From assembly GCF_002837275.1 (NCBI RefSeq), contig NZ_NXIF01000004.1, forward strand, positions 1 through 38,486: 38,486 bases of DNA. Reading direction: 5' to 3'. The stretch is from Malaciobacter halophilus. Lineage in GTDB: Bacteria; Campylobacterota; Campylobacteria; Campylobacterales; Arcobacteraceae. The translations under genes were made by a program, and so were the position numbers. Of the stretch, positions 1-38,486 are shown in pieces. How positions within the stretch are numbered: the stretch's first letter is position 1; every line of letters starts with the position of its first letter. The notes beneath the pieces were generated by a model that was not told where the DNA came from, did no database searches, and worked only from the letters and a program-made list of their open reading frames with translations.

Positions 1-855
1 ACTATGTAAAATTTCTACCTCTTCTTCTTCTTTATAACCACTTATAATACTATGAATTGCACCTTTAATTGCAAAAACAGACATATATATATGAGTCATA
101 AATAGTGCTAAAACAGCAAAACCTAAAATATTATGAATAATTGCACTTAATCTTAATAAGTCAATTTGAGATAGGCCAAGCGAAGCAATAAAATCAAACT
201 TAAAGTCTTGAAAAAACATAATTGCACCTGTTAGAATCATAATAATTCCACCAAAAGTACAAACATAAAACCACATTTTTTGACCTGCATTAAATCTACC
301 TGCAGGAATTGGGTCTTTTCTTTTATTTAAATATCCTCCTAAAATCATAAGCCATTTTATATCATCGCTTGTAGGAAGCATATCTTTTAACCACATAAAT
401 AGCATTGGTACTACAGATATAACAAAAAGTAAAGTTGAAATTGCGTGTATTTCTTTATTTACTCTTACAAACTCTCCACCACCAAAAAAATCACCAAATA
501 CCATAACTACTCCTGTTGGTATAAGTAGTATAAATGATATTGCAGCAATTGTATGAATTACTCTATGAAAAACTGAAAAAACATATATTTTTTTTCTATC
601 ATGTGAAAAAATCATTGGTCCAATAATTAAATAGTGTATAAAAAAAGCTGTTGGTACTCCAAGTAATACACCTAAAAATATTGGCTTAAAATATTTACTT
701 TGTAATAAAGTAAACCACTGTCCTAAATGTAAAGAGCCCTCTTTATCATAACCTAAAATATTAGGTATTAACTCTTTTCCATAGATTGCACTTTCACTAG
801 CAAATGCTAGTGAAGTTAGTGCTAAAAGCGTTAATAATATATACTTTAATTTCAT
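1..855 (-). CDS. fdhC: Formate dehydrogenase cytochrome b subunit (gamma), 3' end missing
   Basis: The frame is open from an ATG at 855 to the window edge: 285 residues with no stop. It starts with a probable signal peptide (residues 1-20, ending LAFAS), followed by four hydrophobic segments near residues 58-80, 92-120, 138-156 and 198-216, plus one near 237-260. Histidines in or beside these segments (H97, H101, H137, H241, H255) are candidates for the two b-type hemes of the FdnI/FdhC family. In this family the subunit anchors the periplasmic enzyme and passes electrons from FdhB to menaquinone. It lies 13 bases after fdhB and is the last visible gene of the fdhABC operon. The family is clear from the HRxxH segment and the context; the C-terminus is outside the window. 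Confidence 0.92.
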   Translation of the reverse strand, partial: MKLKYILLTLLALTSLAFASESAIYGKELIPNILGYDKEGSLHLGQWFTLLQSKYFKPIFLGVLLGVPTAFFIHYLIIGPMIFSHDRKKIYVFSVFHRVIHTIAAISFILLIPTGVVMVFGDFFGGGEFVRVNKEIHAISTLLFVISVVPMLFMWLKDMLPTSDDIKWLMILGGYLNKRKDPIPAGRFNAGQKMWFYVCTFGGIIMILTGAIMFFQDFKFDFIASLGLSQIDLLRLSAIIHNILGFAVLALFMTHIYMSVFAIKGAIHSIISGYKEEEEVEILHS

Positions 856-868
856 ATTAACACTTCTT

Positions 869-1471
869 TTATGAACCATATGCTGAACTCCATGAATTTG
901 GAGTTGCAGTATGATTATGTCCTCTTGAAAGAACTCTTTTTCTATATATTTCAGAAACACTTTGAGAGTCTCCTACTAAAAGTGCATTTGTAGAACATAC
1001 AGCTGCACATAAAGGAACTTTTCCTTCTGCAATTCTATTTTGTCCGTACATATGTCTTTCATGTGTTGAGTTAGTCTCTAATGGACCACCAGCACACATT
1101 GTACATTTATCCATAGCACCTTTTGTACCAAATGCTCCATCTCTTGGAAACTGTGGAGCACCAAAAGGACAAGCATATAAACAATATCCACACCCAATAC
1201 AAGTCTGTTTATCATGAAGAACTATTCCATCTTCTCTGATATAGAAACAATCAACTGGACATACTTGCTCACAAGGCGCATCTGTACAATGCATACAAGC
1301 TATTGATAAAGAGTACTCTAAGCTCTCTTTTCCTTCATTTAATGTTATTACTTTTCTTCTACTAATTCCTGTTGGTAACTCATGAGCTTCAGAGCAAGCA
1401 ACCGAACAAGCAAAACACTCAATACATCTATCTTCATCACAATAAAATTTCATTCTTGACATTTCACTCAT
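869..1471 (-). CDS. fdhB: Formate dehydrogenase iron-sulfur subunit (beta)
   Basis: A 200-residue ferredoxin-type protein with four cysteine groups: CDEDRCIECFACSVAC near residues 11-26, CMHCTDAPCEQVC near 59-71, CIGCGYCLYAC near 91-101, and CTMC plus CAAVC near 123-158. This is the four [4Fe-4S] pattern of FdhB/FdnH electron-transfer subunits. It would carry electrons from FdhA to FdhC. There is no C-terminal membrane anchor, unlike E. coli FdnH; FdhC presumably holds it at the membrane. The start at 1471 is supported by an AGGAG ribosome site in the short gap after the fdhA stop. The fdhA-fdhB-fdhC order is the usual one in this phylum. Confidence 0.94.
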   Translation of the reverse strand: MSEMSRMKFYCDEDRCIECFACSVACSEAHELPTGISRRKVITLNEGKESLEYSLSIACMHCTDAPCEQVCPVDCFYIREDGIVLHDKQTCIGCGYCLYACPFGAPQFPRDGAFGTKGAMDKCTMCAGGPLETNSTHERHMYGQNRIAEGKVPLCAAVCSTNALLVGDSQSVSEIYRKRVLSRGHNHTATPNSWSSAYGS

Positions 1472-1480
1472 ACTTCACTC

Positions 1481-4321
1481 CTACGCTCTTTCAATCTTAC
1501 ATAGACCAGCATTAAACTCAGGAATCTGAGTAATAATATCAAATCCATAATTAGTAATAGTATTTGAACTCTCACCTATTGCATATGGTTTTGTTCCTTC
1601 TGGATAGTTTGCACTCATATCTACACCTTGCATCATCCCTGCAAAGTTATATGGTAAGGCTATTCTATCTGGTGTAACACTATGACTATAAATAGCTTTT
1701 ACTTTAATTTTTGTACCTTGAGGAGAGTGTAACCACATCATCTCACCATCTCTAATTCCATAACTTGCAGCTAACTCTGGATTAATATGTGCAAACATAT
1801 CAGGAGTAATATGTGAAAGATATTTACTTGTTCTTTCTAACATACCAGCACCACTTAAATTTACAACCCTCATTGTTACAAGCATTGTTGGGAAATCTTT
1901 TGACCAGTCTTGATGTTGCTGTTCAGATTTAAATCTTACATCAACTCTAAAGTTGTTTGTTTGGTCTTCATATGTTGGATACTTCATCACTAAATCATGT
2001 CTTGGAGAGTGAATTGGCTCTCTATGTTTTGGAACAGGATCAGGAAAAGTCCAAACTTTAACTCTAGCTTTTGCATTTCCATATACACAAACACCAGCTT
2101 CATTACATTTTTCTTGAATTATTCCACTAAAATCAACTTTCCAGTTTGCACCCATTTTTCTTTTTTCTTCTTCTGTTAATGTAATGTTTAAAACTTCTTC
2201 TATATTATCTTTAGTAATTTCAGGATATCCACCTTTTACTTTTGAACCTTTAACACTTACTCTTTCATCAGGAAGTAAAGAAACACCATCGTGTTCTAAA
2301 CCAAACCTATTTCTAAATCCCATACCACCTTGTTTTACAGGTGTATCAACATCATAAAGAATTGGACTTCCTGGGTGTTTTGTATCCCAACTAGGCCAAG
2401 GTAAACCATAATATTGGTTTTTCATTTTTCCATAACCTCTTAATGTTATTGGGTCAAATAGATGCCAATTTTCTTGATGCTCTCTTAATCTTTTTGCAGT
2501 CCAACCACCAAGACCAATAGTTTTAACTGTTCTTGCTACTTCATTAGCTGCATCATCAGGCCATATAAAATTATCTTTTACAACTTTTGGTTCTCCATCA
2601 ACAATATCCATTTTCATTGCTTTTATATACTCATCATAAAAACCAAATTTCTTTGCAAATTCAAACATTACTTCATGATCTGTTTTACTTTCATATAAAG
2701 GATCAACTACTTTACTTCTCCATTGAGAAGATCTATTAGTTGCTGTTACACTACCTTCTGTTTCAAACTGTGTTCCAACTGGTAAGATATAAATATCATC
2801 TTTTTTACTTGTAATAACTGCAGCTTCATTTACAAATGGCTCTGCAACAACCAATAAATCTAACTTATCTAAAGCCTCTTGAACTTTTGCAGTTTGTGCC
2901 ATAGATGTAATACCTGTACCTTGAACCCATAAAGCTCTAATAGGACTTGAAGAGTATGTTTTTTCTTCTTGTAATACTCCTTGCCACCATTTTGCAAGAG
3001 AGAATCCTTTTTCATTCATCCATTTTGGAGAGTGGAATCTTCCTTGTAACCAATTAAAATCAACACCCCATGCTTTTGCATAATACTTCCATGAAGTTTC
3101 ACTTAATCCATAATATCCAGGTAAACTATCAGCAAGACAACACATATCTGTTGAACCTTGAACATTATCATGTCCTCTAATAATGTTACATCCTCCACCT
3201 TTTTTACCCATATTTCCAAGTACTAATTGAAGTATTGGAAGGATTCTTGTATTTGATGTACCTGTACTATGTTGTGTAATCCCTAAAGCCCATACAACAG
3301 TAGTAGGTTTTGTTTTTGCTAAAAGTGTAGCAAGCTGAATAATTTGTTCAGCAGGAATTCCTGTAACATCAGATGTCTCTTCAGGAGTCCACTTTTTAGC
3401 TTCTTGTCTTATTTCATCCATTCCATATACACGGCTGTCAATAAACTCTTTATCTTCCCAACCATTTTTGAAAATAATATGTAATAATCCATAAATAAAC
3501 GCAACATCAGTACCAGTTCTAATTCTTAAATAGTGATCAGCCTTAGCTGCAGATTTAGTATAAACTGGATCAACAACAATTAGCTTAGCATTATTTCTAT
3601 CTTTTGCTTGAAGGAAATGTTTAAATCCTATTGGATTTGCTACAGCTGAATTTGCCCCAATCATTAAGATTGCTTTTGAGTTACCAACAACATCACCAAA
3701 GTGATTTGTCATAGCGCCATAACCCCATGTATTTGCCACACCGGCAACTGTTGCACTATGTCAAATTCTAGCTACGTGATCAATATTATTTGTACCCCAC
3801 ATTGCAGCAAACTTTCTAAAATAAAAAGCTTGTTGTAAATTAAATTTTGCAGATCCTAAAAACATTGCTGCATCTGGACCATTCTCTTTTCTAAACTTTA
3901 ACATCTTTTCAGATATTTCATTTATAGCTTGTTCCCAAGAGATTCTTTGCCATTTACCTGCCACTTTTTTTAAAGGATGTTTAACTCTTTGTTTACTTTT
4001 TACTAAATCAATTTGGTCAATACCTTTACAACAGTGACTTCCTTCACTAATTGGATGGTCTTGAGCAACATCTTGTCTTACCCAAACACCATTATGAACT
4101 TCTGCTACAATACCACAACCTGCAGAACAAATACTACAAATTGTTTTTACTTTCTTTGAACCTGGAAAAGGATTTTTTATCTCTTCTTTAGTCGCTTCTC
4201 TTACAGTATTACTAGAAGCAAACATTGATGTTGCCCCTACTCCTGCACCTATTGAAGCAAGTTTAAGAAAATTTCTTCTACCCATTTTCAAAGATAAATC
4301 ATTGAGTATATTTTTACCCAT
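1481..4321 (-). CDS. fdhA: Selenocysteine formate dehydrogenase catalytic subunit, UGA read-through at 3761-3763
   Basis: A single 946-residue protein whose frame is interrupted by one TGA at residue 187. The flanking residues VARI-U-HSATVAGVANTWGYG are the conserved selenocysteine site of formate dehydrogenases, so the TGA is selenocysteine, not a nonsense mutation. The N-terminus has a twin-arginine signal (GRRNFLK, residues 14-20), then a [4Fe-4S] motif CSICSAGC with a fourth Cys near residue 96, followed by molybdopterin-oxidoreductase domains and a C-terminal dinucleotide-binding domain. It oxidises formate to CO2 in the periplasm at a Mo/W-bis-MGD centre. AAGGAAG before the ATG at 4321 supports the start. 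Automatic annotation would split it into two pieces (1481-3739 and 3761-4321). The sel genes needed for its decoding lie at 12620-17172. Confidence 0.96.
3728..3763 (-). promoter_or_regulatory. bSECIS element of fdhA
   Basis: On the minus strand the UGA (3763-3761) is followed, after 13 bases, by a hairpin TTGCC-GGTGT-GGCAA (arms 3743-3747 and 3733-3737, loop 3738-3742). The spacing and the GGU in the loop resemble the E. coli fdhF SECIS, which is bound by the C-terminal domain of SelB. The pairing is seen directly; its function is inferred from position. Confidence 0.8.
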
Positions 4322-4332
4322 TATCTTCTTCC

Positions 4333-4539
4333 TTAATAACTAGCTTTATAAAAAGCTTCCCATTGAGCTGTTTTCTTATACAAAATCTCTTTTTTAGGAG
4401 ATTTTCCTATAACAACACCATTTGAACTTGCACTTTTACTACTATTACTACTTGCCATTGCAGCAGTAGCACTACCAGCAGCCACAAGCGCACTTGCACC
4501 TAGAGTTTTTTTAACAAAACTCCGTCTTTCTTCTTTCAT
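4333..4539 (-). CDS. Small Tat-signal protein of formate dehydrogenase loci
   Basis: A 68-residue protein starting KEERRSFVKKTLGASAL after the initiator Met, with a twin-arginine signal and an Ala-rich hydrophobic stretch, then a short polar tail. It matches the family found just upstream of fdhA in many proteobacteria (the 'formate dehydrogenase region TAT target' type), whose role is not known. I chose the ATG at 4539 over the longer frame from 4590 because a strong GGAGGAAG ribosome site lies directly before it and the twin-arginine motif then sits at the N-terminus. It is the first gene of the structural operon, 11 bases before fdhA, and the twin palindromes at 4615-4728 lie upstream. Confidence 0.8.
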   Translation of the reverse strand: MKEERRSFVKKTLGASALVAAGSATAAMASSNSSKSASSNGVVIGKSPKKEILYKKTAQWEAFYKASY

Positions 4540-4614
4540 GGCTTCCTCCAAGCAATTTTTCTCTCTTTTAACCAAAAAGAGATAAGTCAAAAAAAACTAT
4601 TTTCTCACTTATCT

Positions 4615-4645
4615 CTTTTAATATGCAAAATTTGCATATTAAAAG
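4615..4645. promoter_or_regulatory. Perfect 15-bp palindrome upstream of the fdh operon (operator 1)
   Basis: CTTTTAATATGCAAA (4615-4629), one centre base, then TTTGCATATTAAAAG (4631-4645). Its core ATATGCA-N5-TGCATAT (4621-4639) recurs exactly at 4708-4726. It lies 76-106 bases before the start of the small Tat-signal gene. It could be an operator or, less likely, a terminator for torD; the second copy with the same half-sites favours protein binding. Confidence 0.6.
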
Positions 4646-4705
4646 TGTCTAATCTTTTATTATTTATAAATTTTTTATACTACTTATACAAATTAATTAT
4701 TTTAT

Positions 4706-4728
4706 AAATATGCATTTTTTGCATATTT
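4706..4728. promoter_or_regulatory. Second ATATGCA-N5-TGCATAT palindrome (operator 2)
   Basis: AAATATGCA (4706-4714), TTTTT, TGCATATTT (4720-4728). The half-sites and the 5-base spacer are the same as in operator 1; the centres are 87 bases apart. It lies between the end of the TorD-like gene (4751) and the fdh structural operon. The regulator is unknown; the response regulator at 10037-10702 is one candidate by proximity only. Confidence 0.55.
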
Positions 4729-4750
4729 AAAATCTTTAAAAAAATCAAAT

Positions 4751-5455
4751 TTATAAACTTGTAACCTCATCAAAATTTCTTTTAGCTCTTTTTGTAAAAC
4801 CTTTTTTCTTTTGATGAAACAATTCTTGTTGTTCTCTATGTTTAGTTAAATCTGTTTTAGTAATATTTAAAAGTGCTCTTTCTAACTCTATAAATACTTT
4901 TAATAAAACTGCTACATCTTTATAAAATAAACTACACTCATGGTTATAAATATTTTCAATAAATGTATCTACTATTTCATTTAAAACTTGAATATAAACT
5001 TCATAGATTAACTCATTTTTATCTTTTGATAAATCCTCTTCTATTAGTTTTTGAATAAAATTCAAAATAAAACATATATGGTCTTCAGCCTCTTTAAAAC
5101 TATTACTATCTTTTCTAAATTTAGATTTTAGTACAAGATTAGTCATTTGAACTCTTTTTTCTCCATCATCTCTATCTTCACAATAGTATGAAGCAGTAAC
5201 AGGAATAAAAGTTGTACTTGGACTAAAAAATAGTTCATTATTCTCTTCTTTTAATCCCTCAATTCCTTTTGTGTTAAAAAACTTTTTCATATTAAAAAAA
5301 GCTTCTTTACTATACTCATCAATTGGATTTTGACTTAAAAAATCAACTGTTTTTACAATACTATTATATTGTTCTTCTTCATTTACAAATGAAAATAGTG
5401 AGCAAAACAGTCCATAATAGACTGCTCTTGCTTTATTTAATTCTTCATTTTTCAT
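4751..5455 (-). CDS. TorD/DmsD-family molybdoenzyme chaperone
   Basis: A 234-residue, all-helical, soluble protein. The segment EAEDHICFILNFIQKL (about residues 121-136) matches the conserved E-x-DHxxxxLxFxxxL signature of TorD/NarJ-type chaperones, and an FxPxTASYYCEDR-type segment precedes it. These cytoplasmic proteins bind the twin-arginine leader and help insert the molybdenum cofactor before Tat export. The likely client is FdhA, encoded just downstream. Its ATG overlaps the stop of the polyferredoxin gene by four bases (ATGA), so the two are co-transcribed. The C-terminal tail is rich in Lys/Arg. Confidence 0.85.
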   Translation of the reverse strand: MKNEELNKARAVYYGLFCSLFSFVNEEEQYNSIVKTVDFLSQNPIDEYSKEAFFNMKKFFNTKGIEGLKEENNELFFSPSTTFIPVTASYYCEDRDDGEKRVQMTNLVLKSKFRKDSNSFKEAEDHICFILNFIQKLIEEDLSKDKNELIYEVYIQVLNEIVDTFIENIYNHECSLFYKDVAVLLKVFIELERALLNITKTDLTKHREQQELFHQKKKGFTKRAKRNFDEVTSL

Positions 5456-7131
5456 ACTCTTTGATTCCTTACAACATCATTTGCTAACATTACTTTTGGT
5501 TTACATGTTTCACAACAATATAGTGTTCTTTGTTTATTTGGGTCACTTGCAAAAATTGGTGCCATCATATTTGCAATTTTTTCAACTGATTTTTTAGTTG
5601 CGAACTCTTTTCCACACTCTACACATGCAAATAATTCATCTTTTGCAACAACTCTTTCTAAAAACCAAGATGAGTTTAACTCAATAACATCTTGTTCAAT
5701 AGTAAGGCAATCTTTTTCAGGACATGAAAGTTCACAATATCCACATCCAGTACAAATTGATGGATTTAATCTTAATGTATTATCCTCTGGATATGCTTTA
5801 AGTGCATCAACATTACATGCACCAACACATGATAAACATAAAGTACAGTTGTCTTCATTGATATTTACTTTTGCATAATGAACATTTTCGCCTGTTTTTA
5901 CTACACCTAAATCATCTTGACCTACTAATGCAGAAAGTCGTACAGCAAAAATCTCTCTTTTTCTTTCATCTTCTTGATTATATGAAAATTGTGAATTTTC
6001 AATAAAATCAACTTCTTCTAAAGCTTGTGATAACTCCTCTTCATTCATTGCAACAAAAATAGCTTTTTTACCATATTTTTTAATATATATATCATTTAAG
6101 ATTCTAATGGCATCTTTACTTCCTTTTGATAAAAAGTCAGTATAAAATATAACTTGTGAGCCACTTTCTTGAAGAATTGTTAAAAAAGAAGTTTCATGTA
6201 AGAATTTTTCTCCTTCAATTTTAAAAGGAAGAACATTTTGTTTTAAATCTATATTAAGTTTAGAAATATTCATTTTGTCAGGAACAATTAAAGGAATAGA
6301 ACCTTTAAACTCTTTTGCCATTTCATAAATAGAATTTCTATTAATTGGTGCATAATCTAGTGCTCCTGATGGACAAATAGAGATACATCCTCCACACCCA
6401 TGACAATCAACTTGTGAAAACTCTAAATGTTTTTTACTATCAATTTTAATAATTGCAGTTGTAGGGCATACATCTTCACATCTACCACATATCTCTTCTC
6501 TTCGTTCATGATATTGACAAATATTTGCATCATATGTAGTAAATTTTCTATATTCATACTCTTCAATATTTGCTCTTAAGGTATTTATAACTTCGCTTAT
6601 TGAAGATTGTTTAGGATCAAAACTTCCACTTTGATTTAATCCCATTTGTTTAATATCAAACCAAACAATTTGGTCAACTTTTAAAATAACATCTTTTCCT
6701 TCATCATCAACAACTACACTTAAATTACCAATATGTCCAGAAATTGATTTAATAATATCTTCACTTACATGAAACATATCAAATTCATTAGGATTTATGC
6801 TTGCAATAAACTCTTTAGCATCATCACTATTTGCAACTAATAAAAGTTTGTTTCCTACATTTTGAGTATATGTAATATCTTGAGCAAAATCGAATTTTAA
6901 AGCAGCAATTTCATAAAGTTTGTGTACATTCTCAATCTTTTTAGCAATAGAATCATTACTATTTTTTATATAGAAGTCTATTTCATCAGCACTTACTTCG
7001 CTTTCAACTTCAGTGCTATTTGAAATTAAGAAGTTAGCATCTTTTGTCTCCTCAATAGTTGAAGCTACGAAAATAGACTCATCTAAAGGGAAATCCAACC
7101 CAACTGGGTTATAATATACAAACTCTTGCAT
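5452..7131 (-). CDS. Polyferredoxin with four [4Fe-4S] motifs, formate dehydrogenase associated
   Basis: A 559-residue cytoplasmic iron-sulfur protein without a signal peptide. It has two pairs of ferredoxin motifs: Cys 205/215/218/222 and 243/246/249/253, then, after a roughly 170-residue cysteine-free region, Cys 429/432/435/439 and 460/463/466/470. A C-terminal pair, CVEC (503-506) and CCETC (539-543), may bind zinc or another cluster. The N-terminal 200 residues have no motif I recognise. Proteins of this kind sit next to fdh genes in Campylobacterota; a role in electron transfer or enzyme maturation is inferred from context only. AAAGG seven bases before the ATG supports the start. It is the first gene of its transcript, divergent from 7313. 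Confidence 0.8.
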   Translation of the reverse strand: MQEFVYYNPVGLDFPLDESIFVASTIEETKDANFLISNSTEVESEVSADEIDFYIKNSNDSIAKKIENVHKLYEIAALKFDFAQDITYTQNVGNKLLLVANSDDAKEFIASINPNEFDMFHVSEDIIKSISGHIGNLSVVVDDEGKDVILKVDQIVWFDIKQMGLNQSGSFDPKQSSISEVINTLRANIEEYEYRKFTTYDANICQYHERREEICGRCEDVCPTTAIIKIDSKKHLEFSQVDCHGCGGCISICPSGALDYAPINRNSIYEMAKEFKGSIPLIVPDKMNISKLNIDLKQNVLPFKIEGEKFLHETSFLTILQESGSQVIFYTDFLSKGSKDAIRILNDIYIKKYGKKAIFVAMNEEELSQALEEVDFIENSQFSYNQEDERKREIFAVRLSALVGQDDLGVVKTGENVHYAKVNINEDNCTLCLSCVGACNVDALKAYPEDNTLRLNPSICTGCGYCELSCPEKDCLTIEQDVIELNSSWFLERVVAKDELFACVECGKEFATKKSVEKIANMMAPIFASDPNKQRTLYCCETCKPKVMLANDVVRNQRV

Positions 7132-7149
7132 ATTTCGCCTTTCTTTTTT

Positions 7150-7275
7150 GGTAAATAAAATTTTACCTAATTTTATTCCTTATACTCTTAATAGATACTT
7201 AATAATTAAACTTTTCTTTACCCAAAAAATTAAAATTGTTACTTATTATCCCTTTAAAATATTATTTTTAGGTAA
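7150..7275. promoter_or_regulatory. Divergent promoter region with repeated TTTACC/GGTAAA half-sites
   Basis: The gap between the polyferredoxin gene and the sensor operon carries GGTAAA (7150-7155) and TTTACC (7162-7167) as an inverted pair, another TTTACC at 7217-7222, and AGGTAA at 7270-7275. TTACCTAA (7163-7170) and TTAGGTAA (7268-7275) are mirror copies near the two ends. This arrangement suits one regulator controlling both directions. It is pattern recognition only; an AT-rich background can give such matches by chance. Confidence 0.35.
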
Positions 7276-7312
7276 TTGTAGATATTAAACATTTTTTTTG
7301 TAAAATGTTTTT

Positions 7313-8455
7313 ATGACTAAAAGATTATTAATTATTATATCAATTTTACTTGCAATTTATTTTACTTTTAAAGAAAAAGAGTATAGAGACCCTGTGATAA
7401 GACTAGGTGCATCAATCCCACAAACAGGAGTTATCAAAGAGTGGGGAGAAGCTGTAACTATTGGTGCAAACTCATATTTTAATTATGTAAACGATAATAA
7501 GCTTCTTGGAACTAAAAGTATTGACTATATTATATATGATGATAAATACGAACCAAAGCTTACATTAAAAAATACTAATAAACTTCTTTTTCAAGATAAT
7601 GTCTTTGCACTTTTTGGATTTGTAGGTACTCCAACAGTCAAAAGTATTTTACCAATTGTAGAAAAAGAGAATATTCCTTTTATCTCTGCTTTTACTGGTG
7701 CAAGTTTTTTAAGAGATAGAAGTCAAAATAACTTTTTAAATTTTAGAAGCTCTTATCAAAAAGAAATCGAAACTTTAATTAAATATTTACATTATGATAA
7801 AAAGATATCAAGATTTGCAGTATTTTATCAAAATGATGACTTTGGAGAAGAGGGATATGTCTCTGTAATAAACTCTTTAAAGAAAAGAAAATTAAAACTT
7901 GTTGCAGAAGGAAGTTACAAAAGAAACACTTTATCAATTAGTCACGCTTTTAATGAGATTAAAAGTGCAACACCAGAAGCTATTATTATGATTGGTGCAA
8001 ATAAAGCAAATGCACTTTTTATAAAAAAAGCAAAAGAGAATCCAAAGTTTGAAAATACTCTATTTTGTAATATCTCTTTTGGAGATGCAAATGCAATGAT
8101 AAATGAACTACATGATAGTAATACAAAAAATCTTATCTTTTCACAAGTAGTTCCAAACTATCAAGATAGAACAATTCCTATTATAAATGAGTATTATAAT
8201 GTGTTAGAAAAATACAATAAAGATTTTAAAGCAGGTTTTATATCATTAGAAGCTTTTTTATCAGCAAAACTTGTAGTGGAAGCTTTAAAAAATGTTAAAG
8301 GTGCTTTAACAAAACATAGTTTTATTAAAGCTTATCAAACATTACCAAGCAATACTTTAAAAGGTATAAAAATTGAGTTTAAAAATAGACAACTATTAAA
8401 TGAAGTCTATCTTTTTACATATGAAAACAATAGATTTAAAGAGATAAATAAATAA
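7313..8455 (+). CDS. Periplasmic ligand-binding protein (type I, Leu/Ile/Val-BP-like), sensor partner
   Basis: A 380-residue protein with an N-terminal hydrophobic signal or anchor (residues 4-18), followed by a type I periplasmic-binding fold: IRLGASIPQTGVIKEWG near residue 29, FALFGFVGTPTV near 97, FAVFYQNDDFGEEGY near 164, and a domain 2 segment EAIIMIGANKANALF. This resembles amino-acid or amide-binding proteins of branched-chain ABC systems, but no permease or ATPase lies nearby. Its stop overlaps the start of the kinase gene by one base (TAATG), so it most likely presents a ligand to that kinase, as TorT does for TorS. The ligand cannot be told from sequence; the position next to fdh suggests a link to formate respiration. 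Confidence 0.8.
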   Translation: MTKRLLIIISILLAIYFTFKEKEYRDPVIRLGASIPQTGVIKEWGEAVTIGANSYFNYVNDNKLLGTKSIDYIIYDDKYEPKLTLKNTNKLLFQDNVFALFGFVGTPTVKSILPIVEKENIPFISAFTGASFLRDRSQNNFLNFRSSYQKEIETLIKYLHYDKKISRFAVFYQNDDFGEEGYVSVINSLKKRKLKLVAEGSYKRNTLSISHAFNEIKSATPEAIIMIGANKANALFIKKAKENPKFENTLFCNISFGDANAMINELHDSNTKNLIFSQVVPNYQDRTIPIINEYYNVLEKYNKDFKAGFISLEAFLSAKLVVEALKNVKGALTKHSFIKAYQTLPSNTLKGIKIEFKNRQLLNEVYLFTYENNRFKEINK

Positions 8456-10047
8456 TGTTTAAAAAAATACTTTCATACTTTGATAACTTTAATTTTGCAC
8501 TAAAAACAAATATTTTAATTTTTATTATTTCAGGAGGAATGTTAAGTATTGTTGTACTATCTCTTATGTCGACTTTTTCTATTAAATATGATTTTGACAA
8601 ACTTTATGAACAAAGAACAAAACCATTAATAAAACTAGAGAATATAAAAGATACTTACACAGTAAATATTCAAGATACATTATATGATATTGAGAATAAA
8701 AGCATAACATATGAACAAGCAACAGAAGTAATCAATCTAGCCTTACAATTAGTTGAAACAAACTGGAAAGAGTATAAACGCTCAAACGAAGTTAAACAGC
8801 CTGCTATTTATATTGGTGATATTATAAAAAAGTTTTTAGTAACACAACAACAATATTATAAAAATGAGACTTTACATAAAAGTATTTCTGAAAATATTGA
8901 TAAAAAGATGTTAAATATAAATGCAAGACTTCATAACTTAGAGATTGCTAATCATAATAAAAACCTATCTAAAGAGTTTGCAAAACTTCATCTTGAAATC
9001 AATGCAATAAATATCTATATTACAAGTTTAATTAACTATGATTTAACACTTGCATTAAATGAAAAAAGAGATACAGAACAAGTTTTTGAAGTAATTATAG
9101 CAGTTTCTATGTTCTCAATAGTTTTAATTTTCCTATTTTCAGTAATTTTATCTGTTCTTTTGATTAATCACTTTAAAAGATTACATAAACTTCTTGAAGC
9201 AAAAGTAGAAAGTAAAACAAGAGAGCTTGTTGAACTAAATAACTCACTTGAAAAAAGAGTAGTACAAGAGGTTAAAAACAATAGAAAAAAAGATATTATT
9301 ATGTTTCAGCAAGCAAGGCTTGCTAGTTTAGGTGAAATGCTTAATAATATTGCCCACCAATGGAGACAACCACTTGGTTCAATTACTATGATAATACAAA
9401 GTTTTCAAACTAAAATGCAACTTGGAAAATTAACAGATGAGTTTATTGACGATAAAGTAAATGATGCTTTATTTTTAGCTGAAAATATGTCAAATACACT
9501 TGATGATTTCAAAAACTTCTTTTCTCCTGATAAAACAAAAAAAGAGTTTGGTATAAAAGAGTGCCTTGAACACTCTTTTGAATTATCAAAATATGCTTTA
9601 GAAAAAGCAAGTATAAAAACTTATTTAACCATAAAAAAAGATATAAAAATAAATAGTTATTACAATGAATTATCCCATGTATTTTTAAATTTGATAAATA
9701 ACTCTAAAGACGCTTTATGCACAAATGTAAATAAAAATGATAGAATTATCAAAGTTATTGTAAAACAGTATAAAGATGATGTAGTAATTAATTTTATTGA
9801 TAATGGTGGAGGAATACCCCAAGATATTGCTCCAAAAATCTTTGAGCCATATTATACTACTAAATATAAAAGTGCTGGTACAGGAATTGGACTTTATATG
9901 TCTAAACAGATTGTTGAAAAACATATGTATGGTTCAATATACCAAAAAAATATAATTCATAAAATAGATAAAATAAACAACTATCATTGTAGTCTATTTA
10001 TCATAAAAATACCAATTTTAGAAGAAGAGGAAAACCATGAAAAATAG
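8455..10047 (+). CDS. Membrane sensor histidine kinase
   Basis: 530 residues: transmembrane segment about 19-42, a helical periplasmic domain of about 165 residues (four-helix-bundle-like), a second transmembrane segment about 213-240, a coiled coil to about 285, then the kinase core. The H-box is LGEMLNNIAHQWRQPL with phospho-acceptor H301. The N-box is in HVFLNLINNSKDAL, the G1 box is DNGGGIP and the G2 box GTGIGLYMSK. All catalytic elements look intact. The gene starts inside the stop of the binding-protein gene and overlaps the response regulator gene by 11 bases, making a three-part sensing unit. Confidence 0.93.
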   Translation: MFKKILSYFDNFNFALKTNILIFIISGGMLSIVVLSLMSTFSIKYDFDKLYEQRTKPLIKLENIKDTYTVNIQDTLYDIENKSITYEQATEVINLALQLVETNWKEYKRSNEVKQPAIYIGDIIKKFLVTQQQYYKNETLHKSISENIDKKMLNINARLHNLEIANHNKNLSKEFAKLHLEINAINIYITSLINYDLTLALNEKRDTEQVFEVIIAVSMFSIVLIFLFSVILSVLLINHFKRLHKLLEAKVESKTRELVELNNSLEKRVVQEVKNNRKKDIIMFQQARLASLGEMLNNIAHQWRQPLGSITMIIQSFQTKMQLGKLTDEFIDDKVNDALFLAENMSNTLDDFKNFFSPDKTKKEFGIKECLEHSFELSKYALEKASIKTYLTIKKDIKINSYYNELSHVFLNLINNSKDALCTNVNKNDRIIKVIVKQYKDDVVINFIDNGGGIPQDIAPKIFEPYYTTKYKSAGTGIGLYMSKQIVEKHMYGSIYQKNIIHKIDKINNYHCSLFIIKIPILEEEENHEK

Positions 10048-10702
10048 AGATTTAAATATATTAAACAAATTTAATATTTTATATCTTGAAGATGATGAAA
10101 ATCTACTAAAACATACAAAAGATGTACTTGAAGATTTTGTAAATAATATTTTTGCAGTAAAAACATCAAAAGAGGCTTTAGATATTTTAAAAAATAAAAA
10201 AGTTGATGTAATAATATCAGATATTTTACTTGAAAATGAAAATGGAATTGATTTTTTGAAACTAATTAAAGAACAAAAAGGAATATCAATTCCAACTATT
10301 TTAACCACTGCACATACAGATACAAAATATCTACTTGATGCAATTAAATTAAAAGTTGAAAACTATATAGTAAAACCAATAAATATAAAAGAGCTTTTAA
10401 ATACTTTACACGATATTTTACTTCCCGTAGTTCAAGAAAAACAAATAACAAGAAATAATCATGTAATAAGAACAATCTCAGCCATTACAGATAGTAAACA
10501 AGTTGATATAATCAAGTTTATAATAAATAGTCTTGATAATAATAATATTTTTTCAGCTTCATATAGTGATATTATGGAGCATATTAATATTTCCAAACCA
10601 ACTTTAATTAAACTTTTTAAAGAGTTAGCAGAAAAAAATATTTTAATAAAAATCCAACATAAAACATATAGATTTAATGAACAAGCATTAAAAGAGATTT
10701 AA
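10037..10702 (+). CDS. Response regulator with winged-helix output domain
   Basis: 221 residues. The receiver domain (about 10-130) has acidic pocket D19/D20, phospho-acceptor D62 in VIISDILL, a conserved T near 91 and K113 in YIVKPI. The C-terminal part (about 150-221) contains YSDIMEHINISKPTLIKLFKELAEKNIL, a helix-turn-helix or winged-helix reading head of a kind not typical of OmpR or NarL. It is the cognate partner of the kinase at 8455, with an 11-base gene overlap. Its targets are unknown. Its stop shares the bases TTAA with the stop of the convergent MerP-like gene. Confidence 0.9.
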   Translation: MKNRDLNILNKFNILYLEDDENLLKHTKDVLEDFVNNIFAVKTSKEALDILKNKKVDVIISDILLENENGIDFLKLIKEQKGISIPTILTTAHTDTKYLLDAIKLKVENYIVKPINIKELLNTLHDILLPVVQEKQITRNNHVIRTISAITDSKQVDIIKFIINSLDNNNIFSASYSDIMEHINISKPTLIKLFKELAEKNILIKIQHKTYRFNEQALKEI

Positions 10703-10962
10703 GGTTTTATAACCTTTGCTTCATAAGAAGTAGTTTTTATAGCATCTAAGATAGTTTTTATATCTGTCTTAGATTCATCAAAATTTACAGTTGCATTTTT
10801 AGTATTTAATTTTACACTAACTTTATTTACTCCTTTAACTTTTTTAATGGCTTTTTTTACCATAGTTGTACATAAAGGACAATGCATCTGTTCAACTTTA
10901 ATAACAATTTCTTTAGCAAAAATACTTGAAGATAAAAATAGTAATAACAGTAATTTTTTCAT
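10699..10962 (-). CDS. Periplasmic heavy-metal-associated (MerP-like) protein
   Basis: 87 residues: signal peptide (1-16, ending SIFA) and one HMA domain. The metal-binding loop is MHCPLC (C28, C31), preceded by a beta strand IVIKVEQ and followed by KGVNKVSVKLNTKNATVNF, the usual ferredoxin-like fold. It would bind a soft metal ion in the periplasm and hand it to the MerT-like protein encoded 8 bases upstream. No merA or merR is present in the window, so the metal may be copper, zinc or other rather than mercury. Confidence 0.87.
   Translation of the reverse strand: MKKLLLLLFLSSSIFAKEIVIKVEQMHCPLCTTMVKKAIKKVKGVNKVSVKLNTKNATVNFDESKTDIKTILDAIKTTSYEAKVIKP
10701..10716. terminator. Short hairpin at the convergent stops
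   Basis: AAGGTT-TTAT-AACCTT: a 6-bp stem with a 4-base loop exactly where the response-regulator and MerP-like genes end tail to tail. It may terminate both transcripts, although it is short. Confidence 0.35.
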
Positions 10963-10970
10963 AACAAACC

Positions 10971-11288
10971 CTAATCTATAAAATATACTGAAAACTCAGG
11001 ATAAAAAAGAAGTACAAAAAAAACCATAATTAAAGATAAAAAAGTAACAACAAGTTTTGTTTTATTTGTACAAGTACAACTTACTTTCATTTTACTTTTT
11101 TTATATGCTAAAAAAAGAAGTATAAAAGTTAAGATTGCAAAAGGAACTCTTAAATAATCAAATTGAGTCAAAAAGGATAAACTTCCAACGCTTACTCCAA
11201 AAAATAAAAATAAAAAAGCTGGCAAGCAACAAAGAGTAGATAGTACAGCAGTTATAACTGCTGATACTAATAAACTTATACTTTTCAT
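10971..11288 (-). CDS. MerT-like inner-membrane metal transporter
   Basis: 105 residues with three hydrophobic segments (about 4-30, 45-62, 79-101). It has the two paired-cysteine sites typical of MerT: adjacent C20-C21 in the first membrane helix (STLCCLPAF), and C71/C73 in the loop between helices 2 and 3. In MerT the first pair takes the ion from MerP and the second releases it to the cytoplasm. Its start overlaps the stop of the transglutaminase gene by four bases. The actual metal is not known; mercury resistance is not supported because merA and merR are absent. Confidence 0.8.
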   Translation of the reverse strand: MKSISLLVSAVITAVLSTLCCLPAFLFLFFGVSVGSLSFLTQFDYLRVPFAILTFILLFLAYKKSKMKVSCTCTNKTKLVVTFLSLIMVFFVLLFYPEFSVYFID

Positions 11289-12382
11289 ATAATCTCTTGA
11301 GAGCTATACTTATATCCAAACTCTTTTGGATTATAGTAATTTAATACATCTTCATCCATCTCTGCATATGGATACCCTAGCATATTTAATGGATATTGAG
11401 CTGGTTTAGGATTTAATACAAAATCTCTTGCATAATTAAATGCCGCCCAATTCATTTCCCAGTTACCAAAAAAGTATTTTCTTAAATCTTTAATCTTTTT
11501 ATCATTATTTGTAAGATTTTCTTGTTTTCTAACTTTCGTAACATCTGCTGGATCAGCTGGAATCCATCCTGCTCCATCAACATAAAACTCTGTTCTACAA
11601 TGTTGTCCACCAGTAATTTTTGCAAAACCTTTCTCATCTGCTTTTCCACAAGATTTAGAAATCATAGATTTACCTAGTCTAATCCCAAATATTTCCCTTG
11701 CTGGAATACCTGCGTTTCTTAATAAAGCAACAAATACAGAACTTACATCTGTACACTTTCCACCAAATAGTTTTTTCTCAATAATTCTACTTGCATCACC
11801 AACACCACAACCTATAACACTCTCATCTCTATACATATTTTCAACTGTCCAATCATATATAGCTTGTGCTTTATCTAGCTGTGTTTTTGAATTTTTTGTA
11901 AGATTATTTGCAAATTGAGTTAATGTTTTAGTAACAGGAGTATGAGTAGTTCCTTTTAAAAACTGTTTTACATCTTCTGGAAAATTTGTACTATTTGTAG
12001 CTTTTGAAAGATTTGCAGTTCTTTCTTGCATAATAATATCAAAAGTAACAACTATTTTTCTTGATTTAGAGTTTTTATTCCATTTTGCATATAAAAGTTT
12101 TGTATTATATGGATTATTATTTGAAATAAAAGCCTCATCAAAGTTTCCGTCATAAGATATTTTTAATACTTTTTGATAAGTTGAATCCAAAGGAAGTGGT
12201 ATCCAAAGTCTTGCGATTTGGTCATTTGCTTCTAAGTCATAACTATTTGTAACTGTAAATTTTCTTGGCTTTTTTGTGATACCAAATGGATTACTTTTTG
12301 TATTAGATAATACAATTGAAGGTGTAACTGCCATAGTAGTTCCAACTACTGCAGCACTTTTAAGGAATGTTCTTCTTTGCAT
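11285..12382 (-). CDS. Tat-exported transglutaminase-like protein
   Basis: 365 residues with a twin-arginine signal (QRRTFLKSA, residues 2-10) and a transglutaminase-like cysteine protease fold. The likely catalytic triad is C210 in LFGGKCTDVSS, H261 in GGQHCRTEFYVDG and D277 in WIPADPAD. The N-terminal half (about 40-140) looks like the beta-rich domain that precedes the core in bacterial members. Extra cysteines (C192, C245, C262) sit close to the active site. Substrate is unknown; bacterial members include peptidases and amidases. It heads an operon with the MerT- and MerP-like genes (ATGA overlap), an unusual partnership. Tat export means it folds, perhaps with a metal, before leaving the cytoplasm. 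Confidence 0.85.
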   Translation of the reverse strand: MQRRTFLKSAAVVGTTMAVTPSIVLSNTKSNPFGITKKPRKFTVTNSYDLEANDQIARLWIPLPLDSTYQKVLKISYDGNFDEAFISNNNPYNTKLLYAKWNKNSKSRKIVVTFDIIMQERTANLSKATNSTNFPEDVKQFLKGTTHTPVTKTLTQFANNLTKNSKTQLDKAQAIYDWTVENMYRDESVIGCGVGDASRIIEKKLFGGKCTDVSSVFVALLRNAGIPAREIFGIRLGKSMISKSCGKADEKGFAKITGGQHCRTEFYVDGAGWIPADPADVTKVRKQENLTNNDKKIKDLRKYFFGNWEMNWAAFNYARDFVLNPKPAQYPLNMLGYPYAEMDEDVLNYYNPKEFGYKYSSQEII

Positions 12383-12451
12383 ATTTTAATGCCTCTTTTA
12401 ATGAAATAGCTCATTATTTAAGAGATAAAGCAAGTTCTATACTTTAAATCA

Positions 12452-12466
12452 ACCATAACCTATGGT
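12452..12466. promoter_or_regulatory. Dyad upstream of the transglutaminase-MerT-MerP operon
   Basis: ACCATA-ACC-TATGGT, flanked at distance by AAGTTC (12432-12437) and GAACTT (12470-12475). It lies about 70 bases before the operon start. The ACC...GGT symmetry is of the kind bound by MerR-family metal regulators, though promoter spacing is not clear enough to assign one. Confidence 0.35.
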
Positions 12467-12519
12467 CTTGAACTTTATTTAATACAAAATAATATTAAAG
12501 TGTATATAAAACCTACCTT

Positions 12520-12543
12520 AACAGTAAATTTTTTTTTACTGTT
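12520..12543. repeat. Inverted repeat AACAGTAAA-T6-TTTACTGTT
   Basis: A 9-bp perfect stem with a 6-T loop in the gap before selD and the divergent operon. It could be an operator for either direction; it contains TTTAC/GTAAA as do the sites at 7150-7275. Confidence 0.35.
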
Positions 12544-12553
12544 TTATGATTTA

Positions 12554-12582
12554 TTCAAGTTTAACATGATAAAAAGTACAAT
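12554..12582 (+). promoter_or_regulatory. Probable selD promoter
   Basis: TTCAAG (12554-12559), 17 bases, TACAAT (12577-12582), 37 bases before the selD ATG. The spacing is right for a sigma-70 promoter, but the -35 match is weak. Confidence 0.4.
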
Positions 12583-12619
12583 GTTTTTTTAATATTTATA
12601 AAATTTTTTAAGGAAAATA

Positions 12620-13657
12620 ATGAATAATGAATATCAACTAACAAAATTCGTTAGAGCTGCTGGTTGAGCTGCAAAAATGGGTCCGGGGGACTTAAAACAA
12701 ACAATTTGCAACTTAAACCCAGATGATAGCAGAGTTTTAGTAGGATTTGATACAAGTGAAGATGCAAGTGTATACCAAATAAATGAATCACAAGCAATAG
12801 TGCAAACACTTGATTTTATTACACCAGTTGTTGATGACCCATATATTTATGGACAAATAGCAGCTGCAAACTCACTAAGTGATGTATTTGCAATGGGTGC
12901 AGAAGTAAAAACTGCATTAAATATTGTAGGATTTGATAGAAAAAATCTTTCAACTGAAGCTTTAGCTGAGATATTAAATGGTGGAAATGAAAAAATAAAA
13001 GAGTGTGGAGGAGTTTTACTTGGTGGACACACTATTGAGTCACCTGAAATGTATTATGGATTAAGTGTTACAGGGATGATACATCCAAATGAAATTGTAC
13101 GAAATAATGGTGCAAAAATTGGTGATGTACTAGTTCTTACTAAACCTATTGGAATGGGAATTTTAACAACAGCTATTAAAAGAGACCTATTACCAATGGA
13201 TATGATGAAAACATGTAGTGAAATAATGGCAGCATTAAACTATCTACCATCAAAAATAATGAAAAAATATAGAGTAAATTCTTGTACAGATATTACTGGA
13301 TTTGGACTATTAGGTCATGCATTAGAGTGTGTAAATGATTTGGTAACTTTTAGTTTAGATTGCAAATCTATTCCTGTATTAAATGAAGTAGTAGAACTAT
13401 CTGAAAAAGATGTAGTTCCAGGAGGAACTAAAAAAAATCTAAAATATATAGAAGATAAAGTATCTTTTATGAGTAGTGTAGCAAACTATTGCAAACTAGT
13501 TTTAAGTGATGCTCAAACATCAGGTGGATTGCTAATTGCCATGAATAAAGATGATGCAAAAGAGTATATCAAAGAGATTGAAGAGATTACATTAGGTCAT
13601 GCAAGTATTATTGGTGAAGTAATACCTAAAGGCGCAAAAGATATTATCGTTCATTAA
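12620..13657 (+). CDS. selD: Selenide, water dikinase, itself a selenoprotein (UGA at 12665-12667)
   Basis: 345 residues when the in-frame TGA at codon 16 is read as selenocysteine. The sequence VRAAG-U-AAKMGPGDL matches the SelD active site, where Sec or Cys sits before the catalytic Lys (here K19). Downstream are LVGFDTSEDASVY (ATP/metal site), GGHTIESPEMYYGLSVTG and TDITGFGLLGH, all typical of SelD. It makes selenophosphate from selenide and ATP, the selenium donor for SelA and thus for FdhA. The start at 12620 follows AAGGA with good spacing; a start at 12677 would remove the active site. A strong terminator follows the stop. It needs its own product pathway to be translated, a positive feedback known for selenoprotein SelDs. 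Confidence 0.95.
12665..12693 (+). promoter_or_regulatory. bSECIS element of selD
   Basis: After the UGA (12665-12667) and 11 bases comes GGGTCC (12679-12684), loop GGG, then GGACTT (12688-12693): six pairs, two of them G-U. This GC-rich patch stands out in an AT-rich gene, which fits a conserved RNA structure for SelB. Confidence 0.72.
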
Positions 13658-13690
13658 AAGTGCTTTTGCACTTTTAATGCTTTTTAAAAC
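13654..13690 (+). terminator. Terminator after selD
   Basis: TTAAAAGTGC (13654-13663), loop TTTT, GCACTTTTAA (13668-13677): a perfect 10-bp stem overlapping the selD stop, followed by a T-rich stretch. Confidence 0.8.
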
Positions 13691-13836
13691 CTCATTTAAT
13701 ATAAAAAACTAGTAAAATAGTTTTTACCTAAATTAAGCTTTATAGTATTTAGCATAAGATATAATCTTAGAAAATAATTTAATTATGATTTTTATTTAGT
13801 AAAAGTTAAAAAATAAATTTAATTTTGGGAAAGTTT

Positions 13837-13934
13837 TGGCGAGAAGGTGTAGGAATCGAACCTACCTCCAGACTAACACTAGCCCAGACATCGGGGTTGA
13901 AGCCCGTGGCGTCCACCAGGAACACATACCTCCC
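13837..13934 (-). tRNA. selC: tRNA-Sec (UCA anticodon)
   Basis: A 98-base minus-strand RNA gene with the encoded CCA end at 13839-13837. The anticodon loop CUUCAAC gives UCA, which reads UGA. Other seen parts: a 6-bp D stem GUGUUC/GGACGC, a long variable arm of nine pairs around a GUGU loop, and a T arm GUAGG-UUCGAUU-CCUAC. The acceptor stem GGGAGGU pairs with ACCUUCU over seven bases; the usual eighth pair would be U-C, so the outer end is odd. A tRNA this long with these arms can hardly be anything but selC. It lies antisense between selD and selA. A TACAAT/TATAGT promoter-like stretch (13947-13957) lies upstream. The rest of the 330-base selD-selA gap holds only the selD terminator and AT-rich sequence. 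Confidence 0.95.
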
Positions 13935-13946
13935 AAAAGATTTGAA

Positions 13947-13957
13947 ATTGTACTATA
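13947..13957 (-). promoter_or_regulatory. Putative selC -10 region
   Basis: On the minus strand TATAGT (13957-13952) runs into TACAAT (13952-13947), ending 12 bases before the mature tRNA 5' end. The stretch also lies about 30 bases before selA on the other strand, so the two promoters are back to back. Confidence 0.4.
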
Positions 13958-13987
13958 TAAAAATTTAAAATATACTAAAGGGTAAAG

Positions 13988-15334
13988 ATGAATCTACTAA
14001 AATCCATTCCAAAAGTTGATAAGTTTATCAAGCACAAGACTTTTGAAAACTACTCAAAAAAGCTAATAACAAAGCTTGCAAAAGAGAAGATAAATAGATT
14101 AAGAGAAGATATACTTTCAGAAAAAATAACAGAATTTAAAGAAGAAGATTTAGTTAAAAATATTATTAATGAGTATAAAAACATAACAAAACCTTCACTA
14201 CAAAATATCATTAATGCAACAGGAATAATTGTACATACAAACTTAGGAAGAAGCCTTATAAGTGAAAAAAGCTTTGAAAAAGTAAAAAAAGTAGCAAGTT
14301 CATATAACAATCTTGAATATAACTTAAAAGAAGGTAAAAGAGGTGAAAGATACTCTCATATAGTTAAAACCTTACAAAATCTTACAGGTTGTGAAGATGC
14401 TTTAGTTGTAAATAATAATGCAAGTGCAGTATTTTTAGTATTAAATACTTTTGCAAAAAACAAAGAAGCTGTTGTAAGTCGAGGTGAACTTGTAGAAATT
14501 GGTGGTAGTTTTAGAGTTCCAGAGGTTATGATACAAAGTGGTGCTTTACTAAAAGAGATTGGAACAACAAATAAAACTCACAAAAAAGATTATGAAAATG
14601 CTATAACTAGTAATACTTCAATATTGATGAAAGTTCATAAGTCAAACTACTCAATTGAAGGCTTTACAAGTGAAGTGGAATTAAAAGATATTATTGAAGT
14701 TGCAAAAGAAAAAAATGTAATTGATTACTTTGATATGGGAAGTGGTCATATGATTGACTTACCATATAATCTTGATACAAAAGAACCATCTATTTTAAAA
14801 ATTATGCAACACAAACCATCATTAATAAGCTTTTCAGGAGACAAACTTTTAGGAAGTGTACAAGCAGGAATAATAATAGGCAAAAAAGAGCTTATTGAAA
14901 AATTAAAAAAGAATCAACTATTAAGAATGCTAAGAGTAGATAAAATAACTTTATGTTTATTAGAAGAGCATTTAAACTCTTATTTAAAAAATGAATTAGA
15001 TGATATTCCTACTTTAAAGATGCTTCACACACCAATAGAAGAGTTAGAAAAAAGAGCTTTATATGTAAAAAATAGTTTAAATACTATTTGTAAATGTGAA
15101 GTAATCAAAAGTGAAACCTTAATAGGTGGAGGAACTACTCCAAATAGAAAAATCCCCTCTATTGCACTTACTTTAGAGTACAAAAATTATAAACCCAATA
15201 AAATAGAAAAACTTTTAAGGGATAATTGTTTAATCTCAAGAATAGAGAATGAAAAAGTTTTATTAGATTTTAGAAGTATACAAAAAAATGAACTAGATGA
15301 AATTATAGCAATAATAAAAAAGGTTTTTAAATGA
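13988..15334 (+). CDS. selA: L-seryl-tRNA(Sec) selenium transferase
   Basis: 448 residues, the usual SelA length. A PLP-dependent fold with INATGIIVHTNLGRSL near residue 75, NNNASAVFLVLNT near 143, and the Schiff-base lysine K286 in SFSGDKLLGSVQAG. It converts Ser-tRNA(Sec) to Sec-tRNA(Sec) with selenophosphate made by SelD. AAAGGG five bases before the ATG supports the start. The stop overlaps the selB start (ATGA), so selA and selB are one transcript. The tRNA substrate is encoded just upstream on the other strand. Confidence 0.97.
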   Translation: MNLLKSIPKVDKFIKHKTFENYSKKLITKLAKEKINRLREDILSEKITEFKEEDLVKNIINEYKNITKPSLQNIINATGIIVHTNLGRSLISEKSFEKVKKVASSYNNLEYNLKEGKRGERYSHIVKTLQNLTGCEDALVVNNNASAVFLVLNTFAKNKEAVVSRGELVEIGGSFRVPEVMIQSGALLKEIGTTNKTHKKDYENAITSNTSILMKVHKSNYSIEGFTSEVELKDIIEVAKEKNVIDYFDMGSGHMIDLPYNLDTKEPSILKIMQHKPSLISFSGDKLLGSVQAGIIIGKKELIEKLKKNQLLRMLRVDKITLCLLEEHLNSYLKNELDDIPTLKMLHTPIEELEKRALYVKNSLNTICKCEVIKSETLIGGGTTPNRKIPSIALTLEYKNYKPNKIEKLLRDNCLISRIENEKVLLDFRSIQKNELDEIIAIIKKVFK

Positions 15335-17172
15335 GTAATATTATTATAGGAACAGCTGGACATATTGACCATGGTAAAACTTCGCTTATTAAGGCATTAA
15401 ATGGTTATGAAGGTGATGAGACAAAAGAAGAAAAACAAAGAGGAATCACTATTGATTTGTCATTTTCAAACTTAAAAAAAGCACAACAAAATATTGCATT
15501 TATTGATGTACCAGGTCATGAAAAGCTTGTAAAAAATATGATTGCAGGTGCTTTTTCATTTGATTGTGTTATGCTTGTAGTTGCTGCAAATGAAGGAATT
15601 ATGCCTCAAACTGTTGAACATATTGAAATTATGAGTTTACTGGGTGTTAAAGAGCTAGTTGTAGTAATAACAAAAAAAGATTTAGTTTCACAAGAAGAGT
15701 TACAATCACAAAAAAATAGAGTTTTAAGTTTTTTAGAAGATTTTGATTTTGATTTAAAGTTTATTTGTTGTGTATCTACTTTTGAAGAAAAAACTATTGA
15801 AAATTTAAAAGAGAAACTTTTTACATTAAAAAATACAAATAAAACACAAGAAAACTTCTTTAGATACTATATAGATAGAGTTTTCTCAGTAAAAGGTATA
15901 GGAACAGTTGTAACTGGTACAGTTTTAGGAAATAAATGTGAACTTGATGAAAAACTTTTTATTCCAAGAATAAATAAAGAGACAAGAATTAAAAATATTC
16001 AAGTACATAATCAAAATACTTTAGAAGCAAATATTTCAAATAGAGCTGCACTTAATCTTCAAAATATAAAAGCCACAGATATAAAAAGAGGAGATTTAAT
16101 CTCTAAAAAAGGATTTTTAAGAGGTTTTGATACATTAGATATTAGCTTTAAATGTTTAAAAGGGAAACAACTCTATCACAATAGAACATACTCTTTATTC
16201 ATTGGCTCAAAAAAAGTTGAAGTAAAAGTTTTACTTTTTGATTCAACAACAAACTTAGAAGAAGGTTTTGCAACAATAAAAGCAAAAGAGCCTTTTTTTA
16301 GTGTATATAAAGAGAAGGTTATCTTAAGAGAATCAAATCATACCATTGCAGGTGGAGTTGTTTTAAACTGTGTAAATGACCCTATGAAAAAGACTCAAAA
16401 AAGAGTTCTATTAAAAGCTTTATATGATGAAGATTATAAACAATCATACAAAATATTATTAGATGCTCATAAAAAAGGATTAGGATTAATCTCATCAGCA
16501 CAAAGATTTGCTTTAAGTCATGAAGAAGCAGTTGAATTTGGAAAAAATTTAGAAAATGTTTTTTGTGATGAAAAAGAGCTAATTATCTATCCAATACAAA
16601 CAAAAGAGTATATAAAAGATACAATCAAAGAAATATATACAAAAAATAAATATGCCCTACTTTCAAATGCTGCTATAAAATTAAGAATTAAGTGGGCTAG
16701 TAGCTCTTTTATCCAAACAGTTTTAGATGAACTTGAAGCTGAAAACTTTTTAAAAAAAGAGAAAAGTCTTTATAAAAATGCAAATATAAAAGAGGATTTT
16801 TCTAAAAGTTTAGAAGAAGTTATTACAAAAAGGTTAAAACAAGAAGAGTTAAGTCCAACAGCACCATACAACATCTATGATGATTTAGATATTGATAGAA
16901 AACTAGGAGATACTATACTTAAATCTCTTTGTTCAAAAAAGCAAGTAATTAGAATGCAACATAACTTATTTATTCATGCAGACTGTTTAACAAAAGTAGT
17001 TCAAGAAATGAAGAATATAATAAAAGAAGATGGATATATTGATATAAAAAATTTCAAAGAAAGATACCCTTTAAGTAGGAAATATCTTATTGCTTATCTT
17101 GATTATTTAGATAACTTTTCACAAATAAAAAAAGTAGATAATAAAAGAGTTTTTTTAAGTGAGTTTGTTTAG
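15331..17172 (+). CDS. selB: Selenocysteine-specific elongation factor
   Basis: 613 residues. The N-terminal EF-Tu-like GTPase has G1 GTAGHIDHGKTS (7-18), G3 DVPGHE (59-64) and G4 TKKD (114-117), followed by EF-Tu-like beta-barrel domains, and a C-terminal part of winged-helix repeats (about 430-613) ending in the SECIS-binding domain (FKERYPLSRKYLIAYLDYLD). It carries Sec-tRNA(Sec) to ribosomes stalled at UGA before a SECIS hairpin; the two targets seen here are fdhA and selD. It starts within the selA stop. Confidence 0.97.
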   Translation: MSNIIIGTAGHIDHGKTSLIKALNGYEGDETKEEKQRGITIDLSFSNLKKAQQNIAFIDVPGHEKLVKNMIAGAFSFDCVMLVVAANEGIMPQTVEHIEIMSLLGVKELVVVITKKDLVSQEELQSQKNRVLSFLEDFDFDLKFICCVSTFEEKTIENLKEKLFTLKNTNKTQENFFRYYIDRVFSVKGIGTVVTGTVLGNKCELDEKLFIPRINKETRIKNIQVHNQNTLEANISNRAALNLQNIKATDIKRGDLISKKGFLRGFDTLDISFKCLKGKQLYHNRTYSLFIGSKKVEVKVLLFDSTTNLEEGFATIKAKEPFFSVYKEKVILRESNHTIAGGVVLNCVNDPMKKTQKRVLLKALYDEDYKQSYKILLDAHKKGLGLISSAQRFALSHEEAVEFGKNLENVFCDEKELIIYPIQTKEYIKDTIKEIYTKNKYALLSNAAIKLRIKWASSSFIQTVLDELEAENFLKKEKSLYKNANIKEDFSKSLEEVITKRLKQEELSPTAPYNIYDDLDIDRKLGDTILKSLCSKKQVIRMQHNLFIHADCLTKVVQEMKNIIKEDGYIDIKNFKERYPLSRKYLIAYLDYLDNFSQIKKVDNKRVFLSEFV

Positions 17173-17180
17173 ACTCACTT
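17157..17180. terminator. Hairpin between convergent selB and the small secreted protein gene
   Basis: AAGTGAGT (17157-17164), 8-base loop containing the selB stop, ACTCACTT (17173-17180). There is no clear T-run on either side, so termination is uncertain. Confidence 0.35.
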
Positions 17181-17511
17181 ACTCTTCACACTGAGCAACA
17201 ACTTTTGCATCTTTTGCATAGAAGATTGCAAATGATTCTAAATAAAAAGCTATTTTATCAAACTTTTTTGTTTGCATAAACTCTTTCATTTTTTGATTTT
17301 TTGAAAATAGCTCTTTAAATTTTGTTGCATTATTTGCAAAAAGCTCTCTCCATTGCTTTTTTGTATAAAGTTTTGTAAACTCATCTCCTCTTAAACCTAT
17401 TTTTTCATAAAGTATAAACTTATAGTATGTTTGTCCTTTTGTAACATCTGCTTGATTTAAAGCATACGCAAAAAACGGTATCATTAATAGTAAAAGAGTT
17501 CTTTTTATCAT
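17179..17511 (-). CDS. Small secreted protein of unknown function
   Basis: 110 residues with a clear signal peptide (residues 1-17, MIKRTLLLLMIPFFAYA). The mature part is helical and rich in Lys, Phe and Tyr (KGQTYYKFILYEKIG, KQWRELFANNATKFKELF), with one cysteine near the C-terminus (AQCEE). No heme motif (CxxCH) is present, although its size and helical make-up recall small periplasmic cytochromes that have lost heme; that idea is a guess. I do not recognise the family. It is convergent with selB, with only 6 bases between stops, and divergent from the PhoH gene. Confidence 0.7.
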   Translation of the reverse strand: MIKRTLLLLMIPFFAYALNQADVTKGQTYYKFILYEKIGLRGDEFTKLYTKKQWRELFANNATKFKELFSKNQKMKEFMQTKKFDKIAFYLESFAIFYAKDAKVVAQCEE

Positions 17512-17596
17512 TTGATTTCCTTATTATAAAAATAATTATATCAAATTTTACTTTTTGTGTTATTAAGATGTAACCAAGCAGTATTACAATTTTATT

Positions 17597-18979
17597 ATGA
17601 AAGAAAAAATATATGTAATAGACACAAATATCATCTTACAAAATATTCAAAATTTAATTAGAGTATCAGATAAAAAAACAAATAAAATTGTAATTCCTGA
17701 AACTGTACTATTAGAGCTTGAAGATAAGAAGAAATTAACTAATGAATTAGGTTTTTATGCAAGAGAGTTTGCTAGATTATTAGCTAAAATGAAAATAAAA
17801 GAGGTTGATTATAAATCTGGATACAAGGTTGTAAAACTATTTAATGAACAAATAAATCTAAATATAATCTCTAAAGATACATATGAATCACAAATTGAAC
17901 AGTCACATATTAGTGAAAGTAATGATAAAAGAATTATTGAAGTAGCAGTTGTTGCTCAAGATTACTATAAAGGTGCTCAAACAATATTTTTATCTCTTGA
18001 TGTATATGCAAGAACTTTTGCACTATTTAAAGGCTTAAGAGCTGAAACTTTACATGATGATAAATCTACTGTTCCAAATTTTGAATTTTTCAAATATATA
18101 AATTTGAACTCCACTTTATTTAACAGCTTAGAACAAACTGACATTTATGAGATTGACAAAGATTATAACTATCAAAACTTTTGTTACTGTTTTCAAAGTG
18201 ATGATGGTAATAAGGTTTTTGCAATTATTATAAATGAAAAAATAAATCTTTTAAATGAATCAGATTTTAAAGCTTTAAATGTAAAACCTGTAAATTTAAA
18301 ACAAAAACTATTTATGAAAGCTATTTTAACAAATATGTATGATTTACTTGTAATAGATGCAAAAGCAGGAAGTGGAAAAACTTTAATGTCTATTGTTTCA
18401 GCAATGAGATTAATTGATTTAGGTTTTTATGATAAGATTGTTTATGTAAGAAACTCTATTGAATCCTTAGATAAAGGTGCAGATATAGGATACCTTGCAG
18501 GAAATGATGAAAAGTTTAGAATCTATAATATGGCACTTTCTGATACTTTAGAATTTATTGCTAAAAAACAGTTACGAAAAAATGAGAATAGAGAAAATAA
18601 AGAATCAATAGAATCAAAGATTAGTGAACTTACTTCTAAATATTGCATTGAAACCTTATGGCCAGGAGAAGCTAGAGGAAGAACGTTAAATAGTGCAATT
18701 GTAATCATGGATGAGTGGCAAAACTCAAGTGAAAAAACTACTCAACTTATTTTAAGTAGATTAGATGAATCTTGTATGGCAATAGTTATTGGTTCAAATA
18801 GGCAAATAGATAATTTATATCTTAATAAATACAATAATGGTCTTACAACTTTACTAAAGCAGACAAAAAAGAAACATAAAGAGTTAAATATGTTTGCCAT
18901 TGAATTAGAAAAGGCTGTAAGAGGTAAATTTGCAGAGTTTACTGAAAGAATTTTTGAGAAAAATAGAAATAGAGAATAA
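17597..18979 (+). CDS. PIN-PhoH family ATPase
   Basis: 460 residues. An N-terminal PIN nuclease-like domain begins IYVIDTNIILQN (D and N at the metal site; further acidic residues at IVIPETVLLELE and the later SLDVYARTFA), followed by a PhoH P-loop domain with Walker A DAKAGSGKTLMS near residue 253, Walker B AIVIMDEWQNSS near 370 and GSNRQIDNLYLNKYNNGLTTL. This fusion is the PhoH2/YlaK type, thought to act on RNA as a helicase-nuclease. The role in this organism is unknown. It ends at a strong bidirectional hairpin. Confidence 0.9.
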   Translation: MKEKIYVIDTNIILQNIQNLIRVSDKKTNKIVIPETVLLELEDKKKLTNELGFYAREFARLLAKMKIKEVDYKSGYKVVKLFNEQINLNIISKDTYESQIEQSHISESNDKRIIEVAVVAQDYYKGAQTIFLSLDVYARTFALFKGLRAETLHDDKSTVPNFEFFKYINLNSTLFNSLEQTDIYEIDKDYNYQNFCYCFQSDDGNKVFAIIINEKINLLNESDFKALNVKPVNLKQKLFMKAILTNMYDLLVIDAKAGSGKTLMSIVSAMRLIDLGFYDKIVYVRNSIESLDKGADIGYLAGNDEKFRIYNMALSDTLEFIAKKQLRKNENRENKESIESKISELTSKYCIETLWPGEARGRTLNSAIVIMDEWQNSSEKTTQLILSRLDESCMAIVIGSNRQIDNLYLNKYNNGLTTLLKQTKKKHKELNMFAIELEKAVRGKFAEFTERIFEKNRNRE

Positions 18980-18990
18980 TCTCTATTTCT
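18965..18990. terminator. Bidirectional terminator after the PhoH gene
   Basis: AGAAATAGAG (18965-18974), loop AATAAT, CTCTATTTCT (18981-18990): perfect 10-bp stem that spans the stops of both convergent genes. Confidence 0.7.
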
Positions 18991-19111
18991 TACTTGAGCA
19001 GTTTGAACCTCCGCCACATCCACAATCACCTTTTTTCTTAAAAGTTTTTCTATATAAATAAAATACGCAAGCAATTGCAATACCAATAATAATATAATCT
19101 TCTGTTTTCAT
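18983..19111 (-). CDS. FeoB-associated-type Cys-rich membrane protein
   Basis: A 42-residue protein: MKTEDYIIIGIAIACVFYLY, one membrane helix (about 6-20), then a basic stretch RKTFKKKGD and a cluster CGCGGGSNC near the C-terminus. This N-terminal helix plus KKK and Cys/Gly-rich tail is the FeoB-associated Cys-rich membrane protein pattern, usually found with ferrous iron uptake genes. No feoAB is in the window. AAGGA lies before the ATG at 19111, and a Fur-box-like palindrome is 12 bases upstream (19124-19140), which supports a link with iron. Confidence 0.75.
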   Translation of the reverse strand: MKTEDYIIIGIAIACVFYLYRKTFKKKGDCGCGGGSNCSSKK

Positions 19112-19123
19112 TTAATATCCTTA

Positions 19124-19140
19124 TTAATAATCATTATTAA
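19124..19140. promoter_or_regulatory. Fur-box-like palindrome
   Basis: TTAATAAT-C-ATTATTAA, a perfect 8-1-8 palindrome, differing from the 7-1-7 Fur consensus TGATAAT-N-ATTATCA at one symmetric position. It sits directly upstream of the Cys-rich membrane protein gene. Confidence 0.6.
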
Positions 19141-19228
19141 AATAATACACCAATTTAACTTTAGTAATCATAATGCAATAAACTTTAGCAATAATATTTA
19201 ATTAAGCAAATTTATTGTTAGATAAAAA

Positions 19229-19250
19229 TATAATATAAAAAAATAAAGGA
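19229..19250 (+). promoter_or_regulatory. -10 box and ribosome site of the HD-domain gene
   Basis: TATAAT at 19229-19234 and AAAGGA at 19245-19250. A transcript would start near 19241, leaving a very short leader; the ribosome site then points to a start at 19258, where the codon is ATA. This pair decides the start of the next gene. Confidence 0.55.
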
Positions 19251-19257
19251 TTTAAGA

Positions 19258-20946
19258 ATAATACACAATAGACTAATAAATGATACAATATATAATCATA
19301 TAGAGTATACAAAATTAGAAGATAAACTTCTACAAACAAAAATAGTTAATAGGTTGCAATTTATTACACAAAATGCTTTAGCATATTTCTCTTATCCATC
19401 AATTACGACAAAAAGATTTATTCACTCATTAGGAACTATGCATTTAAGCTCTTTTATGTTTAAAAACTCTCTTTTAAATGCAGATAAAGATACTAAAGAT
19501 GAGTTTTTAAAACAAGCAAAAGCTGTAATAAAAAGTATAATAAAACAGAATAACTTAGATTTACAAATAAAAGATTTAGAGTATTTTGATAATAAAGCTT
19601 TATATCAATTTACTATTCCTACAAAATCAAAATCTCAAAGAGCAGTATATACAATACTACTTCAAACAATGAGAATAGTAGGTTTACTTCATGATGTAGG
19701 TCATTTACCTTTTTCTCATCAAGTTGAACATGCTTTAAAAAAAGTATATTTAAAAATAATTGAAAAAGAGCAACACTCAAAAATTTTACTTGAAAAAGAG
19801 ATAGAGTTTAAGAAAATATATGAACAAATAACAAATAACTCTACTTTAGTCTTACACGAAGCAATAGGAAAAAAACTTCTTGATTTATTGTTTGATTTTG
19901 AACTTTCAAAACTTGTAAAGAAAAATTCAAATAAAGACTATTTAAAACTACTAAAAATTGTAGCAAAATATATTTTAGAAGATAGAAAATATAATGGATT
20001 TGACTTTGCAGTTTTACATAAATATATTGATGGTACAGTAGATTCAGATAGATTGGACTATATAAACAGAGATATGCTTTCAAGTGGATATATAACTGGT
20101 CCAATTGATCATATAAGAATTACAAAACAGACAATACTAGTAAAAAAGCATGATAAATTTGTGTTAAGTTTTTTAGATATGTCACTTATTGATATTGAAC
20201 ATATGTTAGAACTTAGATTTAATCTTTATAAAAAAGTAATTTATAATCATGGTATTGCCAAAACAGATGCTGTTTTAGAAAGTGTTGTACAGTATTTATC
20301 TGATAACTACTTTAATAGTGAGCAAAAGATTGAAAAACTTTCGCACTCTATTTCTATGCTTTGGAAATTTTTAGATGAAAAAGAGGTTTCAAAAAGCTTA
20401 GATACAGTAAGTTTACTTGATGAAAACTGGTTAATTAGCCTTTTTAAAGATGAATATTTTAAGATTAAAAATAGCAAATCCTTAACAAGAAGAGATCAAA
20501 AGTATCTTTTTTGTTTTGAAGAAGTACTTTTTGGTAAAAGAGTATTTTCAAGTCCATGGAAAAATTTAAATGAGTTTTATAAAGTTCTTAACTTTACAAC
20601 AGTAGAGAGATATAAGTTTAGAGAGAGTTTTGGTTATATTACAGAGTTTAGAATGAAAAAACTTCAAAAAGCCCTTGATAATTTTGTAAACAAATGGGAA
20701 GTAGAAAAAAAAGAGGCCTTTTTAACTTATAAAATTGTTTCTTTTAGTTTAGGAGTACAAAAAGAGTTTAGTTTATATGATGGAGATGAATTAATAAATA
20801 TAGATGAAGTATCTACACTTAGAAAAAGACTTAAACACTCTATGCTTAATACTGTTCCATTTTATATTTACATAAATAAAAAGTATCTAAATAAAGAGAT
20901 GAAAGAAGAGTTAAAATCAATTCTTTTTAATATTTTTAGTGAATAA
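19258..20946 (+). CDS. HD-domain phosphohydrolase (SAMHD1/dNTPase-like), apparent AUA start
   Basis: About 562 residues. The HD motif is VGLLHDVGHLPFSHQVEH, with an upstream metal His in RFIHSLGTMHL and downstream GTVDSDRLDYINRDMLSSGY, the signature of SAMHD1-like HD proteins that cut dNTPs. The first standard start codon in frame is a TTG at 19354, but the frame is open back to 19234, and the upstream residues (INDTIYNHIEYTKLEDKLLQ) match the usual N-terminus of this family. No ATG, GTG or TTG lies in that stretch. An AAAGGA at 19245-19250 places initiation at ATA 19258 (or 19261). A base error or a mutated ATG is the alternative. Substrate is not known. It ends at a strong terminator. Confidence 0.82.
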   Translation: MIHNRLINDTIYNHIEYTKLEDKLLQTKIVNRLQFITQNALAYFSYPSITTKRFIHSLGTMHLSSFMFKNSLLNADKDTKDEFLKQAKAVIKSIIKQNNLDLQIKDLEYFDNKALYQFTIPTKSKSQRAVYTILLQTMRIVGLLHDVGHLPFSHQVEHALKKVYLKIIEKEQHSKILLEKEIEFKKIYEQITNNSTLVLHEAIGKKLLDLLFDFELSKLVKKNSNKDYLKLLKIVAKYILEDRKYNGFDFAVLHKYIDGTVDSDRLDYINRDMLSSGYITGPIDHIRITKQTILVKKHDKFVLSFLDMSLIDIEHMLELRFNLYKKVIYNHGIAKTDAVLESVVQYLSDNYFNSEQKIEKLSHSISMLWKFLDEKEVSKSLDTVSLLDENWLISLFKDEYFKIKNSKSLTRRDQKYLFCFEEVLFGKRVFSSPWKNLNEFYKVLNFTTVERYKFRESFGYITEFRMKKLQKALDNFVNKWEVEKKEAFLTYKIVSFSLGVQKEFSLYDGDELINIDEVSTLRKRLKHSMLNTVPFYIYINKKYLNKEMKEELKSILFNIFSE

Positions 20947-20973
20947 AATAGACTTGAAAAAAGTCTATTTTAT
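20943..20973. terminator. Bidirectional terminator between the HD gene and dctM
   Basis: A 13-bp stem ATAAAATAGACTT / AAGTCTATTTTAT with a GAAAA loop (20956-20960), A-rich on one side and T-rich on the other, between two convergent stops. Confidence 0.85.
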
Positions 20974-22257
20974 CTATCTAAATGCTAAATCCCTTAAATA
21001 TAATGAAATTTCAGGGAAAAATATAAGTAATGCTGTTACAAAAAATAGTATTAATACAAAAGGTAAAGTCCCTCTAATTACTTCTATATAAGGCCTTTTA
21101 AATACTGCAATTGCAGTAAAAATATCACAACCAAAAGGTGGAGTTGCAGAACCTATTGCAACTTGTAAAGTAATTAAAGTACCTACTAAAACTGGATCTA
21201 AACCAACAGTTTTTACAACAGGTGCAAAAATAGGAACTAAAATCAAAATAACAACAATGGGGTCAACAAACATACATCCTATAAAAAATGCAAGAGAAAT
21301 TACAAAAAGAACCTGTTTTGGTCCCATTTCACTAATTCCTATTGAAGCTAATAACTCTTGAGGAATTTGAGCAAATGAAATAACCCATGAAAATGCAGCT
21401 CCAGCAGCAACTAAAATAAATACAACTCCTGTAATAAGACCTGTTGATTTAGCTGTTTCAAAAATATCTTTAAATCCCATTGTTTTAAATACTAATCCTT
21501 CTAAAATTAAAGCATATAAAACACAAACAGAAGCAGCCTCTGTTGGACTAAAGATACCTCCATAAATACCTCCAACAATAATTACAGGAAATCCTAAAGG
21601 CCAAAGAGCATCTCTTACTGCTTTGATTCTTTCACTTGCACTTGCTTTTGGTTCTGTTGGAACATCATTTATAACTGCATATATTACACTATAAATTGAA
21701 AAAAGTACTAAAATTAGAAGTCCAGGTCCAATACCTGCAATAAAAAGCTCAGCAATTGAAGTTTCTGAAATAACTCCATAAATAATCATTCCAATACTTG
21801 GAGGAATTAAAAATGCAATATCACTTGAATTGATTATTAAAGCTAAAATAAAAGAGTCTTTATATCCTGATTTTAGCATCTTAGGTCGTAAAGGAGAACC
21901 TACTGCTACAACAGTAGCTTGTGTTGAGCCTGAAACCGCTCCAAATAGAGTACAAGCTGTTGAAGTACTAACAGCAAGTCCTCCTTTTATATGACCAATA
22001 AACTTCATTACCATATCTATTAGTCTTGTAGCTGATTGACCTCTTGTCATAATATCTGCTGCAAAAATAAACATTGGTACAGCAACTAAAGAAGCTGGCT
22101 TTATACCTGCTAAAAATTGCTGTATTACAAACTCCATTTTACTTACATCACCAAATATCTCTAAAAAACCAACAAATGTTCCTGCAACTAAAGGAACTAT
22201 CATTGGAAAACCAAGAAGCAGAAGAACCAACATAACTGAAAAAATTAATAATGCCAT
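20974..22257 (-). CDS. dctM: TRAP transporter large permease subunit
   Basis: 427 residues, about 12 hydrophobic segments, starting ALLIFSVMLVLLLLGFPMIVPLVAG, with conserved TRAP features such as SGSTQATVVAVGS and QVAIGSATPPFGCDIF. The DctM subunit forms the sodium-driven channel of TRAP transporters. It is the last gene of dctPQM, 15 bases after dctQ. Confidence 0.94.
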   Translation of the reverse strand: MALLIFSVMLVLLLLGFPMIVPLVAGTFVGFLEIFGDVSKMEFVIQQFLAGIKPASLVAVPMFIFAADIMTRGQSATRLIDMVMKFIGHIKGGLAVSTSTACTLFGAVSGSTQATVVAVGSPLRPKMLKSGYKDSFILALIINSSDIAFLIPPSIGMIIYGVISETSIAELFIAGIGPGLLILVLFSIYSVIYAVINDVPTEPKASASERIKAVRDALWPLGFPVIIVGGIYGGIFSPTEAASVCVLYALILEGLVFKTMGFKDIFETAKSTGLITGVVFILVAAGAAFSWVISFAQIPQELLASIGISEMGPKQVLFVISLAFFIGCMFVDPIVVILILVPIFAPVVKTVGLDPVLVGTLITLQVAIGSATPPFGCDIFTAIAVFKRPYIEVIRGTLPFVLILFFVTALLIFFPEISLYLRDLAFR

Positions 22258-22272
22258 AATATATTCTCCTAC

Positions 22273-22839
22273 TTATGAATCAACTTCACAATACTCATCA
22301 ACTACTTCTGTTGATAAATATACTTCATCTTTTTGTGTTAAATTTTTAATCACAGTCAAAAAGTACTGAACGCCCGTAACAAAAAAACCTATTGGAACCC
22401 AAACATATGTAATATAAACTGGAATTTGTAAAGCAGGTAAAATTCTTCCTGAATCAATTAATTTTTCAATATAAGCTAATGAAAAGTAAAAAAGTCCAAA
22501 CATAATAATTGAAGTAATAAGTGCAATAAAAATCATAAACACTTTTCGAAGTTTCTTTGGTAGAGCGTCATATAATGCAGACATTCTAATATGTCTACCA
22601 TGTCTTGCAGCATACCCAATACCTGCAAAAGTAATAAGTACTATTAATATTCTATTAAGTTCTCCACTAAAGAAGAAACTATGATCAAAAACAAATCTTC
22701 CAATAACATTAATAATAGTATTAGCTGCCATTAAAAGCACACCTGTGGCAAGTAAGATAGATTCTATCTTACTTAAGCCAGTATCTACTAAATCTAGTAG
22801 AACTTGAAAGTTTTTTAAAGCTTTCCTATAATATTCCAT
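22273..22839 (-). CDS. dctQ: TRAP transporter small permease subunit
   Basis: 188 residues with four membrane segments (about 25-48, 62-80, 98-120, 138-163) and the family-typical RFVFDHSFFFSGELNRILIVLITFAGIGYAxR region. It pairs with DctM in the inner membrane. Four bases separate it from dctP, 15 from dctM. Confidence 0.92.
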   Translation of the reverse strand: MEYYRKALKNFQVLLDLVDTGLSKIESILLATGVLLMAANTIINVIGRFVFDHSFFFSGELNRILIVLITFAGIGYAARHGRHIRMSALYDALPKKLRKVFMIFIALITSIIMFGLFYFSLAYIEKLIDSGRILPALQIPVYITYVWVPIGFFVTGVQYFLTVIKNLTQKDEVYLSTEVVDEYCEVDS

Positions 22840-22843
22840 AGTT

Positions 22844-23845
22844 CTACTTAGCAGCTTCTTCTAAATCTTTTAACATTTGATTTAGTATTTTTTCACCACT
22901 TTTTCCAGTTAACTCAATAAACTTTTTATATACATCTTGAGCTGCTTTTCTAAATGGTTCTCTTTGTTCATCACTTAAAGTTACAAACTTAATTGAAGGC
23001 TTATCTTTTTTGATTTTGTCTTTAGCTTTTTTAATTATAGTTTTTTGATAATCTAAAATATAATTAAATGCATGTTCGCTAGCTTGTTTTACTAACTTTT
23101 TATCCTTCTTAGGTAAAGAATCAAAAAAGTTTTTATTTGCCATAACTGCTGTTGTAAAGATATTATGTCCAATATCTGTAATTACTTCTGATACTTCATA
23201 AAGTTTTGCAGACTCAATCCAGAACATTGGATTTTCTTGTCCATCAATTATTTTTGTTTGTAATGAACCATATACCTCACCCCATGCTAATGGAGTTGGA
23301 ACTGCTCCAAATGCTTTGTAAGTTTCTACTAATAAAGGTGAAGTCATTACACGAATTTTTTTACCATTTAGATCTTTAGGTTTAGTAAAAGGCTCTTGTG
23401 TAGTAATAGAAACTGCACCCTCTGGAAACATTTTTAAAAGCTCTAAGCCTTGTTTCGCATACAACTTAGGAAACATTTTATTAATAGCTTTCGAGTTTTT
23501 AAAGAAGTTATCAATTGCTTTACTATTTTCTGGGAAAACATAAGGAAGTAAAAAAGCTTGCGCTTCAGGAATTAGTGTTCCTGTAAAACCAGGAGATTGG
23601 TCAACAAACTCTAAAATACCAGCTTGAGCTTGTTCCATTACATCAACAGATTCACCTAATGTACCATAAGGGTATATTTTGATTTTGTGTTCTGAATTTT
23701 TTTCGATGTACTCTTTGAATTTAGTTGCATAAACTCCTTGTACATCAGTTATGCTCTCTTCAATTGCATACTTCCATGTAGCCGCTTGGGTCGATACTGC
23801 TAGTAAACTACTTACTAGTAACCCTTTAATAAATTTGTTTTTCAT
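22844..23845 (-). CDS. dctP: TRAP transporter substrate-binding protein
   Basis: 333 residues with a signal peptide (1-20, ending STQAA) and a DctP-type binding fold. The segment GKKIRVMTSPLLVETYKAFGAVPTPLAWGEVYGSLQTKIIDGQENP contains the conserved Arg that binds a substrate carboxylate and the GQEN motif. I start it at ATG 23845, which has AGGAGA before it and gives a normal signal peptide; a longer frame from 23899 has none. The substrate is probably an organic acid; which one cannot be told. Confidence 0.93.
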   Translation of the reverse strand: MKNKFIKGLLVSSLLAVSTQAATWKYAIEESITDVQGVYATKFKEYIEKNSEHKIKIYPYGTLGESVDVMEQAQAGILEFVDQSPGFTGTLIPEAQAFLLPYVFPENSKAIDNFFKNSKAINKMFPKLYAKQGLELLKMFPEGAVSITTQEPFTKPKDLNGKKIRVMTSPLLVETYKAFGAVPTPLAWGEVYGSLQTKIIDGQENPMFWIESAKLYEVSEVITDIGHNIFTTAVMANKNFFDSLPKKDKKLVKQASEHAFNYILDYQKTIIKKAKDKIKKDKPSIKFVTLSDEQREPFRKAAQDVYKKFIELTGKSGEKILNQMLKDLEEAAK

Positions 23846-24200
23846 TGTCTTTCTCCTAAATTTCTCTAAATGGATTTTAAAGTAAACTATAAAATTCACT
23901 AGAATATAAAATACAACACTCCTTGCATATTATATCAATCCTGTAAAAAATTTAACATTTTTAAGGTAACTTTTTTCTTAATTACAAATCATTTTTTACA
24001 CATTTTGTGTAATTTTTACACGCATAAAATACCAAAAATTGCACTTTATAGTAAAAAAATGACAATAAAATTGTAATTTTCTAAATTTTCAAATTTAATC
24101 AAAAAGTAACTTTAAAATTAATATTTTTCTTAAATTTAGCTAAATTTCTATTCTACTTGTGACTTTGAAATCAAATAAATTATGAAATATATATAAGAGG
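23846..24200. other. AT-rich intergenic region upstream of dctPQM
   Basis: No coding frame seen. It contains the palindrome TTACACA-TTT-TGTGTAA (23996-24012) followed by a further TTACAC (about 24016-24021), plausible operator sites for the TRAP operon, and a T/A-rich remainder. The hairpin at 24201-24230 closes it on the ccp side. Confidence 0.5.
23996..24012. promoter_or_regulatory. Palindrome upstream of the TRAP operon
   Basis: TTACACA-TTT-TGTGTAA with a third half-site TTACAC four bases further on. It is about 150 bases before dctP. A dicarboxylate-type regulator is imaginable, but none is encoded nearby. Confidence 0.4.
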
Positions 24201-24230
24201 TATCTCTTTAGGTCGTAACCTAAAGAGATA
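24201..24230. terminator. Terminator after the cytochrome c peroxidase gene
   Basis: TATCTCTTTAGG (24201-24212), loop TCGTAA, CCTAAAGAGATA (24219-24230): a perfect 12-bp stem just downstream of the peroxidase stop. Confidence 0.75.
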
Positions 24231-24238
24231 TTATATTT

Positions 24239-25264
24239 TTAGTTAAAGTCAGGTCTTGGAGTATCTAAAGTTGACTCTGGTAATTGAGGGTAAGTAATAG
24301 TTGGTTTTCTTCCTTTTAATGCTTTTAAGAAAGTTACAATCTCTTTTGCTTCACTATCAGAAATTTTAATTCCTAATTGAGTAGAACCCATCTCTTTAAC
24401 TGCTTTAGTTAATGACCAAACTTGTCCATTATGAAAATATGGTGCAGTTTCAGTAATATTTCTTAATGTAGGAGTTTTTGCCATTCCATTTTTATCACCT
24501 TTAAAATCTCCCACTTTTGCAAATGAATACTTAGCTACAGTTTCAAATGGTTGCATTGTTCCACCTAAAGCAATTCCATTGTGACAAGAAGCACAACCTT
24601 TATCAATAAATGTATTTAATCCTTTTTTCTCAGCTTTATTTAAAGCATTTGGATTTCCATTTAAGAAATCATCAAATTTTGAAGGAGTATTTAAAGTCTT
24701 TTCAAAAATTGCAATTGTTGATGTAATTTTATCAAAATCAATTTTTACATTATCACCATATGCTTTTTTGAACTCTTCAACATATTCAGGAATTGAATTA
24801 ATTCTTTTCTCAACTAATCCTTTTGGAGAAGCCATTTCTGGACCTGCTTGAACTGGACCTTGTGCTTGGTCAGCTAAGTGTTCACTTCTTCCATCCCAAA
24901 ACTGTGCATCAAAGAATACTGAGTTGTAAACTGTTGGAGAATTTAAGTGATGAGGGTTTGCAGTCCATTTATGACCAACTGCAGCAGCAACACCATCTGC
25001 ACCACCTAAACCTAAGTTGTGACATGTATTACAAGAGATAATCCCACTTTTAGAAATTCTTGGTTCGAAGTATAACTTCTTACCTAATTCCACTTTTTCA
25101 TCTGTAATTGGATCATTTTTATCATCAATTAGTTTTAATAGCTCTAATTGACTTTCAGGAATAGCTTTTAATCCACTATTTTTAGCTTTTGTTACTAAAG
25201 AACTACTTGCAAACATCATACTTGCACTTAGTGCACAGATACTTAAAGTTTTAATTAACTTCAT
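24239..25264 (-). CDS. Diheme cytochrome c peroxidase (CcpA/MauG family)
   Basis: 341 residues with a signal peptide (1-20) and two heme-c sites: CNTCH (78-82) and CASCHN (224-228). The region VAAAVGHKWTANPHHLNSPTVYNSVFFDAQFWDGR is typical of bacterial cytochrome c peroxidases, as is GMAKTPTLRNITETAPYFHNG. It reduces hydrogen peroxide in the periplasm with electrons from a c-type cytochrome. A GGGGAAG ribosome site precedes the ATG at 25264, and a PerR-box-like palindrome lies 16 bases upstream. It is transcribed alone. Confidence 0.95.
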   Translation of the reverse strand: MKLIKTLSICALSASMMFASSSLVTKAKNSGLKAIPESQLELLKLIDDKNDPITDEKVELGKKLYFEPRISKSGIISCNTCHNLGLGGADGVAAAVGHKWTANPHHLNSPTVYNSVFFDAQFWDGRSEHLADQAQGPVQAGPEMASPKGLVEKRINSIPEYVEEFKKAYGDNVKIDFDKITSTIAIFEKTLNTPSKFDDFLNGNPNALNKAEKKGLNTFIDKGCASCHNGIALGGTMQPFETVAKYSFAKVGDFKGDKNGMAKTPTLRNITETAPYFHNGQVWSLTKAVKEMGSTQLGIKISDSEAKEIVTFLKALKGRKPTITYPQLPESTLDTPRPDFN

Positions 25265-25279
25265 TGTCTTCCCCTTTAA

Positions 25280-25296
25280 ATTAAAATAATTTTAAT
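25280..25296. promoter_or_regulatory. PerR/Fur-box-like palindrome before the peroxidase gene
   Basis: ATTAAAAT-A-ATTTTAAT, a perfect 8-1-8 palindrome. It differs from the Per-box consensus TTATAAT-N-ATTATAA by one symmetric base pair. Its position 16 bases before the ATG suits repression of a peroxide-defence gene. Confidence 0.5.
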
Positions 25297-25376
25297 CATA
25301 GGATAATTTTTATTAATTGAAAATTAATTCTTATAAAAAAATGATATTATTTAGCAATTTTAAACATATTTTAAGT

Positions 25377-27518
25377 CTAATAGCTATTTTTTGCTCTTAT
25401 TTCATCTTTGCTTTCAAAAAGTTTATCATCTGTAGCTTTTAATGCTTTTATAGCTAACTTATTAGTTTTTTGTGCAATTATATTTGTGTTTTCTGCTGTT
25501 TTTGCATTCTCTTGTGTATTTCTATCTAGCTCTGACATAGTTGCATTTATCTGGGCCATTACTTCACTTTGCTCTTTAGAAGTTCTTGACACATCTTCAA
25601 CTAATAGTGTAGTTTCAGATATTTTTTCATCAAGTTTTTTAAAACCTTTTATCATTTCATTGCTTATTGTCTTTCCTTCATTAGCTTTAAGTGTTGCATT
25701 TTCAACTAAATCTTTTATCTCTTTTGCTGCTTGTGCACTTCTACTTGCCAAGTTTCGCACTTCCCCTGCTACTACTGCGAAGCCTTTTCCTGCTTCTCCT
25801 GCTGTTGCTGCTTCTACTGCTGCATTTAAGCTTAGAATATTTGTTTGAAATGCTATTTGGTCTATTACTGTTATTGCTTCATTTATATTTGTTACTGTTT
25901 TATTTATCTCATCCATAGATTCAACAGTCTTTGTAGCCATTGTTTTTCCATTTGAAGCTGCTTTTTTTGTTTCATTTGATAATTTTGACATTTTTATTGT
26001 TTGAGAAGTAGTATTTTCAATATTTGTTGTAACCTCTTCTATTGCAGCTGCTGTCTCTTCTAAACTTGCAGCTTGTTGAGTTGAGATTTTTGATAAAGCA
26101 TTTACATATTTAGTTAAAGAGTTAGAATCATTTTCTAAATATACTCCCGTTTTTCTACTATCTTTTAACATTTGAGTAATAGTATGCCCTACACTATTTA
26201 CATCTTCAGCAAGTCTTTTCATACTTCCTTGCATTTTTGAAGAATCAACAAACTTTGTATAATCATAATCTCTATAACTTCCAAGTACTCTCATAATAAT
26301 TAATATATTTTGCCTCATATTCTCTAACATTTCATTGATTACATCTTTTAATTCATTTAAGGTATCATTATTTGAACTAACTGATATTTTTTTACTTAAA
26401 TGCCCTTGCTTAATCATATTTGCTACATTTGTTGTATCGATAATAAGCTCTGACTCTTTTTTTATATTATCTTTTGTATTTTCAATATTTTCATTAATAA
26501 TCTTAGCCATACTTCCAAACTCATCATTTGAATCAATACTAATCAACTGCACATCATTATGTTGATGATTATTTAAAAAAGCAAAAAAACCGACTAATCC
26601 TTTATGAAACTTGTTTATATTTGATACAACTTGATTTGCAATATAATATGAAGAGAAAAGACATAAAACTATCATAACTGTTGCTAAAACAAAAGCAAAC
26701 ATCTTAAGTTTATTTACTTTTGATTCTGACTGCTCTAAGATTTCATTTACTGCTGTTTTTAAAATAGCTTCACTTTTTATTGCAATATTTTTCATATCTT
26801 TTAAAAGTCCTTCATTATTTGAAAGTCCTTTAATCTCTTCTGCTTTAACTAATGCTAAAAAATCTTCTCTATATTTTTTTAAACTTGAGTAAATTTGTTT
26901 TTTTTGTTCTTTTGTAATATGTGTTTTATTACTTCTTACAACAAATCTCAATTTTCTAATTGTCAGATTAAATTTATCTACATAACTCTTATCTTTTCTT
27001 AACATAAAATCTTTTTCATGTCGTCTAAGTTCAAGAAGCTTTACGTTCATAGTTTGATAACCAACCTCATCACCTATTTTTTGAACTTTATGTACAGTAT
27101 TTCTTAAACTCCCATAAAGTCCATCTTTATGATTTAATCCTATCTCTTTTTGTTTTTCAACTACTTTTTTAAAAGTTTTTTCATACTCTTTTATTACATT
27201 TAAAAAACTATCAATTTGTTTACTATTTATGGAGTTTGACTCTAATAACTCTTTTAAATTTTTTGTATGTGTAGTTAATAAACTATACTCTTTAGATAAT
27301 TCTTGAGCATATTTCATATTTAAACTATTTAAAAAATTCTTTTCATTTATTCTTAGTTTTAACATTTTTGCTTGAAGTATCTCTATGTATTGTGAAGCTC
27401 TATTAATATTACTAATATTTGAAATTGCAATAAACATAAGTGCAGTAATTAAAGTAAGTCCTACTATTGCAATTATTGTAGAGATTGAAAGTTTTAACTT
27501 AACAGAAAGGTTTTTCAT
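25377..27518 (-). CDS. Methyl-accepting chemotaxis protein
   Basis: 713 residues from the ATG at 27518, chosen because AAGGA lies five bases before it. Transmembrane segment about 9-31, a helical periplasmic sensor of about 250 residues ([10 protein letters not shown] and [10 protein letters not shown], as in the HBM/four-helix type), a second transmembrane segment about 275-298, linker repeats, and a signalling tip with [44 protein letters not shown], the conserved hairpin that contacts CheA/CheW. No tail pentapeptide for CheR. Ligand not known. Confidence 0.93.
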
Positions 27519-27650
27519 CTTGTTCCTTGACATTAATATTTGCAGATTTTGCCAAAATAATGTTACAAGTCGGTTACAAAATATATAAACCTTCCGTAAA
27601 TAGGTATTTTAAAATATCACCCCATAAATAAATAATAATTTAATAACAAA

Positions 27651-28226
27651 CTATAAAAAGTGTCCAAAATACTCTTTTTTTGTATTTAAATAGTTCTCAT
27701 TGTATCTATTTGATTTAGTGATAGCTGGAATTCTTTGGCTTATTTCAATACCTAAAGATTCAACATATTCTATCTTTTTTGGATTATTTGTAATTAGTTT
27801 TATACTTTCTATTCCTAAATCTTTAAATATAAATTCAACGACACTATAATCTCTTTCATCTTCTTTAAAACCAAGTTCTAAATTAGCTTGTATAGTATCT
27901 CTTCCTTTATCTTGAAGAGCGTATGCATTTACTTTATTTAAAAGACCAATATTTCTTCCTTCTTGCCTATGGTAAATAATCAATCCACCATGTTCACTTA
28001 TAAACTTCAAGGCTAAATCAAGTTGACTTTGACAATCACATTTTAAACTACCTAAAGTATCTCCTGTTAGGCACTCTGAGTGAATTCTTACATAAGGAGA
28101 TTTTAGCTCATTAAAATCTTCTGACATAATTGCTAAATGCTCTTGATTGCCTTGTTTGTATGCTTTTATTTTAAACTTACCATGCTTACTTGGTAAGTTT
28201 GCTATATTTGATGTTTGAATTTTCAT
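27651..28226 (-). CDS. ribA: GTP cyclohydrolase II
   Basis: 191 residues, the usual length for a stand-alone RibA. Zinc ligands C52, C63 and C65 are in IHSECLTGDTLGSLKCDC, followed by IIYHRQEGRNIGLLNKVNAYALQDKGRDTIQAN with the catalytic Asp/Arg region. It opens GTP to start riboflavin synthesis. I start it at ATG 28226, since the longer frame from 28292 adds only a basic, non-conserved tail. A TGCAACT-A-AGTTGCA palindrome lies about 60 bases upstream. Confidence 0.94.
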   Translation of the reverse strand: MKIQTSNIANLPSKHGKFKIKAYKQGNQEHLAIMSEDFNELKSPYVRIHSECLTGDTLGSLKCDCQSQLDLALKFISEHGGLIIYHRQEGRNIGLLNKVNAYALQDKGRDTIQANLELGFKEDERDYSVVEFIFKDLGIESIKLITNNPKKIEYVESLGIEISQRIPAITKSNRYNENYLNTKKEYFGHFL

Positions 28227-28287
28227 AATAACTTCTTTGTATATATATAATTTATATTTTTTGAAATTATATAACTTTTTTCTTAAG

Positions 28288-28302
28288 TGCAACTAAGTTG
28301 CA
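28288..28302. promoter_or_regulatory. Palindrome in the ribA / SHOCT divergent gap
   Basis: TGCAACT-A-AGTTGCA, a perfect 7-1-7 palindrome about midway between the two divergent starts. It could be an operator; no FMN riboswitch-like sequence was seen. Confidence 0.3.
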
Positions 28303-28399
28303 TAATTAATATTTTATTCTTTAGTTTGCTATTTTGTGCTATTATATAAGAAATAAGCAAATATAAAATAACTTTTATATGATAATAAAGGAGATAGTT

Positions 28400-28603
28400 A
28401 TGTATGCACATGGATTTATGCATCAAGGTTTTTATTTAGTGATTTTTATCATTTTTTTACTTATTTTTATACCAATATTTTCTAAAAAAAGAAAAAATAA
28501 AGAGAAAAATCTAGACATAATAAAAAAAAGATATGCAAAAGGTGAGATTAATAAACAAGAGTATGAAGAGCTAAAAAAAGAGCTTTCAAGTTATAAAAAG
28601 TAA
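28400..28603 (+). CDS. Small membrane protein with C-terminal SHOCT domain
   Basis: 67 residues: a short N-terminus MYAHGFMHQG, one transmembrane helix (about 11-28), a basic linker KKRKNKEK and a SHOCT motif LDIIKKRYAKGEINKQEYEELKKEL. AAAGGAG before the ATG at 28400 decides the start over the longer frame from 28379. SHOCT modules are short helices often found on membrane or secreted proteins; function unknown. Convergent with dbpA. Confidence 0.8.
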   Translation: MYAHGFMHQGFYLVIFIIFLLIFIPIFSKKRKNKEKNLDIIKKRYAKGEINKQEYEELKKELSSYKK

Positions 28604-28621
28604 TTACCTTTTATAAACTTG
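28587..28621. terminator. Bidirectional hairpin between SHOCT gene and dbpA
   Basis: CAAGTTATAAAAAG (28587-28600), loop TAATTA, CCTTTTATAAACTTG (28607-28621), with one bulge. It covers both stop codons. Confidence 0.55.
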
Positions 28622-30016
28622 ATACTTTTTGCCTTTTATTTTATTTCTATTTAACTCTTTTAAAGCTTGTAATTCAAACTCTTTTTTTACAGCAACATAA
28701 GAGTGAAAAGTAAAAATATCTATATCTGCAATATCTTCACTTTTTAATCCTGCTTGATTTATCAAAGCACCAACTATATCTCCAGCTCTTAATTTCTGCT
28801 TTTTTCCACCATTAATATATAAAGTTCTATATTTTGCTTGTAAATTAAAAGATAAATCATCTTTTAAACTTTGTATATCTTTAAACTCTATATCATCATA
28901 AATCTCTTTTATATCTTCAACTATATGTATAGATTGTTCATCATATAAAGTAACTGCTACTCCTATATTTTGTGCTCTTGCAGTTCTACCAATTCTATGA
29001 GTATGTACCTTTTCATCTTTTGCTACATCATAATTTATAACCAAATCAATATTATCAATATTTAATCCTCTTGAAGCTACATCTGTTGCAATCATAATAG
29101 GATAGGATTTATTTGAGAATAAAACTAAGGTTTCATCTCTTTGTTTTTGGTCCAAATCACTATTTAAAACAACACAATCAAAACCTAAATCAAAAATATC
29201 ATCTGCTAAGTGTTCACAAGTGACTTTTCTATTGCAAAATATCAATACAGAGTTTGCTTTTGAAGAAGATATAATAGAAGGTATTAGTGCTGTTTTTGAA
29301 GCTTCATTTACCTTATAAAAGATTTGATTGATTTTTTGTTTTTTGTGTACATCATCATCTTCTATAAAAATATTTTTATGCAAAATATTATCTGCTAAAT
29401 TTTTAATATTATCTTCATAAGTTGCTGAAAAAAGAGCTGTTTGTTTACTTTTTGGTAAAGCCTTAAATATAGAAATCACATCCTCATAAAAGCCCATATC
29501 TAACATTTTATCTGCTTCATCTAAAACTAAATAGTTTATATTTTCTAATTGGATATTATTTTCACTAATATGTTTTAAAACCCTTCCTGGTGTTGCTACA
29601 ATAATATGAGCTTTATGCCTTAAAGAAGCAACTTGAGGTTTATAAGGAACTCCTCCACATAAAGTTAATACTTTAACATTGTGAATATGCCTACAAACTT
29701 TTTTTATCTCTTGTGCAACTTGATTTGCCAACTCTCTTGTTGGACAAATAACCATAGATTGAATTGTAAATCTTTTAACTTCTAATTTCTCAACTAAAGG
29801 AATAGTAAAAGCAATAGTTTTACCGCTTCCTGTTTTTGCTTGTGCAATTAAGTCACTTTTATCAAGTAATAAAGGAATAGTTTTTGCTTGAATAGAAGTC
29901 ATTTTTTTAAACCCTAAAGAGTTTAAATTTTTTAAAAGTTCTTCTGAAATTTTCAAAGAATCAAATGTTAAAATAGTAATACCTTTTTTTTGTTTAATTA
30001 TATCATAACTATACAA
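28604..30016 (-). CDS. dbpA: DEAD-box RNA helicase, DbpA type
   Basis: About 470 residues. Helicase motifs in order: [10 protein letters not shown] (I), PTRELANQ (Ia), VATPGR (Ib), [10 protein letters not shown] (II), LFSATY (III), [11 protein letters not shown] (V), HRIGRTARA (VI). The C-terminal domain (about 398-470, [17 protein letters not shown]... [10 protein letters not shown]) is the DbpA RNA-binding module that recognises 23S rRNA hairpin 92. It should act in large-subunit assembly. The 5' end is uncertain: the track start is a TTG at 30016, but conserved residues begin at [11 protein letters not shown], and an AAAAGG with good spacing to an ATT codon lies further in; see findings. 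Confidence 0.93.
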
Positions 30017-30058
30017 AATACCTAAAAAGTATTTTAAAAAGCAATTAAGCTTATATAC

Positions 30059-30064
30059 TATAAT
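30059..30064 (+). promoter_or_regulatory. -10 box of the NIT-domain MCP
   Basis: TATAAT, 62 bases before the ATG at 30126. A strong AAAGGGG ribosome site (about 30115-30120) precedes the start. Confidence 0.4.
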
Positions 30065-30125
30065 CTTTATTAATTATAAAAGTTGGCAAAGGCTAGAAAA
30101 TAAAAGTGTTAAAAAAGGGGTTAAA

Positions 30126-32480
30126 ATGCTTTCAAAATTGTCTATTAAACAAAAACTTATTTTAATAATGTCCATACCTTTATGTGTAGTAATACTCCTA
30201 GCAGCAAAGTTAGGATATGACTCATATAAATATAGTGATAATCTTAAGCAGTTAGATAAAGTGATTATTCTTTCTACTAAAATTGGTGCATTAGTACATG
30301 AAACACAAAAAGAAAGAGGTATGACAGCTGGTTATTTGGGTAGTAAAGGAACAAAATTTCAAAATAAACTTCCAAATCAAAGAGATTTAACAGATACTAG
30401 AATAGATGAAATAAAAAACTATTTATCATCATTTGATAAGAATAGATACTCACAAGAGTTTATTACAAACTTAGATAGTAGTTTAAACAGTCTTACTAAA
30501 CTATCAAATATCAGAACAAAAGTTACTAATTTAGATATAAAAACATCTGATGCAATTGGATATTATACAAATACAAATAGTATGCTTTTAAACACTATAA
30601 GTAGTATTACAAAACTATCTAGTAATGCAAAAGTATCCCAAGATTTAATTGCATATATGAGTTTTTTACTTTCAAAAGAGAGAGCAGGAATTGAAAGAGC
30701 AGTTGGTACAAATACTTTTGCAAGGGATAATTTTGGACCAGGAATGAAAGCTAAATTTTATAATTTAATAGCAGCTCAAAACTCATATATGGATTCATTT
30801 TTAAAAGTTTCTGACACACTTGGAAAAGATTTTTATAATGAAACTGTTAGTGGAAATGCTGTTGAAGAAGTAAATAGAATGAGAAAAATAGCACTTTATA
30901 GTGGAAAAGATTCAAATTTTGAAGTTGATGCCTCATACTGGTTTGATACAATTACTAAAAAAATCAACCTTTTAAAAAAAGTTGAAAACTTTTTAGCAGA
31001 ACACTTAATAGAAACTATTGAAAAAGAGATGAATGATGCAACTTATGAAATGATACTTTTTGGTATTTTAAGTGCAATTGGTGTAGCTTTAACTTTAATT
31101 TTAGCACGTACTATTGCATTTACAATTTTACTTGATGTTGATTTAGTAAAAAAAGGCTTAACAGACTTCTTTGCTTTTATTAACTTCGAAAAAGAAGATA
31201 TTAATCTTGAAGTTGTTGACTCAAAAGACGAATTGGGAATGATGTCTAAACTTATTAATGAAAATATAAATAAAACTAAACAAAATATTCAAGCGGATAA
31301 AAGATTAATTGCAAATACAATAGAAGTTGCAAATAAGATTAATAAAGGTCATTTAGATACTAGAATTTCACAAGATTCAAATAATCCTGCGCTTAGTGAA
31401 TTAAAAGATATTATTAATCAAATGCTTGATACTTTAAATGCAAACTTTAAAAATATCATGACTGTTTTAAACTCTTATTCTAAGTTAGATTTTAGACCTA
31501 AGCTTGAAGATAATGACCTTGAAGGAGTAATAAAAGAGTTAGAAGATGATGTTAATATCTTAAGAGATGTTATAACAGAAACTTTAATAGAAAATAAAAG
31601 AAGTGGTTTAATTTTAAGTCAAAGTGCAAATACCCTTACACAAAATATGGACCAAATTGCAAATGCTGCAAATAGTCAAGCAGCTTCACTTGAAGAAACG
31701 GCTGCAAGTTTAGAACAGATAACTTCAAATATTAAAAATAATACAGAAACAACTGTTCAAATGGCAAACTATGGAGAGAAAGTAAAACACTCTGTATCTT
31801 CAGGTAGAGATTTAGCAAATAGTACTGCAAGCTCAATGGAAGATATAAACAATCAAACAACAGCTATTACTGAAGCAATTACAGTAATTGACCAAATAGC
31901 CTTTCAAACAAATATCTTAAGTTTAAATGCAGCAGTAGAAGCTTCAACTGCAGGAGAAGCAGGTAAAGGTTTTGCTGTTGTTGCTCAAGAGGTTAGAAAT
32001 CTTGCAAATAGAAGTGCTGAAGCAGCTAAGCAAATCAAAGATTTAGTTGAACATGCTCAAGAAAAAACAAAATATGGTAAAAATATTGCAGATAACATGA
32101 TAAAAGGTTATGAAGAGTTAAATGACAATATTACAAAAACATTAGACTTAATAGATAATGTAACAATTGCAAGTAAAGAGCAATCATCAGGAATGGTACA
32201 AATTAATGATGCGGTAAATAACTTAGATAAAATTACACAAGAAAATGCACAAAATGCTTCACAAGCAGATATTATTGCTAAAAAAACTCTTGATATTTCA
32301 AATATGATTATAGAGCATGCAGATGCAAAAGAGTTTGATGGTAAAAATAGCATAAAAATAAGAGAAAAAAGTGTTAATTTAGATTATCAAGGTGAAGAAA
32401 AAAGAGAAGTTGAAAGAAAAATAAGAAAAGAGAATAAATTTGTAGATAATACTTCAAATGATGATTGGGAGAGTTTTTAA
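30126..32480 (+). CDS. Chemoreceptor with NIT (nitrate/nitrite-sensing) domain
   Basis: 784 residues. Transmembrane segment about 12-28, then an all-helical periplasmic domain with two family signatures, [18 protein letters not shown] near residue 57 and [12 protein letters not shown] near 181, the NIT domain pattern. A second transmembrane segment lies about 308-332. The cytoplasmic tip has [50 protein letters not shown]-type sequence. It ends DDWESF, close to the NWETF/NWESF pentapeptide that tethers CheR and CheB. NIT domains are often linked to nitrate or nitrite; the real ligand is inferred only. A hairpin covers its 3' end. Confidence 0.92.
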
Positions 32481-32492
32481 ACTCACCCAATC
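32463..32492. terminator. Bidirectional hairpin between the NIT-MCP and tex
   Basis: GATTGGG (32463-32469) pairs with CCCAATC (32486-32492) and GAGTT with AACTC inside, with one A-A mismatch. It overlaps the last codons of both convergent genes. Confidence 0.65.
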
Positions 32493-34585
32493 AATTTTAA
32501 TGCAACTTTAGCTCTTTTTATATCAATATCAATTACTTCTACTCTTGGTAAATATTGATTTATAGATAGTATCTGCATTGGATGGTTGATTCGTTTTTCA
32601 CTCATCTTAGAAATATGTATCATTGCATCATTTTTTAATCCAACATCAACAAAAGCTCCAAAATCAGTTAGATTTCGTACCACACCACTTAATTCATCCC
32701 CTACTTTTAAAGACTCAAGGGTAACTTCATCATCTCTAAATACAGTTTGAGGTAACTCTTCTCTTATATCATACCCAGGTTTTAATAATTCATTTATTAC
32801 ATCAGTACAAACTGTTTTTGTAATATTAAACTTTTTACAAATTTCATCTATATTTATATTTTGTAAATCTTTATATTTTAAAAGTCTATTAGCAAGTTCA
32901 TAATTTTCTGGATGAACAGCAGTATTATCTAAAATTGAAAGACCATCTTTTATTCTTAAAAATCCCACTGCTTGTTCATAAACCTTTGCACCTATTTTAT
33001 TTACTTTTAATAATTCACTTTTAGTTTTGAAGTTTCCATTTTTTTGTCTATATTCAACTATATTTAAAGCAAGTTTTTGAGATATTCCTGAAACAAAAGA
33101 CAGCAGTTTATAAGAAGCCGAATTTAAATCTACTCCTACTTTATTTACTAAATCTTCAGTTATTTCATTTAATTTTTTTTCTAATTTTGTTTGATTTACA
33201 TCATGTTGATATTGCCCTACTCCAAGTGATTTTGCATCAATTTTTACAAGAGCAGATAAAGGATCTCTTAATCTACTAGCAATAGAGATTGCACCCCTTG
33301 TTGTAACATCTAAATTAGGATATTCAACTGTTGCGATTTTTGAAGCAGAATAAACAGATGCTCCAATCTCACTTACAACTGCAAACTTTAAATCTAAACT
33401 ATTTTGTTTTATAAGTTTTGCAAAAAAGCTAGCTGTTTCATTAGATGCTGTCCCATTTCCTATAGCTACTGCATCTATTTTATACTTTTTAATTAATTCA
33501 AGAACTATTTTACTTGAAGTTAAAAAATCCTCTTTTGGCTTAGTAGGATAAATTACACTTGAATCTAAATAGTTTGCATTTTCATCAATTACAGCTAATT
33601 TACAACCTGTTTTATATCCAGGGTCAACTCCCAAAATTGTTCTGTTTACAACAGGAGGTGTAATTAATAATTGATACAAATTTTTCCCAAAAAGATTAAT
33701 AGCTTCATTACTAGCTTTCTCTTTTATATTGGTTAATAACTCTCTTTTTAAACTAGGAAGAAGTAACCTTTTTAATCCATCTACTATACCTTCAAGTAGA
33801 TAAACACTTGAACTGTTTGCACCTTTAGGAATTTTATATTTTCTAATATTATCTATTATCTTTTCTTCATCAATATTTACTTTAATACTAAGCTGTTTTT
33901 CATTTACTGCTCTATTTATTGCTAAAAATCTATGAGAAGGAATAAATTTTGCTTTTTGAGAAAACTCTTCATAATTTTTAAAAACTCCTTCTTTTTCAAA
34001 CTCTTTTGTAGGTTTTGTTTCAATAATTGCATGATTTTCTAAAAGTGTTCTAACAATCTGTTTTGAACGAATATCATCTGCATATCTTTGAGCAATAATA
34101 TCTTTAGCTCCTAAAATAGCTTCATCTTCAGTTTTTATATTTTTATTTAAAAAACTATTTGCTTTAGAATAAATCTGCTCTTTTGTATATTTTACACATG
34201 AAATAATATTTGCTAAACCTTCTAAATTATTATCAATTGCTTTTTGTGTTCTTGAACTTTTTGCTGTTTTAAAACTTGAATAAATATCATCCAATTCAAC
34301 TAAAGTTGAAGCTTCATCAATTGAACTTTCAAGTTTAGATGTTAATAACTCTTTTTGAATAAGCTTTTGTTTTATTTGTTCTTTTTTTTCAAGAACTTTT
34401 TTACTATATTCATAAATATCATTAAACTCTCTTAATACTTCATCACTTGCACTTCCTGTTAAATCCTTTCTATATCTAGCAATAAAAGGAATTGTACAAC
34501 CTTGTTCAAAAAGATTTAAAATATTTTCTATGTATTCTTGTTTTAAATTAGTCTTATGTTTTAATGTTTTTATTAATCTATTCAA
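32483..34585 (-). CDS. tex: Tex-family RNA-binding transcription accessory protein
   Basis: 700 residues in the usual Tex order: N-terminal helical domain (QGCTIPFIARYRKDLTG near 28), YqgF/RNase H-like domain (GVDPGYKTGCKLAVIDENA near 320), helix-hairpin-helix (SGISQKLALNIVEYR and NKIGAKVYEQAVGFLRI, about 495-550), and C-terminal S1 domain (GDELSGVVRNLTDFGAFVDVG, about 630-700). It uses a TTG start at 34585 that overlaps the stop of the LysE-family gene (TTGA), so translation is coupled. Confidence 0.95.
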   Translation of the reverse strand: MNRLIKTLKHKTNLKQEYIENILNLFEQGCTIPFIARYRKDLTGSASDEVLREFNDIYEYSKKVLEKKEQIKQKLIQKELLTSKLESSIDEASTLVELDDIYSSFKTAKSSRTQKAIDNNLEGLANIISCVKYTKEQIYSKANSFLNKNIKTEDEAILGAKDIIAQRYADDIRSKQIVRTLLENHAIIETKPTKEFEKEGVFKNYEEFSQKAKFIPSHRFLAINRAVNEKQLSIKVNIDEEKIIDNIRKYKIPKGANSSSVYLLEGIVDGLKRLLLPSLKRELLTNIKEKASNEAINLFGKNLYQLLITPPVVNRTILGVDPGYKTGCKLAVIDENANYLDSSVIYPTKPKEDFLTSSKIVLELIKKYKIDAVAIGNGTASNETASFFAKLIKQNSLDLKFAVVSEIGASVYSASKIATVEYPNLDVTTRGAISIASRLRDPLSALVKIDAKSLGVGQYQHDVNQTKLEKKLNEITEDLVNKVGVDLNSASYKLLSFVSGISQKLALNIVEYRQKNGNFKTKSELLKVNKIGAKVYEQAVGFLRIKDGLSILDNTAVHPENYELANRLLKYKDLQNINIDEICKKFNITKTVCTDVINELLKPGYDIREELPQTVFRDDEVTLESLKVGDELSGVVRNLTDFGAFVDVGLKNDAMIHISKMSEKRINHPMQILSINQYLPRVEVIDIDIKRAKVALKLIG

Positions 34586-35193
34586 TTTATATATCCAATC
34601 CCATCAAAAATCAATTTTATTGCAAAAAGTGCTAATAAAAATGCTAAAAATTTCATTACAAAGTAGTAAACTTTACCTTTTAAAAATCTCTTACTTTTTC
34701 CAGCCATGTATGCAATAAAAACTTTTGAACCAACAAGTGAAATATAAAAAGTAAATAAAAATATACATACTACTACAAAAGAAAACTCATTTAATATTTG
34801 TAAAAGTATAGGTGTACCAATAGCAATCCAAAAAAGATAAGGATTAGGGCTTAAAGCTCCTATTACTAAACCTTGTCTAAAAGACCTATTAGGAATATTT
34901 TCATCAAGTTTGATTTGTTCAACTTTAAAGTTTTCATAAGATAGATAAAAAAGATATGCACTTCCTATAAAAGATACTACCATTAAAAAAATCTTTGAAT
35001 CACTTATATAGCTTGCTAAAACTATTGATAATATAACAATAGGAATATCAACAACAACTGGAGAAAAAGCTACTTTAACTCCCGATTTAACATCGTGTTT
35101 TAAAGTTTGTTGTATAACAAAGTTTGTAAGTGGACCTGGAGCAAAACCAGCACTTACTCCTAAAGTAAGTGCTAAAAGTATAAAATCTATCAT
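34582..35193 (-). CDS. LysE/RhtB-family amino-acid exporter
   Basis: 203 residues, six hydrophobic segments, with the family N-terminus LTLGVSAGFAPGPLTNFVIQQ and the helix KSGVKVAFSPVVVDIPIVIL. Members export amino acids or related small molecules. The substrate is unknown. It overlaps the dedA-type gene upstream (ATGA) and tex downstream (TTGA), a three-gene operon. Confidence 0.87.
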   Translation of the reverse strand: MIDFILLALTLGVSAGFAPGPLTNFVIQQTLKHDVKSGVKVAFSPVVVDIPIVILSIVLASYISDSKIFLMVVSFIGSAYLFYLSYENFKVEQIKLDENIPNRSFRQGLVIGALSPNPYLFWIAIGTPILLQILNEFSFVVVCIFLFTFYISLVGSKVFIAYMAGKSKRFLKGKVYYFVMKFLAFLLALFAIKLIFDGIGYIN

Positions 35194-35720
35194 ACTCTTC
35201 TAAAAATAAAAGAAAGAAGTAAAAACACTCCTACAACAACTGCTAAACCAATATACTTAAAGTCATCACTACTACTTAAAATATACTCTCCTGCTGTATA
35301 ACTTGCATAACCAACAACTACTGCCCATAAAGTAGTCGCTAAAATATTAAAAAATATAAATTTTTTACTTGAATATTTTGTAAGCCCCATAGCCAAAGGA
35401 ATTAATGTTTTTATTCCATATATATATTTTTGAAAAAATACAACAAAAGAACCATATCTTCTCATCATCAAATGAGCTAAAGCAACTTTTCGTCCGTATT
35501 TTTTCATCATATCTTTTGCATACATTTTATTTTTTCGCGCAAGTGTAAATAAAAACTGGTCACCTAAAAAATTTGAAACACCAGCAACTAAAATTGAGAT
35601 ATAAATATTTAAATCACCTGCATAAGATAATACACCAGCAACTACAAGCCCAACAAATCCACCACCAAATGAATATGCAAATAAAGCAATATAGCCCCAA
35701 TCTTTAATTAACTCTTCCAA
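35190..35720 (-). CDS. DedA-family membrane protein
   Basis: 176 residues. It has the DedA core: FGGGFVGLVVAGVLSYAGDLN near 18-38, FLGDQFLFTLARK near 51, the FxxRY-like GSFVVFFQKYIYGIKTLIPLAMG segment near 90-113 with Arg/Lys and Pro, and a C-terminal membrane helix. DedA proteins are thought to move or flip membrane lipids and to help keep proton balance. Start of a small operon with the LysE-family gene and tex. Confidence 0.85.
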   Translation of the reverse strand: MEELIKDWGYIALFAYSFGGGFVGLVVAGVLSYAGDLNIYISILVAGVSNFLGDQFLFTLARKNKMYAKDMMKKYGRKVALAHLMMRRYGSFVVFFQKYIYGIKTLIPLAMGLTKYSSKKFIFFNILATTLWAVVVGYASYTAGEYILSSSDDFKYIGLAVVVGVFLLLSFIFRRV

Positions 35721-35899
35721 TTTAAAACCCTTATAAAAATTTAATGGATTTTATCTAAATAACTTTTAAATAAGATATATTGAGATGAAATAATTAAAAA
35801 TAACTTTTTTAGGGGTAAAATAATCTTTTTATACAAACTTTTCACAAATATTAAGAAATTATAATATATAATCTTATTACAAAGTAAAAAAGGGTGTAG

Positions 35900-37135
35900 A
35901 TGTCAATAATAAAGAAGTTTTTAAAATATAAAAATAAAGATAAGATAAAAACTCTCTTTTTAATTGATATTTTATATATGAAAGATATAAATGCTGTTTA
36001 TAATTTTGATAATGGCGATTATATTATTAAACAACTTGAAGAGTTACTAAAACAAACAATAAAAATAAAAATAAAAAAGCTTTTGGAAAACTCAACATTT
36101 ATTGATTTTATAAATACTCATGTTGATGTTTTTGGGCTTACTATTTACAAAGACTTAACACAAGAAGAGATTGAAAAAATCAAAGATATAATCTTTCAAA
36201 CTATAATCTCACACAAATTTAAGCTATTAGATAAAAAATCATTTATTAATATTGATGTAACAATGGGATGCTCAAAAAGTGCAGATAAAAAGCTAAAAGT
36301 TTATGCAGAGAAAGCTTTACATAATGCGAAATTAAATTATGTTCATTTTATATATTTTGATAGTAAATTTTATGAAGAAGAAAACTCAAATGAAAATTTA
36401 TTAGAGATTTTAAAATACAACATTGATAAAAATATGGTTGAACCTTACTTTCAAGCAATTGCAAACTCCCAAACACAAGAAATAGTAAAATATGAAGCAT
36501 TAATGAGAGTTTTTGATTTTGAAGGGAATATGGTAATGCCTTATGTTTTTATTCAAAAATCAAAAAAATATAGACTATATAATAGCTTAATGTCACAATT
36601 AATTGAAAAAGTTGTTTTATATATAAAAACTTACAAAATCAATATCAGTATAAATCTTGATTTTCATGATATTTTAAATCCTAAAATAAAAGAGTTATTA
36701 ATAGATAAAATTAAAAAAGATGATGTAGGTAAATACTTAACTTTAGAGATTTTAGAAAGTGATAAAATTTCTAATTATTCTATTGTAAATGAATTTATAA
36801 AAGAAGTTAAAAAATATGGAGTAAAAATAGCTATTGATGACTTTGGAACTGGTTTTTCTAATTATGAGTATATTTTAAATATCGATGTAGATTATATAAA
36901 AATTGATGGTTCACTTATTAAAAAAATTGACCAAGAAATCTATTTAAATCTTGTAAAAAGTATTGTTTTATTTTGTACTCAACAAAATATTGAAGTTGTA
37001 GCTGAATTTGTAAGTGATTTAAAAATATTAAGATATATTCGTTCTTTAGGAATTGAATATGCACAAGGATACCACATAAGTAAACCAAAACCTATAGAAA
37101 CAATAGTTGGAGAGCTAAATGAAAAAAATTCTTAA
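35900..37135 (+). CDS. c-di-GMP phosphodiesterase (EAL) with degenerate GGDEF domain
   Basis: 411 residues. The N-terminal half (about 15-155) is GGDEF-like, but the signature is replaced by HVDVFGLTI near residue 74, so it cannot make c-di-GMP. The EAL domain (about 165-400) keeps the catalytic set: E199-A200-L201, N252, E283/E286, D313-D314 in IDDFGTGFS, K334, E369 and Q390. It is expected to break c-di-GMP. No signal or membrane segment, so cytoplasmic. AAAAAAGGGTG before the ATG supports the start. It overlaps the next gene by 17 bases. Confidence 0.93.
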   Translation: MSIIKKFLKYKNKDKIKTLFLIDILYMKDINAVYNFDNGDYIIKQLEELLKQTIKIKIKKLLENSTFIDFINTHVDVFGLTIYKDLTQEEIEKIKDIIFQTIISHKFKLLDKKSFINIDVTMGCSKSADKKLKVYAEKALHNAKLNYVHFIYFDSKFYEEENSNENLLEILKYNIDKNMVEPYFQAIANSQTQEIVKYEALMRVFDFEGNMVMPYVFIQKSKKYRLYNSLMSQLIEKVVLYIKTYKINISINLDFHDILNPKIKELLIDKIKKDDVGKYLTLEILESDKISNYSIVNEFIKEVKKYGVKIAIDDFGTGFSNYEYILNIDVDYIKIDGSLIKKIDQEIYLNLVKSIVLFCTQQNIEVVAEFVSDLKILRYIRSLGIEYAQGYHISKPKPIETIVGELNEKNS

Positions 37136-37904
37136 AAGAGTGACTGACGATACAATAAATGAACTGCTACAAAATGAAATAATCTTACCTTCAACATATT
37201 TTCAATGTTTTGATAAACATGCGAAAACTTTAGATATTGATTTAGAAGATAAAGAATTTCATGATAATTTAGACTCTTTTATTGCAAAAGAGTATGCAGA
37301 TATTAATGATTATGCAAAAAAAACTTTAGAGAGTTTAGATAAAGTAACTACTGCTACAAAAGATGCAAAAAATGCCATAAAAAACAGAGATGAAAGCTCT
37401 TTACAAAAAATATATACACAAATGGAAGAGTTAAAAAAAGAGTTAGATTCAGTAACAAATAAAGTTTTTAGAGATGAAATAACAAAAGCTTTTAATAAAA
37501 AATGGATTTATAATAGTTTTTTAAATAATGAATATCAATTTAAAAAAAGAGGTGTTTTAGCTTTAATCAATATTGAAAATGCAGATTATATTTTTGAAAA
37601 TTATGGTCAATTAATATTTGATAATCTACAAATATTTTTAGTAAAATATATTACTAAAAAAATCAAAGAAGAGAAACTTACTTACTGTATTGCTAGATTT
37701 ATAAAAAATCAATTTATTATATTTTTTGATGAAGAAGATTTAAAAGAGTGTTCAAATGTTTTAAACAATATAAAAAATCTCGTAGAAGACACTACTTTAA
37801 AAAGTAAATCAGGTATATTAATAAAACCAAAATTTAGTTATGAAATAGCAACTTACCAAAAAAATGAGAGTTTTTCTGAACTTATAGAGCACTCTTTTAG
37901 ATAA
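37119..37904 (+). CDS. Degenerate diguanylate-cyclase-like protein
   Basis: 261 residues: a helical N-terminal part with a coiled coil (about 80-125, TTATKDAKNAIKN... MEELKKELDSV) and a C-terminal GGDEF-fold domain beginning VFRDEITKAFNKKWIYNSF (the D-x-LT-x-x-xN-R region in altered form). The active-site signature is replaced by FIKNQFIIFF, so it is probably catalytically dead. It may instead bind c-di-GMP, a nucleotide or a partner. Encoded in overlap with the EAL protein and followed by the exoprotein gene. Confidence 0.78.
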   Translation: MKKILKRVTDDTINELLQNEIILPSTYFQCFDKHAKTLDIDLEDKEFHDNLDSFIAKEYADINDYAKKTLESLDKVTTATKDAKNAIKNRDESSLQKIYTQMEELKKELDSVTNKVFRDEITKAFNKKWIYNSFLNNEYQFKKRGVLALINIENADYIFENYGQLIFDNLQIFLVKYITKKIKEEKLTYCIARFIKNQFIIFFDEEDLKECSNVLNNIKNLVEDTTLKSKSGILIKPKFSYEIATYQKNESFSELIEHSFR

Positions 37905-37952
37905 AATTAAACTAAAAAATCACTTTGTGACTTTGCTGCGACTTTAAACTGT

Positions 37953-37958
37953 TATAAT
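37953..37958 (+). promoter_or_regulatory. -10 box upstream of the exoprotein gene
   Basis: TATAAT, about 70 bases before the ATG at 38028. The 123-base gap otherwise shows only weak short repeats. Confidence 0.4.
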
Positions 37959-38027
37959 TATGTTAAGAAAAAAAATTATATTTTAAATCTAACTTAAAAT
38001 ATAAAGTAAAACACGCAAAGGGACAAG

Positions 38028-38486
38028 ATGAAAAGACTAATTGATTTTAGCTCAAGATTTCGTATCTTAAAAGGTGGAAAGATAAGTTTAGTTGTAAGTG
38101 CTTTATTAGGAACTACAACATTAACTTTTGCAGCTCCAAGTGGGGGAGTTGTTACAAGTGGTAGTGCAAATATCTCTTCTAGTGGTAAAGTAACAAATAT
38201 CACGCAAAACTCTAGCAAAGTTAGTATAAACTGGAACAAATTTAATATTGCTAAAGATGAGATAGTAAACTTTAAACAACCAAATGTAAAAAGTATTGCT
38301 TTAAATAGAGTAATTGGAAATGAAAAGTCTATTATCAATGGGGCACTTAATGCAAATGGTCAAGTTTGGATATTAAACTCAAATGGTGTTTTATTTGGAA
38401 AAAATGCTAAGATTAATACAGCTGGACTTCTTGCAACTACAAAAAACTTAAGTGATGAAGATTTTAATGCAGGTAATTATACTTTT
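38028..38486 (+). CDS. Two-partner secretion exoprotein (TpsA, filamentous hemagglutinin-like), N-terminus only
   Basis: Open to the window end: 153 residues, no stop. After a long signal peptide (about residues 1-35, with basic n-region RFRILKGGK and a hydrophobic core ending TLTFAA), the TPS domain begins: KVTNITQNSSKVSINWNKFNIAKDEIVNF, SIALNRVIG, INGALNANGQVWILNSNGVLFGKNAKINTAGLLATT. The NSNGVLFG motif matches the NPNGxxFG element of the hemagglutination-activity domain that guides export through a TpsB pore. Full genes are usually several kb long; repeats and adhesive function lie outside. AAAGGGACAAG precedes the ATG. Confidence 0.9.
   Translation, partial: MKRLIDFSSRFRILKGGKISLVVSALLGTTTLTFAAPSGGVVTSGSANISSSGKVTNITQNSSKVSINWNKFNIAKDEIVNFKQPNVKSIALNRVIGNEKSIINGALNANGQVWILNSNGVLFGKNAKINTAGLLATTKNLSDEDFNAGNYTF

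What the first reader, a model, noticed from the sequence alone, without database searches (positions are those of the whole stretch)
4615..4728. Twin operators ATATGCA-N5-TGCATAT before the formate dehydrogenase operon
Two perfect palindromes with the same half-sites and the same 5-base spacer, centres 87 bases apart, fill the only sizeable gap in the locus. The first extends to 15 bp per arm. Such identical spacing is unlikely by chance and suggests a dimeric regulator, maybe with looping. I do not recognise the motif as any named regulator's site.
Basis: seen in the sequence. Interest (0 to 1): 0.55.

Follow-up and report, generated by a model that had tools for sequence, protein, structure and literature searches.

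The report
Operators of a tungsten/formate-dehydrogenase regulon
Two matching DNA palindromes in front of a selenium-containing formate dehydrogenase are most likely docking sites for a little-studied relative of the molybdenum regulator ModE, and the same sites recur before formate dehydrogenase and tungsten-uptake genes in many Campylobacterota and some sulfur-cycling Desulfobacterota.

Summary
The twin palindromes are real: two exact ATATGCA-N5-TGCATAT sites, centres 87 bp apart. The genome has three exact copies; about 0.04 are expected. The third belongs to a different, MarR-type element. Relatives show a conserved operator, WAATATGC-N7-GCATATTW, before formate dehydrogenase (fdh) operons, fdhD and tungstate-transport genes. 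Of 80 FDH loci fetched by protein similarity, 26 have a site with at most 1 mismatch; shuffles give 0.05. Of 52 distinct sites fetched by motif, 44 lie beside fdh/W-type genes. The best regulator candidate is not the nearby response regulator but ModE_s, a short TOBE-less ModE-like protein encoded with fdhD, moeA, tup and wtp genes on another contig. ModE_s is in 48 of 54 motif-positive genomes; four of six exceptions have coding-region hits. Of nine Desulfobacterota genomes tested, 4 of 5 with a site and 0 of 4 without have it. The same genome's classical ModE has E. coli-type boxes at its mod operon, so two ModE systems with different operators probably coexist. Binding, effector and sign are untested; 67 ModE_s genomes lack the strict site.

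The parts
4621..4639 (.). proximal operator ATATGCA-N5-TGCATAT; extended perfect palindrome 4615-4645
   Evidence: conserved in relatives
4708..4726 (.). distal operator ATATGCA-N5-TGCATAT; extended palindrome 4706-4728
   Evidence: two sites with at most 1 mismatch in 9 of 80 FDH loci, 0 in shuffles
4575..4619 (-). leader hairpin (AAAAGAGATAAGT / ACTTATCTCTTTT) between the proximal site and the fdh start codon
4561..4569 (-). AAAAGAGAG, partial repeat of the hairpin's 5' arm, able to pair with its 3' arm (possible alternative hairpin)
4333..4539 (-). small Tat-signal protein gene, first gene behind the operators (likely ATG 4539, SD 4545-4549; the mechanical ORF starts at TTG 4590); no Pfam family
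1481..4321 (-). fdhA, selenocysteine formate dehydrogenase alpha subunit (TGA = U187; weak SECIS_3 match 3708-3766, below Rfam's gathering score)
869..1471 (-). fdhB, iron-sulfur subunit
   Evidence: 4Fe-4S domains; name from position
4751..5455 (-). TorD-type chaperone, gene upstream of the operators
   Evidence: PF02613
5452..7131 (-). multi-4Fe-4S protein, first gene of the minus-strand cluster

Best explanation
The palindromes are DNA operators of a tungsten/molybdenum-linked formate-dehydrogenase regulon. The most likely binder is ModE_s, a 123-aa protein with only a ModE/LysR-type winged helix-turn-helix, encoded in the same genome in the gene run fdhD-X-modE_s-iscS-like-moeA-tupABC-wtpABC. 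As a dimer it would place one helix in each ATATGC half-site (a T-N11-A, LysR-type box). Lacking the TOBE metal domain, it probably receives its signal through X, the five-cysteine protein encoded just before it and fused to it in other Campylobacterota (the Cj1507c type). The signal would be W/Mo or cofactor supply, coupling FDH, its sulfurtransferase FdhD, cofactor genes and W/Mo uptake. Shown here: the sites, their conservation, the gene contexts, the co-occurrence, the gene fusion. Inferred: binding by ModE_s, X as sensor, the signal, the operon. Open: repression or activation; sites 10-19 bp before fdhD's start codon in relatives look like a repressor's, whereas the fdh twins could do either.
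For: (1) In the genus, all 7 exact sites of four other genomes lie before FDH operons (within about 320 bp of the first gene); one of the 6 genomes searched (G004) has no exact site but two one-mismatch sites at the same place. (2) Of 80 FDH loci fetched by protein similarity, 26 have a site with at most 1 mismatch in 12 fixed bases before the Tat gene or fdhA, 9 have two; 40 dinucleotide shuffles give on average 0.05 and 0. (3) Phylum-wide strict pattern: 54 of 298 genomes, backwards control 1. Of 52 distinct sites examined (89 in all), 44 are within 450 bp of fdh/fdhD/fdhF-like/selB/tup/wtp-type genes, 3 are other intergenic, 5 in annotated frames; one of the 5 is the TonB receptor with a probably over-long start. 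(4) ModE_s (E<1e-22) in 115 of 298 genomes: 48 of 54 motif-positive, Fisher p 3e-17; genus level p 9e-4; genus g11: 4 of 4 with ModE_s and 0 of 5 without have the motif; genus g22: 23 of 32 against 1 of 6, p 0.02 (tables typed by hand, threshold chosen after seeing the list). (5) Nine Desulfobacterota genomes tested: 4 of 5 with a site have ModE_s, 0 of 4 without. (6) modE_s is itself behind a target site: in relatives an exact site lies before fdhD. (7) Own genome, strict pattern with at most 1 mismatch: 9 sites, control 0; 6 of 9 on the two contigs that hold FDH and W genes, 3.5% of the genome. (8) ModE_s matches TIGR00637 best (71.3 bits, below the 98.5 cut-off) and ModE structures 2ijl, 1o7l, 1b9m; the fold model of the fused form agrees. 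(9) Passages of PMC7011364 (citing Taveirne 2009, which I did not see): Cj1507c lies beside fdhD, is involved in repressing modABC and tunABC, and has no metal-binding domain.
Against: No binding or expression data. 67 of 115 ModE_s genomes have no strict site, notably C. jejuni and genus g29: L058 has the fused ModE but no site at up to 3 mismatches before fdh. 54 of 80 FDH loci have no site with at most 1 mismatch in the stretch searched, some being paralogues or cut contigs. G179 and G328 have a site but no ModE_s; L045/G382 likewise. The host's own fdhD and second-FDH sites each have a half-site mismatch. Related genomes are not independent, so the p-values overstate. One of the four site-less Desulfobacterota comparisons (L089) is a more distant FDH (54%), and some assemblies may be incomplete. 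Repressing a W enzyme when W is plentiful would be odd; the sign is unknown.
Confidence: 0.78

Rival explanations
1. A MarR-family regulator (gene at L001:1543-1980) binds the sites, since the third exact genomic copy lies 24 bp before that gene.
For: Exact match before the MarR gene; 17 of 61 distinct exact sites examined in the family lie beside MarR genes.
Against: The MarR site is two near head-to-tail copies of a TTGCATATGCAA-like palindrome (flanks ttg[c/t] / [g/a]caa invariant in 13 unique sites), whereas FDH sites have A/T flanks. MarR at E<=1e-15 is in 11 of 54 motif-positive genomes. The MarR gene precedes a Bcr/CflA-type efflux gene.
Confidence: 0.04
2. The response regulator at 10037-10702, with its histidine kinase and periplasmic binding protein, binds the sites.
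For: Encoded in the same window; the binding-protein gene also neighbours fdh in some relatives.
Against: Present in 26 of 54 motif-positive and 82 of 244 motif-negative genomes, phi 0.12; in none of the motif-bearing genomes of genus g22.
Confidence: 0.05
3. The long, TOBE-containing ModE (ModE_L, G000:C14:8927) binds these sites as a molybdate sensor.
For: It is over the ModE family cut-off and sits beside modA.
Against: Its own promoter region carries two E. coli-type ModE boxes (4 of 22 mismatches each) and no ATATGC-N7-GCATAT within 2 mismatches in the 15 kb held; the fdh gap's best E. coli-type match has 10 mismatches.
Confidence: 0.06
4. The palindromes act as RNA hairpins (terminator, attenuator or protein-binding stem) rather than as DNA operators.
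For: Both fold as RNA with z about -4, as any perfect palindrome would; in L028 and L060 the proximal palindrome forms the core of the leader hairpin.
Against: The letters, not only the pairing, recur in 26 of 80 FDH loci that were fetched without the motif and before unrelated genes; a separate leader hairpin of variable sequence carries the RNA-like signature; no terminator.
Confidence: 0.06

Closest known systems
Campylobacter jejuni ModE-like regulator Cj1507c (passages in PMC7011364; Taveirne 2009 cited there, not seen)
   Same: Encoded beside fdhD; ModE/LysR-type HTH with no TOBE domain; N-terminal X domain homologous to the separate X protein here (L058 fusion, 44% to L050); linked to Mo and W uptake
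   Different: Split into two genes here; C. jejuni fdh lacks the site; my searches listed no published operator for it
Escherichia coli ModE and its box ATCGCTATATA-N6-TATATAACGAT (consensus as printed in PMC2700814, passage)
   Same: Same HTH family and fold; Mo/W-linked targets
   Different: ModE_s has no TOBE domain; the operator differs (10 of 22 mismatches in the fdh gap against 4 at the host's own mod promoter)
LysR-type boxes (T-N11-A), recalled
   Same: TGCA-N5-TGCA is a T-N11-A palindrome; the HTH is LysR-type (PF00126)
   Different: No LysR effector domain found in ModE_s
TunR, tungstate regulator of sulfate reducers (recalled, not read)
   Same: W/Mo-linked regulation in Desulfobacterota
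   Different: Recalled as having a XerC/D-like DNA-binding domain and a 30-bp motif; not compared here

Membership tests
Classical ModE (TIGR00637 + TOBE/Mop) | ModE-type HTH domain over the curated cut-off | tested here: not met
   ModE_s scores 71.3 bits, cut-off 98.5; still its best NCBIfam match
Classical ModE (TIGR00637 + TOBE/Mop) | C-terminal TOBE/Mop metal-binding domains | tested here: not met
   None in ModE_s; two stretches in ModE_L
Classical ModE (TIGR00637 + TOBE/Mop) | Operator of the type ATCGCTATATA-N6-TATATAACGAT | tested here: not met
   10 of 22 mismatches in 4591-4750; 4 of 22, twice, before ModE_L-modA
Cj1507c-type ModE-like regulator | fdhD-linked gene with ModE-type HTH and no TOBE | tested here: met
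Cj1507c-type ModE-like regulator | X domain fused to or encoded beside the HTH | tested here: met
   C33 and C64 in 10 of 10 rows, C97, C126, C130 in at least 90%
Cj1507c-type ModE-like regulator | Represses Mo and W transporter genes | not testable with these tools
   Reported for C. jejuni in PMC7011364 (passages)
LysR-type T-N11-A operator (recalled definition) | Dyad with T and A 11 bases apart | tested here: met
   TGCA-N5-TGCA in both sites
MarR operator TTGCATATGCAA | 12-bp palindrome in two tandem copies | tested here: not met
   Flanks differ at the fdh sites
Intrinsic terminator | Hairpin followed by a T-run in gene direction | tested here: not met

The most novel reading that the evidence does not exclude
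One cell runs two ModE systems with different operators: a classical oxyanion-sensing ModE on its modA operon, and a TOBE-less ModE_s paired with the five-cysteine protein X that reads the state of the tungsten cofactor or of FdhD-borne sulfur (not free oxyanion) and sets selenocysteine FDH, FdhD, moeA, tup/wtp importers and, in this genome, a TonB receptor (possibly a W/Mo route, though its neighbouring FecCD permease scores best as vitamin B12 BtuC). Downstream, a bistable leader RNA adds a second control layer to fdh.
Probability: 0.22. Interest if true: 0.78.

Novelty: new variant of a known kind. Interest (0 to 1): 0.6.

Why it matters
It supplies a precise operator, a regulator candidate and a target list for formate dehydrogenase in Campylobacterota; a 2019 review states that it is still unclear how several of C. 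jejuni's respiratory pathways are regulated (PMC6682613, passages). It also gives a testable account of ModE-like proteins without a metal domain: which DNA they bind, and X as the likely sensor. It predicts two insulated Mo/W regulators in one cell and links W uptake, cofactor sulfuration and selenoprotein FDH.

Tried and rejected
Rejected: the response regulator, MarR, ModE_L and a terminator as explanations (see rivals). DNA looping by helical phasing: 18 twin spacings typed (some second sites have 2 mismatches), collapsed to 9, gave no phasing (p=0.70); without collapsing, periods of 10.5 and 11 give R 0.44 and 0.61, but these are near-duplicates. Sigma-70 promoter scan found nothing, so the promoter is unplaced. 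Rfam gave only a sub-threshold SECIS_3. X alone: fold model mean pLDDT 71, best PDB match E 0.77. Literature searches listed no paper that by title or start of abstract describes this motif or an fdh operator of a ModE-like protein; this covers only the held open-licence library and the rows shown (for example 15 of 374, 10 of 480). MAFFT alignments A3 and A4 of leader RNAs misplace stems by a base in some rows, so I made no column-based covariation count and used per-sequence folding instead. The core of the logo is fixed by the search pattern, so only its flanks and spacer are informative, and the flanks are partly selected too. The reversed-pattern control of the genome search contains CpG and is weak for relaxed matching.

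Full report
THE OBSERVATION. The first extends to 15-nt arms. The host genome (2.75 Mb, 111 contigs) has three exact copies, the control pattern none; 0.04 are expected from base composition. Relaxed matches are mostly noise: of the twelve one-mismatch sites (L004-L015), 11 are in coding frames, all but L005.

GENE SETTING. On the minus strand: a 4Fe-4S protein, TorD chaperone, [sites], small Tat-signal protein, fdhA with one in-frame TGA (U187), fdhB. The likely start codon of the Tat-signal gene is ATG 4539 with GGAGG at 4545-4549.

CONSERVATION. In the genus, exact sites occur in 5 of 6 genomes; all 7 sites of the four other positive genomes lie before FDH operons, including second FDH copies. 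In 80 FDH loci fetched from named genomes by FdhA similarity, 26 have at least one site with at most 1 mismatch (of 12 fixed bases) before the Tat gene or fdhA, and 9 have two; 40 shuffles of the same stretches give means of 0.05 and 0. The other 54 include paralogues and cut contigs. Positive loci include Desulfobacterota (L035, L036, L038, L045, L056). In the host's family (f1, Arcobacteraceae by its named relatives) the exact pattern is in 53 of 101 genomes. Of 61 distinct sites examined (96 in all), 25 are beside FDH/W-type genes, 17 beside MarR genes, 19 in coding frames. Across the phylum the strict pattern WAATATGC-N7-GCATATTW is in 54 of 298 genomes, the control in 1; 44 of 52 distinct sites examined (89 in all) are beside FDH/W-type genes. 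Gene labels come from BLAST to window and reference proteins; WtpC-type hits at 22-27% identity may be other ABC ATPases. In 97 unique FDH/W sites the flanks are A/T at -2 and A at -1 (177 of 194) and the spacer is A/T-rich; the core is fixed by the search and the flanks are partly selected.

TWO ELEMENTS SHARE THE CORE. The third exact copy precedes a MarR gene followed by a Bcr/CflA-type efflux gene. There the sequence is two adjacent TTGCATATGCAA palindromes; in 13 unique sites the flanks ttg[c/t] / [g/a]caa do not vary and differ from those at fdh. It is a separate system.

THE REGULATOR. A ModE family search of the host found ModE_L (260 aa, HTH plus TOBE, beside modA) and ModE_s (123 aa, HTH only), besides two weaker hits. 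ModE_s lies on contig C31 in a run of genes: second FDH, fdhD, X, modE_s, an IscS-like gene, moeA, tupABC, wtpABC, TonB, a FecCD-type ABC importer, a TonB receptor, then a formate hydrogenlyase-like cluster (by eye) with a FocA-like protein and an FDH-alpha frame that stops after 140 residues. By NCBIfam, WtpA is over its cut-off; TupA, TupB, TupC and FocA are best matches below theirs; the FecCD permease scores best as vitamin B12 BtuC, also below cut-off. Own-genome sites with at most 1 mismatch to the strict pattern: 9, of which 6 on C31 and C64, together 3.5% of the genome: two in the window, one before the second TorD, one before fdhD, one before the TonB receptor's probable start, one inside the FdhF-like gene (probably chance); the other three lie on C22, C47 (coding) and C97.

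CO-OCCURRENCE. ModE_s (E<1e-22) is in 115 of 298 genomes: 48 with and 67 without a strict site; 6 motif-positive genomes lack it, 177 have neither. Four of the six (G204, G315, G332, G355) have only coding-frame hits; G179 and G328 remain unexplained, and a second query did not find the protein there. The response regulator (26 of 54) and MarR (11 of 54) fit far worse. Among nine Desulfobacterota genomes tested, G378, G379, G380 and G381 have both; G382 has a site only; G383, G384, G385 and G386 have neither a site at the fdh examined nor ModE_s at E<1e-22 (G383's best is 6e-15). C. jejuni (G387) has the fused ModE but no site.

TWO ModE SYSTEMS. Before ModE_L-modA lie two boxes matching the E. 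coli consensus printed in PMC2700814 at 18 of 22 positions each; the fdh gap has none. The two paralogues therefore probably read different DNA.

MECHANISM. ModE_s resembles ModE structures by sequence and fold and would bind as a dimer. It has no metal domain; X, separate here and fused in L050, L054, L058 and L073, carries conserved cysteines and is the natural sensor candidate. Whether it senses W/Mo, the pterin cofactor or sulfur from FdhD is inference. Sites 10-19 bp before fdhD's start in most relatives seen (121 bp in L142) suit repression; the twin sites at fdh suit either sign. The twin spacing varies and is not phased.

A LEADER RNA NOTICED ON THE WAY. Between the proximal site and the start codon lies a hairpin (4575-4619, minus strand) followed by a partial repeat of its 5' arm. 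Of 59 leaders collected I kept 39 by eye, dropping 20 that were near-duplicates or had no evident hairpin; 35 of these 39 fold at z below -2 (median -4.6). That figure is biased by the choice. Stem sequences differ widely while pairing is kept. In L028 and L060 the operator itself forms the upper stem. In the window no Rfam family matches it.

VERDICT. A real, conserved operator of a known kind of regulator with a probable new binding specificity; direct evidence of binding is missing.

Noticed in passing
window 4561-4619 (minus strand); the 39 leaders listed: Leader hairpin of variable sequence before the fdh Tat gene, followed by a partial repeat of its 5' arm that could form an alternative hairpin; in L028 and L060 the operator palindrome is its core. 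No Rfam match in the window.
   Followed up: partly
G000:C31:15122-21455 (L109, L110): TonB, a FecCD-type ABC importer (best NCBIfam match vitamin B12 BtuC) and a TonB-dependent receptor beside tupABC/wtpABC; an exact strict-pattern site lies just before the receptor's probable start. W/Mo or B12 uptake; such a site was not listed in G002-G005.
   Followed up: partly
L104:1379-1442 (G000:C14): Two E. coli-type ModE boxes in tandem before the classical modE-modA operon of the same genome.
   Followed up: yes
L001:1498-1530 and 17 distinct family sites: MarR gene preceded by two adjacent TTGCATATGCAA-like palindromes, a conserved element that mimics the fdh site; next gene is a Bcr/CflA-type efflux transporter.
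   Followed up: partly
L105:1034-1450; N-terminal half of L050:11283-12020: X, a protein with no convincing Pfam or NCBIfam match, with five conserved cysteines and two similar helical repeats, fused to the ModE-like HTH in several Campylobacterota.
   Followed up: partly
L220, L221, L224, L227, L228, L230, L231 (genus g22): Strict-pattern sites 103 bp before an FdhA-like frame that stops after 140 residues, as expected for selenocysteine 140 of FdhF (recalled); not checked with a recoded translation.
   Followed up: no
G179, G328: Genomes with a strict-pattern site but no detectable ModE_s; either the regulator is lost or another protein uses the site.
   Followed up: partly
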